Shown piece after piece: positions 1 through 64,000 of a DNA stretch of 64,000 nucleotides; the first letter of the stretch is position 1, and each line of letters begins with the position of its first letter. The translations under genes were made by a program, and so were the position numbers. Origin of the DNA: Tessaracoccus flavescens (lineage in GTDB: Bacteria > Actinomycetota > Actinomycetes > Propionibacteriales > Propionibacteriaceae); assembly GCF_001998865.1 (NCBI RefSeq), contig NZ_CP019607.1, positions 992,001 through 1,056,000 of the forward strand, written 5' to 3'. The notes beneath the pieces were generated by a model, which saw only the letters and a list, made by a program, of their open reading frames with translations, searched no databases and was not told the DNA's origin.

Positions 1-894
1 GACGACGTGCGCAGGGCGGCCGAGGTCGAGCTGTCGCTCTTCGAACACCTCGACCAGCCGATCCCCACCGAGCCGTTGAACATCCTGCTGCGTCCGGTCT
101 CTGACCTGCCTCTGCTGCGCGGCGAGATGGAGGCCTGGGCTGAGACCCACCCGAGGACTGCGGCCTGGGTCGAGGCGAACGCCGGTTTCCGTGACGACGT
201 CCTCGAGACGCTGCGGATGGACGGGCCCGTCCCCCAGCCGGACATCGAGGACACAGCGACGGTGCCGTTTCGGTCGTCAGGCTGGAACACTTCGCGCAAT
301 GTCGCGATGATGCTGGAGGCGCTGCAGGGATCCGGCGACGTTGCGGTCGCGGAGCGGCGCGGCGCCGTCCGGGTGTGGGACCTGGCCTCCCGGATCCTTC
401 CCGAGGTCGAGGCGCTCGGCCGGGAGGAGGCCTCGGCCGAGCTGGACCGGCGTCGACTCGTCTCGCTCGGGCTCGCCCGGCCGAAGTGGGTCGGCGATGC
501 CGGGCGCGAGGTGCGGGTCGAGGGGACGCGGGGGCTCTGGCGGCTCGCCCCGGATGCCGAGCTCGGCCCGGTCGCTCCCCGGGTCAGCGTCCTGTCGCCG
601 CTGGACCGCCTGCTGTTGCCGAGGACGAGGATGCGCGACCTGTGGGGCTTCGACTATGCGTTGGAGCAGTACACCCCTGCGGCGAAGCGTCGTTGGGGCG
701 CGTTCGCGCTCCCGGTCCTTCACGGCGCCGACCTGGTCGGGAAGGTGGACGCCCGCAGCGACCGCGAAGCGGGCCTGCTGCGGGTCGCGGCGCTTCACTG
801 GGACGTCGAGGCCGACGCCGCGCTGCGCGGCGGTGTGGCCGAAGAGTTGGAGCGCTTCGCGGCGTGGCTGGGGCTCGGACTCCGGCTTCCCTGA
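1..894 (+). CDS. Winged-helix DNA glycosylase-like protein (YcaQ/HTH_42 family), 5' partial
   Basis: This is the C-terminal ~297 codons of a protein resembling the YcaQ/AlkX family (HTH_42, winged-helix proteins; the characterised members unhook DNA interstrand crosslinks). The frame is open to the first base of the window, so the true start lies upstream. The GTG at position 7 is not a convincing start because the family's N-terminal segment would be missing. Repeated winged-helix-like stretches are followed by a conserved 'LSPLDRLLLPRTRMRDLWGFDY' type block (about residues 200-220), which is diagnostic of the family. The gene ends in TGA at 892-894 and faces a frameshifted minus-strand gene across a hairpin. 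The family call is fairly confident; glycosylase activity is inferred from the family only. Confidence 0.75.
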   Translation, partial: DDVRRAAEVELSLFEHLDQPIPTEPLNILLRPVSDLPLLRGEMEAWAETHPRTAAWVEANAGFRDDVLETLRMDGPVPQPDIEDTATVPFRSSGWNTSRNVAMMLEALQGSGDVAVAERRGAVRVWDLASRILPEVEALGREEASAELDRRRLVSLGLARPKWVGDAGREVRVEGTRGLWRLAPDAELGPVAPRVSVLSPLDRLLLPRTRMRDLWGFDYALEQYTPAAKRRWGAFALPVLHGADLVGKVDARSDREAGLLRVAALHWDVEADAALRGGVAEELERFAAWLGLGLRLP

Positions 895-1037
895 CCGGAG
901 CCGGACTTGACTTCCAGGTGACGCGCACAGACCTACGGTGAGCGCCGGCGGTGCCTCTATTGGCACGAACCGCGCTCCTTGTAGATCCGTGCACGGTCTT
1001 GACCCCTTCATCGGTCGCCGGGTCCCATGGCATCGCC

Positions 1038-1059
1038 GGACCGGGCGCGAGCCCGGTCC
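1038..1059. terminator. GC hairpin between convergent genes
   Basis: A perfect 9-bp inverted repeat (GGACCGGGC / GCCCGGTCC) with a 4-nt loop lies between the stop of the YcaQ-like gene and the stop of the convergent TIGR03083-type gene. There is no T-tract on either side, so it would be an actinobacterial U-less type terminator acting in both directions. Position and symmetry are the only evidence. Confidence 0.5.
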
Positions 1060-1077
1060 GACCCAGCCCCTGGCCGT

Positions 1078-1699
1078 TCAGGCAGGCTCAGCGATCCCGG
1101 GGCCCTCGACGCTGCCGGGCGTGGCCGTCCTTCCGCAGGTCAGCATCAGCAGTTCACCGATGGGCCCTCGGATTTCGGGGCCGCGGCCCGCCTGCCAGTC
1201 GGCGTCGGTGGCGACCATGCGCACCGACCGCACGAGCCGCCACCCATCGCCACGGCCATCAGTCTGCCCTGTCGATCGCCTCTCCGACGCCTGCGGGATT
1301 GAGATCTCGTCTGATGCCGAGGGGTCGGGCGATGTCCTGCTGATGCACGAGCACGTCGATCAGCGGCTCCCTGATCGACGTGACGAAGGGGTGTCTGCGC
1401 ACCTCGGCGAAGCGGTCCCACTGGTCGAGGATCTGCTCGACGGGAGCGCTGCCCCTCCGCACGCCGTCGAGTCGGACGGCCGTGTCGTACCCGCGCCACA
1501 TGCCGCCGACGAACCGCAGGGTGGCCGCGACGTCGAGCTGCGGGTTCGCGATCAGGTGGGCGGCGACGTCACGGACCCGCCAGCCGTCGCACAGGCTCGG
1601 CTCGTCCCACTGCGCAGGGGTGAGCGAGCGCAGCAGGTCACGGATGCCAAGCCGTTCTTCGATGATGATCTGCCAGATCCCGGCACGGTCCATGGTCAC
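1078..1699 (-). pseudogene. Frameshifted TIGR03083/DinB-like (maleylpyruvate isomerase N-terminal domain) protein
   Basis: From ATG 1699 the reading frame encodes 146 residues of a DinB-fold protein: an N-terminal helix bundle with 'LCDGWRVRDVAAHL' and a metal-site type 'VLVHQQDIARPLG' segment. It ends at TGA 1259-1261. The family's C-terminal block ('DGWRLVRSVRMVATDADW', then a 'GPEIRGPIGELLML' type ending) is present immediately downstream in another frame and ends at 1078-1080. Joined, the protein would be ~205 aa, the normal size for the family. One indel near 1255-1265 therefore separates the two halves. These proteins are mycothiol-dependent or DinB-like metalloenzymes; the function here is unknown. 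The start overlaps the stop of the upstream methyltransferase (ATGA), so the two were co-transcribed. Confidence 0.75.
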
Positions 1700-3174
1700 T
1701 CCTCGAGGGTAAGGAACTGGTCGAGGAGCGCCTGGCGCACCTCGGGGATGACGGCTGCGCCCAGGTCGGCCGCGGCGATGTCCAGCACCTGGGCGACGGC
1801 CCCGATCACCTGCGCAAGCGTGAGGTCGCCGTCCAGGGCACCGAGCACCGCGGCCAGCGCGGTGTCGGCCTTGATCGCGCGCAGCAGGCCTACCCGCTGG
1901 CGGAAGATGACGTGTTCCGGATCGGCGGCACCGGGGCGTCCAAGGGTCTCCTGGTCGACATCGACGAGACGCGGCCGCGAGGCGAGCAGCTCACCCGTGG
2001 GAAGGCGGTAGGCGTCGACCGCGGAGGCATTGCGGGCGAACACATCGCCGACCGGCTGCGCGACCGCGTGAGGCCAGCTCTCGAAACGGCGGTGTGGTTC
2101 ATCGCGACCGGCCCTGGTGATCTGGATCCAGCCCATGCCGACGGAGGAGATCCCAAGCTTCTCGAAATAACCGAGCCACTCGTCATAGGCGGGCCGCCAC
2201 CGCTCTGTTCCTGCGAGCCCCGCGTCGGTCAGCCACATCTCGATGTAGCTGAACACGTCGAGCCGTTCACGTTCGATCACCCAGGCGTCGCAGCCGTCGG
2301 GAACCCATCCGGCGAGCCGCTCTTCCCACGGCTGATCCAGCACGGCCCAGTTGGTGAGCAACTGGAGGCTGCCGCCATGCGTCAGATGCTCCCCTGCGCC
2401 GCGGACGAGTGTCTCGACGAGCAGGTCGGCCTCGAAGTTGGCTTCGCGGTAGACGAGGGTGTCTCCGTCGGCGCTCGGGGGTGACATGACGAACGGCGGG
2501 TTGGACACGATGAGGTCGAACCGTTCGCCCGTGACCGGCTCGTAGAGGGAGCCAGCGCGCAGGTCGATGTCCGCCTCGTTGAGGGCCGCGGTCACCGCGG
2601 CGAGTTCAAGGGCCCGGGCGTTGACGTCGGTGCCGACGACGCGGCCTGCGTGTCGGCCGAGGTGGAGCGACTGCACCCCACACCCCGTGCCCAGGTCAAG
2701 CGCGGTGTCCACCGGCATGCGCATGGTGATCTGCGCGAGGGTGGTCGAGGCCGGCGAAACGCCCAGCACGTAGTCCGGCCGGGTGGGCGTGATGATCTGG
2801 TCGAGCCCCGGCGTGAGATCGGCGACCACCCATCCGGAGGCTCCGTCGTCGGGCGAGCCGTAGGGACGGACATCGACAAGCGCCCGCACGGCGTCGCCGT
2901 CCAGGCTGAGGAAACCGGCCCGGACGAGGGCGTCGGCGTCGACCACCCCGTCGAGACGATCTGCAGGAACGCTCTGCTGGAGGAGGAAGAGCCGGATCAG
3001 CGTGCTGAGCAGGTCGGTCGCCTCGCCGAGCGCCACGTCGGCCGGCACCGTCATGTTGCGACCGAGGCCAGCCTGACCGAGTTCTCCGATCCGGTCGAGG
3101 ACGTCATCGACGAGGTATCCGACGGCGATGAGGTCGGCACGGAGGCGGATGAGGTCGGTATCGCTGAGCTGCAC
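1696..3174 (-). CDS. Class I SAM-dependent methyltransferase (HemK/RsmC-like, N-terminal DUF7059-like domain)
   Basis: A 492-aa protein beginning at GTG 3174. The first ~140 residues form a helical N-terminal domain seen in actinobacterial homologues. A Rossmann methyltransferase domain follows, with motif I 'DLGTGCGVQSLHLG' and the amide/base-methylating signature 'NPPFVMSP' (N-P-P-[FY]), which is typical of enzymes modifying the nitrogen of glutamine, adenine or guanine. The C-terminal ~130 residues carry no recognised motif. Family membership predicts N-methylation of a protein or rRNA, but the substrate is not evident. It overlaps the downstream TIGR03083-type gene by ATGA, suggesting translational coupling. 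An in-frame TAG lies just upstream of the GTG, so no longer start is possible. Confidence 0.8.
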   Translation of the reverse strand: MQLSDTDLIRLRADLIAVGYLVDDVLDRIGELGQAGLGRNMTVPADVALGEATDLLSTLIRLFLLQQSVPADRLDGVVDADALVRAGFLSLDGDAVRALVDVRPYGSPDDGASGWVVADLTPGLDQIITPTRPDYVLGVSPASTTLAQITMRMPVDTALDLGTGCGVQSLHLGRHAGRVVGTDVNARALELAAVTAALNEADIDLRAGSLYEPVTGERFDLIVSNPPFVMSPPSADGDTLVYREANFEADLLVETLVRGAGEHLTHGGSLQLLTNWAVLDQPWEERLAGWVPDGCDAWVIERERLDVFSYIEMWLTDAGLAGTERWRPAYDEWLGYFEKLGISSVGMGWIQITRAGRDEPHRRFESWPHAVAQPVGDVFARNASAVDAYRLPTGELLASRPRLVDVDQETLGRPGAADPEHVIFRQRVGLLRAIKADTALAAVLGALDGDLTLAQVIGAVAQVLDIAAADLGAAVIPEVRQALLDQFLTLEE

Positions 3175-3410
3175 CCCGTCATCCTAGGACCGCCGGTCCG
3201 GGCCGACGCCCCGGTTGTGGGCGTGGGGCGCGACACACCCCGGGCAGTCCGCGCCAGGAGGTCGACGGTCGAGTCCTCGAGTCGATCAGCTCTGCGGTCT
3301 CGAGCACACCGAGGCACCGACGACTCGGGTCATGGGCCTGCACCATCCAGGCTTCTGCGCCTGCCTGCGGTCGTGGCCACCACCCCTTCGACGACGTCTC
3401 CACGTCGACC

Positions 3411-3709
3411 GGAGGCTGCTCAAGGAGCGGAGCGCCGGAGATACTCGAGGATCGAAAGGACCGAGGCTGCTCACGGCACGACGGTCCGGGAACCGCCGAA
3501 GAAACGGAGTGCGGAGGCTGTTCGATACCGGCGGCACCCGGCCGGTCCAGGCCCAACCTGCGTCCTGGCGTCCTGGCGCTTCCCTCGTCCGCGGCCGTAC
3601 CCACCGCCTCTCGACGACGCCTCGCGCGACTGGGTCGAGCGGAGGCTGCTCAAGGAAGGGTGGGTGGGCTGCTCAAGTGACGGATGGGGCGGAGGCCGCC
3701 AAGTGACGG
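3411..3709. repeat. Degenerate repeats with GGAGGCTGCTCAAG core in a gene-free interval
   Basis: The interval 3175-3956 (about 780 bp) shows no credible gene. It holds several related copies of a motif with consensus GGAGGCTGCTCAAG: exact at 3411-3424 and 3641-3654, partial at 3463-3473, 3513-3525 and 3668-3676, and a diverged GGAGGCCGCCAAGTGACGG at 3691-3709. The two exact copies are both preceded by a TCGACGACG-containing segment, so the repeat unit is longer than the core. Function is unknown; it may be a decayed repetitive element. Confidence 0.5.
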
Positions 3710-3956
3710 GGAAGATCACGCCCAGCGGCCAGACCCAACCGTCCACCCAACGGGAGTCCCCCGGCGAGCGTCGGCGGTCGCGGGCACCGCCTTCCGACGA
3801 CGCCAGGCACAACCTCGTCGTGCGGAAGTCCGACCCGCCGGGCCCGCAAGCGGTATCCACGGCCGCCCTCGCGCCTTCGAGCGGCGACTCCGGATGAGGG
3901 GAGAAGAGGCCGGTGGCGCCCCAGTTGGGATCGTCACCGGCCTCGCCGTTGGAGGA

Positions 3957-5003
3957 TCAGACCGACTCGGTCGCTCCCTGCCAGAGGTTGACGCCCTCGA
4001 CTCCGCTGTGACGATCGATCGCGGCGAGCTCATCGGCGGTGAACTCGAGATTCCCGAGCGCGGCCAGGTTGGCATCGAGCTGCTTGACGGAGGAAGCACC
4101 GAGCACGACGGAGGTGACAGACGCGGCGCCCTGGTCGCGGAGGGCCCAGGCAATCGCCATCTCAGCGAGGCTCTGCCCTCGCGCCTCTGCGATCTTGTTG
4201 AGCTCACGCAACTGCTCGATGTTCTCCTCGGAGAGGAGGTCGCTGTCGAGCGACTTGCCCTGCGCGGCCCGCGAGCCCTCCGGGATCCCGTCGAGGTAGC
4301 GGTCGGTGAGCATGCCCTGGGCAAGCGGCGAGAAGCCGATGACGCCCATGCCATTGTCTGCGGCGGCCTGCAGCAGCGACGGTTCGCCCTCCTCGATCCA
4401 GCGGTTCAGGATCGAGTAGGAGGGCTGATGGATGATCAGCGGCGTGCCGAGCGAACGGGCGATCTCCTGCGCCTTGGCTGTGAGCTCGGCCGAGTAGGAC
4501 GAGATGCCCGCATAGAGTGCCTTGCCGGAACGGACCGCCTGATCGAGGGCGGCCATCGTCTCCTCGACGGTTGTGTCGGGGTCGGGACGGTGGTGGTAGA
4601 AGATATCGACGTAGTCCAGGCCCATCCGCTGCAGCGAGTCATCGAGCGAGCTGAGCAGGTACTTACGCGATCCCCCGAAGCCGTAGGGGCCCGGCCACAT
4701 GTCCCAGCCCGCCTTGGACGAGATCACGAGCTCGTTGCGATACGGAGCGAAGTCCTCGGCGAAGACCCGACCGAAGTTGATCTCGGCCGAACCGTACGGC
4801 GGTCCGTAGTTGTTGGCCAGGTCGAAGTGGGTGACGCCCTTGTCGAAGGCACGACGCAGGATGGCGCGCTGCGTCTCGAGCGGCTTGTCGTCCCCGAAGT
4901 TGTGCCACAGGCCGAGCGAGATGGCGGGCAGCTTCAGGCCGCACGTGCCGAGACGCCGATAGGGCATGGATTCGTAGCGGTCTTCCGCGGCGACGTAGGT
5001 CAT
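3957..5003 (-). CDS. Aldo/keto reductase, L-glyceraldehyde 3-phosphate reductase type (YghZ/Gpr-like)
   Basis: A 348-aa NADPH-dependent oxidoreductase of the AKR14-like group (YghZ), whose members reduce L-glyceraldehyde 3-phosphate and methylglyoxal. The (alpha/beta)8 barrel tetrad is visible: Asp and Tyr in 'HFDLANNYG', Lys in 'VISSKAGW' and His in 'FYHHRPD'. The 'YGPPYGSAE' loop is typical of the YghZ subgroup. ATG 5003 was chosen over the upstream ATG 5054 because homologues begin a short distance before 'YRRLGTCGLKLP'. It is flanked by long gene-poor intervals on both sides and is probably monocistronic. Confidence 0.85.
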   Translation of the reverse strand: MTYVAAEDRYESMPYRRLGTCGLKLPAISLGLWHNFGDDKPLETQRAILRRAFDKGVTHFDLANNYGPPYGSAEINFGRVFAEDFAPYRNELVISSKAGWDMWPGPYGFGGSRKYLLSSLDDSLQRMGLDYVDIFYHHRPDPDTTVEETMAALDQAVRSGKALYAGISSYSAELTAKAQEIARSLGTPLIIHQPSYSILNRWIEEGEPSLLQAAADNGMGVIGFSPLAQGMLTDRYLDGIPEGSRAAQGKSLDSDLLSEENIEQLRELNKIAEARGQSLAEMAIAWALRDQGAASVTSVVLGASSVKQLDANLAALGNLEFTADELAAIDRHSGVEGVNLWQGATESV

Positions 5004-5850
5004 GATCCACACTTTAGTTGCATCGCGAACCCCAGGAATGGCGCATCGACCCAAGCCAGATATCGGTCGCCGCGACGGCGGGCAGCCACCGTGCGCCCTG
5101 GACGCCGACGAGTATGTCGGCGACCCGTCCCGGCGTTGGGCTCACCGCTGGCACCTGGTTCGCCGGGCCAGTCTCTGCCCTGTTTCCGCGTTGTGGCCCC
5201 TCCCCCTCCCCCACCCCGCCCCTCGTCTCGTCCCTTGTGTCAGGGGACCTCCTTCGCCAGACTCTCGGCCACATCACGGACGCGGCTGAGCGAACACGGT
5301 CGGAACCCGATTGCCGAGCTCTCCCGACTCTCCAGTCCCAGTCCTTCTCCATAGGCGACCTGCGGCCGCAAACAACCGCGCACACCTCATGCAGACGACC
5401 CCGCGGCACAACCAGTAGACGACAATCCGCCGCTCCTTCGAAACCAGCGGCCGCTCCCCAACGAAAGACGACCGGGGCACCCAACCCCCAGCACGATCAC
5501 ACCAGCCCTCGCGCCTACGGCCGACTGCCCAAAGGAGTCCGATCAGCATCCCGTGCCACGTCCCAAGACCGCAGTGGATGCTCGTGTAGGCCCACCCTGC
5601 GACCTGGGCCCGTTCACCGCGTGTGCATGCCATCAACGAGGTCGACCGTCCGGGAGGTCCTCGCCGACGCCTCGGCTCACCGAGGTATCGCCGCGGCAGC
5701 GACGCTCGGCGACCGCCCCCGCACTGACGCCGCATGCCTCCAAAGTGGCCAACGCTGAGCACGGTGGCCGCCCTTCAACGTGCCCGGCGCCCCGGGTGAT
5801 TCGGAAGCCCGTCACCGGGCGCACCGCCTCGACGGCGCCCGGCCGTACCC
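5004..5850. other. Gene-poor interval, nothing recognised
   Basis: About 850 bp with no supported gene. Open frames exist on both strands (for example 5018-5758 plus) but show the Arg/Pro/Ser/Thr-rich composition of non-coding GC-rich DNA and no domain. The 3' end of the interval runs into a decayed copy of the TadE gene junction described separately. No RNA gene or terminator of note was seen. Confidence 0.5.
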
Positions 5851-5915
5851 GGTCCGGTCATGGCCCCGCCCTGTGCGTGGGCCGCCCAGGCCTGTGCGCC
5901 CACCTCGACCGCTCT
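5851..5915 (-). repeat. Partial duplicate of the TadE gene junction
   Basis: A ~60-bp segment closely matches 6353-6415, the boundary between the two TadE-like genes. Both segments read on the minus strand as '(V)EVGAQAWAA', followed shortly by an ATG-ACC-GG(A/C)-CC start. The copy here sits downstream of the last TadE-like gene and has no intact open frame after it. It looks like the remnant of an extra TadE-like gene module. Confidence 0.55.
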
Positions 5916-5919
5916 CCGT

Positions 5920-5971
5920 ACTCTCCCCAGGGGACTCAGCTCGACACTCTCCCCAGGGGACTCAGCTCGAC
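5920..5971. repeat. Perfect 26-bp tandem duplication at the 3' end of the TadE-like gene
   Basis: Two identical, directly adjacent 26-bp units (5920-5945 and 5946-5971), each containing CCCCAGGGGACTCAGCTCGA. The second unit includes the stop codon of the minus-strand TadE-like gene (TGA at 5962-5964). The first therefore lies just downstream of the gene and repeats its last codons. Confidence 0.9.
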
Positions 5972-6363
5972 GCGGCTGTCGCCGTCCGCCGGATCGTCGC
6001 CGGAGCCCCGGCGAGCCGCGGGGCGACCCCCTCGGAAACCGTGACCTCGACGACGACCTGGCGCCCCTCACCCCTGACCCGGCAGGCCGCCACCGTCACC
6101 TCGTTACGGCGGGCCGTCTCCGCAGCCGCGCGGCACGGGTCGTCTCCCGCGACTGCCGCGCTGACCGCAGACAGCGCCGAGAGCTCCGCCGCCTGCTCCG
6201 CCTGCCGGGCGACCGCGAACCAGTGGATGAGAACGACAGCCGCATAGAAGACCGCGCAGATGCTGAGGCAGATCCCGACCACGAGCACGGCACCTGCGCT
6301 TCCCCTTTCATCCCGCCGCCGGGCGGACCGGGAACGGCGCCGGGCTGACGCCGGGCCGGTCAT
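5962..6363 (-). CDS. TadE-like pilus-locus protein (Rv3654c type)
   Basis: A 133-aa protein of the actinobacterial 'helicase/secretion neighbourhood TadE-like' type. A basic N-terminus (residues 1-20) precedes 'RGSAGAVLVVGICLSICAVFYAAVVLIHWFAV', one membrane segment (about 22-50). The rest is an Ala-rich extracytoplasmic domain with two Cys residues (DPCRAA and AACRVRG) that could form a disulfide. It is the last gene of the pilus operon and overlaps the preceding minor-pilin gene by ATGA. Its predicted role is a minor pilin or assembly protein of a Flp/Tad pilus, inferred from family and context. Confidence 0.75.
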   Translation of the reverse strand: MTGPASARRRSRSARRRDERGSAGAVLVVGICLSICAVFYAAVVLIHWFAVARQAEQAAELSALSAVSAAVAGDDPCRAAAETARRNEVTVAACRVRGEGRQVVVEVTVSEGVAPRLAGAPATIRRTATAASS

Positions 6364-6743
6364 GGCCCCTGCCCCGGTTCGTAGGCCGCCCAGGCCTGTG
6401 CGCCCACCTCAACCTCCCCGAGCCCCAACACCCGCACGCCGAGCGTCACGGAGGCCTCTACGCCGCCGGCCTGCCGATCGATCGAGATCCGTGCTCCACC
6501 AGGGGCCCGGTCCCGGGCGGCCTGCACCGCCCGGGCATCTCCCCTGGCGCTCTGCCTCGCCAACTGGGCGCTCGACTCGGCGCACGCGCTCTGCGCGACG
6601 CCCAGCATTGCGAGCGAGACAAGACAGGCCGTCACGACGACAACGGTGACGACACCCACCGCCAACTCGACGGTCACCATGCCACGTTGGGACCGGGGCG
6701 ACGGGCGACCACCGTGGCCGCCCGCGCCCCTCGGCCACATCAC
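6360..6743 (-). CDS. TadE family minor pilin (Rv3655c type)
   Basis: A 127-aa protein with a short positively charged leader ending in 'SQRGMVTVELAVGVVTVVVVTACLVSL'. This is a type IV prepilin-like N-terminus with Gly before the cleavage site and Glu at position 5 of the mature hydrophobic helix. The following extracytoplasmic part ends in 'EVEVGAQAWAAYEPG'. It is predicted to be processed by a prepilin peptidase and built into the Tad pilus as a minor subunit. It overlaps the genes on both sides by ATGA, so the three genes from 6943 to 5962 form one tightly coupled unit. Confidence 0.8.
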   Translation of the reverse strand: MMWPRGAGGHGGRPSPRSQRGMVTVELAVGVVTVVVVTACLVSLAMLGVAQSACAESSAQLARQSARGDARAVQAARDRAPGGARISIDRQAGGVEASVTLGVRVLGLGEVEVGAQAWAAYEPGQGP

Positions 6744-6943
6744 AGGCCTCCGGCGACCTTGCCGAAGATGTCGATGACCCAGTCGAAGAGGGTCTGGAAG
6801 AACTGGTTGTCGTTGAAGATGCGCAGCAGGACGAGGGCGACTGCGGCGGCCGCGAGGAGGCCGATGGCGTACTCGACGGTCGTCAGGCCGCGCTCGGCCA
6901 GGCGACGCAGCTTCTTCGGGGTGCTCGGGACGAGGTTGGACAT
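6740..6943 (-). CDS. Flp-like major pilin (DUF4244)
   Basis: A 67-aa prepilin-like protein: a basic leader, then 'RGLTTVEYAIGLLAAAAVALVLL'. Cleavage is expected after the Gly of 'ERG', leaving the mature helix with the conserved Glu five residues in, as in Flp pilins. Size and motif match the actinobacterial DUF4244 family (Rv3656c type). A good Shine-Dalgarno (GAAAGGAA) lies about 7 nt upstream, and the 137-bp gap before the helicase stop codon can hold a separate promoter. This is the probable structural subunit of the pilus. Confidence 0.85.
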   Translation of the reverse strand: MSNLVPSTPKKLRRLAERGLTTVEYAIGLLAAAAVALVLLRIFNDNQFFQTLFDWVIDIFGKVAGGL

Positions 6944-7080
6944 TGCCGGTTCCTTTCGGTGCGCCGGCTGCCGTTCAGCCGGTCACCTACTTGATCCGTC
7001 GGATCCGCACCCCGTTGCCACCAGGAACCCCTCCTGTGGAGATCCGGCACGGACAACACCTCCGCCTGTGGACAAGCGGC

Positions 7081-9384
7081 TCAGAAGAGCAGCAGTGACA
7101 ACAGCTCGGCGGCGTCGGCCTTGTTGAGCACCTGGTTGGCGTTGCCGCACTTCGGAGAGACCACGCAGGCGGGGCAGCCTTCCGAACACGCGCACCGGGT
7201 CAGTCGCTCCAACGTCGCCCGAAGCCACTCCTCGATCTCCTCGTAGCCCCGGTAGGCGAAACCGGCACCACCCTCCATGCCGTCGTGCACGAAGATCGTC
7301 GGCAGCCCCGTGTCGGGGTGGAGAGCGGTGCTGACGCCACCGATGTCCCACCTGTCGCACGGCGCGAAGGCGGGCAGCAGCCCGATGGCGGTGTGTTCCA
7401 TCGCGTGTGCCGCGGCACCCATCTGCAGCTCGGGCCAGCCGAGCCGGCGGCTGAGATGGGGCGGAACCGTCCACCAGACGGCCTGCGTGGTCATCCTGTG
7501 CCTCGGCAGCTCGAGCGGGGTCGAGTCCCACACCTCGTGGGTCACCTCGTCGCGGCGCAGGTATCCGAGCACCTGCGAGTCGAGACGCACCTCACCCCTG
7601 CACACCTCCGTGAAGCCGAGCTCGCGCCTGTCGACCTCCCGGACGATCTGAATGTCGAAGGAGGTCTGGGGTTGCGTGTAGTAGCGAGGGCGCGACCCGA
7701 CGACGAAGGCCTGGTGTTCGTCCCTGTCCAGCGAGTCGACGAGGAACGCCTCCCCCTGATGCAGGTAGACCGCACCGGGGTGGACCGTCCGGTCCACGGC
7801 GGCCATGTCCACCCCTCCGAGCACCCGGCCTGTGTCGCGCTCGATGATGTCGAGTGGGCGTTCCCCGATCGAGCGGAGGTTGATGAAGTCGACCGCACGG
7901 TCGGGCCGGGTCCAGAAGTAGCGCCCTCCCCTGTTGCGCAGCACGCTCTGATCGGCGAGCGCGGCGGCGGTGGAGGGCATCGTCGGCCCGAACCACCGTT
8001 CGTCCTGCGTGCTCAGCGGCAATTCCTGGGCCGCGGCGGCGAGGTGCAGACCGAGCACCCTCGGATTGTCGGGATGCAGGACGGCGCGCTCCACGGGCGA
8101 ATCGAAGATCAGCTCGGGATGCTCAAGCAGATAGGCGTCGAGCGGGTTCTCGCTTGCCAACAGGACGACCAGGGCGTCCTGGCCGCGTCGACCGGCCCGG
8201 CCGGCCTGCTGCCAGAAGGAGGCGAGCTTCCCCGGGTACCCGGAGACGAGCACGGCATCCATGCCTGCGATGTCGACGCCCAACTCGAGCGCGTTCGTGC
8301 TGGCCAGTCCACGCAGCTCGCCGCTGTGCAGCCCCGCCTCCAGTTCACGCCGGTCTGCCGCGAGGTAGCCGCCCCGGTAGGAAGCGATCCGCAGCGGCTC
8401 GTGCGCCTGCTCCTGCGCTGTGATGGAGACCAGCTCGGCCCCCTGCCGTGACGGCACGAACGCGATGCTCTGGCAGCCCGAGTCCGAGAGCCTCGCCAAC
8501 AGTCCGGCCGTGTCCATCCGTAGGGACGACGAGGGCTTCCAGAGGGCGACAGTCCGCCGCCCAGCCGGAGACGTGTCCACGTCGACGACGCAGACCTCAT
8601 CCTCGCCGATGAGCGCGCCGGCGAACTGGGCCGCGTTCGGGGCCGTCGCCGACGAGAGCGCCACCGTCGGGGAGGCGCCGTACTGCGCCGCGATCCGGCG
8701 CAGGCGTCGGATGACCTGTGACACGTGGGCACCGAAGACCCCCTGGTAGCGGTGGGCCTCGTCCACGACGATATAGCGCAGCGAGCCGAGGAACGACGAC
8801 CACCGCTGGTGGTTGGGCAGGACCGAGTAGTGCAGCATGTCGGGGTTGGTCAGGATGAAGCCGGCATGATCGCGTGCGAACCTCCGATCAGCCTCATCGG
8901 AGTCGCCGTCAAGGGTTCCGACGCGCCACCCCCTCGGCCCCAACTCGGCCGCCGCCCGCGCCTGGTCGTGGGCGAGCGCCTTCGTGGGCGCGATGTAGAG
9001 CGCCGTGTGCCGGGCCCGGGTGAGCCGGGCGCGCGCCGAATCGACGGTGGTGCCCACCTCGCCATCGACCCCGGCCGCGATGATCGGCATCAGATAGCCG
9101 AGGGTCTTTCCCGAGCCTGTAGGGGTGCAGATGATCGAGTGCCTGCCTCGGAAGAGGTGCTCGGCGAACTCCACCTGGTGCGCCCACGGCTCAGGGACCC
9201 CTGCCTCCACGATGCGACGCCGACTGGCCTCGGAGAGCCAGGACGGCCAGTCGCATGCGCTCGCCTCACGGGCCTCGCGGGTGTGCACGGCGCACACCTC
9301 ATCACGGGAGAGCAGCCAGGCATGCCCTGGCACCGGGGCATCGCCCCGTTCCACGGCCTCTGCCACGTCTGATCCGGAAGTCAC
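7081..9384 (-). CDS. DEAD/DEAH-box helicase with C-terminal DUF1998-type Cys cluster (Tad-neighbourhood helicase)
   Basis: A ~767-aa superfamily 2 helicase of the family commonly found beside actinobacterial Tad loci (Rv3649 type; MrfA/Hrq1-like relatives unwind DNA in repair). Visible motifs are Walker A 'CTPTGSGKT', motif II 'VVDEAHRY', motif III 'LSSATA', and motif VI 'QQAGRAGRRGQ'. Near the C-terminus is a four-Cys cluster (CACSEGCPACVVSPKC), the likely metal site of the DUF1998 domain. GTG 9384 ('VTSGSDVAEA') was chosen because the longer frame from 9507 would run into the 3' end of tadC. It lies between tadC and the pilin gene, on the same strand. Confidence 0.85.
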   Translation of the reverse strand: MTSGSDVAEAVERGDAPVPGHAWLLSRDEVCAVHTREAREASACDWPSWLSEASRRRIVEAGVPEPWAHQVEFAEHLFRGRHSIICTPTGSGKTLGYLMPIIAAGVDGEVGTTVDSARARLTRARHTALYIAPTKALAHDQARAAAELGPRGWRVGTLDGDSDEADRRFARDHAGFILTNPDMLHYSVLPNHQRWSSFLGSLRYIVVDEAHRYQGVFGAHVSQVIRRLRRIAAQYGASPTVALSSATAPNAAQFAGALIGEDEVCVVDVDTSPAGRRTVALWKPSSSLRMDTAGLLARLSDSGCQSIAFVPSRQGAELVSITAQEQAHEPLRIASYRGGYLAADRRELEAGLHSGELRGLASTNALELGVDIAGMDAVLVSGYPGKLASFWQQAGRAGRRGQDALVVLLASENPLDAYLLEHPELIFDSPVERAVLHPDNPRVLGLHLAAAAQELPLSTQDERWFGPTMPSTAAALADQSVLRNRGGRYFWTRPDRAVDFINLRSIGERPLDIIERDTGRVLGGVDMAAVDRTVHPGAVYLHQGEAFLVDSLDRDEHQAFVVGSRPRYYTQPQTSFDIQIVREVDRRELGFTEVCRGEVRLDSQVLGYLRRDEVTHEVWDSTPLELPRHRMTTQAVWWTVPPHLSRRLGWPELQMGAAAHAMEHTAIGLLPAFAPCDRWDIGGVSTALHPDTGLPTIFVHDGMEGGAGFAYRGYEEIEEWLRATLERLTRCACSEGCPACVVSPKCGNANQVLNKADAAELLSLLLF

Positions 9385-9431
9385 GTCACCACTGTGCCAG
9401 CAGGCACGGACAAATCCACGAGGTGCACTCG

Positions 9432-10157
9432 TCAGCCGAAGAAGTCGCGCAGCAGTCCCGCGACTATGGGCACGACGCCCACCAGGATGAACGCGGGCAG
9501 GAAGCACGCCATGAGGGGCACCACCGATCTGACGCCGACCTTCCTCGCCTCCTTCACCGCCAGGTCACGGGCATCACGTCTGCCGTCCTCGGCGTGCATC
9601 CGGAGCACATCCGCGAGCCCCGTCCCCGAGCGCTCTGCCCGAGCGATGTCGGCTGCCACCCTCCCCCACACACTGTGACCACGCAGGTCCTCCCAGGCGC
9701 TCGGGCCTGCCCTTCCCAGCGCCACCTGGGCCGCGACCCTCTCGAGGAGACTCCGTGTCGCCTCTGGTGAGACCTTCGCCACCGCCGTGACCGCGTGGCC
9801 GACGGGTTGACCGGCATCCAGGCACACCGCGAGGAACTCGAGCGCTTCGGGCAGCTCGATCGTGAGGATCCTCACGTCGGTGCGACGGGGTAGCCGTCCG
9901 AGCACGACTGCTGTGGCGGGGCCGGCCACCCCAGCGACGAGGATGCCCGCCGCACCGGGCAGCACCAGCAGCGCCATGGCTCCCGTTCCGATGCCCGCGA
10001 GCATCCGGCTCGCCAGCCCGAGCATGGGTTCCGGGCCGCCTCGCCGACCGGCTGCCTGCCGTGCCGGGCGCAGTCGGGAAAGCGCCGAACTGGACGGCGG
10101 AAGGATCAGCCAGGCGGCCACGGCCGCCGCCAGCGCCGCCAGCACCACCTGGTTCAT
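9432..10157 (-). CDS. tadC: TadC-like inner-membrane platform protein (type II secretion F domain)
   Basis: A 241-aa GspF-domain membrane protein (Rv3657c type). A hydrophobic N-terminus ('VVLAALAAAVAAWLILP'), a second hydrophobic block near residue 60 and two C-terminal membrane helices flank the cytoplasmic T2SSF domain with 'LPEALEFLAVCLDAGQPVGHAV'. With TadB it forms the inner-membrane platform driven by the TadA ATPase. ATG 10157 was chosen because it overlaps the tadB stop exactly as ATGA (10154-10157); the upstream ATG 10196 lies inside tadB. Confidence 0.85.
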   Translation of the reverse strand: MNQVVLAALAAAVAAWLILPPSSSALSRLRPARQAAGRRGGPEPMLGLASRMLAGIGTGAMALLVLPGAAGILVAGVAGPATAVVLGRLPRRTDVRILTIELPEALEFLAVCLDAGQPVGHAVTAVAKVSPEATRSLLERVAAQVALGRAGPSAWEDLRGHSVWGRVAADIARAERSGTGLADVLRMHAEDGRRDARDLAVKEARKVGVRSVVPLMACFLPAFILVGVVPIVAGLLRDFFG

Positions 10158-10954
10158 CTTCGGCCTCGCTTCGGCCGCGACAGCGCATCGATCCACAGCA
10201 CACCCGCGGCGGTCAGCACCACGCCGACCAGCACCAGCACCTGACCGAGCGGCTCACGGGCGAGGAAGTCGAGCGAGTTCACCCCCACCGCGAACCCCAG
10301 CCCGATCGCCAGGAAGGGCAGCGCCGCCATGATGTGGCCGCTGGTGCGGGCGGCCGCCAACTCCGCGTCGACGACCGCAGCCAACTGCTGCTGCCTGCGC
10401 AGGTTCTCCGCCACCCGGGCGAGGATCTGCGCGACCGGCGCTCCGCTGCGTTCACTCAGCCGCCACGCCGCGGCCACCGGTCGCAGCGCACCACGGCCGG
10501 GTTCCGTGGCCGTCCGCAGCAGCTGCTCTCCGACGTCTGCCCCCAACGCCGAGGCCTCTGCGGCTGGGGCGAGCACGGGACACTCCATTGCGGCCTCCCT
10601 CAGCGCGGCGGTCGGGATCTGGCCCGAAGCCAGGAGCCCGGCGAGGATCCGGGCAGAACGTGCACACTCCGCCGCGGACGCACGTTCCCGGCGCCGCGCG
10701 AGGTGGGCCCTGAGCAGGAACCACACGGTCGCCGACGCGACCGCCCCGCTGAGCAGCCACAGCGTCAACGCGGGTACGACGGCGATCGCCACCAGCAGTC
10801 CGACGAGCCAGAGCACCGGCCAGCGCACCGGAAGGAGTCGGCGAGGTGTCCTCGTCTGAGCCGAGACGGCGAGCCGCCGCAGCGACCCGGCGTGCGACGG
10901 CCCGAGGAACACGACCGCCGCGAGCGCTGCGAGCGCCACCGCCCCGACGATCAT
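10154..10954 (-). CDS. tadB: TadB-like inner-membrane platform protein (type II secretion F domain)
   Basis: A 266-aa GspF-domain protein (Rv3658c type) that pairs with TadC. Hydrophobic segments lie at residues 1-18 and ~48-80 and at the C-terminus ('IMAALPFLAIGLGFAVG' and 'VLVLVGVVLTAAGVLW'). The cytoplasmic part carries 'RILAGLLASGQIPTAAL', the degenerate F-domain signature. It overlaps tadA upstream and tadC downstream by ATGA, so the platform genes are translationally coupled to the ATPase gene. Confidence 0.85.
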   Translation of the reverse strand: MIVGAVALAALAAVVFLGPSHAGSLRRLAVSAQTRTPRRLLPVRWPVLWLVGLLVAIAVVPALTLWLLSGAVASATVWFLLRAHLARRRERASAAECARSARILAGLLASGQIPTAALREAAMECPVLAPAAEASALGADVGEQLLRTATEPGRGALRPVAAAWRLSERSGAPVAQILARVAENLRRQQQLAAVVDAELAAARTSGHIMAALPFLAIGLGFAVGVNSLDFLAREPLGQVLVLVGVVLTAAGVLWIDALSRPKRGRR

Positions 10955-12090
10955 GGCCCGACCATCCGCCGCAGCCGCTCGCCCGCCGCGGTGTACTCGA
11001 CCCCAGCCGGGCGGAGGTTCGCCGCGGGCTCGATCACGACCTCACCCGACGCCGACCTCCGGAATACGCCGATCTGAGCGACCGACCGCCTCCCACCCGG
11101 TTCACGGACCACGTGGATCACCATCCGAAGCGCCGACGCCACCTGCGCGTGGCATGCCTCGCGCCCCATCCCGCCGAGCGCCGCGAGAGCCTCGATCCGG
11201 GCCATCACATCCGAGACCGAGTTGGCGTGCACCGTGGCACACCCTCCCTCGTGCCCGGTGTTCAGGGCCGTCAGGAGATCGGCGATCTCCGCCCCACGCA
11301 CCTCGCCGAGCACGACCCTGTCGGGACGCATCCGTAACGCCTGACGCACGAGGGTCGTGAGGCTGATCGCCCCCGCACCCTCGGCGTTGGGAGGCCGGGC
11401 CTCCAGCCGGACACAGTGCGGATGCGAAGGGACCAGTTCGCGGGCATCCTCGACCAACACCATCCGCTCACGGGCGGGCACGAGGGCGAGCATCGCGGCG
11501 AGCAGCGTCGTCTTCCCCGTCCCGGTGCCGCCCGAGATCAGGAACGGCTCGCGTCGCCGCACGATAGACCCGAGCAGGCCGGCCCCCTCCGGGCTCAGCG
11601 AACCGCTGCCGACCAGATCCTCCAGCGAGAAGTTGCGCCTCGCGGGGACACGCAGCGACAGGCAGGTTCCCGGCTCTGAAACCGGCGCGAGCACCGCATG
11701 CAGCCGCACGCCGCTCGGGAGCCGTCCGTCGACGAAGGGCGAGGCGTCGTCGAGTCGTCTGCCCGCGGCAGCGGCAAGCCGGATCGCGAGCCTGCGGACC
11801 TGCTCGTCGTCGACGAAGCACAGCTCGGCACGCTCCAGCCCGGCACCGCGGTCGACGAACACCTCTGAGGCCCCGTTGACCACCACATCGGAGACGTCGG
11901 GCAGGTTGAGCAGCTCGTCGAGCGGCCCGGCTCCGATGCTGTTGCGCCTCAACTCGTCGAGGGTCTCGCGGACGAGGCAGTCGGTGACCACCCGTCCCTG
12001 GGCCCGGAGTGCTGCCGCGACATCGGTGGGCGTGAACGCCCGGCCGAGCTTGGCGAGGCTGGTGCGCAGCTCGTCGAAGCCCTCACGCAT
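10951..12090 (-). CDS. tadA: TadA/CpaF secretion ATPase
   Basis: A 379-aa type II/IV secretion ATPase that powers Flp pilus assembly. An N-terminal helical domain (1-~100) contains 'LLNLPDVSDVVVNGASEVFVDRG', typical of CpaF. The RecA-like core has Walker A 'SGGTGTGKTTLL' (Lys193), Walker B/Asp box 'RMVLVEDARELV', a 'RPDRVVLGEVRGAE' block and the His box 'NTGHEGGCATVHANS'. ATG 12090 was preferred to ATG 12129 because it gives an 8-bp overlap with the upstream gene and starts close to the family's N-terminus. Confidence 0.9.
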   Translation of the reverse strand: MREGFDELRTSLAKLGRAFTPTDVAAALRAQGRVVTDCLVRETLDELRRNSIGAGPLDELLNLPDVSDVVVNGASEVFVDRGAGLERAELCFVDDEQVRRLAIRLAAAAGRRLDDASPFVDGRLPSGVRLHAVLAPVSEPGTCLSLRVPARRNFSLEDLVGSGSLSPEGAGLLGSIVRRREPFLISGGTGTGKTTLLAAMLALVPARERMVLVEDARELVPSHPHCVRLEARPPNAEGAGAISLTTLVRQALRMRPDRVVLGEVRGAEIADLLTALNTGHEGGCATVHANSVSDVMARIEALAALGGMGREACHAQVASALRMVIHVVREPGGRRSVAQIGVFRRSASGEVVIEPAANLRPAGVEYTAAGERLRRMVGP

Positions 12091-13084
12091 CTCGCACCCA
12101 TCCCAGAATCCGGGAGACCTGCTTCGCATATCTGCGGGAGGCCCCCGCGAGCGGCGTCATGCCCAGCTCCGCCAGCCGTGGCAACGCCTTGTGCGAGCCG
12201 ACGACACCTGCGCACTCGGCACCGAGGGATCGGCACACCGCCGCCTCGGGAACCGTCCGTCCTGGGCCCGACCGGACGACGATCCCCGCCTGAGCCCGCC
12301 CGAGGTCGAGCATCTGGGCTGCCGCGACCGAACGCACGTCCGCACCCACCACGACCAGCACCCGCTCGGCCTCGGGCGGCGCCGGCCCGCGGCCGGCGTC
12401 GATCACCATCACATCGCTGGAGCGGCCCAACCCACCGAGCACTGCCTCGACGGCCTCACCCCCCGGCGCCTCGGCCTGCCTCGAGCGGGAGAGCACCGCG
12501 GCCCCATCCACCTGTGGCAGCCCGCCGAAGACGTCACCCAGCTCGCCGCGCGCCTGGCCAAGATCCGACCAGCGGAGGCCGCGTACCGTCTCTGCACCGA
12601 CGAGCAGATCGAGCCCACCGCTCGCGGGCGCCAGATCGACGGCGACGGCCCGCGCTCCGCCACGGGCGGCCAGCATCGCAAGCGAGACCACGAGCGTGCT
12701 CACGCCGAGCCCGCCCGAGGCCCCGACGACCGCGACGGTGCGGGCGGCGCGCACCGACCGCACGGCCCCGGCCAGGACGGAGCCGAGCCGGTCCGCCGCC
12801 TCCGGCAAGGGGATCACGGGGAGACCCAGCTCGGCCGAACATCTCGCGAGCTCGTCGACCGAGGCACCGACGAGGTGGGCCGCCCCACGCCCCGGCGACC
12901 CCGACCGTCGCGCCACCTCGACACCGATCAGCCGCACAGCGGCGCCAGCCCACTGCCCGGCGGCCTCCTCGGGCGCCCCCGCGACCCGCAGCTCGACGTC
13001 GAGCGCGGCGGCACTGACCTCCACGGCTTCGATGAGGAGAGGGTCGCGGCTGCACAGCAGCGCATATCCGGTCACGTCGTCCAT
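12083..13084 (-). CDS. Septum-site/CpaE-like P-loop protein (Ssd type)
   Basis: A 333-aa protein of the MinD/CpaE-like group found as the first gene of actinobacterial Tad operons (Rv3660c, annotated Ssd). A receiver-like N-terminal region (1-~115) is followed by a ParA/MinD-type domain with a deviant P-loop 'VVGASGGLGVSTLVVSLA': it has the fixed Gly residues but Ser where the Walker Lys usually sits, so ATP binding may be altered. 'AVDLAPASGGLDLL' follows as the switch region. ATG 13084 has a strong Shine-Dalgarno (AAGGAG, 5 nt upstream). In Caulobacter CpaE localises the secretion machinery; Mycobacterium Ssd affects septation. Either role is possible here. Confidence 0.75.
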   Translation of the reverse strand: MDDVTGYALLCSRDPLLIEAVEVSAAALDVELRVAGAPEEAAGQWAGAAVRLIGVEVARRSGSPGRGAAHLVGASVDELARCSAELGLPVIPLPEAADRLGSVLAGAVRSVRAARTVAVVGASGGLGVSTLVVSLAMLAARGGARAVAVDLAPASGGLDLLVGAETVRGLRWSDLGQARGELGDVFGGLPQVDGAAVLSRSRQAEAPGGEAVEAVLGGLGRSSDVMVIDAGRGPAPPEAERVLVVVGADVRSVAAAQMLDLGRAQAGIVVRSGPGRTVPEAAVCRSLGAECAGVVGSHKALPRLAELGMTPLAGASRRYAKQVSRILGWVRDA

Positions 13085-13219
13085 GACTCCTTGTTCCGCA
13101 ACCGCGCCCGGCCTTTCCCACCGACCCGCCGGGCTGTGCATAACCCTCGGGTCGCTACAGCAGGCCGGGCACTGTCGTGGTTAACCTAGAGGCCAGCAAA
13201 CCCCTGCCGAGAGGACCCC

Positions 13220-13963
13220 ATGAGCCGCGTCGCGATCCCGCTTGAGGCCGTCGACTGGCTTTCGGTCTGGCGTGGGGTGCGCGGGCTGGTACTGGCCGGA
13301 GACACCGCCTGGCCGAAGCGGCTGCACCGCGCGGGCCACACCCTCTTCGCGCTCACCGACGAACCGGCGGTGGTGGACAAGCTCGGCCCGATCGACAGGA
13401 TCACCCCGCTGCTCGCCCGGCCAGAGGCGATCCCGACCGACCCGTTCCAGTTCGAGGTCGTCTTCGTCCACCAGAGGCTGCACACCTGCGACCCGGACGA
13501 GGCACTGCCCCAGATCGCGCGGGTGCTGCGTCCGGGTGGCTGCCTCAGCGCCTCCTACCTGATCCGCGACGACTCGGTGCCGTGGGTGCGCCGTCTCGCT
13601 GCCCTGCTGCGCCGCTTCGACCCGATGGCGATGAAGGGCGACTACGGCAGCGAGTCCCTCGAGCGGCTCCGCAGCAGCAAGTACTTCCCCGAGGTGGAGG
13701 AACGCGCCTTCCGCGTCTGGCAGACGATCAGCCGCGAGGATCTGCTCAATCTGGTCCGCCACCAGCCGCTGACCGCGAACCTCAACCCGAGCCAGCTCGC
13801 GCACCTGCTCGGCCAGGTCAGCGACCTGTTCGACAGCGCCGTGCGCCCGGGCGAATCCCTGCGCCTGCCTTTCCAGCTGCTCTGCAGCCGCGCCTGGGTC
13901 AACCACGAGGAGATGACCGGCCCGGTCGTCCTGCCAGAGAGTGCACTAGCCATCCCCCTCTGA
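13220..13963 (+). CDS. Methyltransferase-like protein of unknown role
   Basis: A 247-aa cytoplasmic protein with a Rossmann methyltransferase-like core: 'GVRGLVLAGDTAWP' where motif I is expected, 'FEVVFVHQRLH', and 'IARVLRPGGCLSASYLIRDD', the classical post-motif III 'LRPGG' signature of class I SAM methyltransferases. Motif I lacks the usual GxGxG, so SAM binding is uncertain. A Shine-Dalgarno (GAGAGGA) lies upstream of ATG 13220. It is divergent from the ssd/tad operon, with the 135-bp gap likely holding both promoters. The substrate is not recognisable. Confidence 0.6.
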   Translation: MSRVAIPLEAVDWLSVWRGVRGLVLAGDTAWPKRLHRAGHTLFALTDEPAVVDKLGPIDRITPLLARPEAIPTDPFQFEVVFVHQRLHTCDPDEALPQIARVLRPGGCLSASYLIRDDSVPWVRRLAALLRRFDPMAMKGDYGSESLERLRSSKYFPEVEERAFRVWQTISREDLLNLVRHQPLTANLNPSQLAHLLGQVSDLFDSAVRPGESLRLPFQLLCSRAWVNHEEMTGPVVLPESALAIPL

Positions 13964-14033
13964 TGCACAGTCTGGCCCGCAGGTAGTGGCCGCGCGTGGC
14001 GGGCACTAAGCTGGCATCTGCGAAAGGAGCGTC

Positions 14034-14519
14034 ATGCCCATAGAGCCACGTCATCCACTGGTCGAGATCAAGGATGCGGTTTCCGACTTCGTCGCCAAGG
14101 AGGCCGAACTCGCCTCTGCCGAGCTGAAGCCTGCGGCGAAGGCCGCCGGAATGGGCGCCGGATTCTTTGCCGGCGCCGCCGTCTTCCTCTTCCATGCGCT
14201 CTGGATGCTGGTCATCCTGATCACGCTTGCGGTCGGTCTGCTGCTGCACTCGGTGACCCCGATGGGGCCGTGGGTCTCGTTCACCCTCGGCTTCCTGGTG
14301 AGCGTCCTCTTCTCCGTTCTGGTGGCGGGCATCCTGTTCACACTCGGCCGCGGCAAGTTCTCCCAGGTGAAGAAGCCGGAGGCCACGATCAGCGAGGCGA
14401 AGGCCACGCTGGACGCGGTCGTGGACGCCATCGCTTCACGCACGAAGGGCAGCGACGTCGCCATCAAGCCGGGCAATCTGCCTCAGTTCCGCGACGCGGA
14501 AGAGGGCGACCTGCCCTGA
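14034..14519 (+). CDS. Phage-holin-superfamily (DUF1469) membrane protein
   Basis: A 161-aa protein of the Phage_holin_3_6/YqjE-like family, which is common in actinobacterial chromosomes and unrelated to phage lysis there. An amphipathic N-terminal helix ('VEIKDAVSDFVAKEAELASAELK') precedes two membrane segments at about residues 37-70 and 78-105. A charged, Lys/Ala-rich cytoplasmic tail follows. AAAGGAG sits just upstream of ATG 14034. The function of the family is not established; it often sits near envelope or stress genes. Confidence 0.75.
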   Translation: MPIEPRHPLVEIKDAVSDFVAKEAELASAELKPAAKAAGMGAGFFAGAAVFLFHALWMLVILITLAVGLLLHSVTPMGPWVSFTLGFLVSVLFSVLVAGILFTLGRGKFSQVKKPEATISEAKATLDAVVDAIASRTKGSDVAIKPGNLPQFRDAEEGDLP

Positions 14520-14559
14520 CCACTGGTCGGAGGGTGCACCCACCTGGCAGGCTTGGCCC

Positions 14560-14721
14560 ATGACCACTTGGGAATACTTCGTCGCTCCGATCCTGTCGCA
14601 CGTCGCACAGCAGATCCTCAACAACTTCGGCTCTGAGGGCTGGGAACTGATCCAGCTCGCTCCTGGCCCGAACCCCGACACGCTCGTCGGCTACTTCAAG
14701 CGGCCCGCCGCGAACTCCTGA
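14560..14721 (+). CDS. DUF4177-like small protein (Rv3678A type)
   Basis: A 53-aa ORF starting ATG 14560: 'MTTWEYFVAPILSHVAQQ', then 'LNNFGSEGWELIQLAPGP' and a 'YFKRP' ending. The pattern 'WEY..h....LN..G.EGWELV' is the DUF4177 signature of a small beta-rich domain. Its stop codon overlaps the start of the ridA-like gene (TGATG at 14719-14723), the same pairing as in mycobacteria. Too short for many gene finders, but the codon usage and the coupling make it convincing. Function unknown. Confidence 0.8.
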   Translation: MTTWEYFVAPILSHVAQQILNNFGSEGWELIQLAPGPNPDTLVGYFKRPAANS

Positions 14722-15176
14722 TGCACGCCTCTGAGCGCCTGGCTGAGCTGGGCATCGACCTTCCTGCCGTCGCCGCCCCGGTCGCCGCCTACGTGCCAGC
14801 CACCCGCGCTGGAGGTCAGATCCTCACCTCGGGGCAGCTCCCCTTCGTCGACGGCGCGCTCAGCGTGACCGGGAAGGTGGGCGCCGAGGTGTCGGCCGAG
14901 GAGGCAGCGTCCGCGGCGAGGATTGCGGCACTCAACGCCGTGGCAGCCGCGGCCGATGTCGCGGGCGGCGTGGACCTGATCCGTCGCGTGGTGAAGGTCG
15001 TCGTGTTCGTCGCGAGCGACCCGGCGTTCAGCGGCCAGCCTGCCGTAGCCAACGGCGCCTCGCTCCTGCTCGGAGAGATCTTCGGTGAGGCGGGCGTCCA
15101 CGTGCGCAGCGCCGTCGGGGTCGCCGTCCTCCCCCTCGACTCGCCGGTCGAGGTGGAACTGGTGGTCGAGGTCTGA
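14721..15176 (+). CDS. RidA-family (YjgF/UK114) deaminase
   Basis: A 151-aa RidA-superfamily protein of the longer actinobacterial type (Rv3678c type). RidA enzymes hydrolyse reactive enamine/imine intermediates such as 2-aminoacrylate and protect PLP enzymes. The fold's conserved stretches are visible: 'YVPATRAGGQILTSGQLPFVDG', 'ALNAVAAAADVAGGVDLIRRVVKVVVFVAS', and the C-terminal 'VAVLPLDSPVEVELVVEV'. The catalytic Arg of canonical RidA (in 'hhRhCV') is replaced here, so deaminase activity is not assured. It is coupled to the genes on both sides by TGATG overlaps. Confidence 0.85.
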   Translation: MHASERLAELGIDLPAVAAPVAAYVPATRAGGQILTSGQLPFVDGALSVTGKVGAEVSAEEAASAARIAALNAVAAAADVAGGVDLIRRVVKVVVFVASDPAFSGQPAVANGASLLLGEIFGEAGVHVRSAVGVAVLPLDSPVEVELVVEV

Positions 15177-15847
15177 TGAACCAGCCGGAGGCGATCAACC
15201 AGGCTCTGGCGACCCTCTACCCAGACGCCAGGGCCGAGCTCGACTTCACGTCGCCTTTCGAGCTGCTGATCGCCACCGTGCTCTCCGCACAGTCGACCGA
15301 CCGCAGGGTCAACGCCGTCACCGCCGTCCTCTTCGACAGGTATCCGACGCCGCTGGCTCTCGCGGAGGCCGACCGGGCCCAGGTCGAGGAGATCATCCAG
15401 CCGGTCGGCTTCTTCCGGAACAAGACCACCGCCATCATCGGCCTGTCACGCAGCCTCGTCGACGACTTCGACGGGAACGTCCCGGACACGCTCGACGAGC
15501 TCGTCACCCTTCCCGGTGTGGGCAGGAAGACGGCGAACGTCGTGCTCGGCAACGCCTTCGACATCCCAGGCATCACCCCGGACACCCACCTGATCCGCCT
15601 GGCCAACCGGTTCGGCTGGGTCGAGAGCACCAAGCCCGACGTCGTCGAGCAGGCTGTCGGCGCCCTCTTCCCCCCTTCGGAGTGGGTGATGGTGTGTCAC
15701 CGGGTCATCTGGCACGGCCGCCGCTGCTGCCATGCCAGGAAGCCCGCCTGCGGAGCCTGCGTCGTCTACGACCTGTGCCCAAGCCGGGATCTCGGCGAAC
15801 AGGATCCGGTCAAGGCGGCGAAGCTCATTCGGGAGCCTCGTAACTGA
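15176..15847 (+). CDS. nth: Endonuclease III (bifunctional DNA glycosylase/AP lyase)
   Basis: A 223-aa base-excision repair enzyme that removes oxidised pyrimidines and cleaves the AP site. It has the helix-hairpin-helix 'LPGVGRKTANVV' with the catalytic Lys in 'GRKTA', and the catalytic Asp in 'TPDTHLIRLANR'. The C-terminal 4Fe-4S ligands follow C-x6-C-x2-C-x5-C ('CHARKPACGACVVYDLC'). Length and motif order are normal, though the N-terminus is slightly short. The start overlaps the ridA-like stop. The nth - tlpA - nudix order followed by whiB/ponA2 matches the mycobacterial neighbourhood. Confidence 0.92.
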   Translation: MNQPEAINQALATLYPDARAELDFTSPFELLIATVLSAQSTDRRVNAVTAVLFDRYPTPLALAEADRAQVEEIIQPVGFFRNKTTAIIGLSRSLVDDFDGNVPDTLDELVTLPGVGRKTANVVLGNAFDIPGITPDTHLIRLANRFGWVESTKPDVVEQAVGALFPPSEWVMVCHRVIWHGRRCCHARKPACGACVVYDLCPSRDLGEQDPVKAAKLIREPRN

Positions 15848-15865
15848 CGGGTACGCTCGTCCCCG

Positions 15866-16480
15866 ATGAGGATCCCGCGCACCGTCACAACCGCCGCAGC
15901 CCTGCTGCTGCTGTCGGCCTGCGTGCCGAATGGAGTTGACGCCCCGACGTCGCCAGCGCCCCCGACCCCAGCGGCCACCTCGCCTGCCGACCTCGCCGCG
16001 CTCAGGCAGCAGTACGGCCTCCCTGACTGCCCGACGACCGATCCCGAGGCCGAGCAGCTCGATGGGGGGCTCCCGCGCACCGCGCTGACCTGTCTCGGCA
16101 GCGACACCGTGCTCAACCTCGCGGGGCTCCCCCGCACCCCGACGGTGATCAACCTGTGGGCGCAGTGGTGCGCGCCGTGCCGCGCAGAGTCTCCCTATCT
16201 GCGCGCCGTCTCCGCCGACCTGACAGAGGTGTCCTTCATCGGGATCAACTACGACGATCCTCAGCCCGACTGGGCCCTCGAGTTCGCGGATCTGGTCGGC
16301 TGGGACTACCCGCACATCATGGATCCACAGAAGGAACTGCAGGTGCCGCTCAAGGTGCCGGGCCTTCCCACCACCTACTTCATCGACGCAGACGGACGCA
16401 TCGCCGGGGTCCACCCTGGAGAGCTCGAGTCGGAACAGCAACTGAGGGACCTGACGGCGAAATACCTGGGGGTCTCGTGA
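15866..16480 (+). CDS. TlpA-like thiol-disulfide oxidoreductase lipoprotein
   Basis: A 204-aa exported thioredoxin-fold protein. The signal peptide ends in a lipobox 'LLLLSAC' with lipidation at Cys19. After a Pro/Ala/Thr linker comes a TlpA/ResA-like domain with the active site W101-C102-A-P-C105 and the cis-Pro loop 'VPGLPTTYFIDADG'. It would act outside the membrane in disulfide reduction or cytochrome c maturation; the exact partner is not shown here. It lies 18 bp after nth and overlaps the next gene (GTGA). Confidence 0.85.
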   Translation: MRIPRTVTTAAALLLLSACVPNGVDAPTSPAPPTPAATSPADLAALRQQYGLPDCPTTDPEAEQLDGGLPRTALTCLGSDTVLNLAGLPRTPTVINLWAQWCAPCRAESPYLRAVSADLTEVSFIGINYDDPQPDWALEFADLVGWDYPHIMDPQKELQVPLKVPGLPTTYFIDADGRIAGVHPGELESEQQLRDLTAKYLGVS

Positions 16481-17112
16481 GGCACCCGGAGGCATTCGCC
16501 GACCTGGAGCGCGCCCTCCGGGAAGGCCCGGTTCCCCGCAGCATCGGGCTCGACCGCTCCCCGCGCGGAGAGCGTCACGCCGCCGTGCTGATGCTGTTCA
16601 CCGATGACGCCGACCCCGAACTCACCTTCGTGACGCGGGCGGAGACGCTCCGCAAACATCCGGGGCAGATGGCACTCCCAGGGGGCCGCGTCGAGCCCGG
16701 GGACACCACTCGGGCCCACACGGCGCTGCGGGAGGCGAACGAGGAGATCGGGTTGGTGGCCGACGCCGTCTCCGTGCTCGGCGAACTGCCGCCGCTGTGG
16801 GTGCCTGCCTCGCGGTTCGACGTGACGACGGTGCTGGGCGTGTGGGAGGGCGGCACGCCGCTCGAACCGGTCGACCCGGCCGAGACGGGCGCGGTGCACT
16901 GCTACCGGGTCTCCGACCTCGCTTCCGAGGCGGTCCGCGTCACCGCGAGCCACCCGACGGGGTTCCTGAGCCCCGCCTTCGTGTTCGGCGACCAGTTCAT
17001 CTGGGGCCTCACCGCCCACCTCGTCGACTGGGTGCTCGAACTTGGCGGTTGGGCACGTCCCTGGGATGCCGACCGCATCGTGGAGATTCCGGCGCGCTAC
17101 CTGCGCGACTGA
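16477..17112 (+). CDS. NUDIX hydrolase, coenzyme A pyrophosphatase type
   Basis: A 211-aa protein starting at GTG 16477, overlapping the tlpA-like stop. It contains the CoA-diphosphatase (UPF0035/NudL) signature 'TLRKHPGQMALPGGRVEPGD' directly joined to the Nudix box 'TALREANEEIGL' (R-E-x2-E-E catalytic core). Enzymes of this group cleave CoA and acyl-CoA to 3',5'-ADP and (acyl)phosphopantetheine. No signal or membrane segment is seen. It ends at a strong hairpin shared with the convergent whiB gene. Confidence 0.85.
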   Translation: MRHPEAFADLERALREGPVPRSIGLDRSPRGERHAAVLMLFTDDADPELTFVTRAETLRKHPGQMALPGGRVEPGDTTRAHTALREANEEIGLVADAVSVLGELPPLWVPASRFDVTTVLGVWEGGTPLEPVDPAETGAVHCYRVSDLASEAVRVTASHPTGFLSPAFVFGDQFIWGLTAHLVDWVLELGGWARPWDADRIVEIPARYLRD

Positions 17113-17126
17113 GCCGAAAATGGCGA

Positions 17127-17157
17127 GGCGTGCCGGAACGTCTCGTTCCGGCACGCC
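17127..17157. terminator. Strong bidirectional hairpin terminator
   Basis: A perfect 14-bp stem (GGCGTGCCGGAACG / CGTTCCGGCACGCC) with a 3-nt loop lies between the stops of the convergent nudix and whiB genes. There is no long T-run, but stability and placement make it a convincing bidirectional terminator. Confidence 0.85.
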
Positions 17158-17170
17158 CCCTGAGCGCGTG

Positions 17171-17485
17171 TCAGTCCTTGCGGCGAGGCGGCAGCACCGT
17201 GATTGTCGCCGCCGGATCGTCCTGGTAGTTGAGCAGCACGTCGTGCCAGCTCTCGATGTCGGGCCGCGAGCGCAGCAGCGCACGGCGCTCCCGCTCTGTC
17301 ATGCCGCCCCAGACCCCCCACTCGATGTGGTTGTCGAGTGCCTCGGCGAGACACTCCGACCTGACGGGGCAGCCCATGCAGACGGAACGAGCCCGCTTCT
17401 GGTCCTTACCTTCAGGAAAGAGTGAATCCGCCATGTCGCGGCACTTGGCCTGCAGGGTCCATTCACTTGCTTCTGCGAGAGACAT
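17171..17485 (-). CDS. WhiB-family Fe-S transcriptional regulator (WhiB4-like)
   Basis: A 104-aa WhiB protein with the four Fe-S cluster Cys residues (Cys15, Cys36, Cys39, Cys45; 'VCMGCPVRSEC') and the invariant beta-turn 'GVWGGMTERERRALL'. A basic C-terminal tail ('LPPRRKD') is available for DNA contact. In mycobacteria whiB4, a redox-responsive regulator, sits next to ponA2 and close to nth, the same neighbourhood as here, so WhiB4 is the best orthology guess. GGAGGGCAGGAG lies immediately before ATG 17485. It is divergent from the PBP gene. Confidence 0.9.
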   Translation of the reverse strand: MSLAEASEWTLQAKCRDMADSLFPEGKDQKRARSVCMGCPVRSECLAEALDNHIEWGVWGGMTERERRALLRSRPDIESWHDVLLNYQDDPAATITVLPPRRKD

Positions 17486-17628
17486 CTCCTGCCCTCCTTC
17501 GCGCAGTTGCTGACTTGTCTCCGACGCTAGCGCATCCCACGCTCACCGCAACAGGGGTTCAGCGCCACAACTTCGGTTGTCAAGTACAAACGATGGTGAC
17601 TTTAGGTCGGTAACGTAGGATGTGGACC

Positions 17629-20058
17629 ATGAAGTCTGCCTCCCTCAGCCAGAAGGCGTACTCCCTGCTGATGTTCCTGGCGGTCAGCGTGCTCGCCGGG
17701 CTCCTGATCTCCGGCCTCGCTGTGCCGTTCACCGCACTGACCGGCAGCGCGGGCAAGATGGCCGTCACGGCCCTCGAGGACATGCCTGCGGAACTCCGCA
17801 CGCCGCCTCAGCATGAACGCTCCGAGGTCTACATGGCCGACGGGTCCCTGTTGGCAACGTTCGCGGATGAGAACCGCGAGTACGTGACCCTCGACAAGAT
17901 CTCGACGCAGATGCAGATGGCGCAGCTGGCGATCGAGGACCACCGCTTCTACGAGCACGGAGCCATCGACTTCCAGGGCTTCGGCCGCGCCGCCATCAAG
18001 ACGCTGACCGGCGACACCCAGGGCGCCTCGACGCTCACCCAGCAGTACGTGAAGATGGTCCGCATCGAGATGGCCCGCGCATCCGGCGACGAGGAGGCCC
18101 GACGCAAGGCTGACGAGGTCACGATCGAGCGCAAGATCATTGAGGCGCGCTACGCGATGGCGCTCGAGGAGGAGCTCACCAAGGACGAGATCCTGGAGCG
18201 CTACCTCAACATCGCCTACTACGGCGACGGCGCCTACGGCGTCCAGGCTGCAGCGAAGCAGTACTTCGGCGTGAACGCTGCAGACCTCAACCTCAGCCAG
18301 TCGGCGATGCTCGCAGGCATCGTGCAGAACCCCACGTCCTTCGCGCCAACCAGCAAGGGCAAGGTGCGCGAACAGTCGATCAAGAAGACCACCGAACGTC
18401 GCGACGTGGTGCTCAACCAGATGGCCAAGTGGGACATGATCACCCTTGATGAGGCGGAGGAGGCCAAGACCCCGCTCGACTTCAGCAAGGGCCAGCGAAC
18501 CTACATCGGCTGCGCCAACTCCGACTACCCCTTCATCTGCGACTACGTCCGTCGCACGCTGATCTCCGACCAGATGACCTCGCTCGGAGAGACGGCGGAA
18601 GAGCGCACCAACACGCTGGAGCGCGGCGGCCTGCGGATCCACACGCTGATCGATCCGGCGGCCCAGAACTCGGCCCAGAAGGCCGTGAGCAACATGGTCG
18701 CCTCCACCGACCCCGTGCTGGCCAACTCGGTGCTGATCCAGCCGAGCACCGGTCTGATCGTCGCCATGGCGCAGTCGCGCCCGGTGATGGGCGAGAAGGA
18801 GTTCGACCAGACCTTCTACAACTACAACGTCGGCGCAAGCATGGGTGGCGCCGAGGGCTACCAGGCGGGCTCGACCTTCAAGACGTTCGTGCTCGCCTCC
18901 GCGCTGAACCAGGGCGCCACTCCGGACAAGACCTACAACGCGCCGGGCAGGATGCAGTTCAAGGGCGACACGTTCCGCAACTGCGAGGGCCCGTTCAAGT
19001 TCGACCAGGACTACGAGCCACAGAACCAGGGTAGGCGGGGTTACGGCACGATCGACATGATGAAGGCCTCCCAGAGTTCGGTGAACACGTACTTCATCCA
19101 GCTGATCCGCGACACCGGCATCTGCTCGGCCATCGACATGGCGAAGCTGGCCGGGGTCGAGCGCTCCGACGGCAAGGACATGCGGGTCGACGCGAACTTC
19201 CCCGCCTGGGTGCTCGGCACGACCGACGTGACCCCGCTCTCCATGGCAGAGGCCTACGCCACCTTTGCCAACCGCGGCATCCACTGCGAGCCGATCATCC
19301 TGAAGTCGGTCGAGCGCAACGACGGGACCGCCGTCGAGGTGCCTTCGGCCAACTGCAAGCAGGTCATCCGCCAGGAGGTCGCCGACGGCGTCAACTACAT
19401 CCTCAAGTCCGTGGCCCTGAAGGGCACCGGAAGGCCGGCCGCCCTCGGGGACGGCCGCGATGAAGCAGGCAAGACCGGCACCACAAACGGCGCCAAGGCC
19501 GTGTGGTACGCCGGTTACACCCCGGAGATGGCTGGCGTGGCCATGATCACCGTCGACAAGACAAACCCGCACTTCAAGGGCACCAAGAACCCCTCGCTGA
19601 CCGGCGTGCGGGTCAAGGGCGGCAGACTCGACGGATCAGGTGGTGGCGACGCGGGCCAGATCTGGAAGGCCGCCATGAAGTCGGCCCTCCGTGACAAGCC
19701 GAAGACCAAGTTCACCGCCCCCTCCAAGAGCATCCTCGAGGGCGTCAAAGTCAAGGTGCCGAGCATCAAGGGAATGGGTTACAACGAGGCGAAGCAGACG
19801 CTCGAGGCGGCCGGCTTCAGCACCTCGGTGTGGCGCGTCTACTCCAATAGCAGCAAGGGCACCTTCCTCGGCATCGAGCCCAGCGGTACCGCGACCAAGT
19901 TCTCCACCATCCGGATGAAGATCTCCAACGGTCCCAAGCCGAAGCCCAAGCCGAAGCCGACGACCCCGGCCACCCCGAATCCTCAGGCCCCCGCGTCGAT
20001 CGCACCTCCCGCGGTGGAGCCGACCCCGCCGGCCGCCCAGCCGACGCCGCAGCGCTGA
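17629..20058 (+). CDS. Class A penicillin-binding protein, PonA2-like
   Basis: An 809-aa bifunctional peptidoglycan synthase. One N-terminal membrane anchor (about 7-35) precedes a GT51 glycosyltransferase domain with catalytic Glu103 in 'IEDHRFYEHGAID'. The transpeptidase domain has SxxK at Ser415 ('GSTFK'), SxN in 'SSVNTY' and KTG at Lys615 ('AGKTGTTNG'). The protein ends with one PASTA domain (about 705-765) and a Pro/Lys-rich tail. It acts outside the membrane in cell-wall synthesis. ATG 17629 is favoured over ATG 17620 by the spacing to AGGA. It overlaps the next gene by TGATG. Confidence 0.9.
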   Translation: MKSASLSQKAYSLLMFLAVSVLAGLLISGLAVPFTALTGSAGKMAVTALEDMPAELRTPPQHERSEVYMADGSLLATFADENREYVTLDKISTQMQMAQLAIEDHRFYEHGAIDFQGFGRAAIKTLTGDTQGASTLTQQYVKMVRIEMARASGDEEARRKADEVTIERKIIEARYAMALEEELTKDEILERYLNIAYYGDGAYGVQAAAKQYFGVNAADLNLSQSAMLAGIVQNPTSFAPTSKGKVREQSIKKTTERRDVVLNQMAKWDMITLDEAEEAKTPLDFSKGQRTYIGCANSDYPFICDYVRRTLISDQMTSLGETAEERTNTLERGGLRIHTLIDPAAQNSAQKAVSNMVASTDPVLANSVLIQPSTGLIVAMAQSRPVMGEKEFDQTFYNYNVGASMGGAEGYQAGSTFKTFVLASALNQGATPDKTYNAPGRMQFKGDTFRNCEGPFKFDQDYEPQNQGRRGYGTIDMMKASQSSVNTYFIQLIRDTGICSAIDMAKLAGVERSDGKDMRVDANFPAWVLGTTDVTPLSMAEAYATFANRGIHCEPIILKSVERNDGTAVEVPSANCKQVIRQEVADGVNYILKSVALKGTGRPAALGDGRDEAGKTGTTNGAKAVWYAGYTPEMAGVAMITVDKTNPHFKGTKNPSLTGVRVKGGRLDGSGGGDAGQIWKAAMKSALRDKPKTKFTAPSKSILEGVKVKVPSIKGMGYNEAKQTLEAAGFSTSVWRVYSNSSKGTFLGIEPSGTATKFSTIRMKISNGPKPKPKPKPTTPATPNPQAPASIAPPAVEPTPPAAQPTPQR

Positions 20059-20954
20059 TGCGCAGACCCGTCGCCACGGCAGCCGGTGCCGTGGCGGCAG
20101 TCGGGGCCGCCTGCTTCGGCTGGGGGCTGCTCGAGGCACGCCTGTTCACCGTCCGCGAGGCGCGGCTGCCGCTCCTGCCCCAGGGCAGCCAGGACCTGAG
20201 AGTGCTACACCTTTCAGACGTGCACCTCCTCAGCAGGCAGGCCACCAAGCTGGAGTTCCTGCGCTCGCTGGCCGATCTGGCCCCCGACCTCGTCGTCAAC
20301 ACGGGCGACAACATCTCCGAGGCCGGCGCGGTCTACCCTCTGATGCAGGCCCTGGCAGGGCTCCGAGGAGTGCCTGGGGTGTTCGTCTTCGGCTCGAACG
20401 ACTACTACGCGCCGAAGTTCAAGAACCCCGTGTGCTACCTGCTCGACGGCCGCTCGCACATGGCCGCCGCGCCCCCGGTCGAACTGCCTTGGCGCGATCT
20501 CCGCGATCGACTGGAGGGTTACGGCTGGGTCGATCTCACAGGGCACCGCGCCACCCTCGAGGTCGACGGCCTGCGGATCTCCTTCCGTGGCACCGACGAC
20601 GCCCACCTGGAGAAGGACGACTACGCGCTCGTCGGCGGGCCCGCAGACGAAACGGCCGACCTCAACATCGGCGTCACCCATGCCCCCTACGCCCGTATTC
20701 TCGACGCGATGGCCGCGGACGGCATGGACCTGATCTTCGCCGGCCATACCCACGGCGGTCAGGTCTGCGTCCCAGGCTACGGCGCCCTGATCACCAACTG
20801 CGACCTGGATACGGCACGGGTCAAGGGCCTCTCCCGCCACGGCGCGGCCCACCTGCACGTCTCCGGCGGGCTCGGCACCTCCCCGTTCGCCCCGTACCGG
20901 TTCGCGAACCGCCCCGAGATCACCCTGCTGACACTCACCGCCCGATCCGCCTGA
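20058..20954 (+). CDS. Metallophosphoesterase, membrane-anchored YkuE-like
   Basis: A 298-aa calcineurin-like phosphoesterase. The five metal-site motifs are present in order: 'LHLSDVHLL' (D-x-H), 'NTGDNI' (GD), 'GSNDYY' (GND in place of GNH), 'GVTHAPY' (H) and 'FAGHTHGGQVCVPG' (GHTH). An Ala/Gly-rich hydrophobic segment at the N-terminus (residues ~3-25) could anchor or export it. The substrate is unknown; YkuE-type enzymes are Tat-exported. It is translationally coupled to ponA2, as in mycobacteria (Rv3683). Confidence 0.85.
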   Translation: MRRPVATAAGAVAAVGAACFGWGLLEARLFTVREARLPLLPQGSQDLRVLHLSDVHLLSRQATKLEFLRSLADLAPDLVVNTGDNISEAGAVYPLMQALAGLRGVPGVFVFGSNDYYAPKFKNPVCYLLDGRSHMAAAPPVELPWRDLRDRLEGYGWVDLTGHRATLEVDGLRISFRGTDDAHLEKDDYALVGGPADETADLNIGVTHAPYARILDAMAADGMDLIFAGHTHGGQVCVPGYGALITNCDLDTARVKGLSRHGAAHLHVSGGLGTSPFAPYRFANRPEITLLTLTARSA

Positions 20955-20991
20955 TCCAGTTCGCGATTCCGCCCCGGTTCGGCTAATATTT

Positions 20992-21013
20992 CCGATGGCT
21001 CACGAGCCATCGG
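20992..21013 (+). other. Inverted repeat overlapping the 5' end of tRNA-Pro
   Basis: CCGATGGCTC / GAGCCATCGG form a perfect 10-bp stem with a 2-nt centre. The last three bases are the first three of the tRNA. It may be a U-less terminator for the upstream phosphoesterase gene or a structure in the tRNA precursor. Confidence 0.5.
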
Positions 21014-21087
21014 GGTGTGGCGCAGCTTGGTAGCGCGCGTCGTTCGGGACGACGAGGCCGCAGGTTCAAATCCTGTCACCCCGACCA
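21011..21087 (+). tRNA. tRNA-Pro(CGG)
   Basis: A 77-nt cloverleaf with encoded CCA. Acceptor CGGGGTG pairs with CACCCCG; the anticodon loop TTCGGGA gives anticodon CGG (codon CCG); the T arm is CAGGTTCAAATCCTG. A rho-independent type terminator follows within 20 nt. Confidence 0.97.
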
Positions 21088-21103
21088 GTGAGGTCGCAGT
21101 GCA

Positions 21104-21135
21104 AGCCCGGATCCGGCAACGGACCGGGCTTTTCT
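21104..21135 (+). terminator. Terminator after tRNA-Pro
   Basis: Stem AGCCCGG(A)TCCG / CGGACCGGGCT with a GCAA loop, followed by TTTTCT. This is a classical intrinsic terminator for the tRNA transcript. Confidence 0.88.
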
Positions 21136-21335
21136 GTACCCGGCTCACGCCGACTCCGCCACGCCGAAGTGTTCCGCCAGCAATCTCCGTGGCAGTTCCC
21201 GCCCGAAGCGGGCGAGAAGAGTTGCCGGACCGTTCACCTCGTCTCCTGTCGGCGTGTGCTGTCTCCGGTCATGTCCCGTCTGTCAGTGCGACCAGGCGGC
21301 CGCAGGGCACGCCAGTGGGTCCCCCGGAACGGGAT

Positions 21336-21350
21336 ACTACAACTTGTAGT
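21336..21350. promoter_or_regulatory. Palindromic operator-like site ACTACAACTTGTAGT
   Basis: A perfect 15-bp dyad (ACTACAA-C-TTGTAGT) about 100 bp upstream of a decayed gene, in a 315-bp interval that is otherwise empty. The ACTACA...TGTAGT half-sites resemble binding sites of BlaI/CopY-type repressors, but no such gene is in the window. The regulator is unknown. Confidence 0.45.
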
Positions 21351-21451
21351 CCACCGTTCTGGGTGCGACCTGCTCCCTTCGCGGCCACCCGTTCCGCCAT
21401 CCACAGAGGGTGCCGATAGGCTCGCCCTACCTCGACCACCGGAGTGCGACA

Positions 21452-22145
21452 ATGCTGACGCTGAGGATCATCGCCACCCAGGTCATCGCCCTGATGGCCG
21501 AGCCGCTCCTGACCGCCCGGCAGGCCCTGCTGGCCGAAGGCTGCCTCGACGACGCCGTCCGCGCACGTCCGGCGTGGATAGGGGCCTGGACCTCTGGCCT
21601 GCTCGCCGGAACCCTCTCCACGCTGCCGCCCGAGGATCCATGGCGCCACATCCACGCCCGGTATGCCGCGCCTTCGGCGACCTGTCGGTCGACCCGGGAC
21701 GATCAGGTCGAATCCCCGAGGCTTCGATACCCTGCTCGCCGGTGCCGTGGAGGGCTGGCGCGCAGCCTTCGCGGACTGGCTCACGGCTGCCCAGTCACTG
21801 GGCGGAACCCTCACACCCTCAGACGACCTCGAATCCGACGTCCATCCCTCCCGTCGCCGCCCCCACTCGCCTGTCACCGAGGCCTCCCTGGCTGCGCGAC
21901 GTCGCCCACCGGAGGCGGGCCTACCTGGGCTCGCTCGACCCAGGCTGGGTGCTGTTCGCCGCGACTGGCATGGGCCGGGCGACGAGGTGGAGCATTCCTT
22001 CCAGCCCACCTGGCTGCGTCCCGATGAGTCGGTCGAGCAGATCCTGGCCATGCTCGCTCCGATCTCCGCGTTCGACCGATGGAACTGGCCGGAAGACGCC
22101 CTGATTCCGCCAGACGCCTACGAGGACTTCCGCGTCGACCGCTGA
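21452..22145 (+). pseudogene. Decayed gene of unknown family with several frameshifts
   Basis: ATG 21452 is preceded by a GGAG Shine-Dalgarno and opens a protein-like frame ('MLTLRIIATQVIALMAEPLL', then 'WIGAWTSGLLAGTLSTLPPEDPW'). It degenerates near 21690. Plausible coding continues in a second frame ('DTLLAGAVEGWRAAFADWL', about 21720-21850), then a third ('RRRAYLGSLDPGWVLFAATG', about 21905-21980), and back to the second ('SVEQILAMLAPISAFDRWNW', ending at TGA 22143-22145). The pieces are collinear and would give a ~230-aa protein. At least three indels break it. I do not recognise the family. Confidence 0.6.
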
Positions 22146-22192
22146 ACCGACGAAAACACCGTCCCGGCCCCGACAACGGGAGATACTTGGCC

Positions 22193-23163
22193 ATGGCCAA
22201 GCTGCATCGCGTCGATCCCATGACTGAGCCTGGCATCACCCGCAAGGGCGCAGGCACCGGTTTCACCTACGCCGGCCCGCGCGGAGGGAAGGTCAGCGAG
22301 GCCGACCTCGCCAGGATCAAGGCGCTCGCCCTGCCGCCGGCCTGGACTGACGTCTGGATCTGCACCGACCCGCTCGGCCACATCCAGGCCGTCGGCACAG
22401 ATGAGGCGGGCCGCCAGCAGTACCGCTACCACGAGCTCTGGCAGGAGGAGCGGGCCCAGGACAAGTTCGACCGGATCCTCAAGCTCGCCACGGCGCTGCC
22501 TGCCGCGCGTGGGCGGGCGACAAGAGACCTCAACGGTGACGACGCCCAGTCGCGCGTGCTCGCCGTCGCCTTCCGGTTCCTCGACGACGCGGCTCCGAGG
22601 ATCGGCTCGATCGCCTACCTCGAGCGGTACGGCAGCCGTGGTCTGACCACGCTCGAGCAGCGCGACGCCACGGTCGACGGCCATCGGATCCGGCTGCGCT
22701 TCCCGGCGAAGTCGCACAAGACCGACGAGCTGGAGATGACCGACGAGGTGCTGGCATCGGTCGTGACGGCGCTGCAGAACGGATCGGCCAGCGACCGCCT
22801 CCTGCGATACAAGATCTCCGGGAGGTACCACCACATCGATCCCGAAGAGGTCAACGGATACCTGCACGAGTTGACCGGCGGACCGTACACGGCAAAGGAC
22901 TTCAGGACGCTCCGCGGCACCATCACGGCTGCCGAGTCGCTGGCGAAGGCCGACCCGGCCGAGAACGAACACTCCATGAAGCAGGTAGAGGTGGCCGCGA
23001 TCAAGGCCGCTGCCGAGGCGCTGCAGAACACCCCTGCGGTCGCACGGTCGAGCTACGTGGACCCGCGGATTTTCGACGCGTTCCGCGCCGGAAGGAGATC
23101 GAGCTCCGCGTCTCGGGCGACGGAGCCCTGCTCCGGCTCCTCGGCGGCGACGCTCAAAAGTAG
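22193..23163 (+). pseudogene. DNA topoisomerase IB (poxvirus type), frameshifted near its C-terminus
   Basis: From ATG 22193 the protein matches bacterial type IB topoisomerases, which relax supercoils by a 3'-phosphotyrosyl intermediate. 'GKVSEADLARIKALALPPAWTDVWI' and 'GHIQAVGTDEAGRQQYRYHELW' mark the N-terminal region. The catalytic block includes 'KDFRTLRGTITAAESL' and the Tyr motif 'SSYVDPRIFDAF'. After 'FDAFRA' (about 23088) the frame shifts: the natural ending 'KEIELRVSGDGALLRLLGGD' is found in another frame, terminating at TAG 23161-23163. All catalytic residues lie before the lesion, so a product with an altered tail could keep activity, but the annotated frame would run to 23458. 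Confidence 0.8.
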
Positions 23164-23247
23164 GGACCTGCTCCGGCGCCATCAGACCGGACCACGGCCT
23201 CCACGGGCACGTCCCGCACAGCCACGCTGTCGAAGCCGTGCCACGAC

Positions 23248-23670
23248 TCAGGGGCGTTCCCAGTCCTCGATGTCGCCTGGCACCACCGTGAACAGGGGGT
23301 GCGGCTCCAGCCGCTGTGGCAGCGCAGGCAGCAGGTCGGGCGAGCGGACGGCGAACTTGGCCGCGAGGTGCCCACGTTCGAACACGAGCTGCCCTTCCGT
23401 CACGCTCAGCGCGTCTGCCGGATCCGTGCGGTCGATCCTCGAACGGTCGAAGCGGTAGCCGCGGGCGTCCGCCTCGTCGGCGAGCCTCGCGAGGTAGGCG
23501 CCCACCGTCGCGACGGGGTCGTCGGCGGTGCGGAACCGGTCGAGCTGTGGATGGTTACGGTAGCCCTTCGTCCGCCCGGCGAGCACCGCCTGGGCCAGCA
23601 GCGTCTCGCGCCAGCCGGCGATGAGCGCCTGCCTGTCGAGGTACCGGGGATGCACCGACCAGATCCGCAT
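23248..23670 (-). CDS. Pyrimidine dimer DNA glycosylase (endonuclease V/Pyr_excise family)
   Basis: A 140-aa protein starting 'MRIWSVHPRYLDRQALIAGWRE', the N-terminal signature of the Pyr_excise family related to phage T4 DenV. 'GRTKGYRNHPQLDRFR' follows. These small enzymes excise UV-induced pyrimidine dimers and act as AP lyases. The T4 enzyme uses its N-terminal amine; here Met1-Arg2-Ile3 would expose a different residue, so activity is inferred from the family only. It converges with the topoisomerase remnant, whose readthrough frame overlaps it. Confidence 0.8.
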   Translation of the reverse strand: MRIWSVHPRYLDRQALIAGWRETLLAQAVLAGRTKGYRNHPQLDRFRTADDPVATVGAYLARLADEADARGYRFDRSRIDRTDPADALSVTEGQLVFERGHLAAKFAVRSPDLLPALPQRLEPHPLFTVVPGDIEDWERP

Positions 23671-23825
23671 GGGATCCGAGTCTACGGCGCGGCGAGAGCT
23701 GCTTTCACTTTGACAAGTGGACCGATCGCGGCACCGCCGTGCGGTCGTCGGAGAGCCGGACTAGGCTCGAAAGCAAGTGGCAGGAGAGCCCCTGCCACCA
23801 CCGATGCCCCCGGAGAGTGATCGAC

Positions 23826-25256
23826 ATGCCCTTCAAGACCAGCCACTACATCGCGGGCCGGTTCACCGACGACGAACCGAGCCTCCCGGTCGAAAACCCG
23901 GCGACGGGGCAGGAACTGACGAAGGTGGCCGACGCCTCGCCCGAGCAGGCGATGACCGCGCTCGACGCCGCCGTCGACGCAGCCGAGGAGTTCGCAGCCA
24001 CCGAGCCGCGGTACCGCGCCGAACTGCTCCGCTCGGCCTACGAGGCGATCATCTCGCGGACAGACGAGTTCGCAGAGACCATGACGCTCGAGATGGGAAA
24101 GCCGCTCGAGGAGTCGCGCGGCGAGGTGACCTACGGAGCCGAGTTCCTGCGCTGGTTCGCCGAGGAGACGCCGCGCGTCTACGGCCGCTGGTCGACCGCC
24201 CCGAGCGGCGGATCGCGGCTGCTGACCATGAAACAGCCCGTCGGCCCTGTGCTCGCCATCACCCCGTGGAACTTCCCGCTCGCGATGGCCACCCGCAAGC
24301 TCGGACCGGCCATCGCCGCCGGCTGCACGAGCGTCCTCAAGCCGGCGCAACTGACGCCCCTGACCGCCCTGCTGCTGATGGACGTGTTCGACTCGGTCGG
24401 CCTCCCCGCAGGCGTGGTCAACTGCTTCGTGTCATCCGACTCCGCCGCCACGACGGGGCCCATCATCGCCGACCCCCGGCTGCGGAAACTGACCTTCACC
24501 GGGTCGACGGCGGTCGGGGTGACGCTGCTCGAACAGGCGGCGGACAACGTCCTGCGCACCTCCATGGAACTCGGCGGCAACGCACCCTTCCTCGTCCTCG
24601 CGGGGGCGGATGTCGACCGCGCGGTCGAGGGTGCGATCGTCGCGAAGATGCGCAACATCGGCCAGGCCTGCACCGCCGCGAACCGCTTCATCGTGCACCA
24701 CAGTCACTGCGAGGAGTTCGCCACCAAGTTCGCCCGCCGGGTCTGCGAACTCGTGATCGGCAACGGCATGGATGACGGCGTCAAGATCGGACCGCTGGTC
24801 TCCGCGGGGGCGCTCGACGGCGTCGAGTCGGTCGTGCGGGAAGCCATCGACGCAGGCGCACGGGCGTTGGTGGGCGGTTCCAGGATCGATCGACCGGGAC
24901 ACTTCATGGAGCCGACGGTGCTCGTCGACGTGGACCCCGCCTCGAAGGTGTTCCGCGAGGAGATCTTCGGACCCGTCGCCCCGATCGTCCCCGTCGGCTC
25001 GACCGACGAGGCGATCGCACTGGCCAACGACACCTCCTACGGCCTGATGAGCTACGCCTACACCGACGACCTCGACGAGGGCCTCACCGTGTCGGAGCGG
25101 CTCCAGTTCGGCATGGTCGGCCTCAACACCGGGCTCGTGTCCAACCCCGCGGCGCCGTTCGGAGGCGTCAAGGCCTCGGGGCTCGGGCGTGAGGGCGGAC
25201 CCGAGGGGATCAACGAGTACCTGGAGATCAAGTACGTCGGCATCGGGATGAAATAG
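23826..25256 (+). CDS. NAD(P)-dependent succinate-semialdehyde dehydrogenase-like ALDH
   Basis: A 476-aa aldehyde dehydrogenase close to GabD. The cofactor and active-site motifs are 'ITPWNFPLA', 'FTGSTAVG', Glu248 in 'MELGGNAPF' and the catalytic Cys282 in 'GQACTAANRF'. 'FGPVAPI' and 'GLNTGLVSNPAAPFGGVKASGLGREGG' at the C-terminus are typical of succinate-semialdehyde dehydrogenases. It would oxidise succinate semialdehyde to succinate, linking GABA or 2-oxoglutarate catabolism to the TCA cycle. ATG 23826 has a GGAGAG Shine-Dalgarno. There is no gabT neighbour, so the in vivo substrate is inferred. Confidence 0.85.
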   Translation: MPFKTSHYIAGRFTDDEPSLPVENPATGQELTKVADASPEQAMTALDAAVDAAEEFAATEPRYRAELLRSAYEAIISRTDEFAETMTLEMGKPLEESRGEVTYGAEFLRWFAEETPRVYGRWSTAPSGGSRLLTMKQPVGPVLAITPWNFPLAMATRKLGPAIAAGCTSVLKPAQLTPLTALLLMDVFDSVGLPAGVVNCFVSSDSAATTGPIIADPRLRKLTFTGSTAVGVTLLEQAADNVLRTSMELGGNAPFLVLAGADVDRAVEGAIVAKMRNIGQACTAANRFIVHHSHCEEFATKFARRVCELVIGNGMDDGVKIGPLVSAGALDGVESVVREAIDAGARALVGGSRIDRPGHFMEPTVLVDVDPASKVFREEIFGPVAPIVPVGSTDEAIALANDTSYGLMSYAYTDDLDEGLTVSERLQFGMVGLNTGLVSNPAAPFGGVKASGLGREGGPEGINEYLEIKYVGIGMK

Positions 25257-25265
25257 GCCCTGACA

Positions 25266-25283
25266 ACGAACGCTAATGTTCGT
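25266..25283. promoter_or_regulatory. Dyad operator upstream of the alpha/beta hydrolase - TetR pair
   Basis: ACGAAC-GCTAAT-GTTCGT is a perfect 6-bp dyad located 13-30 bp before the hydrolase ATG. Further GCTAAT/ATTAGC words follow at 25300-25312 (ATTAGCATTAGC), within the first codons. This cluster is the likely target of the TetR-type regulator encoded by the second gene of the operon. Confidence 0.5.
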
Positions 25284-25295
25284 AGCTTATTGGCT

Positions 25296-26096
25296 ATGGG
25301 TATTAGCATTAGCTTTCTTGAGAACGGCGTCGCCTACGAGGCGATGGGCGAGGGACCGCTCGTCGTCTGCTCCCCCGGCATGGGCGACCGGCGCGACGCC
25401 TTCCGCCCGCTGGCCGAGTTCCTCGTCGGGGCCGGCTTCCGGGTCGCGCTGGTCGACCTGCGCGGGCACGGCGACAGCAGGGGTGCCTGGGAGGTCTTCG
25501 GCGACGAGGCAACCGCCTCCGACCTGATCGGGGTCATCGAGCGGCTCGACGGCGGCCCTTCCGTCATCGCAGGCGCCTCGATGTCGGCCGCGTCTGCCAC
25601 CATCGCCGCCGGGCGACGCCCCGATCTCGTCTCGGGTCTCGTGCTGCTCGGCCCCTTCCTGCGTAACGGCGCGGGCGCCCTGATGCGCGTGGTGATGTCC
25701 GTTCTGCTTGCCAAGCCGTGGGGCCCCTCGGTCTGGCGCTCCTACTCGGCCCGCCTGTGGCCAGGCCTCGGAGAGGGCGCCGCCACTCGCGCTGCGGAAC
25801 TCACCGACGACCTTCGCTCCCGGTGGTCCGACTTCCGGAAGACCGCCGCCACCGACCACGCAGTCGTCGCAGCATGGCTCGGTCGGGTCGAGGTCCCCAC
25901 CCTCGTCGTGATGGGCACGGCCGATCCCGACTGGTCCGATCCGGCCGCGGAGGCCGACTGGGTAGCCGAGCAGTTCCCCACGTCGCGCATCGTGATGGTC
26001 GACGGCGCGGGCCACGCCCCGATGCTGGAGCGCCCCTCCATCGTGGCCAGCCAGGTCACCGGGTTCCTCGGCGAGCTGGGCGGCACGCGTGGCTAG
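25296..26096 (+). CDS. Alpha/beta hydrolase
   Basis: A 266-aa alpha/beta-hydrolase-fold protein. The elements in order are the oxyanion-region 'CSPGMGDRRD', 'VDLRGHGDSRG', the nucleophile elbow 'AGASMSAASA' (G-x-S-x-x, Ser in SMS), the acid 'VMGTADPDWSDP' and the catalytic His in 'DGAGHAPMLERP'. The substrate is unknown (esterase, lactonase or dehalogenase-type). ATG 25296 was chosen; a TTG two codons upstream is also possible. The stop overlaps the start of the TetR gene, so the pair is an operon under likely autoregulation. Confidence 0.8.
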   Translation: MGISISFLENGVAYEAMGEGPLVVCSPGMGDRRDAFRPLAEFLVGAGFRVALVDLRGHGDSRGAWEVFGDEATASDLIGVIERLDGGPSVIAGASMSAASATIAAGRRPDLVSGLVLLGPFLRNGAGALMRVVMSVLLAKPWGPSVWRSYSARLWPGLGEGAATRAAELTDDLRSRWSDFRKTAATDHAVVAAWLGRVEVPTLVVMGTADPDWSDPAAEADWVAEQFPTSRIVMVDGAGHAPMLERPSIVASQVTGFLGELGGTRG

Positions 26097-26853
26097 GGCG
26101 GGGCTGAGCCCATCGGTGGTGACCGAGGTGGCAGGCGACCTCGTCGACCGCCACGGCGCTGAAGCGCTGACCCTTGCTCTGGTCGCCAAGGAGGTGGGGG
26201 TGGCGACGCCCAGCCTGTACAAGCACGTCGGCGGGCTCGATGATCTGCGTTCGCGGGTCTCGGCCGCCGCCACGATCCAACTCTCCAAGGCGCTCGCCGA
26301 GGCGACGGTGGGGCTCGCCGGGCGTGACGCGCTGGTCGCCCTCGCCTCGACCTACCGGAGTTACGCCGCAGAACATCCCGGCCTCTACCCGCTCACCCAG
26401 GTGGCCCCGACGTCCGAGGATCACCAGCAGGCGGCGAGTGGGACCATGGCGGTCGTTGCAGCGGCCCTCAACGACTACGCGATCGATCGGGAGCGCCGCA
26501 CAGACGCCATCCGCATGGTGAGGGCGGCACTGCACGGCTTCGTCGACCTCGAGTGCCGCGGGGGGTTCGGCCTTCCCGAGGATCCCACCTCAAGCTTCGA
26601 CCTGCTGGTCGACGCGCTCGACGAGGCGCTCGGCAGGTTGGGTCGCCGGTCTGGTCAGTATCCGACGAGGTCCTCGCCGTCGAGGCACTGCAGCCCGACT
26701 CCGGTGGGGACTCCCGCCGACTCGAGTTCCTCGCAGAGCGGTGGCGCCTGCATCACGAACAGCCGCTCCCAGCCGCCACCCTGGTCGGCCCAGATCACCT
26801 GGCCGCCGCCGCAGTCGCTTGACTCGCTACCGAGCACGAACCCTGACGGGTGA
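26089..26853 (+). CDS. TetR/AcrR-family regulator with a suspicious C-terminal extension
   Basis: Starts at GTG 26089, overlapping the hydrolase stop by 8 bp. The N-terminal helix-turn-helix 'EALTLALVAKEVGVATPSLYKHVGGLDDL' is clear TetR, and 'AYAAEHPGLYPLTQ'-like residues match the WHG/TetR_C_33 ligand domain. Natural proteins of this type end at about 185-190 aa, which here is near 'LVDALDEALGRLG'. The frame instead continues ~65 residues with Ser/Pro-rich composition, antisense to the convergent lipoprotein gene. A lost stop or an indel near 26640 is likely. The regulator probably represses its own operon. Confidence 0.7.
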   Translation: MARAGLSPSVVTEVAGDLVDRHGAEALTLALVAKEVGVATPSLYKHVGGLDDLRSRVSAAATIQLSKALAEATVGLAGRDALVALASTYRSYAAEHPGLYPLTQVAPTSEDHQQAASGTMAVVAAALNDYAIDRERRTDAIRMVRAALHGFVDLECRGGFGLPEDPTSSFDLLVDALDEALGRLGRRSGQYPTRSSPSRHCSPTPVGTPADSSSSQSGGACITNSRSQPPPWSAQITWPPPQSLDSLPSTNPDG

Positions 26854-27314
26854 ACGCTCATCACGCTGACGTTGGTGGTGGTGCAGCCGTCCGCGTCTGG
26901 GGCGCTCATCGCCGCGGCGACGAAGGTGCGGAAGCTCTCTGGAACGCCGGCGAGGTCGGCCGCCTGGGCGGCGGACGAGGCCTCCGACTCGGTGTCCTGC
27001 CACTCTCCCGACCCTGAGGTCGGTGGTGTCGAGGCCGGTGCGCTGGGAGCCTCGGGCGACGGCGTCGGAGTCGGGCTGGCGACCGGACTCGGAGCGACGG
27101 GGCTCGGCGAGGCCGAAGGCACCGGGGCCGCGCTGGTGGCAGGGGCGCTCGGAGTCGTCTCCTGCGGCGTCGGCGTAGGCGTAGGAGAGGGTGTCGGCGT
27201 CGGGCTCGCGCTGGTCGGCGCGGCCGTAGGTGTGGGGTCTGGCGTCGTCGTCTCGGGGGCGCACGCGGCCAACCCGACGACCAGCAGCGGAGCGAGGATC
27301 AGGCAGCGGCGCAT
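26655..27314 (-). CDS. Putative lipoprotein with long Thr/Pro/Ser linker, paralogue of its neighbour
   Basis: A 219-aa exported lipoprotein. The signal peptide 'RRCLILAPLLVVGLAAC' ends in a lipobox (Cys18). It is followed by ~85 residues of TP/SP/AP repeats, a flexible, possibly glycosylated wall-spanning linker. A compact C-terminal domain has 'GCTTTNVSVMSVHPSGFVLG', 'SSDCGGGQVIWAD' and a final 'LQCLDGE'. Four Cys in the domain suggest two disulfides. The same domain is in the upstream gene, coupled by TGATG. ATG 27314 was chosen because it gives the signal peptide. Function unknown. Confidence 0.75.
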   Translation of the reverse strand: MRRCLILAPLLVVGLAACAPETTTPDPTPTAAPTSASPTPTPSPTPTPTPQETTPSAPATSAAPVPSASPSPVAPSPVASPTPTPSPEAPSAPASTPPTSGSGEWQDTESEASSAAQAADLAGVPESFRTFVAAAMSAPDADGCTTTNVSVMSVHPSGFVLGSESSDCGGGQVIWADQGGGWERLFVMQAPPLCEELESAGVPTGVGLQCLDGEDLVGY

Positions 27315-27967
27315 CAGTAGTCCTTCGCGTTGTTCTGCTCGTCCAGGCAACGCAGACCCGGAACGCCCGGCGGGATGTCGTTGAGCTCGAAGTCGCGGCA
27401 CGGCATGGCGTCACCGAACTGCACGATGTAGTTCCACTGGCCCTCGGTGATGCCCCAGATGACCTGGCCGCCGCCGCAGTCCGACTCCTCAGACCCGAAC
27501 ACGAAGCCGTCGGCGTGCACGGCCTTGACCACGACCTCGGTCGTGGTGCAGCCGAAGTCGTCCTCGGAACCGATGCGCGGCACCAGGAAGTCCCGGAAGC
27601 TCTGCGGCAGCTCGGTCGCCGCCGAGACCTCCTCGGGGGTCGTGGCGGTGAGGCCGACCGTGGTCCACGGTCCGCCCTGTGCGGACGGCTGCGCGAGCGG
27701 CGATCCGCTGGGCGAGGGCGCCTCCTCCGTCGGCGCGAGCGACGTCGGGGCGGCGGCCGGGCTGGCGGGCGCGGGGGTCGCGCTGGACGGCTCCGCATCG
27801 TCGGACGGGCCGGCCGGAGGCGGCTCGGTGGGGTCGGGCGTCCACATGCTGGGCGAGGCGGCAGGCGTCGTCTGCGCGGTGGTCAACGGCGCCTCCGCCT
27901 CGCCGCTGCAGGCGACGAGGCCGGTCAGCAGTACGGACGCTCCGGCAATGATCAAGGCTCTACGCAC
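27314..27967 (-). CDS. Putative lipoprotein, first of a tandem paralogous pair
   Basis: A 217-aa lipoprotein starting at GTG 27967: signal peptide 'RRALIIAGASVLLTGLVAC' (Cys20) and a Pro/Ser/Ala/Glu-rich linker. The C-terminal domain has 'FGCTTTEVVVKAVHADGFVFG', 'ESDCGGGQVIWGI' and 'LRCLDEQ'. Domain order and Cys spacing match the downstream gene, showing tandem duplication with divergence of the linker. It is divergent from pckG, with the intergenic region at 27968-28080. I recognise no enzymatic motif; it may be an extracytoplasmic binding protein. Confidence 0.75.
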   Translation of the reverse strand: MRRALIIAGASVLLTGLVACSGEAEAPLTTAQTTPAASPSMWTPDPTEPPPAGPSDDAEPSSATPAPASPAAAPTSLAPTEEAPSPSGSPLAQPSAQGGPWTTVGLTATTPEEVSAATELPQSFRDFLVPRIGSEDDFGCTTTEVVVKAVHADGFVFGSEESDCGGGQVIWGITEGQWNYIVQFGDAMPCRDFELNDIPPGVPGLRCLDEQNNAKDY

Positions 27968-28080
27968 GCTTGTGACATTACCAGCGCAAGACACGCCGAT
28001 GATGTGGCACCGCGGCAGCGGCTCGCTATGGTGAAACCGGAGACCGCTCAACGACGACGCGTTCTCTGATGAGGAGATCG

Positions 28081-29964
28081 ATGTTCACTGAATCAGAATC
28101 CCGACCCCGCACCAAGCTGCCCAGCACCGGGCAGGAACCGAACCACCCCAAGCTGCTGGCCTGGCTCGACGAGGTCGTCGAGCTCTGCCGACCCGACGCG
28201 ATCCACTACTGCGACGGTTCGCCGGAAGAGGCCGAGGAGCTTGTGGAGAAGCTGATCGCTGCGGGAACCATCGTGCGGCTGTCCGAGGAGGCCAAGCCCG
28301 GCTCCATCTATGCACGCACCGACCCCGACGACGTCGCGCGCGTCGAGGACCAGACCTTCATCTGTTCCGAGGACGAGCGCAACGCAGGCCCGACCAACAA
28401 CTGGATGGACCCTGCCCAGATGAAGCGCATCATGACCGAGCTGTACGACGGCTGCATGGTCGGTCGGACGATGTATGTGATGCCCTTCTGCATGGGCCAC
28501 CTGGACGCCGACGACCCGAAGTTCGGCGTCGAGGTCTCGGACTCGGCCTACGTCGCCCTCTCGATGCGGATCATGACCCGGATGGGCGCGGAGACACTCG
28601 CCGCGATGGAGGCGAGCGGCGCCGACTTCGTGCCGTGTCTGCATTCGGTCGGGATGCCGCTGTCTGACGGGCAGAGCGACGTGGCCTGGCCGTGCAATGA
28701 GACGAAGTACATCGTCCACTTCCCGGACGAGCGGACGATCTGGTCCTACGGCTCGGGCTATGGCGGCAACTCGCTGCTCGGCAAGAAGTGCTACGCGCTA
28801 CGGATCGCCTCGGTGATGGCCCGCGACGAGGGCTGGTTGGCCGAACACATGCTGATCCTGAAGCTCACCTCCCCGGAGGGTCGCAGCTTCCACATCGCGG
28901 CCGCCTTCCCATCGGCCTGCGGCAAGACGAACCTCGCCATGCTGGAACCGACCATCCCCGGCTGGAAGGTCGAGACCCTCGGCGACGACATCGCCTGGCT
29001 CCGCTTCGGTGAGGACGGCCGCCTTTACGCGACCAACCCCGAGACGGGTTTCTTCGGGGTGGCCCCGGGCACGAGTTACGCGACCAACCCCAACGCCATG
29101 CGCGCCATCGAGGCAGGCAACTCGATCTTCACCAACGTCGGCCTCACCCCTGAAGGAGACATCTGGTGGGAGGGCATGACCAAGGAGAAGCCGGAGACGC
29201 TGTCCGACTGGAAAGGACGCACCTGGCACGGCGCGACCGGGCCGGAGGGAGGTCGGCCGGAGGAGAAGGCCGCCCACCCCAACAGCCGGTTCTGCACGCC
29301 GATCGAGCAGTGCCCGATCCTGGCCGACGAATACCACGATCCTCAGGGGGTGCCGCTGGACGCGATCATCTTCGGCGGCCGCCGCGAGAACACCGTCCCG
29401 CTGGTCACGCAGTCGCGCGACTGGCGCCACGGTGTCTTCATGGGCGCGACCTGCTCCTCGGAATCGACGGCGGCGGCGAAGGGAGCGGTCGGCGTGCTGC
29501 GACGCGACCCGATGGCGATGCTGCCGTTCATCGGCTACCACGTCGCTGATTACGTGCAGCACTGGATCGACCTGGGCAAGGAGGCTGACGCAGACAAGCT
29601 GCCGAAGATCTTCTACGTGAACTGGTTCCGTCGCGACGAGGACGGCCGCTTCATGTGGCCCGGCTTCGGCGAGAACTCCCGCGTGCTGAAGTGGATCGCC
29701 CAGCGGATCGACGGCCAGGTCGACGCCGAGGAGACGCCGATCGGCCTGTTGCCGACCGCGGACGGCCTCGATGTCGACAGCCTCGGCATCTCCGAGGAGG
29801 ACCTGCGCGGAGTCGTCGGCTACCGGGAACAGGAGTGGCGCGACGAGGTGCCCCGGATCGGGCGTTGGTTCGACAGCTTCGGATGGCGGCTGCCGCGCGA
29901 GATGGTCGACGAGCTGCTCCAACTGGAGACCGCGCTCGGTCGGGAGCCGAGCAGCTTCCGCTAG
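28081..29964 (+). CDS. pckG: Phosphoenolpyruvate carboxykinase (GTP)
   Basis: A 627-aa enzyme that converts oxaloacetate + GTP to PEP + GDP + CO2, in gluconeogenesis or, in propionibacteria, also in the carboxylating direction. The GTP-type signatures are present: substrate loop 'YVMPFCMGH', '[13 protein letters not shown]', and P-loop '[12 protein letters not shown]' with the reactive Cys280 and Lys282. 'GDDIAWLRF' follows as the metal/nucleotide site, and '[24 protein letters not shown]' near the C-terminus as the guanine pocket. ATG 28081 has GAGGAG upstream; the ATG at 28069 overlaps that ribosome-binding site. Intact and probably highly expressed. Confidence 0.95.
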
Positions 29965-30053
29965 GCGGGTGCGCCTACCGGCCGGATCGTCGCGATCTTC
30001 CGAGCGGACAACGAGCGGGCCCGTCAGACGCTGACGGCGTCGCCTTCCCTGCG

Positions 30054-30084
30054 GTCGAGGCCCGGCTACGGGCCGGGCCTCGAC
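30054..30084 (+). terminator. Hairpin terminator after pckG
   Basis: A perfect 12-bp stem GTCGAGGCCCGG / CCGGGCCTCGAC with a 7-nt loop lies about 90 bp after the pckG stop. It has no T-tract. It also serves the 3' side of the minus-strand LRR remnant. Confidence 0.7.
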
Positions 30085-30109
30085 CCTGGCCTCGGCTGAT
30101 CGGACGGCC

Positions 30110-30200
30110 TCACTTGTGGATCACGAGCCCCTTTGCCACGAGCCCGTCGAGAGGCTTCCAGTCGCGCACGGCGGTGTCCTCGGCGAACAGGTCGATGTGT
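30110..30200 (-). pseudogene. C-terminal fragment of a leucine-rich-repeat protein, inverted relative to its neighbour
   Basis: Read on the minus strand, this stretch ends 'DTAVRDWKPLDGLVAKGLVIHK' then TGA (30110-30112). It aligns well with the C-terminal 'VADWSPLDALVSNRLEILRD' of the plus-strand LRR remnant at 30780-30869. Only about 28 residues remain before the coding similarity stops at about 30195-30205, where the plus-strand LRR sequence begins. It is therefore the 3' tip of a paralogous gene joined tail-outwards to another copy. Confidence 0.6.
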
Positions 30201-30968
30201 CCGGAAAACCCGGTCAAGGACCTCGCCCCGCTCTCGAAGCTGAAGTCCCTCGCCTCCGTCGGCGTCGCCGAGACCGGGATCACGACGATCGCCCCGCTCA
30301 CGACGCTTCCCGAACTGTTCGACCTGAGCGTGGGCTACAACCCACGAGCGGATCTCTCAGGCCTTGCGAAGCTGACCCACCTCGACTCGCTCAGCATCGC
30401 GGGCAACAACCTGACCAGCCTCGCGCTCGTCGCGAAGCTGCAGAACCTGACGATCCTGACGCCGGCGACAACAAGCTCGCCGACCTGAGCCCCCTTCCCC
30501 GCAGCGCCACGCTGACCCAGCTCTACGTCGGGGACAACCAGCTCACCTCCCTGAAGGGGATCGAGAATGCCAAGGGCCTGACCTCCCTGTCGGTCGCCTA
30601 CAGCGACAAGCTCAAGGATGTCCGGCCCTCGCGGCAGCGCCGAGCCTGACCGAACTCGACGTCTCGGGGACCGCGGTCACCGACCTCGCCCCCGTCGGCA
30701 AGCTGACGATGCTCCAGTTCCTCTCGGGCTTCGAGACCCCGGTCGTCGATGTCGCCCCGCTGAAGACGCTGGTGCGCCTCGATCTCCTGCTCGCAGTCGA
30801 CTACGCGTCGCCGACTGGTCGCCGCTCGACGCCCTGGTCTCCAACCGGCTCGAGATCCTGCGCGACTGAGATGACCTCGGCTACGAGGACGAGGGCTACC
30901 TGACCCTCGACGTCTCGCCCTCGCTCGCGGTCACCCGGATCGGCAGCCTCTTGGATGAGACCCGCTGA
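30201..30968 (+). pseudogene. Leucine-rich-repeat (internalin-like) protein remnant with multiple frameshifts
   Basis: There is no start codon. Coding begins abruptly with 'VKDLAPLSKLKSLASVGVAETGITTIAPL' and continues through LRR units ('LTHLDSLSIAGNNLTSL') to ~30465. It resumes in a second frame ('LTQLYVGDNQLTSLKGIENAKGL') to ~30630 and then in other frames ('VTDLAPVGKLTMLQFLSGFETP', 'ADWSPLDALVSNRLEILRD'). TGA at 30867-30869 is followed in the same frame by 'DDLGYEDEGYLTLDVSPSL' up to a second stop at 30966-30968. The ~22-residue L-x-x-L-x-L-x-x-N repeat is that of SDS22/internalin-type LRRs, usually exported surface proteins. Clearly a broken gene. Confidence 0.75.
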
Positions 30969-31018
30969 CCGACCCACCTGACGCGCTGCGCCCGGCCCCG
31001 GAAGGTAGCGTTGCCCAC

Positions 31019-31444
31019 ATGCAACGGTGGATCTGGCTGGTCTGGCTCGCGGGTGGGGTGCTCCTCGCGGGCAGCACCAGCGGCTGGCGGGTCACACCGT
31101 GGTCGCTTCTCATCGTCGCCGTGGCGGGCGCTCTCGCCTGGTGGACAAGCCCCAGGTCGCGCGGCCGTTCGAAGAGACTTGCAGATGTGATGGAACTGCC
31201 CGAGGACCAGCGCCGCGTCATCGTCTACTGGCGGCCCGGCTGCATCTACTGCGAACGTCTGCGTAGCTCGCTGGGAGCCGACGCCGAACGTGCGCAGTGG
31301 ATCAACATCTGGCAGGATCCTGACGCTGCGGCATATGTCCGCAGCGTCAACGACGGCAACGAGGTCGTACCCACCGTGGTGATCGACTCGCAACCGCACA
31401 CCAACCCCGAACCGAGCGAGGTCCAGGCTGCCCTCGCTCGCTGA
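31019..31444 (+). CDS. Membrane-anchored mycoredoxin/glutaredoxin-like protein
   Basis: A 141-aa protein with two N-terminal hydrophobic stretches (about 3-18 and 28-42, 'WSLLIVAVAGALAWW') and a glutaredoxin-fold domain. The domain has the dithiol motif 'RPGCIYCERLR' and the cis-Pro region 'GNEVVPTVVID'. The CxYC-type site and the short domain match mycoredoxins, which reduce mycothiol mixed disulfides; whether the domain faces the cytoplasm is inferred from the basic 'SPRSRGRSKR' after the membrane segment. It precedes an MFS gene by 15 bp, and the two plus the amidohydrolase gene likely form an operon. Confidence 0.85.
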   Translation: MQRWIWLVWLAGGVLLAGSTSGWRVTPWSLLIVAVAGALAWWTSPRSRGRSKRLADVMELPEDQRRVIVYWRPGCIYCERLRSSLGADAERAQWINIWQDPDAAAYVRSVNDGNEVVPTVVIDSQPHTNPEPSEVQAALAR

Positions 31445-31459
31445 GCCGAAGGGGCCCAG

Positions 31460-32635
31460 ATGGCACCCACCCGCGAGATCGTGCGCGCCCGCCGCGGCGT
31501 CACGATCATGTTCTGGCTCAACGGCGTCGGATTCGCCTCGCTGCTTCCCCGATACCCCGAGCTCAAGTCCGCGCTCGGCCTCGGCGAACTCGGCTGGGGG
31601 CTCGTGGTGGGTCTCGGCCCGCTCGGCGGGCTCATCGCAGGTCTCTTCACCGCCCGTCTGATCCGCAGGTTCACCTCCGCGAAGGTCAACCTCGTCACCG
31701 CACTGCTCGGGCTGGCGATGCTCAGCGTCTACGGCAACGCCACCCACTGGACGGTGTTCGCGCTCGGCATCCTGCTGATGGCCGGCCTGGACGCGATCAG
31801 CGACATCTCGATGAACGCGCACGGACTGCGGGTGCAGAAGCTCTATGGCCGCTCCATCCTCAACGGCCTTCACGGCTGGTGGTCCGTCGGAGCCGTCTCC
31901 GGCGGTCTCCTCGGTGCGCTCGCGGCTCAGGCACGGATCCCGATCTGGCTGCAGTGTCTGCTCGCCTTCGCGATCTTCGGCGCGCTCGCGCTCTACGCCC
32001 GTGGCCTCCTGCTGAAGGGCCCGGACGCCGCACCTGACCCCGACCGGGCCGAGGTCTCGGGTGGGATTCCGAGGCGCTGGCTGCCGAGGCTCATCGCGCT
32101 GGGGCTGCTCGGCGCCTCGGTGGGCCTGATCGAGGACTCGGGCGCCTCCTGGGGCGCCGTCTACATGGACTCGATGTTCACCGTTTCGCCCTTCGTGGTC
32201 GGCATGGCCTTCGTCGCGCTGCAGGGAGCTCAGGTGATCGGCCGGTTCACCGGAGACGCGCTGACCAACCGGATCGGGCCTCGGCTTGCCGTCACCCAGG
32301 GCGTGATCATCGCGGGCATCGGGATGGGCCTCGCGGTCGCCTTCCCCTCCGCCTGGGCGACCCTTGCCGGGTTCGCCTGCGCAGGCTGGGGCATCGCGAC
32401 CGCCATTCCGATGGCGATGCACGCCGCAGACGAACTGCCTGGGATGGCGCACGGCAACGGCCTCACCTTCGTCACCTGGCTGATGCGGGTCGGCTTCTTC
32501 GCCGGCCCGCCCCTGATCGGCCTCGTCGCCGACGCCGTCGGCATCCGGTGGGCCCTGATTGTCATTCCCGCCGCAGCGCTGCTCGCGCTCCTCCTGACCC
32601 CTGCCCTGACCCCGCCCGCCAAGGAGAACCGGTGA
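31460..32635 (+). CDS. MFS transporter
   Basis: A 391-aa major facilitator protein with about 12 hydrophobic segments. The first half begins 'VTIMFWLNGVGFASLLPRYPELK', typical of the FucP/YbjJ-like fold of sugar or drug MFS proteins. A cytoplasmic loop near residues 190-215 joins the halves ('LKGPDAAPDPDRAEVSGG'). The substrate cannot be told from sequence. The stop overlaps the start of the amidohydrolase gene (GTGA), suggesting that import or export is linked to that enzyme. Confidence 0.8.
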   Translation: MAPTREIVRARRGVTIMFWLNGVGFASLLPRYPELKSALGLGELGWGLVVGLGPLGGLIAGLFTARLIRRFTSAKVNLVTALLGLAMLSVYGNATHWTVFALGILLMAGLDAISDISMNAHGLRVQKLYGRSILNGLHGWWSVGAVSGGLLGALAAQARIPIWLQCLLAFAIFGALALYARGLLLKGPDAAPDPDRAEVSGGIPRRWLPRLIALGLLGASVGLIEDSGASWGAVYMDSMFTVSPFVVGMAFVALQGAQVIGRFTGDALTNRIGPRLAVTQGVIIAGIGMGLAVAFPSAWATLAGFACAGWGIATAIPMAMHAADELPGMAHGNGLTFVTWLMRVGFFAGPPLIGLVADAVGIRWALIVIPAAALLALLLTPALTPPAKENR

Positions 32636-34092
32636 GCCACCTGCTGATCCGCGGCGGTCGTCTGGTCGGCTCGGGCGCCAGGGCAGACGTGCTGATCAGC
32701 GACGGCGTCGTCGCAGCGGTCGGCGCAGATCTCTCCGACACCCGCGCCGCCTCCGTCGACGCCCACGGCACCTGGCTGATTCCCGGGCTCTGGGACGCGC
32801 ACGTCCACTTCGGGCAGTGGGTCCGTTCCACGACCTGGCTGGACATCTCCGGGGCGGCCAGCGCCGAGGAGGCGTGCCGCATGGTCGCCGACGCCCCCAC
32901 CAGACCCGGCAGGCCGCTGATCGGCTTCGGGCACCGCTTCGCCGGGTGGCCACGCGTGGGCACCGTCGCCGAACTGGACGAGGTCAGTGGCGAGCGCCCC
33001 GTCTTCCTGATCTCCGGTGACGCGCACAACGGTTGGCTCAACTCGGCCGCGCTGAGGCTGATCGGGGAGTCTCCGCGGAACGGCCCACTGCAGGAAGGCG
33101 AGTGGTTCCCCGTCCTTGCCAGGATCGGCTCGCTCCCCGGGGCGGATCCGAGCGTCGACGACGAGCGCGCAGCGGTCGACCTGCTCGCCTCACGCGGCCT
33201 GGTGGGCATGGTCGACCTGGAGTTCAGCGACACGTTCCGTGACTGGCCGCGGCGCATCGGCGAGGGTATCGACGCGTTGCGGGTGCGGACCGGCGTCTAC
33301 GAGCATCAACTCGACGAGGTGATCGACCTCGGGCTCCGAACCGGCGACGCGCTCGACGCCCACCTGGAGATGGGTCCCCTGAAGGTGATCAGCGACGGCT
33401 CCATGTCCACGAGGACCGCCTGGTGCCTCTCCCCCTACCGGGACGCCGTCGACGGCGAACACACCTCGGGCATCGCCAACCTGTCCGAGTCCCACCTGCG
33501 TGACCTCCTGCGGCGTGCGACAGACGGCGGCCTGGGGGTCGCCGTCCATGCGATCGGCGACCGTGCCAACCAGGCCGCCCTCGATGCCTTCGCGGCCACC
33601 GGCGCACAGGGATCCATCGAGCACGCCCAGTTGCTGCGCTGGGAGGATGTCCCGCGGTTCGCGGAACTGGGCGTGACGGCGAGCATGCAACCGGCCCATC
33701 TCCTGGACGACAGGGACCTGAGCAAACGGATCTGGCCCGACCGCGGCGAGCGCACCTTCCTGGCGAGGTCGCTGCTCGACGCAGGCGTGCGGCTCGCCTT
33801 CGGCTCGGATGCACCGGTCTCACCTCCCGACCCGTGGCTGGCCATGGCGGCGGCCGTGCACCGCAGCGGGGATGAGCGCCCGGGGTGGCATCAGGAGCAG
33901 GCGGTCACGGCGGCCGAGGCCCTCGCCTCGTCGGTCGACGGGAGACGCATCGAGCCGGGCTCCCTCGGCGACGTGGTGCTCCTGGACGCCGATCCGCTCG
34001 AGCCCGGCCCCGCCGACGAGGTGGCGGCAAGGCTACGCGCCATGTCACCTCTCGCGACGGTGTGCGCGGGCCGGATCACCCACAGCCGGTAG
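32632..34092 (+). CDS. Amidohydrolase family protein (YtcJ-like)
   Basis: A 486-aa metal-dependent hydrolase starting at GTG 32632, overlapping the MFS stop. The composite beta-sandwich 'LLIRGGRLVGSGARADVLISDG' precedes the TIM barrel with metal motif 'WDAHVHFGQW' (H-x-H). 'GPLKVISDGSMSTRTAW', 'VAVHAIGDRANQAALD' and 'RLAFGSDAPVSPPDPWLAM' supply further ligands and the catalytic Asp. These are features of YtcJ/LAF3-type amidohydrolases, whose natural substrates (formamides, N-acyl compounds) are mostly unknown. No signal peptide is seen. Confidence 0.85.
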   Translation: MSHLLIRGGRLVGSGARADVLISDGVVAAVGADLSDTRAASVDAHGTWLIPGLWDAHVHFGQWVRSTTWLDISGAASAEEACRMVADAPTRPGRPLIGFGHRFAGWPRVGTVAELDEVSGERPVFLISGDAHNGWLNSAALRLIGESPRNGPLQEGEWFPVLARIGSLPGADPSVDDERAAVDLLASRGLVGMVDLEFSDTFRDWPRRIGEGIDALRVRTGVYEHQLDEVIDLGLRTGDALDAHLEMGPLKVISDGSMSTRTAWCLSPYRDAVDGEHTSGIANLSESHLRDLLRRATDGGLGVAVHAIGDRANQAALDAFAATGAQGSIEHAQLLRWEDVPRFAELGVTASMQPAHLLDDRDLSKRIWPDRGERTFLARSLLDAGVRLAFGSDAPVSPPDPWLAMAAAVHRSGDERPGWHQEQAVTAAEALASSVDGRRIEPGSLGDVVLLDADPLEPGPADEVAARLRAMSPLATVCAGRITHSR

Positions 34093-34890
34093 GGGTGGAC
34101 GCGTCGAGCGCGTCTGCGAGAAACGTCCGCACCTCATCGGTCCAGGCGAACGGGTCCGCCTCGAATCCCGAGGCGTGGGTCGCTTCGACCGCAGGCCGAA
34201 CTGCGCGTCGGTGACGCGCTCGTCGGCCGCGAAGGCGACCGAGACGAGCCCCGCCTCCTCTGCGCACTCAGTCGGGATCGACCCAGTTCCTGCTGCGCGT
34301 GGCGACGGCGCCGAGCACCTCGGCGCCGATCCTGCGCTGGTCGCCCACCTCGGCCGCGAGCACGCGCTGCATCATCAGCAGGGAGGCCTGCTCCATGTTC
34401 ATCAGCGAGGCACCCGGGACGGGGATCACGGCGGAACCGCCGAGGATCAGGAGAGAGGAACCGCCCTGCGGCAGCCTGGGAATCCAGGCGCGCGCCATCG
34501 CCATGTGGGCGATGGAGAGCCCGACGAGCCAGCGCTGCCAATGCTGCTCGTCGACCTCCCACAGGGCCTTGCCCTGCCACCAGCCACCGATCGAGGCGAC
34601 CACGTCGGTGATCTCCCCGTGCTCGGCGATGATCCGATCGGCGAGCTCAGCGGCCGGGTCGAAGCTCGTGTAGTCACCGCCGACGAAGTGCAGGTCGCCC
34701 TCCAGGTCGCCCGTGGCCTGAGGAACTGGTCGACCCGCCCCTGCGTCCGCGAGGGGACGATGACCGGCGCCCCCGCCTGCAGCCAGGCCTTGACGATGCC
34801 CTCGCCCACGCCGCCGGTCCCGCCCGCAATGACCACCCGACGTCCGCTGAGGTCAGGGAACGTAACCTTGGTCCGATCCTTGTCATGCAT
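34076..34890 (-). pseudogene. Frameshifted short-chain dehydrogenase/reductase
   Basis: From ATG 34890 (or 34899) the N-terminus is a good SDR: 'FPDLSGRRVVIAGGTGGVGEGIVKAWL' with the TGxxxGxG-like cofactor loop. Near 34725 the frame shifts; the middle ('VASIGGWWQGKALWEVDEQHWQRW', then 'GGSSLLILGGSAV') is in a second frame that stops at 34268. The next block ('AEEAGLVSVAFAADERVTDAQFG') lies in a third frame and the end ('EADPFAWTDEVRTFLADALD') returns to the second, stopping at 34076-34078. At least three indels inactivate it. It is divergent from the marR gene with a shared palindromic operator. Confidence 0.8.
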
Positions 34891-34901
34891 ACTGGCCATA
34901 T

Positions 34902-34919
34902 TATCTGTAACTACAGATA
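34902..34919. promoter_or_regulatory. Perfect 18-bp palindrome between divergent SDR and marR genes
   Basis: TATCTGTAACTACAGATA has 8-bp perfect arms around AC. It lies 11 bp before the SDR start and 27 bp before the marR start in a distinctly AT-rich stretch. Size, symmetry and position fit a MarR-family operator controlling both divergent genes. Confidence 0.75.
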
Positions 34920-34946
34920 TTTGCCTTCTATTCTCGGAGTACGACG

Positions 34947-35432
34947 ATGGCCGACCTGGAACCACGCCTCGAGATCTGGCGCGCCCTTCTGTACGGGCAG
35001 CGCTCGATGATGCTGCGCGTGACCCACGAATTGACACACGATTTCGGCCTGACGGCCGCGCAGTTCGATGCCCTGCACAACCTGCTCGAGGCCCCCGACC
35101 ACGAGCTTGCGGCATCCGAACTGGCCGACCTCCTCCTCTACAGCAGCGGCTCGACGACCCACCTCGTGCGCCGCCTCGAGGAACTCGGCTGGGTGACCCG
35201 CCGCGCCTGCGACGAGGACGCCAGGAAGGTACTGATCTCGCTCACCGACGATGGCCTCGACCGTATCCGGCGCGCGAGGCTCGCGTACCAGGAGACCCTG
35301 CGCGAGGAGTTCTCCCCGCTCATCGGCGACGACGACGTGGCCGTTCTGCTCGACTTTGCGCGACGGCTTGCCCGGCACGAGGGCGTCTCACCTGCGCCAC
35401 CTCCCGGCGCGCTGCCCGATGAGGCGCTGTAA
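34947..35432 (+). CDS. MarR-family transcriptional regulator
   Basis: A 161-aa winged-helix regulator. Dimerisation helices (1-30 and C-terminal) flank the wHTH: 'GLTAAQFDALHNLLEAPDHELAASELADLL' and the recognition helix 'SSGSTTHLVRRLEELGWVTR'. The wing is in 'DEDARKVLISLTDDG' (D-x-R motif). It is predicted to repress itself and the divergent SDR gene through the palindrome at 34902-34919 and to respond to a phenolic or similar small ligand, as in the family. Intact although its presumed target gene is broken. Confidence 0.9.
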   Translation: MADLEPRLEIWRALLYGQRSMMLRVTHELTHDFGLTAAQFDALHNLLEAPDHELAASELADLLLYSSGSTTHLVRRLEELGWVTRRACDEDARKVLISLTDDGLDRIRRARLAYQETLREEFSPLIGDDDVAVLLDFARRLARHEGVSPAPPPGALPDEAL

Positions 35433-35439
35433 TAGTCGG

Positions 35440-36483
35440 ATGACCGGAACGCTTCCGACCTCCCGCATCCCCGATCCGAAGGCCGCTCCCCCGCTCCGCT
35501 GGGGAGTCCTCGGGACCGGAGGGATCGCAGCCGGATTCATCAGCGCCCTGCAGGCCACGAGGCAGCGGCTCGTCGCCGTGGGCTCGCGCTCCGCAGAGAA
35601 GGGGCGCGCCTTCGGCGAGCGCCACGGCGCCGAGCGCTTCTTCGGCAGCTACGAGGAGTTGGTCGGCGACGATCAGGTCGACGTCGTCTACGTGGCCACC
35701 CCGCACAGTGAGCATCTCGCCAACGCACTGCTCGCCATCGAGGAGGGAAAGCCCGTTCTGATCGAGAAGGCCTTCACGCGCAATGCCGCGGAGGCGCGCC
35801 AGGTCTTCGACGCCGCGCGCGCGGCAGGCGTCGCGGTCATGGAGGCGATGTGGACCCGCTTCCTCCCATCGACCGACATCGTGCGCCAGCTCCTCGCCAA
35901 CGGTGAACTCGGCGACGTGGAGACGCTCTTCGCCGACCACGGCCAGTGGTTCGCCGAGGATCCGCAGTTCCGCCTCTTCGACCCGGCCCAGGCTGGCGGA
36001 GCGATGCTCGACCTTGGCGTCTACCCGGTCTCCTTCAGCCACTTCGTCTTCGGCACCCCCGGCCGGATCCAGGCCGCGGGGACGAAGGCCTTCACCGGCG
36101 TGGACAGGCAGATCTCCGCGGTGCTGAGCGATTACCCGGATCACGCGACAGGCCAGTCGCTGGTCAACACGACGCTGGCGTCGAAGACGCCGACGGTCGC
36201 GCTCATCTCAGGCACCGAGGCGAGGATCGAGATTCCGGGCGCCTTCTACGCCCCGCAGCGGATCAAGCTGATCGGCCGTGGCGGCTCCTTCGTGGAGTCT
36301 GCCCCTCCGCAGATCACCGGCCACATGGGCCTCTGCTACGAGGCGGCGCACTTCGCGACGGTGATCGCCGAGGGTCGCCTCGAGTCGGACCTGCTCCCCT
36401 GGGACGAGACCCTTGCCGTCATGGAGACGATGGACGAGCTGCGCCGACAGACCGGATCCGAGCTGCCCGGCGAGACCCTCTAG
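35440..36483 (+). CDS. Gfo/Idh/MocA-family oxidoreductase
   Basis: A 347-aa NAD(P)-dependent dehydrogenase. The Rossmann domain begins 'LRWGVLGTGGIAAGF' (GxGxxA), and 'VDVVYVATPHSEHLANALLAIEEGKPVLIEKAFT' contains the conserved E-K-P/A-type motif. The C-terminal domain has 'GGAMLDLGVYPVSFSHFVFG' (G-x-x-x-D-x-G-x-[YH]). Substrates in this superfamily are sugars, inositols or trans-dihydrodiols; the AFT variant and 'MEAMWTRFLP' resemble dihydrodiol dehydrogenase-like members. ATG 35440 lies 8 bp after the marR stop, so they may be co-transcribed. Confidence 0.85.
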   Translation: MTGTLPTSRIPDPKAAPPLRWGVLGTGGIAAGFISALQATRQRLVAVGSRSAEKGRAFGERHGAERFFGSYEELVGDDQVDVVYVATPHSEHLANALLAIEEGKPVLIEKAFTRNAAEARQVFDAARAAGVAVMEAMWTRFLPSTDIVRQLLANGELGDVETLFADHGQWFAEDPQFRLFDPAQAGGAMLDLGVYPVSFSHFVFGTPGRIQAAGTKAFTGVDRQISAVLSDYPDHATGQSLVNTTLASKTPTVALISGTEARIEIPGAFYAPQRIKLIGRGGSFVESAPPQITGHMGLCYEAAHFATVIAEGRLESDLLPWDETLAVMETMDELRRQTGSELPGETL

Positions 36484-36506
36484 GGCTCAGCTACCCACGC
36501 CGACCC

Positions 36507-36935
36507 TTACCGGGTACCCAGCAGGGCCGCGACCTTCTCCGCCGAGCCGGGGTTCTGCCCCGTGACGAGGTTTCCGTCGATGACCGCGTAGGACCCGAAG
36601 GGCAGCTTCGTCTTCTCGTAGCGGGCGCCGTGCTCCGTCGCCTGCTCCTCCGCGTTGTACGGGACAAGCCTGTCCATGCCTGCCAACTGCTCCTCCCGCC
36701 AGGTGAAGCCGGTCATCGCACGGTCGGCGATGAGCAGGCTTCCGTCGGGTTCCGCCGCCGGATCCGGCACGGGGATGACGCCGGCGACGTGGCGCTCGGC
36801 GCGCACGAGGCGCGCTGGCTCGACGCCCAGGACCATTCCGGCCTCAACGTCGGAGACACGTCGACCCACGCCCTGTTCGTCGAACTGAAGGAGCCAGGCG
36901 ACGAGCGTCGAGGCAGGCTGGGTCCCACCTGGTCG
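36507..36935 (-). pseudogene. DJ-1/PfpI (type 1 glutamine amidotransferase-like) C-terminal remnant
   Basis: The C-terminal ~75 residues ('RAMTGFTWREEQLAGMDRLVPY', then 'LVTGQNPGSAEKVAALLG') are typical of the Hsp31/YhbO-like end of DJ-1/PfpI proteins. Coding-like sequence reaches back to about 36935, directly against the stop codon of the P-type ATPase remnant, with no start signal. The nucleophile-elbow Cys of the family is absent from what remains. About half the gene appears to be lost. This is one more truncated gene in the 30-39 kb stretch. Confidence 0.6.
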
Positions 36936-36941
36936 TGAGGC

Positions 36942-38925
36942 TCAGCGCCCGACGCGCGAGCGACGGATGGCCTTGACGATCTCCTCGAAGGCCAGCACCA
37001 CCACACCCGCGCCGACCGCGACCGCCCAGTGCAGCAGGTCGAGCGAGGCCGTGCCGAACGCGCCCTGCAGGAACGGTACCTCGACCACGAGGATCTGGCC
37101 GACGATCACGGCGGCGAAGGACAGCCACAGCCACTTGTTGGTGAACAGATGGTCGAAGGCACTCGCAGTGTCGGCCCGCGAGTTCAAAGCGTTGAACAGC
37201 TGCATGAACACCAGCGCCGTGAAGACGGTGGTCCGTGCGACGACGAACTCCTCGCCTGCCGGGGCGAGGTGTTCGAGCCCGCTCAGCAGGCCACCAGGCA
37301 GCGACAGATCGAAGATCACGAGGCTGACGATGCCCATGACGAGACCTACGCCGATGATCCGCGACCACATGTGGTGTCGATGATCCGGTCGTCGTAGCCG
37401 CGTGGCCGCCGGCCATGACGTCGTCAATCTCGGGGTCGACGCCCATCGCCAGGGCGGGCCCGGAGTCGGTGACCAGGTTGATCCACAGGATCTGGGTGGC
37501 GAGCAGCGGGACGACGGTGGCGCCCGGGTTGCCTGGATCGGCCAGCTCGATCACCCCTCCGAGCACGACGCCGAGGAAGACGGTGGCGACCTCGCCCATG
37601 TTGGAGCTGAGCAGGTAGCGGATGAACTTCTTGATGTTGTCGTAGATGACCCGGCCCTGGCGCACGGCCGCGACGATCGTGGAGTAGTTGTCGTCGCCGA
37701 GGATCATCTCGGCGGCCTCCTTCGTCACCTCCGTTCCCGTGATGCCCATGGCGATGCCGATGTCGGCCGACTTGAGCGCAGGCGCGTCGTTGACCCCGTC
37801 CCCGGTCATCGAGACGATCTGCTGCTGCGCCTGGAGCGCGTCGACGATCTTCAGCTTGTGCTCGGGAGAGACGCGCGCGTAGACGGAGGTTGGTTGCGAC
37901 CGTCTGCGCCAGCCGGCCTCGTCGAGCGCGTCCAGGTCGCGGCCGGTGACGGCCGTCGGGCGGCCCTCCCCCTCGACGATGCCGAGGTCGGAGGCGATCT
38001 TGGAGGCGGTGACGGGATGGTCGCCGGTGATCATGACGGTGCGGATCCCCGCCCGGTGCGCCTCGCGGATGGCGAAGGCCGCCTCCTCGCGGGGTGGATC
38101 GATGATCCCGACGAAGCCGGTCCACACCAGGTCCCGCTCGGCGGCCTCGTCGAACGTCTCGGGGGTCTCGTCCGCTTCCCGCCAGGCAACCCCGAGCGTG
38201 CGGAACCCCTCCTCGCTCAGCTCGACGATGGAGCGGGCGATCTCGTCGCGCCTCCCGTCGGTGAGCGGTCGGGTCTCGCCACCCACCTGTTGCGCGACGC
38301 AGCGCTCCAGCAGCACGTCCGGCGCGCCCTTGGAGAAGACGCGGGTGACACCGAGCTCACGGTTGCGGCCGAGCACCGACATCAGCTTGCGCTCCGAGTC
38401 GAACGGGGCCTCCCCCTCGCGCTGGTAGCCGGAGACGCGCTCGCTCAGGCCCTCGAGCTTGCGCTCGGCGACGAGGAAGGCGGCCTCGGTGGGGTCGCCC
38501 TGGATCTGCCAGACGCCGTCGACCTGCCCGAGCTGGGCGTTGTTGGCCAGCACACCCGCACCGATCACGCGCTGCACCACGTCGTCGTCGTTGTTGGCTA
38601 GGAGGCGCACCTCGCCGGTGGGCTCATAGCCCGTTCCCGACAGCTTCACGCGCCCCGACGCCGTCACGACCTCGCGCAGCGTCATCTCGTTCTTCGTCAG
38701 GGTTCCGGTCTTGTCGGAGCAGATCACGCTGACGGCGCCGAGGGTCTCGACGGAGTGCAGGTCCTTCATCACCGCGTTGCGGCCGGCGAGCATCTGCACG
38801 CCGAAGGCGAGCACGAGCGAGAGGATGGCGGGTAGCCCCTCGGGGACGGCGGCGACGGCGAGCGAGACGCCCAGCAGCAGGATGTCGACGGCCTCGCTGA
38901 CGGAATGGACCCCGTTGACGTCGAC
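36942..38925 (-). pseudogene. P-type (PacL/Ca2+-type) cation ATPase, N-terminally truncated and frameshifted
   Basis: Retains the part from TM4 onward: '[23 protein letters not shown]' (PEGL, cation site), phosphorylation motif '[16 protein letters not shown]', '[13 protein letters not shown]', hinge '[11 protein letters not shown]' and C-terminal membrane helices. The actuator domain and TM1-3 are missing. Two indels near 37412 and 37372 shift the frame inside 'DVMA | [14 protein letters not shown] | MWSRIIGVG'; the last helices finish at TGA 36942-36944. Motifs place it with type II (Ca2+/Mg2+-type) ATPases. The 5' side runs in frame into an ABC-2 permease fragment, so this is a deletion product. 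Confidence 0.8.
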
Positions 38926-39288
38926 GCCGTGCCACAGCGGCATGGCCATGATGACCCACTGGATCGCCGTCGGGTACACCTCGATCGGGAAGAAGGTGGC
39001 CGAGAGCAGGGACATCGGCAACATGATGAAGTACACGAGGTCGAAGTGTTGGAACCCCTTCATATAACTGGTCGCGGTGAGGCCGACGGCGGCGAACCCG
39101 AAGGCGACGATCAGTGCGGCCGGCACCGCCAGCAGCGCCGTCCAGGACAGGTTGAGCCCGAGCAGGGTGGTGATCACCATGAACCCGCAGGCGTAGTGCA
39201 GGCCGCGGAAGAGCGCGAGCAGGATCTCACCGAGTAGATCGGGAGGGTCTCCAGCTCTGGGCTGAACCGGCGAACGTTCGTCGGCCAA
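38926..39288 (-). pseudogene. ABC-2 type transporter permease fragment fused to the ATPase
   Basis: About 110 residues with the ABC-2 membrane domain pattern: '[15 protein letters not shown]', '[60 protein letters not shown]' and 'PLWHGVD'. The Y-M-x5-D-x-V and 'LFSATFFPxxxYP' type blocks are those of drug/polysaccharide exporters (DrrB/NodJ-like). The normal N-terminal ~120 residues are absent and only a TTG could start the frame. After 'HGVD' (about 38915-38930) the frame enters the P-type ATPase at '[16 protein letters not shown]'. Confidence 0.8.
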
Positions 39289-39334
39289 ACGGTGCGATCA
39301 GAGAGGCGAAGGCGAGGTTCCCGGCCGCGGGCGG

Positions 39335-40261
39335 CTAGTCGAGCGGGTCGGTGAAGGCCTTCGCCAGCGCGATCATCCTGCCCCGGAACTCGTCCGAGGC
39401 GGGGACGTATCTTGCGGCCCAGACGGCGTTGAGCACGAGCCGCACGAACGTCCAGGCCCCGACCCGCTCAAGGTCGAGCCCCGCCGCGTCGGCGACGATC
39501 TGGGCACGCAGCCGCGCATGCGTGCGAAGCGAGGTCGCGCGGGCGGCGGCGTCCGGCCGGTTCCACACGATCGGCGCGACCGCGTAGGCCCACTCGCCCG
39601 ACACCGGCTTGGGATCGATGGCCAGCCAGGTCCGACGAGTCGATCCGAGCACGTTGGCGTCGTGCAGGTCCTCGTGCACCAGTCGACCCGAGGCTCCGCC
39701 GACGAGGTCCGCCAGGTGCGAGGCCGCCTGCTCCCGCAGCCTTCGCGGCACGAACTCGGACGGCGCCGACAGCGAGTCCGTCCAGCCGTCGGCGGTGGCC
39801 GCGAGCGTGCGGAACTGCGGGGTCGCCGGCCGATCGAGCTCACCCATCAGGTCACCGATCACCTCGCACGCCTCGAGGATCGGGGCCTGCGTGAGGGGAC
39901 GGTCGGCGTCGAGCCGTTCCAGCAGCAGCCCGAACCCGTGCGGGTCGGCGGAAACGAGCCGCACGGCACCGTTACCGTCCCAGAGCCGCAGCGCCAGGTG
40001 CTCCTGGGCGGCCTCTACATGCGGCCAGGTCAGCTTGAGCGCCAACGGGGTCAGCTCCTCGTCGCGGACGGGCACGACGAGCGCGCACTCTCCGTGCCTC
40101 GGCGCACCGTCGACGTGGAGCCCCCACCTTGCGAGCGACTCGTCGAGGCGCCGCGGGAGCTGGGCGAGCCACTCGCCTCCGGAGACGCCGTAGTCGGGAT
40201 CGGCCTCACGCCCCGCGACCGTCGCGATGAGCGTGGCCGGAACGATCACGTCGCCACGCAT
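39335..40261 (-). CDS. Aminoglycoside/hydroxyurea resistance-type kinase (APH(6)/HUR family)
   Basis: A 308-aa protein kinase-like fold phosphotransferase. The catalytic loop 'RLVHEDLHDANVLGS' (H-x-D-x4-N) and the metal-binding 'WLAIDPKPVSGEW' (D-P-K) are intact, and 'LLLERLDADRPL' is the hinge region. This subfamily includes streptomycin-6-phosphotransferases and hydroxyurea kinases, but chromosomal members in actinobacteria often have unknown physiological substrates. Resistance is therefore possible, not shown. ATG 40261 lies 44 bp before recR in the opposite order on the same strand. Confidence 0.8.
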   Translation of the reverse strand: MRGDVIVPATLIATVAGREADPDYGVSGGEWLAQLPRRLDESLARWGLHVDGAPRHGECALVVPVRDEELTPLALKLTWPHVEAAQEHLALRLWDGNGAVRLVSADPHGFGLLLERLDADRPLTQAPILEACEVIGDLMGELDRPATPQFRTLAATADGWTDSLSAPSEFVPRRLREQAASHLADLVGGASGRLVHEDLHDANVLGSTRRTWLAIDPKPVSGEWAYAVAPIVWNRPDAAARATSLRTHARLRAQIVADAAGLDLERVGAWTFVRLVLNAVWAARYVPASDEFRGRMIALAKAFTDPLD

Positions 40262-40304
40262 CCCAGGCTCCTTCCACGGGCTCCGCTGGAGCGCAACGGA
40301 TCGC

Positions 40305-40922
40305 TCAGAGCCCGGCCGTGCTCGGTTCGAACATGGTCTGCCTGCCCTCGAAGGCCCGGCCGAGCGTCACCTGATCGGCGTACTCGAGGTCTCCGCCGAC
40401 GGGCAGCCCACTCGCGGGCCGGGTGACGCGGACACCGAAGTCGCGCAGCATGCGGCTCAGGTACGACGCGGTCGCCTCGCCCTGGGTGTCGGGATCGGTG
40501 GCCAGGATCACCTCCTGCACCTCGCCGTCGGCCAGGCGGGTGAACAGTTCACGGGTGTGCAGATCGGAGGGACCGCGCCCGTCGATCGGCGAGATCGAAC
40601 CGCCGAGCACGTGGTAGAGACCCCGGAACTCGTTGGTGCGTTCGATCGCGACGACGTCCTTCGACTCCTCGACGACGCAGAGGATGCTCCGGTCGCGGCG
40701 CGGGTCGCGGCAGACGCGGCAGCGCTCGTCCTGCGAGATGTTGAAACACACCTCGCAGAAACGCGACGACTCCTTGACCTTGCGAAGCGTGTCGGCGAGT
40801 GCGAACACGTCCTCCTCAGGTGCGTCGAGCAGGTAGAACGCGATCCGCGAGGCTCCGCGGGGCCCGATGCCGGGCAGCCTGCTGAGCTCGTCGATCAGGT
40901 CCTGGATCGGCCCTTCATACAC
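40305..40922 (-). CDS. recR: Recombination mediator RecR
   Basis: A 205-aa protein that works with RecF/RecO to load RecA on gapped DNA. Starts at GTG 40922 ('[20 protein letters not shown]', helix-hairpin-helix). A C4 zinc finger (C-x2-C...C-x2-C in '[16 protein letters not shown]') is followed by a Toprim domain with '[14 protein letters not shown]' and '[15 protein letters not shown]', and the C-terminal '[27 protein letters not shown]' is invariant in RecR. It lies 13 bp downstream of ybaB in the dnaX-ybaB-recR operon that is conserved across bacteria. Confidence 0.95.
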
Positions 40923-40935
40923 GGGTGGTTCAGCC

Positions 40936-41244
40936 TCACATTCCCGGAAGCTGGGGCATCTCCGGCAGCGCGGCGGCCATGGCGGCGTCGGCCTCGGACT
41001 TCGCGGCACGGAACGCGGCGACGATCAGCGCGGAGAGGGTCTCCGGATCCTCCGGATCCCAGGCCTCGGGCTTGATGTCGACAGAGAGCAGGTCGCCCTT
41101 GCCGCTGAGCTTGACCGACACGAGGTCACCGCCTGCGGAGGCCGTGTACTCCTTGTCCGCCAGCTCGGCCTGGGCGCGCTCGAGGTCGTCCTGCATCTTC
41201 TGGGCCTGCTGCATGAGGGAGTTCAGATCGAAGTCACCAAACAT
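40936..41244 (-). CDS. YbaB/EbfC nucleoid-associated protein
   Basis: A 102-aa DNA-binding protein starting '[21 protein letters not shown]', with the family's central '[20 protein letters not shown]' and a C-terminal 'LPGM'. ATG 41244 has an AGGAGAAGAA Shine-Dalgarno; the longer frame from 41382 lies inside dnaX. It binds DNA as a dimer and is nearly always located between dnaX and recR, as here. Confidence 0.93.
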
Positions 41245-41281
41245 TTCTTCTCCTGTTCGTCTGGTCAAGCATAGGAGCGCC

Positions 41282-43603
41282 TCAGCGCTCTTCGGTTTCC
41301 CGCACCGAGATGAGCTCGGCGGCGAAGGTATTGCTGAGCAGTTCCTCCGCGTTGTGCGTGGCGTCCAGCACCTCGTCGTCATTGGAGACCTCTGCCTCGA
41401 CGGCGGGAGGCGGGGTGGGTGCCGAGACGGGTTCGGGCCTCGGCTCCGGTGTGGCGACCGGGGCGCCCGAGGGGCGCTGCTGCGGAGCCTGCTGCTCGGT
41501 GGGCGCCTCGCCGGAGGTCACCGTCGGGACGACGCGGAGCTCGACGCCGATCACCTCGATCAGCGAGTCGACGAGGATGTCGACGCTTCCCCCCGCTCCG
41601 AAGTTCTCGCGCGGGCCAGGGCCCGAGAAGCCGAGCGTGAGTGCGCCGTCGGCGACCTCGATCACCTGGGCGTGCTGGCTGAGCAGCATGTGGGTGAAGC
41701 GACGGCGCCGCTTCACCTCGTCGAGCACCTGCGGCCAGACGCGGCGCAGCTCGGCCGCCGTGAGCTGGCCGGAGCGGGACGTGGCCTGGGGCCGAGGGGC
41801 CTCCTGGGTGGGGGGCGCTGCCGGTGCCGTGCCCGCGGGCGGAGCGCCGGCGGCGCGCTGCTGCGGAGCCTCACCCGCAGGACGCTGCTGCGGAGCCTCA
41901 CCCGCAGGACGCTGCTGCGGAGCCTCACCCGCAGGACGCTGCGGTGCAGCCTCGGCGGGGGCCGGGTCAGGGCGCGACGCGGTCTCGGGCCTGCGGCGCG
42001 GCGACGCAGCGGGCGGCTGATCGACGTCCGTCCACTGCTCGATCGGTGCCGCGCCGTCACCCATCATGCCGACCCTGCGTTCGAGCCTGTCCATGCGGGC
42101 GTGCAGGCCACGCTCGTCGGTGTCCGCGCCGGGCAACAGCACGCGCGAGCACATCAGCTCGAGGTGCAGCCGGGGCGCGGTGGTGCCACGCATCTCCGTC
42201 AGACCGGTGGCGATGACCTCTGCGGCGCGGGTGAGTTCCCCCTGCCCCATGCCTGCCACCTGGGTCTGGAGGCGCTGGGCCTGATCGGCGGCGACGTCGA
42301 GGATGCCGTTGGTTGCGGCCTCGGGGACGGCGGCCAGGATGACGAGGTCGCGCAGGCGGCGCAGCAGGTCCTCGGCGAAACGTCGGGGGTCCTGGCCGAC
42401 CTCGATCACCTTGTCGATGGTCTTGAACACGCCCGCGGCATCGCCCGCCGCGAAGGCGTCCATGATCTCGTCGAGCAGCGCGTCGGGGGTGTAGCCGAGA
42501 AGAGCAGCTGCCTGGTCATGGCTCACGCCCTCGTCGCCCGCGCCGCCGAGCAGTTGGTCGAGCACGGAGAGCGAGTCACGCACCGACCCGGCGCCGGCCC
42601 GCACGACGAGCGGGATGGCGCTGTGGTCTACCGGCACGCCCTCGACCTCGCAGAGGTGGGTGAGGTAGTCGCCGAGGACGCGCGGGGGCACGAGCCGGAA
42701 CGGGTAGTGGTGGGTGCGGGAACGGATGGTCCCGATCACCTTCTCGGGTTCCGTGGTCGCGAAGATGAACTTCGTGTGCGGCGGCGGCTCCTCGACGAGC
42801 TTGAGCAGGGCGTTGAAGCCCTGCGGCGTGACCATGTGAGCCTCGTCGATGATGTAGATCTTGTACCGGCTCGCCACCGGCGCGAAGTAGGCGCGCTCGC
42901 GCAGGTCGCGGGCGTCGTCGACACCGCCGTGCGATGCCGCGTCGATCTCGATCACGTCGATCGAGCCTGGGCCGCCGCGGGCGAGATCGAGACAGGACTG
43001 GCACTGACCGCACGGATCGGCCGTCGGGCCCTGCTCGCAGTTGAGGCAGCGCGCGAGGATGCGTGCCGAGGTTGTCTTGCCGCAGCCGCGCGGGCCGGAG
43101 AACAGGTAGGCGTGGTTGACGCGGTTGTTGGTGAGGGCCCGCTGCAGCGGGACCGTGACGTGCTCCTGCCCGATCACGTCTGCGAAGGTGTCGGGGCGGT
43201 AGCGACGGTAGAGCGCAAGCGGTGCCTCGGGCGCCTTAGGGCGAGGGGCGGAGGCTGCTGCAGCCGGAGCAGCCTCGACGAGGGTCTCGTCATCGGCCTC
43301 GGCGAAGGCCTCGTCTTCGTCGGGCTCGGGTTCGATGAGCGGGGCCGGGGGCTCCTCGTCGGGCTCGATCAGGTTATCGGCCGCTTCTGGCTCGGACGGC
43401 ACCGTCGGCTCGGGTTCAGCCGATGGCTCATCGACCTGGCCTTGGAAGAGGCGTGGCCCGGTCTGCTGCGCGGGCTCCGGCTCGTCGAAAAGGCCTGGTT
43501 CATCGAAGAGGCCCGGGCCGTCCATCGGCTCGAAGCCTGGAAGGTCGGCGGATCCGTGGCCCTCATCGAGCGGGGCGTACTCGTCCTGGTCGTTCTCGTC
43601 CAC
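41282..43603 (-). CDS. dnaX: DNA polymerase III gamma/tau subunit with long acidic N-terminal extension
   Basis: A 773-aa clamp-loader ATPase. The normal start region ('LALYRRYRPDTFADVIGQEHV') only begins near residue 128, after an acidic, Pro/Glu/Asp-rich N-terminal extension of ~125 residues with a duplicated 'GLFDEPGLFDEP'. The core has Walker A 'SGPRGCGKTTSA' (Lys176), zinc-binding Cys residues ('CLNCEQGPTADPCGQCQSC'), 'IIDEAHM' and the sensor 'FIFATTEPEK'. The C-terminal tau part holds a Pro/Gln/Ala-rich linker with three 9-aa repeats. The extension is in the same uninterrupted frame with no better start, so it appears genuine. Confidence 0.93.
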   Translation of the reverse strand: MDENDQDEYAPLDEGHGSADLPGFEPMDGPGLFDEPGLFDEPEPAQQTGPRLFQGQVDEPSAEPEPTVPSEPEAADNLIEPDEEPPAPLIEPEPDEDEAFAEADDETLVEAAPAAAASAPRPKAPEAPLALYRRYRPDTFADVIGQEHVTVPLQRALTNNRVNHAYLFSGPRGCGKTTSARILARCLNCEQGPTADPCGQCQSCLDLARGGPGSIDVIEIDAASHGGVDDARDLRERAYFAPVASRYKIYIIDEAHMVTPQGFNALLKLVEEPPPHTKFIFATTEPEKVIGTIRSRTHHYPFRLVPPRVLGDYLTHLCEVEGVPVDHSAIPLVVRAGAGSVRDSLSVLDQLLGGAGDEGVSHDQAAALLGYTPDALLDEIMDAFAAGDAAGVFKTIDKVIEVGQDPRRFAEDLLRRLRDLVILAAVPEAATNGILDVAADQAQRLQTQVAGMGQGELTRAAEVIATGLTEMRGTTAPRLHLELMCSRVLLPGADTDERGLHARMDRLERRVGMMGDGAAPIEQWTDVDQPPAASPRRRPETASRPDPAPAEAAPQRPAGEAPQQRPAGEAPQQRPAGEAPQQRAAGAPPAGTAPAAPPTQEAPRPQATSRSGQLTAAELRRVWPQVLDEVKRRRRFTHMLLSQHAQVIEVADGALTLGFSGPGPRENFGAGGSVDILVDSLIEVIGVELRVVPTVTSGEAPTEQQAPQQRPSGAPVATPEPRPEPVSAPTPPPAVEAEVSNDDEVLDATHNAEELLSNTFAAELISVRETEER
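41857..41937 (-). repeat. Three perfect 27-bp tandem repeats in the dnaX linker
   Basis: Three identical 27-bp units (41857-41883, 41884-41910, 41911-41937) encode 'PAGEAPQQR' repeats in the low-complexity linker of tau, followed by partial copies. In-frame length variation between strains would be expected. Confidence 0.95.
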
Positions 43604-43649
43604 CCGTCCACCCTATTCCAGCGCACTGACACTCACGGGGAAAGAAAAA

Positions 43650-43737
43650 GGGCCCCTCGCGCACCCGGCAGAGCTCACTTACCCTTGCTGCCTTCCGACC
43701 CTGGGGGAGTTGGGCGAGGTACCGCCGCGCGAGGAAC
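43650..43737 (-). ncRNA. ffs: Signal recognition particle RNA, small bacterial type
   Basis: Minus strand: the conserved apical domain reads CAGGGTCGGAAGGCAGCAAG, containing the GGAA-type loop, flanked by CCCCC and GTAAG. The closing stem is CCTCGCGC (43734-43727) pairing with GCGCGAGG (43662-43655), followed by GGGGCCCTTTTTC as terminator. It lies upstream of dnaX in the same orientation, a common location. It forms the 4.5S RNA that binds Ffh for co-translational targeting. Confidence 0.93.
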
Positions 43738-43955
43738 CTGAGGAAAGTCTAGCCCATCGACGAAGTGGCATCGAAACCGCCGATGCCCTCCCCCGAGCCC
43801 AGCCCGGGGTCCGATCACGATGCGCCGCCTCTGCAGCCCGGGGACCCTGCCGCGATTCCGAGCCGCCCACATCACGCGATGGCCTTCCATCTGGCAGACC
43901 GGTTCGCGATGCTTGCGCGTGGAGCGGCTGAGCGGACACGGCTAGGGTCTTCCGC

Positions 43956-44936
43956 ATGGTCAACGACACCGAACCCGTGCTCGCCGAGGTCTGGCGAGGC
44001 GACTACCTCGAGTCCACGCATCGCGGATCGGTCGTAGTGACGGGGCCGGACGGGAGGGTCCGGCTCGCTATGGGAGACGTCACCTCGCCGATGCTCCCCC
44101 GCTCAGCGCTGAAGCCCTTCCAGGCGGTCGCCATGCTGCGCGCAGGGCTCGACCTCGACGGCGCGGAGCTCGCGCTTGTCGGGGCCTCACACTCGGGCGA
44201 GCGGTTCCATCGCGAGGCCGTCGTGACCATCCTCGAGGGCGCCGGTCTCGGCGTCGACGACCTGCAGACGACGCCCGGGCTACCGTTCAGCCAGAAGCCG
44301 ATGGCCGAGTGGCTCGCCGAGGGACACGGCAAGGAGGCGGTCGCGCACAACTGCTCCGGCAAGCACGCCGGGATGCTGCGCACCTGCGTCCGCGCTGGCT
44401 GGCGGCTCGACGACTACCGCGAGCCGACCCATCCGCTCCAGGTCGCCTCGCGCGAGGTGATCGCCGAGTTCACCGGGGAGCCGGTCGGCGATCCCGTCGT
44501 CGACGGCTGCGGAGCCCCCGCCTTCGCCACCACCCTCACCGGCCTCGCCATCGCCTTCGGGAGGCTCGCGTCGGCGCGCGACGGTGCGGCCCTCCGCGTC
44601 GCGGATGCGTTCCGCGCCCATCCGGAGTACGCGTCCGGCACCGATCGGGACGAGCTCGTCTTCCATCGCGAGGTGCCGGGTCTCGTCTGCAAGCTCGGCG
44701 CCGAGGGGGCCTTTGCGATCGGCCTCGCCGACGGCACGGGCATCGCCATCAAGATCGCCGACGGCAACCATCGGGGAAACCCGCCCGTGCTGGTCGCTGT
44801 CCTCGATGCCTCGGGCCTGGCCACCGACGCGCTGCGGGCACTCGATCCTTATCCGGTGCTCGGCCACGGCGACGTCGTCGGCCGCGTCTCGGCCGCCCCC
44901 GGGTTCCTCGACCCGTTGAGCGCCCTCAACGCCTGA
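43956..44936 (+). CDS. Asparaginase (AnsA/asparaginase II type)
   Basis: A 326-aa protein of the rhizobial-type asparaginase family (thermolabile asparaginase), structurally like serine beta-lactamases. Visible motifs are 'ESTHRGSVVVTG' near the N-terminus, 'SALKPFQAVAML' (S-x-x-K), 'VGASHSGERFH', 'HNCSGKHAGML' (C-S-G-K-H, active site) and 'VDGCGAPAFA'. It hydrolyses L-asparagine to aspartate and ammonia, judging from the family. It has no signal peptide and is probably cytoplasmic. It is divergent from the SRP RNA/dnaX transcription units. Confidence 0.88.
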   Translation: MVNDTEPVLAEVWRGDYLESTHRGSVVVTGPDGRVRLAMGDVTSPMLPRSALKPFQAVAMLRAGLDLDGAELALVGASHSGERFHREAVVTILEGAGLGVDDLQTTPGLPFSQKPMAEWLAEGHGKEAVAHNCSGKHAGMLRTCVRAGWRLDDYREPTHPLQVASREVIAEFTGEPVGDPVVDGCGAPAFATTLTGLAIAFGRLASARDGAALRVADAFRAHPEYASGTDRDELVFHREVPGLVCKLGAEGAFAIGLADGTGIAIKIADGNHRGNPPVLVAVLDASGLATDALRALDPYPVLGHGDVVGRVSAAPGFLDPLSALNA

Positions 44937-45174
44937 CCACTGCTGCCGAAGCACCGCCGCGCGCGCCGGCCTCGCCCCTCACATCTGGCAGGCGACCCTG
45001 CCGAACACCAGCCACGAAGCGCCCTCTCCGCAAGGAATCTCGGGGAGGGATGCAACCTCAGCCCCACGTCACGCGTATATGGAGGTGAAAGGGGCCACAG
45101 GAGCGACGATTACGTCCTGAACGATCGGCGGTTTACGATGGCCCGGAGACATCGCTAGGGAGGATCCCACCACC

Positions 45175-46194
45175 ATGCGCAAGAAGGTCATCGCGGCTGC
45201 CGTAGCTGCACTGGCAATGGCGCTCGTCGCGCCCTGGGCTCACGCTGACACCGTGACCACCCCTGAGCCCATCGTGCAGCAGGCTCCGGCGCAGCTGACC
45301 CCCGAGCAGGCGGTCTACGTCACCCCGGGCTATCACAAGGTCAACGACCGCTACTGGTACACCTCCTGCGAGATGTACTCCACGACCACGGTGCGCTGCC
45401 GCACCCTGATCTACGCCTCGACCGTCTTCCAGAAGTCGGGTCAGTGGTACACCCAGAACGCATGGGTGTTCAACAACCTCACCTACCTCCCGTCGCCCCG
45501 CGCCGCCTGGGAGGGCAATCCGCTCGGCAACAAGGGTAAGTGGACCGCGAAGGACGGCCGCAAGTGGCGCACCGAGTGCGACACCGCGGCCACCGGACGC
45601 GGCGCCTGCCGCTCGTACGCGCAGGCCTCGACCGCCTCGCTGCAGAAGGGCAAGGTCGTCCAGAAGAGCAACGTCTGGACCTTCAACGGCATCGTCAAGT
45701 TCGAGACCGACAAGACCCCCTGGGTCAAGACGATCCCGTCGACCGCCCCGATGCCCGCCGGCGTCCCCTACCCGAGCGCGCCGCAGCCGATCATCACCAC
45801 CCCGACCACGCAGTCCGGTTTCCGCCTGGACAAGCGCTGCCTCACCGGTCGCGCGTTCTGCGTCTCGAAGAGCCAGCGCAAGATGGCCTGGGTGATCAAC
45901 GGCCAGATCCAGAAGGTTGTCGACGTCCGCTTCGGCTCCGAGCTGACCCCGACCCGCAACGGTTCCTTCCAGGTCAACCGGAAGTCCCGTGACCACGTCT
46001 CGAGCATCTACAAGACGCCGATGCCCTACGCCATGTTCTTCAGCGGCGGCCAGGCCATCCACTACTCGGCCGACTTCGCCGCCCGGGGCTACAACGGCTC
46101 CTCGCACGGCTGCGTCAACGTGCGCGACAAGGCTGCCATCGCGAAGCTGTTCAACGCCGCCCGCGTCGGCGACAAGGTGATCGTCTACAACTGA
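45175..46194 (+). CDS. Exported L,D-transpeptidase (YkuD domain)
   Basis: A 339-aa secreted protein. The Sec signal peptide 'RKKVIAAAVAALAMALVAPWAHA' has cleavage after Ala-His-Ala. A ~190-residue N-terminal region with paired Cys residues (SCEMYS, RCRTL; ECDTA, ACRSY) suggests two disulfide-bonded beta modules. The YkuD catalytic domain ends the protein with 'IHYSADFAARGYNGSSHGCVNVRD' (catalytic Cys313 in SHGCVN). It forms 3-3 cross-links in peptidoglycan or attaches proteins to it. A GGAGG-like Shine-Dalgarno precedes ATG 45175 and a strong terminator follows. Confidence 0.9.
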   Translation: MRKKVIAAAVAALAMALVAPWAHADTVTTPEPIVQQAPAQLTPEQAVYVTPGYHKVNDRYWYTSCEMYSTTTVRCRTLIYASTVFQKSGQWYTQNAWVFNNLTYLPSPRAAWEGNPLGNKGKWTAKDGRKWRTECDTAATGRGACRSYAQASTASLQKGKVVQKSNVWTFNGIVKFETDKTPWVKTIPSTAPMPAGVPYPSAPQPIITTPTTQSGFRLDKRCLTGRAFCVSKSQRKMAWVINGQIQKVVDVRFGSELTPTRNGSFQVNRKSRDHVSSIYKTPMPYAMFFSGGQAIHYSADFAARGYNGSSHGCVNVRDKAAIAKLFNAARVGDKVIVYN

Positions 46195-46210
46195 TCCACA
46201 CCTGCATGAG

Positions 46211-46241
46211 AGTGGGGCGCGTCCGATGGGCGCGCCCCACT
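46211..46241 (+). terminator. Intrinsic terminator after the L,D-transpeptidase gene
   Basis: Perfect 11-bp stem AGTGGGGCGCG / CGCGCCCCACT with a 9-nt loop, followed by TTC, 17 bp after the stop codon. Confidence 0.88.
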
Positions 46242-46332
46242 TTCGCGTCCGGGCGCGCCTCACGGCGCTCCGACGGCGACCGGCCGAGCCGCCGAACCGG
46301 GCGGGCGGCACCTGCGCGGAGACACCAATCCC

Positions 46333-46380
46333 GTTGCCTCATGTCAAGATGCCCGCTTGGTTTGAGTCGTTGACTCATCT
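46333..46380 (+). repeat. Left terminal inverted repeat of the IS
   Basis: Contains the ordered blocks GTTGCCTCA, AGATGCCCGC and TCGTTGACTCATCT. It overlaps the transposase stop codon (46344-46346). Confidence 0.7.
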
Positions 46381-47621
46381 GAGGATGCCCGCTTGTTGAG
46401 CTTGGTGCGGGAGAGGTAGACGTGGTTGCGTTTCGTGCGTCGTTGGACGGTGCCGCGGCGTTTTGCGAGGTCGAGCAGGTTGCCTTGGATCAGGGCGGTG
46501 TGGTCGCCGAGTGCGATGGGGTCGATGGTGTCGATCTGGTGGTGCAGGCTGGCGAGTTCGTTGGTGGTGAGGGTGTCGGGGTGGTCGCGTAGGAGTCGGT
46601 CGGCTGGTGTGGTGGCGGTGTCGTGGTGTTTGGTGACTTTCGCGCCGGTGCGGGTTTTGGAGATCAGTTTCTGGCTGGGCATCAGGAGGTTGTTTCGGGT
46701 GTTCCAGGCGGGCCAGAGGTGGTTGAGGAGGTCGAGTTCGTGGGCGGTGTCGTAGCGCCAGTAGCCGACGGCGCGGCGCACGATTGACCAGTTCTTTTGT
46801 TCGATGTGGGCTTGGTCGTTGGAGTGGGATGGTCGGCCGCGGGTGAAGGTGATCTGGCGCAGGTTGCAGTAGCGGGAGAGGTGGTGGTTGATGAACTCGG
46901 ATCCGTTGTCGGAGTGGATTCCCAGGATCAGGAACGGGAACCGGCCGATGAGTTGGTCGAGGCCGGCGGCCACGATGCGTTCGCCTTTGGAGCGCACGGT
47001 GCAGGTTTCGGTCCAGCCGGTGGCGATGTCGGTGGCGTTGAGGCTGTAGTGGAAGGTGCCGTTGTTGTCGCCGCCTTCGTGGCCGACCAGGTCGATCTCG
47101 ATGAACCCGGGTTCGGTGTCGTTCCACTCGGCCCAGGTCTTGAGCGGAATCGAGGACTTCAACAACGAGCCGGGTTTGGTGTGGGCGATGCCTTTGGCAG
47201 CGATCAGTCCGGTGCGGTAGGGCTGCAGGTGCCGGTCCATGGTGGCCGGTGACATGGCCAGGAGCTGGTCACGGACCTCGACGCTCATGTCGAGTCGGTC
47301 GAGGCGTTCCAGCGCGGCCAGCAACCGTGGCAAGGCGGCTGCGAGACGTTTCGAGGCGATCCCGTCGAGCATGGCCCAGCACCGCACCAATGCTTCGGTG
47401 ACGTGTGTGTCGTAGCGCCTGATCGCCTCTCGGGGTTTGCGGGGCCCGGGCATCTGACCGGTCGCGGCGCGGCGCAGCATCTTGCGGGCATGATCGCGAT
47501 GCCAGCCGGTGACCTGGACCACCGCGTCCAGAATCGCGGCCTTCTCCGCCTTGGTCGCCTTCGTCCATGCCTTCGCCTGGGCCGTGGTGATCGCTTTGCG
47601 CTGGGCCATCGTCAACTCCAT
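46344..47621 (-). CDS. DDE transposase (integrase-core, IS481/ISNCY-like)
   Basis: A 425-aa transposase with an N-terminal helix-turn-helix region ('AAILDAVVQVTGWHRDHARKML') and an rve-type catalytic core. Asp is in 'GFIEIDLVGHEGGDNNGTF', the second Asp in 'GIHSDNGSEFINHHL' and Glu in 'DQAHIEQKNWSIVRR', the D-D-E triad. The basic tail ('RRTKRNHVYLSRTKLNKR') is typical. The family is uncertain between IS481-like and unclassified ISs. The frame is complete with all catalytic residues, so the element may still be active. ATG 47609 is an alternative start. Confidence 0.85.
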   Translation of the reverse strand: MELTMAQRKAITTAQAKAWTKATKAEKAAILDAVVQVTGWHRDHARKMLRRAATGQMPGPRKPREAIRRYDTHVTEALVRCWAMLDGIASKRLAAALPRLLAALERLDRLDMSVEVRDQLLAMSPATMDRHLQPYRTGLIAAKGIAHTKPGSLLKSSIPLKTWAEWNDTEPGFIEIDLVGHEGGDNNGTFHYSLNATDIATGWTETCTVRSKGERIVAAGLDQLIGRFPFLILGIHSDNGSEFINHHLSRYCNLRQITFTRGRPSHSNDQAHIEQKNWSIVRRAVGYWRYDTAHELDLLNHLWPAWNTRNNLLMPSQKLISKTRTGAKVTKHHDTATTPADRLLRDHPDTLTTNELASLHHQIDTIDPIALGDHTALIQGNLLDLAKRRGTVQRRTKRNHVYLSRTKLNKRASSDESTTQTKRAS

Positions 47622-47652
47622 CCTCGTAGCGTGCCGCTACGCGGGCATGTTG

Positions 47653-47699
47653 AGATGAGTCAACGAATCGACCTACGCGGGCATCTAGCGTGAGTCAAC
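47653..47699 (-). repeat. Right terminal inverted repeat of the IS
   Basis: The reverse complement reads GTTGACTCACGCTAGATGCC and onward to TCGTTGACTCATCT, matching the left end block by block. A further CGCGGGCAT copy lies inside it, at about 47640-47648. Confidence 0.7.
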
Positions 47700-47744
47700 T
47701 CGCCAATTTGGGGCGTCGGCGCTGGCTCCGGTACAGTTCTCGAC

Positions 47745-47832
47745 GGAGGATTCGCCTAGAGGCCTATGGCGCTCGCTTGGAAAGCGGGTTGGGTTCACGC
47801 CCTCACGAGTTCGAATCTCGTATCCTCCGCCA
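47745..47832 (+). tRNA. tRNA-Ser(GGA)
   Basis: An 88-nt class II tRNA with encoded CCA. Acceptor GGAGGAT pairs with ATCCTCC; the anticodon loop TTGGAAA gives GGA (codon UCC). A long variable arm (GGGTTGGGTTCACGCCCTC region) and the T arm CGAGTTCGAATCTCG are present. The serine tRNA borders the accessory part of the window and is a typical integration target. Confidence 0.96.
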
Positions 47833-48500
47833 TGCACTAATCACGCTTTGACTAGGGCTTATATCGCCGGGAAGCTAGGGCTACTGTTGAGTGGGCCCCG
47901 ATCCGGACGCACTTTCGGGGCACACTCGGGGCACGCTATGCATCTTCCTGCCCCACTTTTAACGGCAGACTCATTGCAATGCCTAGCCCGTAAGCACACT
48001 CCGAATGCTTGGCGATACGAGATGCTGCGGATTTCTTGAACATCCGGTGCCCCGCCATCAGCTGGGCCTGGGAGACGCCCGGCCCGAAGAGCCGCGAGTT
48101 TCGGGAGCACCTGTCTGACGGGTCGTGACTCACCCACCATGCAACCGTTGGTGTGGACATCCCATCAGCCGCTGACGTGCGCGGGCGCGTCGACCTCCAG
48201 GCCGATGGTCATGTCCTCGCTCTCATGCCCATCTTTGACTGCCCGCGGCGATGGTCGGCGCCGCCAGACGACGATGTGCCGGTTCCCGAGGTGGAACCAC
48301 AACTCGTGGATTCTGTGCGACGTAGCGCCCGTTGGACTACCAATCTCCGGGTCGCATCGCGGGGTGTGAGACGAAAGGCCTTGTCAGAGGCTTTGGGGTG
48401 CCGACGGGCGATCTCCTTGGTAGTCCACATGGCGCCACGCATCGCCCGTGAACCCTCGACAATGCCCGCGTGGGAACGCAAGCCGTTCGTACGGGTTCTG
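47833..48500. other. Gene-poor interval after tRNA-Ser
   Basis: About 670 bp of visibly lower GC than the flanking genes, without a supported gene. A minus-strand stretch around 47970-48090 reads 'GVSQAQLMAGHRMFKKSAASRIAK', vaguely helix-turn-helix-like, but it has no clear start or family match. It may be debris of an element integrated at the tRNA. No repeat of the tRNA 3' end was found by eye. Confidence 0.45.
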
Positions 48501-48502
48501 TA

Positions 48503-48526
48503 CCCACCGGGACACCCCCCGGTGGG
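48503..48526 (+). promoter_or_regulatory. Dyad operator with adjacent -10-like box upstream of the GH13 gene
   Basis: CCCACCGGG-acaccc-CCCGGTGGG has perfect 9-bp arms and is followed directly by GATAATGG, a plausible -10 element. It lies about 40 bp before the GTG start of the glycoside phosphorylase-like gene. It probably binds a regulator not encoded nearby. Confidence 0.5.
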
Positions 48527-48564
48527 ATAATGGGCGCGGTTCACCAGACGACGAAGGAGTCCTC

Positions 48565-51144
48565 GTGCCCTTGTTCCCCGCGCTCACCGATCCCAGCTCG
48601 ATCCCCACCGGGGACATGCCGGGGGACAAGGTGCACATCACCGATTGGCATCTGGCGGCTGCGGCCACGCTGTACCCCGCCCTGCGCGAGCAGCTCGACC
48701 CCGTCCTGGCCGCGGGACGCGCCGTGGTGGCCGTCTACGGCGGCTCGGGCGTGGGCAAATCCGAGCTGGGATCGCTGCTCGGCCACGCGCTCAACACGGA
48801 CGGCATCGGCGCCTACATCCTGTCGGGCGACAACTACCCGCGCCGGATCCCCTCCGTCAACGACGCCGAACGCCTGCGCGTCTTCCGCCATGCGGGCGCC
48901 CGCGGGCTGGTGGACGCCGGGGCCTACGACGCGTCCGTCCGGAACGCCCTCTCCTCCCTCCAGGCTGCGGGGACGGACGCCGACCCGGCGGCCGCAGCCG
49001 AGCACCCTTGGCTCCCGACCTACCTCGGCGCGGGCTCCACGGCGCTCGCCGCGTACCTCGGGACACCGAACGAGATCGACTTCGACGAGGTGAATGCGAT
49101 CATCGCCGCCTTCAAGGGCGGTGCCGACACCCTGACCCTCAAGCGCATGGGGCGCACCGAGGCCGACCAGTGGTATGACCAGGTCGACGTCTCGGGCACC
49201 CGCGTGCTCGTCATCGAGTGGACCCACGGCAACAGCGACTTCGTCGAGGGCGTGGACGTGCCCATCCTGCTCAACAGCACCCCGGCGCAGACGCTGGCGC
49301 ACCGCCGCGCTCGCGCCCGTGACGGGGCGGTCGACAGTCCCTTCACGACGCTCGTCTTGGGATTGGAGCAGGCCAAGCTGGACGCGCAGGCACCCAAGGC
49401 GTCCCTGATCCTGTCGAAAGAGGGCGAACTGCTCACCTACGACGCCTACCTGCAGGCGATGGGGCGCCACCTCCCCCGCGATGGCGTCATGCTGAACGCC
49501 TACCCCGACAGCCTCGACGGCACCCTGGCAGGCCTGGCGGCGTTCGTGCAGCGTCCCGAGGTCGCCGGCGCGTTCAGGTCGCTGTACCTGCTCCCCAGCG
49601 TGTTCAACAGCGACCTCGACCGCGGCTTCAGCGTGATCGACTACGGGCTGAACGACCTTCTGGCGAAGCCCGCCGACCTCGAGGCGCTGGCCGCTGCGGG
49701 GCTCGACCTGAAGTTCGACTTCATCCTCAACCACGCCTCGGTGCTGTCGCCCCAGTTCCAAGACATCCTGGCCCGCGGCGAGAGGTCGCCCTACAACGAC
49801 TTCTTCATCGACTGGAACGCCTTCTGGGCCGGTCACGGCGAGATGACGCCGGAGGGCTACATCCAGCCACGCGCGGACCTGATCGAGCACATGTTCTTCC
49901 GCAAGCCGGGCCTGCCGCTGTTGATGGTGCGTCTGCCCGACGGGTCGGAGAAGCCGTTCTGGAACACCTTCTACCAGGAGGTCCGCTACCCCCGCGTGGA
50001 CGCCCAGGACCTGATGGCGGCCGGCCTGCAGTACGCCTCGGCCGACGAGTTGGCCACCCGGGTCAACGCCACCATCGCGGACGGCGGACGCCCCGGGAAT
50101 GCTGACTTCACCGGCTTCGAGGCGTGGCGGGACGCCGTGGTCGACCTGGTGGAGTCGCGGCGCACCTACCTGGGACAGATGGACCTCAACATCAAGTCGC
50201 ACCTGGTGTGGACGTTCTACGCCAACACCCTGGCCAGGCTCGCGGGCTACGGCGCCGAAATCGTCCGGCTGGACGCTTTCGCCTACGCCCCCAAGGAGCC
50301 AGGCGAAAAGAACTTCCTGAACGACCCCGGTACGTGGGATCTGCTCGACCAGGTGAAGGCGTTGGCCGACCGGCACGGGGTGAAGCTGCTGCCCGAGATC
50401 CACGCCCGCTACGAGGAGGGCATCCACGAGACGATTGCGGCCAAGGGGTTCCTCACCTACGACTTCTTCTTGCCCGGGCTGCTGATCCACGCGCTCGAGA
50501 CGCACTCCGCCGAGCGCCTGCTCGCGTGGATCGGCGACATCCAGGCCAAGGGCATCAAGACGGTGTCGATGCTGGGCTGCCACGACGGCATTCCGCTGCT
50601 CGACCTCAAGGGCCTGCTCAGCGACGACGAGATCGAGTCGGTGATCGCCACGGTGCGCGGACGCGGCGGCTACGTGAAGGATCTCCACGGCCAGAAGGCG
50701 ACCTACTATCAGGTCAACGCCACGTACTACAGCGCTCTGGGCTGCGACGACGCATCGATGCTGCTGGCCCGGGCGATCCACCTGTTCATGCCGGGCAAGC
50801 CGCAGGTGTGGTACCTCGACCTCTTCGCCGGCGAGAACAACCTGGCCGCCGTCGAGCGTGCGGGGTCGGGCGGGCACAAGGAGATCAACCGCACCAACCT
50901 GTCGGCCGACGACCTCGAAGCCGGCCTCGCGAGGCCCGTTGTGCAGCGCCAGATCGACCTGCTGCGGTTCCGCAACACCCACCCGGCGTTCGGGTGGGAT
51001 GCCGAGCTGACGGCGTCCGGAGAAGGCTCGATGTTGATGTTGGAGTGGTCGCGCGAGGGCCACACCGCACGGTTGGAGGCCGACCTCGCGACCCGGGCGT
51101 TCCGCATCACCGCGGACGGCACGGACCTCGACAGCCAAGGCTGA
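48565..51144 (+). CDS. GH13 (sucrose phosphorylase-like, GH13_18 type) enzyme with N-terminal P-loop kinase-like domain
   Basis: An 859-aa two-domain protein starting at GTG 48565 (GAAGGAG upstream). Residues ~1-300 form a uridine kinase-like NTPase: P-loop 'VYGGSGVGKSELG' (59-67), 'ILSGDNYPRR' and 'GTRVLVIEWTHGN'. Residues ~305-859 form a GH13 barrel with nucleophile Asp570 ('VRLDAFAYAPKEPGEKNF'), acid/base Glu611 ('LLPEIHARYEEG') and Asp674 ('GCHDGIPLLD'). The spacing resembles sucrose phosphorylases (GH13_18), which release glucose 1-phosphate from sucrose or glucosylglycerate-like substrates. The coupling to a kinase-like domain suggests phosphorylated sugar handling; the true substrate is unknown. 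Confidence 0.8.
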   Translation: MPLFPALTDPSSIPTGDMPGDKVHITDWHLAAAATLYPALREQLDPVLAAGRAVVAVYGGSGVGKSELGSLLGHALNTDGIGAYILSGDNYPRRIPSVNDAERLRVFRHAGARGLVDAGAYDASVRNALSSLQAAGTDADPAAAAEHPWLPTYLGAGSTALAAYLGTPNEIDFDEVNAIIAAFKGGADTLTLKRMGRTEADQWYDQVDVSGTRVLVIEWTHGNSDFVEGVDVPILLNSTPAQTLAHRRARARDGAVDSPFTTLVLGLEQAKLDAQAPKASLILSKEGELLTYDAYLQAMGRHLPRDGVMLNAYPDSLDGTLAGLAAFVQRPEVAGAFRSLYLLPSVFNSDLDRGFSVIDYGLNDLLAKPADLEALAAAGLDLKFDFILNHASVLSPQFQDILARGERSPYNDFFIDWNAFWAGHGEMTPEGYIQPRADLIEHMFFRKPGLPLLMVRLPDGSEKPFWNTFYQEVRYPRVDAQDLMAAGLQYASADELATRVNATIADGGRPGNADFTGFEAWRDAVVDLVESRRTYLGQMDLNIKSHLVWTFYANTLARLAGYGAEIVRLDAFAYAPKEPGEKNFLNDPGTWDLLDQVKALADRHGVKLLPEIHARYEEGIHETIAAKGFLTYDFFLPGLLIHALETHSAERLLAWIGDIQAKGIKTVSMLGCHDGIPLLDLKGLLSDDEIESVIATVRGRGGYVKDLHGQKATYYQVNATYYSALGCDDASMLLARAIHLFMPGKPQVWYLDLFAGENNLAAVERAGSGGHKEINRTNLSADDLEAGLARPVVQRQIDLLRFRNTHPAFGWDAELTASGEGSMLMLEWSREGHTARLEADLATRAFRITADGTDLDSQG

Positions 51145-51179
51145 CCCTGCGTTCGGCGCCCCCGGCCGGCGGGCAGGGT
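51144..51179. terminator. Weak hairpin between convergent GH13 and uspA-like genes
   Basis: ACCCTGC / GCAGGGT arms (7 bp) surround a GC-rich loop containing CCGGCCGG. Located between the two stop codons; no T-tract. Confidence 0.4.
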
Positions 51180-51194
51180 GCGCCGTCGCAGCGC

Positions 51195-51701
51195 TCAGAC
51201 GTCCTCGGGCACCTCGATCTCGGTCACGTCACCCCACGCCGCCGGGGGACGCACCACCAGGACCTCGCACGGGGCTTCACGCACGACGGCGGACGCGACC
51301 GTCCCGAGCAGGCGTCCGGCGAGACTGGTGTCTCGGATCGCCCCGATCACGATGAGGTCCGCCTCGTGCTGCTGCGCGGCTCTCAGGAGGGCGGAGGCAG
51401 CCTCGCCCTCCACCAGCAGCGACGCCTTGACCTGCGCGCCCAGGCCGGAGGCCGTGGATGTCGCGGTCGCCAACGCGTTGCTGGCCGCTTCGCGTCCCAA
51501 CACAACGGAGGTCCGGGTATCACCGAGGGTGTTCGTCGCCTTCGCACCCTCGCGCATCGTCATGCCCGAATAGGCGCAGACGATGACGAGGTCGGCCTCC
51601 TCGGCAGCGGCCAAGAACGAGGCCCTCGCGACGGTCGGGTCTGACAAGGCAGAGCCGTCGGTGCCGACGACGATGCATCCGTACGGAGTCATGCGTGCCA
51701 T
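51195..51701 (-). CDS. Universal stress protein (UspA family)
   Basis: A 168-aa Usp-domain protein: 'GCIVVGTDGSALSDPTVARASF' at the N-terminus and an ATP-binding region 'IVIGAIRDTSLAGRLLGTVASAVV', an approximation of the G-x2-G-x9-G-[ST] motif. The first Gly pair is altered, so nucleotide binding is uncertain. It follows the MFS gene by one base and is the last gene of a three-gene minus-strand operon (SRPBCC, MFS, Usp). The specific role is not evident. Confidence 0.85.
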   Translation of the reverse strand: MARMTPYGCIVVGTDGSALSDPTVARASFLAAAEEADLVIVCAYSGMTMREGAKATNTLGDTRTSVVLGREAASNALATATSTASGLGAQVKASLLVEGEAASALLRAAQQHEADLIVIGAIRDTSLAGRLLGTVASAVVREAPCEVLVVRPPAAWGDVTEIEVPEDV

Positions 51702-51702
51702 C

Positions 51703-53100
51703 TCAGGCTCCCTTCGTGGTGACGGTCTCGTCGCCAGAGCCGACCGGCTCGATGTCGCGCACGATCGGGGGCTCCTTGACCCAGAGCATGACCAAGCCGG
51801 CGATGCCCAGCAGGATGCCGGCGGCCATGATCGCGTTGTTGGGGTTGTCCCCCAGCAGGTTCTTGTAGATCGCGCCGAACGTCAGCGTCTGGATGAGCAT
51901 CGGGATGACGATCATCATGTTGACGATGCCCATGTAGACGCCGTAGCGGGTCGAGGGAACCATGCGCACGATCATGATGTAGGGCACGCCCATGATGGAC
52001 GCCCACGCGATGCCCAGGCCCACGATCGCGACGACCTTAAGCGGCAGGGTCGGCATTTGCGGGAACAAGAGCAGACCCACCGTGGCGCACCACAGGGCGA
52101 TGGCGTGCACCCACTTCGCGCCCAGGCGGCGGGCCAGGGCAACCAGCCCGAACGCGACACAGAAGGTCACGATGTTGTAGGCACCGTTGATGACGCCTGT
52201 GTTCGCGACGGCGAGCTGGTAGCCCTCGGAGTGGGCGTCCGTCGTGCCGTAGAGCGACTGGGACACCGACAGCGACACGTATTGCCAATAGATGTTCATG
52301 GCGTACCACTGGAAGAGGTACACCAACGCCAGCTTCCGCATCTCGACCGGCATGTCGACGATGGCGTCCTTGATCTCGGCGATGAAGTGGCCGGGGCCAC
52401 CCTTGCTGGCGCGGAGCTCGGCGAGTTCTTTCTCCGTCGGCTCGAGCTCGGGCGTTGACAGCACCGAAATGAGCACCGTGGCGATCGAGCAGACCGAGCC
52501 GAGGAGGAACGCCGGGTAGACCCACAGCGGGATGCCGACGGACTGACCCAGGCCGAAGACGCCCTGGAAGAACATCAGGCTCAAGTTGGCCAGCGTGATC
52601 CCCAGGCCGGTGAAGAACGACTGGGCAAGGAAGCCCTTGCCGAGTTGGGCCGGGGGGAGCCGGTCGGCGATGAACGCGCGGTAGGGCTCCATCGCGGTGT
52701 TGTTGGAGGCGTCCAGGAGCCACAGCAGGAGAACCGCCATCCAGACCGCCCACACGAACGGGAACAGGGCCAGGCAGATCGCGCAGCCGATGGCACCGAT
52801 GAGGAAGAAGGGGCGTCGGCGCCCGCGGAAGAAGCCCTTCTCCACCCATGTTCGGTCTGAGAGGGCCCCGATGATGGGTTGGATGAGCAGGCCCGTGACC
52901 GGACCGGCCAGGTTGAGCAGCGGCAATTGGTCGTGTGACGCGCCCAGGAACGTGTAGATCGGATTGATGGCCGTCTGCTGCATGCCGAAGCTGTACTGGA
53001 TGCCGAAGAACCCGAGGTTCATCAGGAGGATCTGCGGCATGGTCATGATGGGCTTCGTGCGGACGACCGCCGACGTCGTCGGCGCTCCTGCGGTATTCAT
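51703..53100 (-). CDS. MFS transporter of the sucrose/SLC45 (GPH-like) type
   Basis: A 465-aa protein with about 12 membrane segments. 'MNLGFFGIQYSFGMQQTAINPIYTFLGAS' in TM1, 'GLLIQPIIGALSDRTW' and 'GRRRPFFLIGAIGCAICL' are hallmark motifs of plant-SUC/SLC45-type sugar:H+ symporters (RxGRRRPF, LSDR). Bacterial members carry sucrose, maltose or related alpha-glucosides. ATG 53100 overlaps the SRPBCC stop (ATGA) and has GGAGGACAGGC upstream. With the adjacent GH13 phosphorylase-like enzyme it suggests uptake plus phosphorolysis of an alpha-glucoside. Confidence 0.85.
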   Translation of the reverse strand: MNTAGAPTTSAVVRTKPIMTMPQILLMNLGFFGIQYSFGMQQTAINPIYTFLGASHDQLPLLNLAGPVTGLLIQPIIGALSDRTWVEKGFFRGRRRPFFLIGAIGCAICLALFPFVWAVWMAVLLLWLLDASNNTAMEPYRAFIADRLPPAQLGKGFLAQSFFTGLGITLANLSLMFFQGVFGLGQSVGIPLWVYPAFLLGSVCSIATVLISVLSTPELEPTEKELAELRASKGGPGHFIAEIKDAIVDMPVEMRKLALVYLFQWYAMNIYWQYVSLSVSQSLYGTTDAHSEGYQLAVANTGVINGAYNIVTFCVAFGLVALARRLGAKWVHAIALWCATVGLLLFPQMPTLPLKVVAIVGLGIAWASIMGVPYIMIVRMVPSTRYGVYMGIVNMMIVIPMLIQTLTFGAIYKNLLGDNPNNAIMAAGILLGIAGLVMLWVKEPPIVRDIEPVGSGDETVTTKGA

Positions 53101-53561
53101 GCCTGTCCTCCATCCAGGTAGGTGCCCAAGCGGGCCAATTCCTTCTCCCAGCCGGCGGCGTGATACTGCGCCACGGCCGGGTCGTACGGCCCCTGGACGA
53201 TGCGCACGAGCGTGCTGTCGCCGCCCATGGCGGTGAACTCGACGCGCAGTTCGAGGGACTCGTTCGGGTCGATGCCGGAGTCGCCCGTGATGCGCTGACG
53301 CGCGACGAACACGTCCGGGTCGAAGTACTCGGTGAAGACGGCGTCCGTGGTCACGCGGACGCTCGGGTCGTCGTCGCGCACCTTCACGTGATGGTGCTTG
53401 CCGCCGGTCCGCAGGTCCGACGTGACGCTCTCCCGCTCGACGTGCCACCCAGGGCTGCCCCGCCACTGGGACATCTCCTCGGGTGCGGTCCAGGCGCGAA
53501 ACACGCGGGGCCGCGGGTGGGCGAACTCCTGCTCGACCACGACGATGACATTTGCTGACAT
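53097..53561 (-). CDS. SRPBCC/AHSA1-type ligand-binding domain protein
   Basis: A 154-aa START-like fold protein: 'VEQEFAHPRPRVFRAWTAPEEMSQW' at the N-terminus and the C-terminal helix 'YHAAGWEKELARLGTYLDG' are standard for the AHSA1 family. These proteins bind hydrophobic ligands or act as chaperone co-factors. ATG 53561 has a GGAGGT Shine-Dalgarno; the longer frame upstream is not coding-like. First gene of the SRPBCC-MFS-Usp operon, with promoter expected in 53562-53700. Its role beside a sugar transporter is unclear. Confidence 0.85.
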   Translation of the reverse strand: MSANVIVVVEQEFAHPRPRVFRAWTAPEEMSQWRGSPGWHVERESVTSDLRTGGKHHHVKVRDDDPSVRVTTDAVFTEYFDPDVFVARQRITGDSGIDPNESLELRVEFTAMGGDSTLVRIVQGPYDPAVAQYHAAGWEKELARLGTYLDGGQA

Positions 53562-54032
53562 GCGACCTCCAAGTGGGGGTTGACTCGGCGCTCGGGGGCC
53601 ACCCGAGGCGGTTGCGCAACCCGCGTTGGCTGCCGGCACCATCATGGCACCCCATCCGGAGCCTGTGCAACGGTCAGGAACGACGATTCTCACCAGGGCG
53701 TCGAGAGTCGCTCATCATCGGCAGCGTCCTCGTGGTCGCCTCCCTCGTCCTCATTCGGGATGCCGTCGTGCTGGGCCGCGATCTGCGCCGTGAGCCGCTG
53801 GACTCGCGTTCGAGCCCGCCCCCAGCCGCGGGCTCCTCTCCCCCGGCACCGTGTTCGGCTTGGCTGCCGACGTCGGGACGCGCCCCGCAAACGCTCCTCG
53901 AAAGTGAATCTGCGCCCCCTCCAGCAGGGGCGAATCACGTTTAGAGGTGCATCTGGCTCGCCTCGGCCACGGCGTCCAGCCGCATCTGGTCGTACTGGCC
54001 GTTCACGATCGTCACAACCCGACTTGGCTCAT
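53562..54032. other. Interval between the sugar operon and the IS remnant
   Basis: About 470 bp without a complete gene. A plus-strand stretch at 53706-53790 reads as one hydrophobic helix ('LIIGSVLVVASLVLIRDAVVLG') but has no start, stop or context that makes it credible; it could be a gene fragment. The minus-strand tail 53941-54030 is probably the 3' flank of the transposase remnant. Confidence 0.4.
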
Positions 54033-54986
54033 TTAGTGTCGCCTGCGGGCTTGGTGGATCGCGTCGAGCCAGGCTTGGGCGTCGTCGGGCAGGGGGTCCT
54101 CGGCGGTGACGATGGTGTCGCCGGCTTGGATGTCGATGGTGCGGTGGCGACGCAGCGTCTTGACGAGGGCCTTGATGCTGACGCCGGTGGTGCTCTCGAC
54201 CCATCGGGCGACGGCGAGGGCCGCGAACACGATGGTGAGGTGGGCGTCGATCGAGCCCTTCAGGTGGTGGTAGACCGGCCGGGCCTTCAGGTCCGACTTG
54301 GACATCCGGAAGGACTTCTCGACCTGCCACAGCTGGTGGTAGGCCCCGATCACGTACTCCGGGGTCGGGTTGGCCAGGTTCGTGATGTAGCCCTTCCAGC
54401 CCGCCAGGGTGCGGGCCTTGGCCTCCAGTTCCCGGTTCACCGACTTCTGCGCGCCGGTGAGGGTGATGAACCGGTTCCGCTTCACCGGCGCCTTCCCCGC
54501 GACCGCGCGTTCGGCCTTGCCGACCTGCTCACCGATGCCGCGCAGCGTGCGCCGGGCCCGATCAGCCCGGTACTGGTAGTAGATCGTTTCCTTCACCTGC
54601 TGGCCGGCCGGACCCCGTGCCCACGGCTGGGTCAGGATCAGCCCGTCAGGCGGCTGCTCACCGGGGTGGGTGTCCATCCAGTGGCGCACGACGTAGGGAA
54701 TGTCGGGGATCTTCTGACCCACGATGAACCGCAGCCCCGCCCCGGACAGGGCGCGCAGGTTCCCATCCGACAGCATGCCCGCGTCGGCGACCACGGTCAC
54801 CTCGGGGAGCTGATGGGCGGCCTGGAACGCCTGGATCGACGGGATGATCGTGGTGGTCTCGGCGCGATTGCCCTCGAACGCTTCGACCATCAGCGGGAAC
54901 CCGCGCGCGTCGGTCAACAGGCCGATGGTGATCTGCGGCTCCAGGCGGCGTTCCTTGCTGTTATGCCGACGTCGGCATAACTCCAA
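54033..54986 (-). pseudogene. IS1634-like transposase, N-terminally truncated
   Basis: About 308 residues of an IS4-superfamily (IS1634-type) transposase. 'ITIGLLTDARGFPLMVEAFEGNRAETTTI' begins the catalytic core, 'VVADAGMLSDGNLRAL' holds a catalytic Asp, and 'YHQLWQVEKSFRMSKSDLKARPVYH' is the E-motif (Y-x2-R/E-K). Full-length members have ~480-560 aa; the N-terminal third with the first Asp is missing. The frame stops making sense at about 54962, exactly where a palindrome (54961-54980) begins. The transposase was therefore cut by insertion of the neighbouring recombinase element. Confidence 0.82.
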
Positions 54987-55080
54987 TTATGCCGAGGTCT
55001 CGCTTATGCCGACGTCCGGGTGGGCGGAGCGGTGTTTGTGCTGGTCAGCGGTCCGGGTGGGGGTCGCTGACGCGGCATAA
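54961..55080. repeat. Palindrome array at the end of a tyrosine-recombinase element
   Basis: A perfect 20-bp palindrome TTATGCCGACGTCGGCATAA lies at 54961-54980. Direct partial copies TTATGCCGAGGTC (54987-54999) and TTATGCCGACGTC (55004-55016) follow, and an inverted copy CGCGGCATAA lies at 55071-55080. The array lies between the truncated transposase and the 3' end of the recombinase gene. Such clusters of half-sites at an element end are what the linked recombinase would bind and cut. Confidence 0.75.
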
Positions 55081-55097
55081 CCCTCGCGGTGGGGGCG

Positions 55098-56090
55098 TCA
55101 CAGTTGTTCGAGGAAGGCGATGAGGTCGTCCGCGGGACGGTAACGTCCGGGCTTAGTGCCGGACGCGGGGATTCGGGCGAGGGCCCTCAGCTTGATGGTC
55201 ATGTCCGCGTGCAGGTAGATGTGCGTGGTCGTTGCGCTTGCGTGACCGAGCCACAAGGCGATCACCGACGTGTCGACACCGGCCGCGAGCAGCGTCATCG
55301 CTGCGGTGTGCCGCAGCGTGTGCGGTGTCACATGCTTGGACGCGATCGATGGGCAGACAAGGGCCGCAGTCACCGCGTGTTTGGTGACGAGCCGTTGGAC
55401 TGCATCGGCAGATAGCCGGGTTCCGCGGCGGGTCGGGAAAACCGGTCCGCTGGGCCCGGTTTGTGGCAGCCATTCATGCAGGACGGCCGCAGTCTGCCGG
55501 GTCAAGGGGGTGACGCGCTCCTTCCGGCCCTTGCCCGTGGTGTGCACGGATGCGCCAGGCATGATGGCGGTGACGTCCTGGATGGTGAGCCCGGTCAACT
55601 CGGACAGCCGAAGACCGGTCTGCACGGCGGTAAGGAGCAGAGCGTGGTCACGGCGCCCATACCAAGTCGTGCGATCCGGCGCCGCGAGCAGGGCATCCGT
55701 TTCGGCGGCCGTCAGGAAGGACACCATGGCCCAGTCATGACGTCGTTGCGGGATCGCGAGCACCTGACTGGCAGTGTGAGCACGCTCCGGGACGAGCGGG
55801 AGCGCGAAACGGTAGAAGGAGTGGATCGCGGCCAGGCGGGCGTTACGGGTCGCGGTGCTGTTGTGCCGGTCGCAGTCGAGGTGGGTGAGGAACTCGCCGA
55901 CGGTGACGGCGTCCAGGTCGTCGATCGTGAGCCGTGAGGGGGGCCTCTTCGTCTTCTGCGCGGCGAACAGCAGCAGGAGACGGATCGTGTCCCTGTACGC
56001 GGTGACCGTCTGTGGGCTGGCGCCCAACTGCCGACCCAGGCGCTCGGTGAAGAACCGTTGCAGCAGGAACGTCAGGGTCGGCTCACTCAT
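55098..56090 (-). CDS. Tyrosine recombinase/integrase (RIT-type element, last gene)
   Basis: A 330-aa tyrosine recombinase. The N-terminal SAM-like core-binding domain ('LQRFFTERLGRQLGASPQTVTAYRDTIRLLL') precedes the catalytic domain with all active residues: Arg in 'TGLRLSELTGL', Lys in 'GKGRKERVTPL', H-x-x-R in 'HTLRHTAAM', His in 'LGHAS' and Tyr in 'HIYLHAD'. ATG 56090 overlaps the upstream recombinase-fusion stop by ATGA. Tandem, overlapping recombinase genes are the hallmark of recombinase-in-trio (RIT) elements; two of three are recognisable here, this one complete. Confidence 0.88.
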   Translation of the reverse strand: MSEPTLTFLLQRFFTERLGRQLGASPQTVTAYRDTIRLLLLFAAQKTKRPPSRLTIDDLDAVTVGEFLTHLDCDRHNSTATRNARLAAIHSFYRFALPLVPERAHTASQVLAIPQRRHDWAMVSFLTAAETDALLAAPDRTTWYGRRDHALLLTAVQTGLRLSELTGLTIQDVTAIMPGASVHTTGKGRKERVTPLTRQTAAVLHEWLPQTGPSGPVFPTRRGTRLSADAVQRLVTKHAVTAALVCPSIASKHVTPHTLRHTAAMTLLAAGVDTSVIALWLGHASATTTHIYLHADMTIKLRALARIPASGTKPGRYRPADDLIAFLEQL

Positions 56091-57637
56091 GAGGCCGGTC
56101 CTTCGCTCGGAGTGACCTGAGGGGCGTCGAGCCGGCCAGCGGCCAGCGCGAGCAGTTCGGGCACCGCGTGCAGGTACCAGTAGGTCGAGGCCGGGTCGAC
56201 GTGGCCCAGCCACGTGGACAGCAGGGGAAGGCGTCCTTGCACGTCATGGCCGTCGCGGTACCAGTCGAGCATGGTGGTCACCGTGTAGGTGTGCCTCAGG
56301 TCATGGAGCCGGGGTGGCCTGTGGCCGGGGCGGATGGTGATCCCGGCTGCGGCCACGACCTGTTTGAAGGTGACGCCCAGACGGTCCGGGTCGAGCGCTG
56401 CCCGTCGGCGATTCACGAAGAAGGCCGGGCAGGCCCGCACTGTTCCTCCGACCCAGTCGTGGCGGACCTGCAGGTAGTGGCCCAGGACCGTCGTGGTGGT
56501 CGGGTGGAGGAACACAAGCCTGGACTTGCCGAACTTGGTGTCCAGAACCTGCACCACACCGTTGGCCAGGTCCACGTCGCCGACGGTCAGGTGGCAGGCC
56601 TCCCCGGGCCGCAGCCCTGTGGCGGCCAGCAGACCGATCAGCGTTCGCCAGGTCACCGCCCGGAACCGGGGGGACAAGCGATCGGTTCCGCCCAGGAGCG
56701 CGAGGACCTCAGCGTCGGTGAACACGTCGACGAGCGCCCGGTCAGTGCGCTTCTTCTTGCCGGCGAACTCGTCGAACGCCACCACATCCCAATAGCCGAC
56801 GAGACCGATGCGTCCGTTGGCGTTGTTGACGAAGAGCTTGGGGACGGTGACCTCGCCCCCCGAGATCAGCATCCCGTGGGGCGAGAACTCGGAGAAGATG
56901 TGGGACTTGCCGGTGCCCTTGGGGCCGAGCTCGACCAAGTTGTAGTTCCGTTCGACGAACGGGATGAGGCGCACGAGCTGGAAGAACTTCCCGCGCCTGC
57001 TGAACATCTCGGGGTTGAAGCCGATGGACTGCATGAGCAGGTCGATCCACTCGTCGGTGGTGAACCCGCGTCGGGACTCCAGGTACTGGTCGACGTCGAA
57101 TCGCGAGAGTTGGATGGGTTTGATGGAGCCCAGTATCCAGGGCACGACCCGCTGGTCCTCGGTGTGGAAGTACTCGATGTCGCAGATGCACCACACCCCG
57201 CCTACCAGCAGCTTGGGGTGGGCTGTGATGATTGGCGAGTCGACGATGACGCCCTTGATGCCGAGGTTGGCGAACTCGGCCTCGTAGACGTCCGCCTTCT
57301 CGTTGAGCGTGACCGCGACTTTGTCGATGATCCGGTGGCGGCCACGTTCCTTGATCTTGGACTTGACCAGCTCGGACTCGCTGCGGTGGACGTAGTGCTC
57401 GGCGAGGATCTGGCGGACGGTCTCGATGCCGGCCTGGATGGTGGCTTCGTCGTCCGACGCGGCGTACTGGCCCAGCAGATACTCCAGGACGTAGGACGGC
57501 ACGATGGCGTTGCCCTTGACAGCCTTGACCAGATCTTTGCGCACGACAACACCACCGAACAGGAGGTTGATCTTGTAGTCCAGGTCGCTCTGTGGCGGCT
57601 CGCCGGCGTTGTGGGGCTCGTTCTGGGTTTCGCTCAT
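56087..57637 (-). CDS. brxL: BrxL N-terminal half fused in frame to a tyrosine recombinase catalytic domain
   Basis: A 516-aa hybrid ORF beginning ATG 57637, 11 bp after pglZ with a GAGGAGAGG Shine-Dalgarno. Residues 1-~303 are BREX BrxL, the AAA+/Lon-like protein: 'LDYKINLLFGGVVVRKDLVKAVKG', 'VELGPKGTGKSHIFSEFSP' (Walker A, Lys244) and 'VVAFDEFAGKKKR' (Walker B, Asp289-Glu290). Right after 'ALVDV' (about 56725) it becomes the catalytic part of a tyrosine recombinase: 'TGLRPGEACHLTVGDVDLANG', 'KFGKSRLVFLHP', 'HDLRHTYTV', 'LGHVDPASTYWYLHAVPE'. BrxL's remaining AAA+ and C-terminal Lon-like parts, and the recombinase N-terminal domain, are absent. Canonical BrxL function is probably lost. Confidence 0.85.
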   Translation of the reverse strand: MSETQNEPHNAGEPPQSDLDYKINLLFGGVVVRKDLVKAVKGNAIVPSYVLEYLLGQYAASDDEATIQAGIETVRQILAEHYVHRSESELVKSKIKERGRHRIIDKVAVTLNEKADVYEAEFANLGIKGVIVDSPIITAHPKLLVGGVWCICDIEYFHTEDQRVVPWILGSIKPIQLSRFDVDQYLESRRGFTTDEWIDLLMQSIGFNPEMFSRRGKFFQLVRLIPFVERNYNLVELGPKGTGKSHIFSEFSPHGMLISGGEVTVPKLFVNNANGRIGLVGYWDVVAFDEFAGKKKRTDRALVDVFTDAEVLALLGGTDRLSPRFRAVTWRTLIGLLAATGLRPGEACHLTVGDVDLANGVVQVLDTKFGKSRLVFLHPTTTTVLGHYLQVRHDWVGGTVRACPAFFVNRRRAALDPDRLGVTFKQVVAAAGITIRPGHRPPRLHDLRHTYTVTTMLDWYRDGHDVQGRLPLLSTWLGHVDPASTYWYLHAVPELLALAAGRLDAPQVTPSEGPAS

Positions 57638-57648
57638 CTCGCCTCTCC

Positions 57649-60144
57649 TCAGAAGTCGAAGTCTGACGTGAAGGAACGCTTCAGCGTGTAGATGGCCTTC
57701 TCGTAGACGCGCCACTGATTTGTGTTGGGGATCCGCTCCTCCAACCGGAATTCGACAGCCCGGTTGTTGTAATCGTTGGCGTCTTGACTGAGCAGCATCC
57801 GCGGACTCTGGTACCGGTCACGCGTGTCGGTCGAGATCTCGTCGAAGGTCAGGTTAACGAGGTTCGAGAGCAGCGTTTCGCCGGCGTAGAGCCCCGCTCG
57901 GAGGGAGCGCGGCTGGACCTTGTCGCTGACCGGTTCTGACTGGAACAAGCGGACGACGACTTGCCCGGTGGTGATCTTGTCCGACTCAGGCATGATCTTG
58001 ACATTCACCGGCCGAACGTCGCTCCTGCGCTTCTTGTTGACCGCCAGCACTGGGACGACGATCTCCTGCACGGTCGCCCCACCATGAACGAAGCGCGATC
58101 CGCTGCCGGCCAGCCGTAGGCGGTGGATCGACTTGGGAATCTGAACTTCCAGCGCGCTGTCCAGCCCGAGCTGGGCCGCCTTGAAGGTGGTGAAGGCGGG
58201 ATCGACCTTGAGGCCTGTGCCCAGCACGAAGCGCTTGTTGACGTGCTTGAGGTCGTCGCCCTGGGGCTTGGTCGACAGGAAGAAGGCGTCGGCCAGCGCC
58301 TCGTCCTGGAACAGGAATCCGTGGTCGGCCGTGATGAAGATGTTGGTGGCGTTGGCACTGGCCAGCTTCTTCACCAGGTCGACGAGGTCGCGGAGCGTGT
58401 CCTCCACTGCCTCGAACACCTGGCGCTCGGTGCCGAGCTTGTCTCCGGTGGCGTCGATCCGGTTGTGATAGACGTACAGGACCCGGTTGGCCTTATAGAG
58501 CTCGCGCCGCTCGTCGGCGGTGAGGGCCTGGAAGTCCTCGGCCTGGATCGCCGACCCACCCACCGCCTCTAGGATCTTGCTCCGGAGCGTGGTGTTGTTG
58601 GTGGGTTGGTCGTCGGCCAGCACGGTCTTGGCGTCGGCCGAGTGCTTGAGCGTCGAGTGCGGCAACAGGGCGGCCATACCGAGCTGGGTGTAGCTGGGCA
58701 GCACACCCAGGACCGCCTCCAGGGTCGCGTCGAAGCGATCCTCCTGCCTGATCAGCGAGCCGAGTTCATCGGCCACCTCGTAGCGCATGGCGTCGGAGAT
58801 GATGACGACGGCCTTCTTGTCGCCGTCGCGGACGAGCGGTTCGACGTAACGGACGTAGAAGTCGGTCTGGGAGCGCAGTGCAGTTGAGCGCCACGTCTCG
58901 ACCTGGTCGACCTGCTGCTGCCAGGCGTTGCCCAGCTCGTAGACGTACTTGTTGGTGTAGCGCTTCTCGACCTGCTCACGCAGCGCTTCGAGGGGCTTGG
59001 GGTACTCGGCTGTCCGGGCAGCGACGATGAACTGGCGGTAGAGCTGGTCGATGCGGAACCACTCGCGTCGGTAGCGCTCCAGTCCGTTGTCGAACGACTG
59101 CATGGCCAGATCCAGCGCGGCCAACTCGCCCAACAGCTCCGAAGCACTCGCCACAGCCGTGTAGAGCCGCCGATAGCCGTCGATCCAGACGCTGCTCTGC
59201 CGTGCCCGGACCACCTCGGCAACCTCGCGCGGCGCGACCGTCTGCTCGGCCACCGCGCGCGCCAGGTCACTGATGATCTTCTGGTCGGTCTCCTCGAACA
59301 GGTCGACACTGATCAGGTCACGAAAGCTCGCGTTCTCGATCTTCGACTTGAAGTCCAAGTCCCTGGCGGCCCGCTTGGCGAGCGTAGACATGGCTTCCTG
59401 GCTGCGCCGGTCGTTTCGCAGGCTCGCGAAATCGAGTTGGATGTTCTGCAGCCCGCCCGGGCGGTCCGACTTGAAGCCCTCCAGGGCTCGCTGGAAGATC
59501 CACAACACCAGGTCGTCCATGCTCGGCGTGGGCGATTCGTAGCCGTAGATGCGCGCCACGCCCTGCCAGTAGAAGCTGTCGAGCCCGTAGTCGACGAGGG
59601 CGTCGTACTTGGCGTGCGATCCCTTGGCGTTCTCGGTCAGGAGGGTGCGTGTGATCTCCAGCAGGCTGTGCTCCCGCTGGCCGAGCACCACGGCGCTGAT
59701 CTTGGCGCGCAGCCGAGCCGCGTCGTCCTCCGAGCTGAGCAGTGCCTTCAGGCTCTGGACACGCTTGGCGGCGTTGAAGAACTTCTCGTGCGCCTGCACC
59801 ACCTCGTCGATGCCCTTGCCCACCAGCCCGAGATCCTGGGCAACGAGCGCGGTACGGTCAGCCGTGAAGACCCCGTAGGCCAGCTCCAGGTCGAGCAGCC
59901 AATCCCCGATGCCGCTCGGCACCTGACCTGAGCGATAGACGAGGAACTTGCCCTCCGGCTCCTCGTGCAACAACCTGTTCTTCACGGCGAACTCATCGTT
60001 AGCAACACGAATCGTGTGGATCCCCGGAAGGTCGAGGCCGTCGAGATCCGCCGAGTACTGGCCTTCCGGGTCATGCCAGAACACCACGCGGCGGCTGTCA
60101 AACCAGCGCAGTAGGTGCGGACGGACGGCAGCGGCGTCACTCAT
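57649..60144 (-). CDS. pglZ: BREX phosphatase-domain protein PglZ
   Basis: An 831-aa PglZ (BREX type 1). The N-terminal ~400 residues are helical. An alkaline-phosphatase-like domain follows with 'AVVIISDAMRYEVADELGSL' (metal Asp451, D-A-M-R-Y) and 'IFITADHGFLFQDEAL' (Asp607-His608). The C-terminus is beta-rich and ends 'YEKAIYTLKRSFTSDFDF', normal for the family. It is required for BREX defence and host methylation; its catalytic role is unresolved. ATG 60144 overlaps the pglX stop by 8 bp and the stop lies 11 bp before brxL, so the operon is tightly packed. The frame is intact. Confidence 0.93.
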   Translation of the reverse strand: MSDAAAVRPHLLRWFDSRRVVFWHDPEGQYSADLDGLDLPGIHTIRVANDEFAVKNRLLHEEPEGKFLVYRSGQVPSGIGDWLLDLELAYGVFTADRTALVAQDLGLVGKGIDEVVQAHEKFFNAAKRVQSLKALLSSEDDAARLRAKISAVVLGQREHSLLEITRTLLTENAKGSHAKYDALVDYGLDSFYWQGVARIYGYESPTPSMDDLVLWIFQRALEGFKSDRPGGLQNIQLDFASLRNDRRSQEAMSTLAKRAARDLDFKSKIENASFRDLISVDLFEETDQKIISDLARAVAEQTVAPREVAEVVRARQSSVWIDGYRRLYTAVASASELLGELAALDLAMQSFDNGLERYRREWFRIDQLYRQFIVAARTAEYPKPLEALREQVEKRYTNKYVYELGNAWQQQVDQVETWRSTALRSQTDFYVRYVEPLVRDGDKKAVVIISDAMRYEVADELGSLIRQEDRFDATLEAVLGVLPSYTQLGMAALLPHSTLKHSADAKTVLADDQPTNNTTLRSKILEAVGGSAIQAEDFQALTADERRELYKANRVLYVYHNRIDATGDKLGTERQVFEAVEDTLRDLVDLVKKLASANATNIFITADHGFLFQDEALADAFFLSTKPQGDDLKHVNKRFVLGTGLKVDPAFTTFKAAQLGLDSALEVQIPKSIHRLRLAGSGSRFVHGGATVQEIVVPVLAVNKKRRSDVRPVNVKIMPESDKITTGQVVVRLFQSEPVSDKVQPRSLRAGLYAGETLLSNLVNLTFDEISTDTRDRYQSPRMLLSQDANDYNNRAVEFRLEERIPNTNQWRVYEKAIYTLKRSFTSDFDF

Positions 60145-63100
60145 CGCTGGCCTCAAGTCCGGGGATCTTCTTCAGGGCGGTACCGAACTTGGGATAGTTC
60201 GCCTTCACACCGTCGTCGAGGTCGATCGCGAGCTGCCGGGACGCCAGCGGGTACAGCACGTCGTGCTCGTACTGCTCCAGCTCCAGCAGCACCCTGCGGA
60301 GCCGATCGGCCTCCTTCTGCGCGGCCGCCTGCTGACGCGGCGTCCCACCACCAGCCGCCAGGCGCTCCTGCTGCTGCAGACTCGACGTGAGCTTGGCCGT
60401 GAACTCGCGCAGGTACTCGTTGAGCACCGTCGAGACCGTGGACGGCGTGTAGCGGTGCATGTAGATCAGGGCGTTGAACGATCCCTTGGGGCTGGAGAAC
60501 AGCCAGTAGATCGGGCGCTTCTTGTACCGCTGGACGTGGTCCTTGTAGAACGACTTCACGAAGTAGTCGCGGACGTCCCGCACGCCAAGGGACTCCGTGA
60601 CGAAACGCAGGTTCTCCTCGAAGTGCTGCTCCCCGAACGCCGCCCGAAGGAAGGTGCGGAAGCGCGCAACAATGTCGTCTTCGAACCAGTCGCCATCCAC
60701 GATAGGGATGACATTGTCCTTGTCGGGGGGGAACGTCGGGTTAGGCACGTTGGCTAGGTAGTCCTGCACCGTAGCCCCCTGGTCGGCCAGGATGAGCCCC
60801 GGCTGGTCCAGGCTGTAGCGGCCGAACATGCACCCAATGGCGTAAGAGACGAGGTCCACGGTTGCAGTGCGCGCGAAGTCCGCTTGGTCGTCGTTCAGGG
60901 CGGCCGCAGCGTCGAGGGTGATCTCGTCAATCGCGGCGCTCATGTCCTGAATCTCAGCCAGACCGTATGCGTTGAGGGCGCTTTGATTGAGTGCATGCTC
61001 CAGCTCCCTCATCCGTTCGACGTGAGAGCGGCACTCGTCTACGTACTCGCGGAACCGGTCTCGGATGCGTCCGCTAGGCAAGGGGCGCCGCACCAACGGT
61101 GAAGTCTTGAAGCCCCAGGCAGTCTCTCGCCGGTCCCAATCCTGCCACGCCAGTCGCACACACTCCTCGGCCCACGAGGCGAACTCAGCAGGCAGCGTGC
61201 TGAGGAACGGGATACTCATGACGTGTCCAAGGTTGAAGTCCAGGGTCGGCGCCAGCATCCGCATGAACCTCACAGCCACCGCACTGTTCAGCAGGCCCTG
61301 AAGCAGGCGGAGTTCATCAGCCTTGATCGGAAATCCCATTGGCCCCTTGGTGTCGAACATGAAGCCTGGCGGCACGTCACGGACGGCAAAGCCATTGCTC
61401 GAGATGCCCGACCACGTGAAGCCCTCGCGGAACGCGAAGTCGCCGTTGAAGTTGTGCGCGCGAATCCGACCAGTCTCTGCGTCGATGTTGGCCTTGACCT
61501 CAGAGCCGTCATTGAACCAGTTGACGACGTACTCGTAGTTGCCCGCCCAACGCCGATACTCACCACCCTTCACGTAGGGGAACCATCTACGAGCGGACGG
61601 CTCTTCCTGGTTGGCGTGGAAGTCGATGGCGGCTAGGGACACCTCGTGCCACCGGCGGAGGAAGGCGTCGTTATCACCAGTGATCAGACCAACCCGGGTC
61701 TCGATGTGAGCTGAGACCGGGTCGGCAGTCTCGAAGAGTTCAAAGTCTCGGGCCGCAGCCCAATAGACGAACGCTCGGCCGGGCACCCGCGCAAGGTGGC
61801 GCAGTTCGAGTACGTAGAGGTCCCGAGTGGTCCCGGCCGCCACTTCGCGGAGCTTCGCCGACTTCGTGGCCTCAGACCGACCTTCAACCAGTCGGACGAA
61901 CACCCCACGTGAGGTTCGCTTGGCAACCTGCCGACAGATCACGAAAGCAGTCGTACCAACTACCTCACCACCAATGCTGTCGAACGCCCGAGCGCCGAGG
62001 TGCGCCATCGAGACCACCCGAGTTCGACCGAGAATCTCTGCTCGCAGTGCCTCGAAGTAGCGCAGGTACATCCAGCTCTGCATGGTCACCATGGCGATTA
62101 GACCGCGACCAATTGCGAACTTGATGGCCCGCTCGATGAACATCGAATAGAGGTCGGTCTTGGTCGCGGGGTACGCCCTCCTCGCCCACTCGACGAAACG
62201 AGCGTTCATGTTGCCGAGACCGGCATAAGGCGGGTTGGCCACCACCACCGCGTAGCGTGGCGACAGGTACTCGGCCTGCTCGATAGCCCTCTCCGCCCAC
62301 TCGAGCGTGTCGGCCCGGAGGATGTCCCCGCCATCGTCTAGTTGGGAGATGTGTTGTTTGAGGCGGGCGGTGAGCTCGACGTCAGGCTGGATCAGCGACC
62401 CGAACATGTCGGCGTGCTCAAACTGGTTCCAGAAAGCCGCCTCAGCATGCTTATCCCCACCGCGGGTCAGCAGGAAGTCGATCTCGGCAGGGGCGAAGCG
62501 GATTGGGTCGAGGACGCAGACGTTGGGCTCGATCTGCTTGTTGAAGAACGTGCGCTGCTTGGAGCGGGCTTTCATGGTCAGGGCGAAAGCTGCGAGGGCT
62601 CCGGCGCGGGTGTCGATCTCGATGCCGTAGAGGTTGTTGGTCAGGATGAGGCCGGGGATCTCTGCTGGTGCGTAGCCCTCTTCTTCGTAGATGGCGTACA
62701 GCAGGTCGAAGGCGTAGGTCAGCATGTGCCCCGACCCGCAGGCCGGGTCGACGACCTTGAGTTCCTCGGGCCGGCTGATCTTGAGGAACTCGGTCTCCTC
62801 GTCGACTGGGGCAATGTAGTACTCCATCTGGTCGACCAGGCGGGAGTCGGGGCGGTTGAGCATCCACAGCCGACCGAGGGAGTTCTCGACGAGGTAGCGG
62901 ACGATCCAATGCGGTGTGAACAACTGGGTGGCAGCGGGGATCTCGTCGGCGCCGGCCTTCTTGTTCTGCTTGAACCCCGCGAAGACCTCGTCCTTACGCT
63001 CCGAGATGTAGAACTGGTAGAGCCAGCCGATGACCTCGACGTCCTGGCAGACGTCCTTGGTCAGCACCTTCACCGCTCGGCTCGGGACTGAGTCGTCGGC

Positions 63101-63640
63101 CAGCAGGTTGCCCGGGATGAGGAGCTCGGTGAAGTCGCCCTCGCGCTCGAACATGAACGGCATGGCCCGGTTCCAGTGGCGGCAGTAGTCCGAAAGCAGC
63201 AGAGCGTAGGCCTCGCCTTGGGCATCGGCGCTCCGTCGGGTGCCGTTGAGCAGACAGGCGACGGTTTCGCGGGTCTTGCCCGAGACCACCCCGGTGTCGA
63301 TATTGCCGCGCTTGGCTTCGGCCAAGACCTCAGGCTGTCCGGTCGCGACGCCGGCCTGCGGAGAGACGACGCCGACACTGGTATAGCCGTTGGCGTCCAT
63401 GAAGCGCAGGGCGATGATCCGGTTGAACCACGTGTAGGCGACCTTGTCGGCGACGGCAGCCCTGCCTCTGTCGCCCCCACCGCCCGCCAGGACAGCCTTC
63501 TCCAGGACTTCCACGGCCTTCGGCTGCTCCACTCGCTCGGGCGAGGCCGGAGCGAGCACGACGGCGATCCGGGCAGTGACTTCGCGGAGGAGCTCCTTGC
63601 GTGCCCAGGTGGCGAACGACTTCAGCGGTGCGGTTTCCAT
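60137..63640 (-). CDS. pglX: BREX adenine-specific DNA methyltransferase PglX
   Basis: A 1167-aa N6-adenine methyltransferase, the usual BREX-1 size. It has SAM motif I 'VVDPACGSGHMLTYAF' (from Val297) and catalytic 'VVANPPYAGLGN' (N-P-P-Y at 469-472). A long C-terminal target-recognition region runs from about residue 600. It ends with a helical segment ('LLELEQYEHDVLYPLASRQLAIDLDDGVKANYPKFG') typical of PglX. It methylates a non-palindromic hexamer on host DNA so that the BREX system can tell self from phage. Start ATG overlaps the brxC stop (TGATG). No phase-variable homopolymer tract was seen in it. Confidence 0.94.
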   Translation of the reverse strand: METAPLKSFATWARKELLREVTARIAVVLAPASPERVEQPKAVEVLEKAVLAGGGGDRGRAAVADKVAYTWFNRIIALRFMDANGYTSVGVVSPQAGVATGQPEVLAEAKRGNIDTGVVSGKTRETVACLLNGTRRSADAQGEAYALLLSDYCRHWNRAMPFMFEREGDFTELLIPGNLLADDSVPSRAVKVLTKDVCQDVEVIGWLYQFYISERKDEVFAGFKQNKKAGADEIPAATQLFTPHWIVRYLVENSLGRLWMLNRPDSRLVDQMEYYIAPVDEETEFLKISRPEELKVVDPACGSGHMLTYAFDLLYAIYEEEGYAPAEIPGLILTNNLYGIEIDTRAGALAAFALTMKARSKQRTFFNKQIEPNVCVLDPIRFAPAEIDFLLTRGGDKHAEAAFWNQFEHADMFGSLIQPDVELTARLKQHISQLDDGGDILRADTLEWAERAIEQAEYLSPRYAVVVANPPYAGLGNMNARFVEWARRAYPATKTDLYSMFIERAIKFAIGRGLIAMVTMQSWMYLRYFEALRAEILGRTRVVSMAHLGARAFDSIGGEVVGTTAFVICRQVAKRTSRGVFVRLVEGRSEATKSAKLREVAAGTTRDLYVLELRHLARVPGRAFVYWAAARDFELFETADPVSAHIETRVGLITGDNDAFLRRWHEVSLAAIDFHANQEEPSARRWFPYVKGGEYRRWAGNYEYVVNWFNDGSEVKANIDAETGRIRAHNFNGDFAFREGFTWSGISSNGFAVRDVPPGFMFDTKGPMGFPIKADELRLLQGLLNSAVAVRFMRMLAPTLDFNLGHVMSIPFLSTLPAEFASWAEECVRLAWQDWDRRETAWGFKTSPLVRRPLPSGRIRDRFREYVDECRSHVERMRELEHALNQSALNAYGLAEIQDMSAAIDEITLDAAAALNDDQADFARTATVDLVSYAIGCMFGRYSLDQPGLILADQGATVQDYLANVPNPTFPPDKDNVIPIVDGDWFEDDIVARFRTFLRAAFGEQHFEENLRFVTESLGVRDVRDYFVKSFYKDHVQRYKKRPIYWLFSSPKGSFNALIYMHRYTPSTVSTVLNEYLREFTAKLTSSLQQQERLAAGGGTPRQQAAAQKEADRLRRVLLELEQYEHDVLYPLASRQLAIDLDDGVKANYPKFGTALKKIPGLEASDE

Positions 63641-64000
63641 CAGAGAGAGATTCGCTTTCCGTTGTTGAGCGTCTTCACCAGCGCAGAGCGCAGGGCATCA
63701 AGGTAGCGGTCGATGTCCGCCTCGGTCTCCAGCACTCCCGAGACCCCTGCAGCGGAGATGCTCTTCACCGACACGGTCTGCTTCGGAGGTGACGGCGGGC
63801 CGGCTTCCGCTTCGCCGTTTCCCTTCTGCGAAGCGGCCAGTTGGTCAAGCAGGCTCGGGTACACGCTCTCCTCGAAGCCCGAGCCGGTCTCCCGGATGAG
63901 GGCGATCTGATTCTGGGTGCGGACACGGGCGATCGTCTGGTCGACGTGGCGCAGCACTCTCGTCTGGGCGTCGGGAGTTGCCTTCTCGTAGAAGGCGCTC
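63640..64000 (-). CDS. brxC: BREX ATPase BrxC, C-terminal part (window edge)
   Basis: The last ~119 residues of a protein whose start lies beyond the window. The sequence ends 'VETEADIDRYLDALRSALVKTLNNGKRISL'-like: 'SISAAGVSGVLETEADIDRYLDALRSAL' and the Lys-rich tip are typical of BrxC (PglY-like AAA+/DUF499-containing ATPase, ~1200 aa). Identity rests on this tail plus the fixed BREX-1 order brxC-pglX-pglZ-brxL. The stop overlaps the pglX start. brxA and brxB would be expected further right. Confidence 0.8.
   Translation of the reverse strand, partial: SAFYEKATPDAQTRVLRHVDQTIARVRTQNQIALIRETGSGFEESVYPSLLDQLAASQKGNGEAEAGPPSPPKQTVSVKSISAAGVSGVLETEADIDRYLDALRSALVKTLNNGKRISL

Follow-up and report, generated by a model that had tools for sequence, protein, structure and literature searches.

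Introduction

In the BREX-1 operon of Tessaracoccus flavescens, a single open reading frame begins as the BREX protein BrxL and ends as a tyrosine recombinase. Does such a frame encode a new protein in which two activities have been coupled, or is it what a deletion left behind? The original prediction for this locus, made from the DNA letters and a list of reading frames, left both possibilities standing, and its title described brxL as 'converted' into a hybrid. Here, we place both halves of the frame among their relatives at base level, in the window (the whole 64,000-nucleotide stretch of DNA that was analysed, positions 992001–1056000) and in the rest of the genome, which comprises 3.65 Mb in two contigs with an estimated completeness of 100%. 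The hybrid frame is a real but ordinary deletion junction, and its interest lies mainly in the naturally BrxL-less BREX system that it leaves. Published work is cited throughout from excerpts of the papers named.

Results

A reading frame made of BrxL and recombinase parts

The features of the locus are collected in Table 1. The hybrid frame lies on the minus strand, a point left unsaid in the original prediction. It opens with an ATG at 57637, preceded by a purine-rich, ribosome-binding-like AGGAGAGG, and its translation continues without a frameshift to a stop codon ending at 56087. Pfam matches place BrxL_N at residues 26–156, BrxL_ATPase at 168–304 and Phage_integrase at 310–491. Profile E-values reach 3.6e-113 in the BrxL half and 2.4e-17 in the integrase half, and the match of the two halves to BrxL and integrase is far above chance. 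Walker A (GPKGTGKS) occupies residues 238–245, Asp289-Glu290 fall at Walker B, and the joint in the protein reads ALVD(304)/VFTD. Beyond it, Arg343, Lys368/371, an HxxR at 445–448, His479 and Tyr486/488 could be located by sequence, a group that we take to be the recombinase catalytic set. The prediction that BrxL runs through Asp289-Glu290 and then continues, frameshift-free, as a recombinase catalytic domain is thus confirmed in all its motifs and domains.

Table 1 Features of the hybrid reading frame and its surroundings (positions in the window).
Feature	Position	Strand	Description
IS1634-family transposase, C-terminal part	54033..54961 (ORF 54033-54986)	minus	NF033559 profile positions 153-479/483
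RIT-type right end	54961..55097	minus	TTATGCCGA(C/G)GTC repeats; palindrome TTATGCCGACGTCGGCATAA at edge
int3	55098..56090	minus	330-aa tyrosine recombinase; N-terminal SAM-like and catalytic domains
int2 3' part	56087..56725	minus	Tyrosine recombinase catalytic domain; first 105 residues missing; 77% DNA identity to L047 from 56727, 211/212 aa to P0122
Hybrid ORF	56087..57637	minus	516 aa: BrxL residues 1-304 and in-frame C-terminal 212 residues of recombinase int2
Deletion junction	56726..56727	minus	Two bases (AC, minus strand) common to both parents' alignments
brxL 5' part	56726..57637	minus	304 codons: N-terminal domain and first part of AAA+ domain, Walker A and B included
pglZ	57649..60156	minus	BREX-1 phosphatase PglZ type A, 835 aa; TIGR02687 7-841/844
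pglX	60137..63640	minus	BREX-1 adenine methyltransferase, 1167 aa; NF033452 1-1209/1210
brxC 3' end	63640..64000	minus	brxC 1194 aa, L011:140-3724, mostly beyond window

As a BrxL, the frame is incomplete. Its N-terminal domain and Walker A/B motifs are recognizable (TIGR02653 / TIGR02688 / PF20442 and PF13337), but the AAA+ domain extends only over PF13337 positions 2–137 of 313. The TIGR02653 score, 379 bits, falls short of the model's cut-off of 628, and the shorter model TIGR02688 passes its own (373 versus 329) on positions 2–284 of 449. No C-terminal domain of the Lon-like or PF16565/HKD type is present, its place being occupied by the recombinase piece. PF16565 is carried by 115 of the best 120 listed BrxL matches and is missing from five. 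Type 4 BrxL is described as having no Lon-like/PF16565 C-terminal domain (PMC12839542), and this character therefore bears on type 1 only. The BrxL of close relatives probably corresponds to the 'BrxL-HKD' form named in the same survey, for which it is a candidate.

The junction at base level

Alignments of both parents meet at a single point. Four related BREX loci with long flanks (L048–L051) align from 56726 upward through pglZ, and all four stop at 56726. A locus on a contig from another genus of the family (L047), in which int1, an int2 that includes the N-terminal part, and int3 stand in a row and whose own int2 is frameshifted further on, aligns from 56727 down to 55498. The joint had been predicted near 56725; the place is right, and the DNA alignments move it by one base, to 56726/56727. 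The two-base overlap of the parental alignments looks like the trace of an illegitimate deletion. On the protein level, residues 106–317 of P0122, an intact 317-residue integrase, match hybrid residues 305–516, and 105 further residues precede them in P0122. The forecast that BrxL matches would end near residue 303 and recombinase matches start near 306 holds for the closest relatives, which end at 307–308 and start at 304–305, but not for more distant ones, whose BrxL matches end at 294–298 and whose recombinase matches start anywhere between 292 and 340.

The 912 bases of the brxL part align gaplessly and with 94–96% DNA identity to five relatives that are not truncated there, the open frames of which span 693–840 residues. 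BrxL residues 1–304 are 98% identical to four loci of the Propionibacteriaceae, the family to which Tessaracoccus belongs, and identity is 97% over residues 1–307. Taken together, base-level mapping to relatives of both halves strongly supports one of the two readings offered originally, deletion debris that stayed in frame and left BREX without BrxL.

Further BrxL sequences deserve mention in their own right. A 381-residue BrxL that is 96% identical (P0004), on a contig of 1955 bases, leaves BrxL about twelve residues past the same point and continues into unrelated sequence. Another genome of the same genus (G010) has two different brxL genes, on contigs C85 and C128, which share 97% and 83% identity, respectively, with the BrxL half of the hybrid.

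A RIT-type remnant inside an IS1634 fragment

The recombinase half of the frame belongs to a remnant that extends through int3. The int3 start codon overlaps the int2 stop (ATGA), and the int3 catalytic domain gives a near-complete Pfam match (profile positions 2–170 of 172). RIT (recombinase in trio) elements (ritA-ritB-ritC) are likewise built of neighbouring tyrosine recombinase genes, the stop codon of one overlapping the start codon of the next (PMC3414803); here, only the catalytic part of int2, the whole of int3 and the right end are left. Three adjacent, overlapping recombinase genes are accordingly not seen in the window, and three stand in a row in L047 and in a copy in the same genome. 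The recombinase catalytic residues are retained in the genes that remain, as judged from the residues themselves for the int2 part and from the Pfam match only for int3. Because its left end is missing, the remnant would probably be unable to move by itself.

Other trios occur elsewhere in the genome. The one examined (L012:953-4078) measures ~3.1 kb, with reading frames of 312, 322 and 330 residues and a left end ~170 bases before int1. It has near-identical counterparts of this length in L014 and L015, L014 being 98.5–98.6% identical to L012 and L015. In the three copies whose ends were inspected, a palindrome, TTATGCGGAATTCCGCATAA, built like TTATGCCGACGTCGGCATAA, lies on one outer edge, and it is possibly the target site of the RIT-type copies.

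Directly outside the repeat-rich right end, at 54961, begins DNA homology to 505-residue IS1634 copies, well inside their transposase frame; the RIT-type element therefore appears to sit inside an IS1634 transposase gene, as described for other RITs (PMC3414803). This mapping rests on copies in two genomes of the same genus that are only 84–85% identical to the fragment at the DNA level (85–86% at the amino-acid level). The C-terminal part is alike in the fragment and in these copies, whereas the 5' part of the gene is missing here.

The neighbouring DNA has a close counterpart in a genome assigned to a different genus within the family (G057, contamination 8), in which a whole contig of 6.6 kb is colinear with window positions 48293–54875 at 98.4% identity and ends inside the IS1634 fragment. 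This match could reflect either recent transfer or a binning error.

The lost parts and the search for a second case

If the missing half of brxL had been moved, it should be found elsewhere, and the original prediction had noted that a complete brxL elsewhere or immediately adjacent would change its reading. None was found in the genome, and the far side of the remnant holds the IS1634 fragment. PF13337 positions 138–313 are absent from the genome in a profile search that did find the remaining brxL part; beyond position 287 of TIGR02653, which also found that part, nothing in the genome exceeds 8.8 bits; and a query comprising 420 residues of that lost half, in a search that had no positive control of its own, matched nothing in the genome. 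For the IS1634 N-terminal part, own-genome relatives reach 46% only, and for the int2 N-terminal part 38–42% only. The simplest reading would be that the lost material was deleted rather than moved.

No recurrence of the fusion in independent genomes was seen among the matches listed. The BrxL-side protein search returned no spanning protein among the best 120 of 7998 scored, and the search with the recombinase part likewise none among the best 120 of 2632 matches. In named genomes, 0 of the best 80 of 467 loci span the joint, and in the 198 family genomes searched, with up to seven candidates scored per genome, no spanning match stands among those listed for the other 40 matching genomes. None of 892 matching plasmid records covers 80% of the hybrid, no plasmid matched the DNA at near-identity, and the exact 32-base junction is absent from viral contigs; the named-genome, plasmid and viral-contig searches may have left out records of this genome or of very near ones. 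A genome in the intermediate state, with the IS1634 and RIT insertions before the deletion, was not found. Among the literature matches listed, there is no report of a brxL–recombinase fusion, and the words recombinase and integrase occur nowhere in the main text of a 2026 BREX survey (PMC12839542).

Age and selection

The brxL part shows no visible decay so far. Counted over five relatives not truncated there, with L021 (87% identity) left out, the window has 2 nonsynonymous and 9 synonymous private codon changes; the relatives have 1/7, 1/5, 2/7, 1/9 and 4/11, and the window thus lies within their ranges for both classes (1–4 and 5–11, respectively). In pglZ, the corresponding counts are 10/20 for the window versus 6/33, 7/16, 10/16 and 15/44 for four relatives. 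Because the brxL part is undecayed and the int2 part is near-identical to P0122, a recent deletion would be the simplest reading, and the event looks young. A low nonsynonymous count is expected under recency and under selection on the hybrid alike; inasmuch as it also fits selection, it counts against the reading of the frame as deletion debris.

Discussion

Origin of the hybrid frame

The evidence very probably describes a locus in which IS1634 and RIT insertions were followed by a deletion that fused brxL to int2, leaving decay debris and a BREX-1 system without functional BrxL. An IS1634 copy would have entered brxL or its vicinity, and its transposase gene would then have received a RIT-type element. 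Next, brxL would have lost its second half, the IS its 5' part and int2 its N-terminal part, together with the whole of int1, in an illegitimate deletion running from within brxL into int2, with the frame remaining open across the joint by chance (one in three). We infer both which insertion came first and where the IS originally lay with respect to brxL. That the frame is open, that the joint falls at the boundary between the N-terminal and catalytic parts of int2 and that the catalytic residues are kept amounts to a mild coincidence under chance, which tells against the deletion reading.

Could selection instead have kept the fusion as a functional hybrid, in which the N-terminal DNA-binding part and partial ATPase of BrxL guide or load a recombinase domain? 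An open frame with its catalytic residues kept, a ribosome-binding-like sequence before the start codon and a brxL part without nonsynonymous excess are what this model would lead one to expect, but the fusion is a single case among the matches listed, its ATPase domain is reduced to less than half of the profile (positions 2–137 of 313) and its recombinase part is so nearly identical to an intact int2 that the event is apparently too recent for selection to have left a visible trace. With no second example among the matches listed, a cut ATPase domain and a recombinase that has lost its N-terminal part, the translated hybrid proposed earlier, in which a DNA-loading half is joined to a recombinase, found no positive support, and we regard it as highly improbable; 'converted' overstates a case in which the deletion reading holds. 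More improbable still is a just-born chimera, a recombinase that has exchanged its own N-terminal part for the DNA-binding one of BrxL and is expressed, together with int3, from a phage-defence operon.

Two other explanations concern the joint itself. The assembly might have brought together two distant places, yet the assembly shows a single brxL and no further near-identical copy of this int2 (the next best shares 43–44% identity), and therefore no repeat is apparent that might have caused a misassembly; moreover, the lost part of brxL was found nowhere else in this two-contig genome of 100% estimated completeness, and the joint has only two shared bases. An artefact is thus very unlikely. 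Alternatively, 56726 could be the left end of an element inserted by its recombinase, with the second half of brxL expected on the far side. In favour of this explanation are the sharpness of the break and the RIT-type and IS sequences immediately downstream. We nonetheless rejected the junction as an element end: int2 of L047 runs upstream into its N-terminal part and int1, the left end of the own-genome trio examined lies ~170 bases before int1, and the far side holds the IS1634 fragment, the second half of brxL not having been found in the genome. We give this explanation almost no credence.

A BREX-1 operon without BrxL

Apart from brxL, the operon is whole. brxB and brxA follow brxC outside the window, and brxA, brxB, brxC, pglX and pglZ are full length, with near-whole profile matches, whereas Pfam and TIGR profiles and the 420-residue query reveal no complete brxL. 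BrxL is reported in 76% of type 1 systems (PMC12839542), and its lack therefore does not exclude type 1. With over half of its ATPase domain (profile positions 138–313) and the whole C-terminal domain gone, the hybrid is very unlikely to act as BrxL; with the N-terminal part of the recombinase gone, it is also unlikely to act as a normal recombinase.

Two features of the surrounding operon are of separate interest. Within pglX, positions 60857–62063 have no DNA alignment with L048, L049 or L050, and both flanks align at 84–93%; in L051, the stretch that was compared ends soon after. This part of pglX is likely to be an exchanged specificity region. Upstream of the BREX operon, ~11 kb beyond brxA, lies a group II intron reverse transcriptase/maturase (L011:16062-17573).

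What would such an operon still do? The view that BrxL is essential in several BREX-1 systems agrees with some published systems and not with others. Deletion of brxL abolishes defence in E. coli, where methylation does not depend on it and is affected marginally (PMC6326788), and strongly reduces or abolishes defence in Acinetobacter (PMC10164562, PMC9122589), where a Walker B change, E280Q, suffices for the same loss (PMC10164562) and brxL is dispensable for methylation (PMC9122589). The StySA study likewise concludes that restriction requires BrxL (PMC9009780). By contrast, BREX defence of Salmonella D23580 has no need of BrxL, deletion of which can even raise defence, and methylation there proceeds without it (PMC11341690). 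Because the other five genes are full length and methylation is BrxL-independent in the systems that have been tested, our working assumption is that the locus is most likely a BREX-1 system without BrxL that still methylates host DNA. Its defence could either have gone, like that of the E. coli and Acinetobacter brxL deletions, or persist, like that of Salmonella D23580.

More broadly, the locus offers a clean natural case in which a BREX-1 system has lost BrxL by a deletion beside mobile elements, with its methylation genes whole. Such a strain could show whether BrxL-less BREX is a methylation-only system or one that still defends, a matter on which the systems described in the literature give different answers. 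The locus also carries a warning, as scans for domain fusions will take deletion junctions for new hybrids.

Compared with BREX type 1 BrxL, whose close relatives here keep the C-terminal PF16565 domain, the hybrid lacks both the rest of the AAA+ domain and that C-terminal domain. The nearest parallels are the constructed brxL deletion mutants of E. coli HS, Acinetobacter 394 and Salmonella D23580, which likewise combine five full-length BREX genes with the lack of a functional BrxL; in T. flavescens, by contrast, the loss is natural, and what remains of brxL is fused to a piece of a recombinase.
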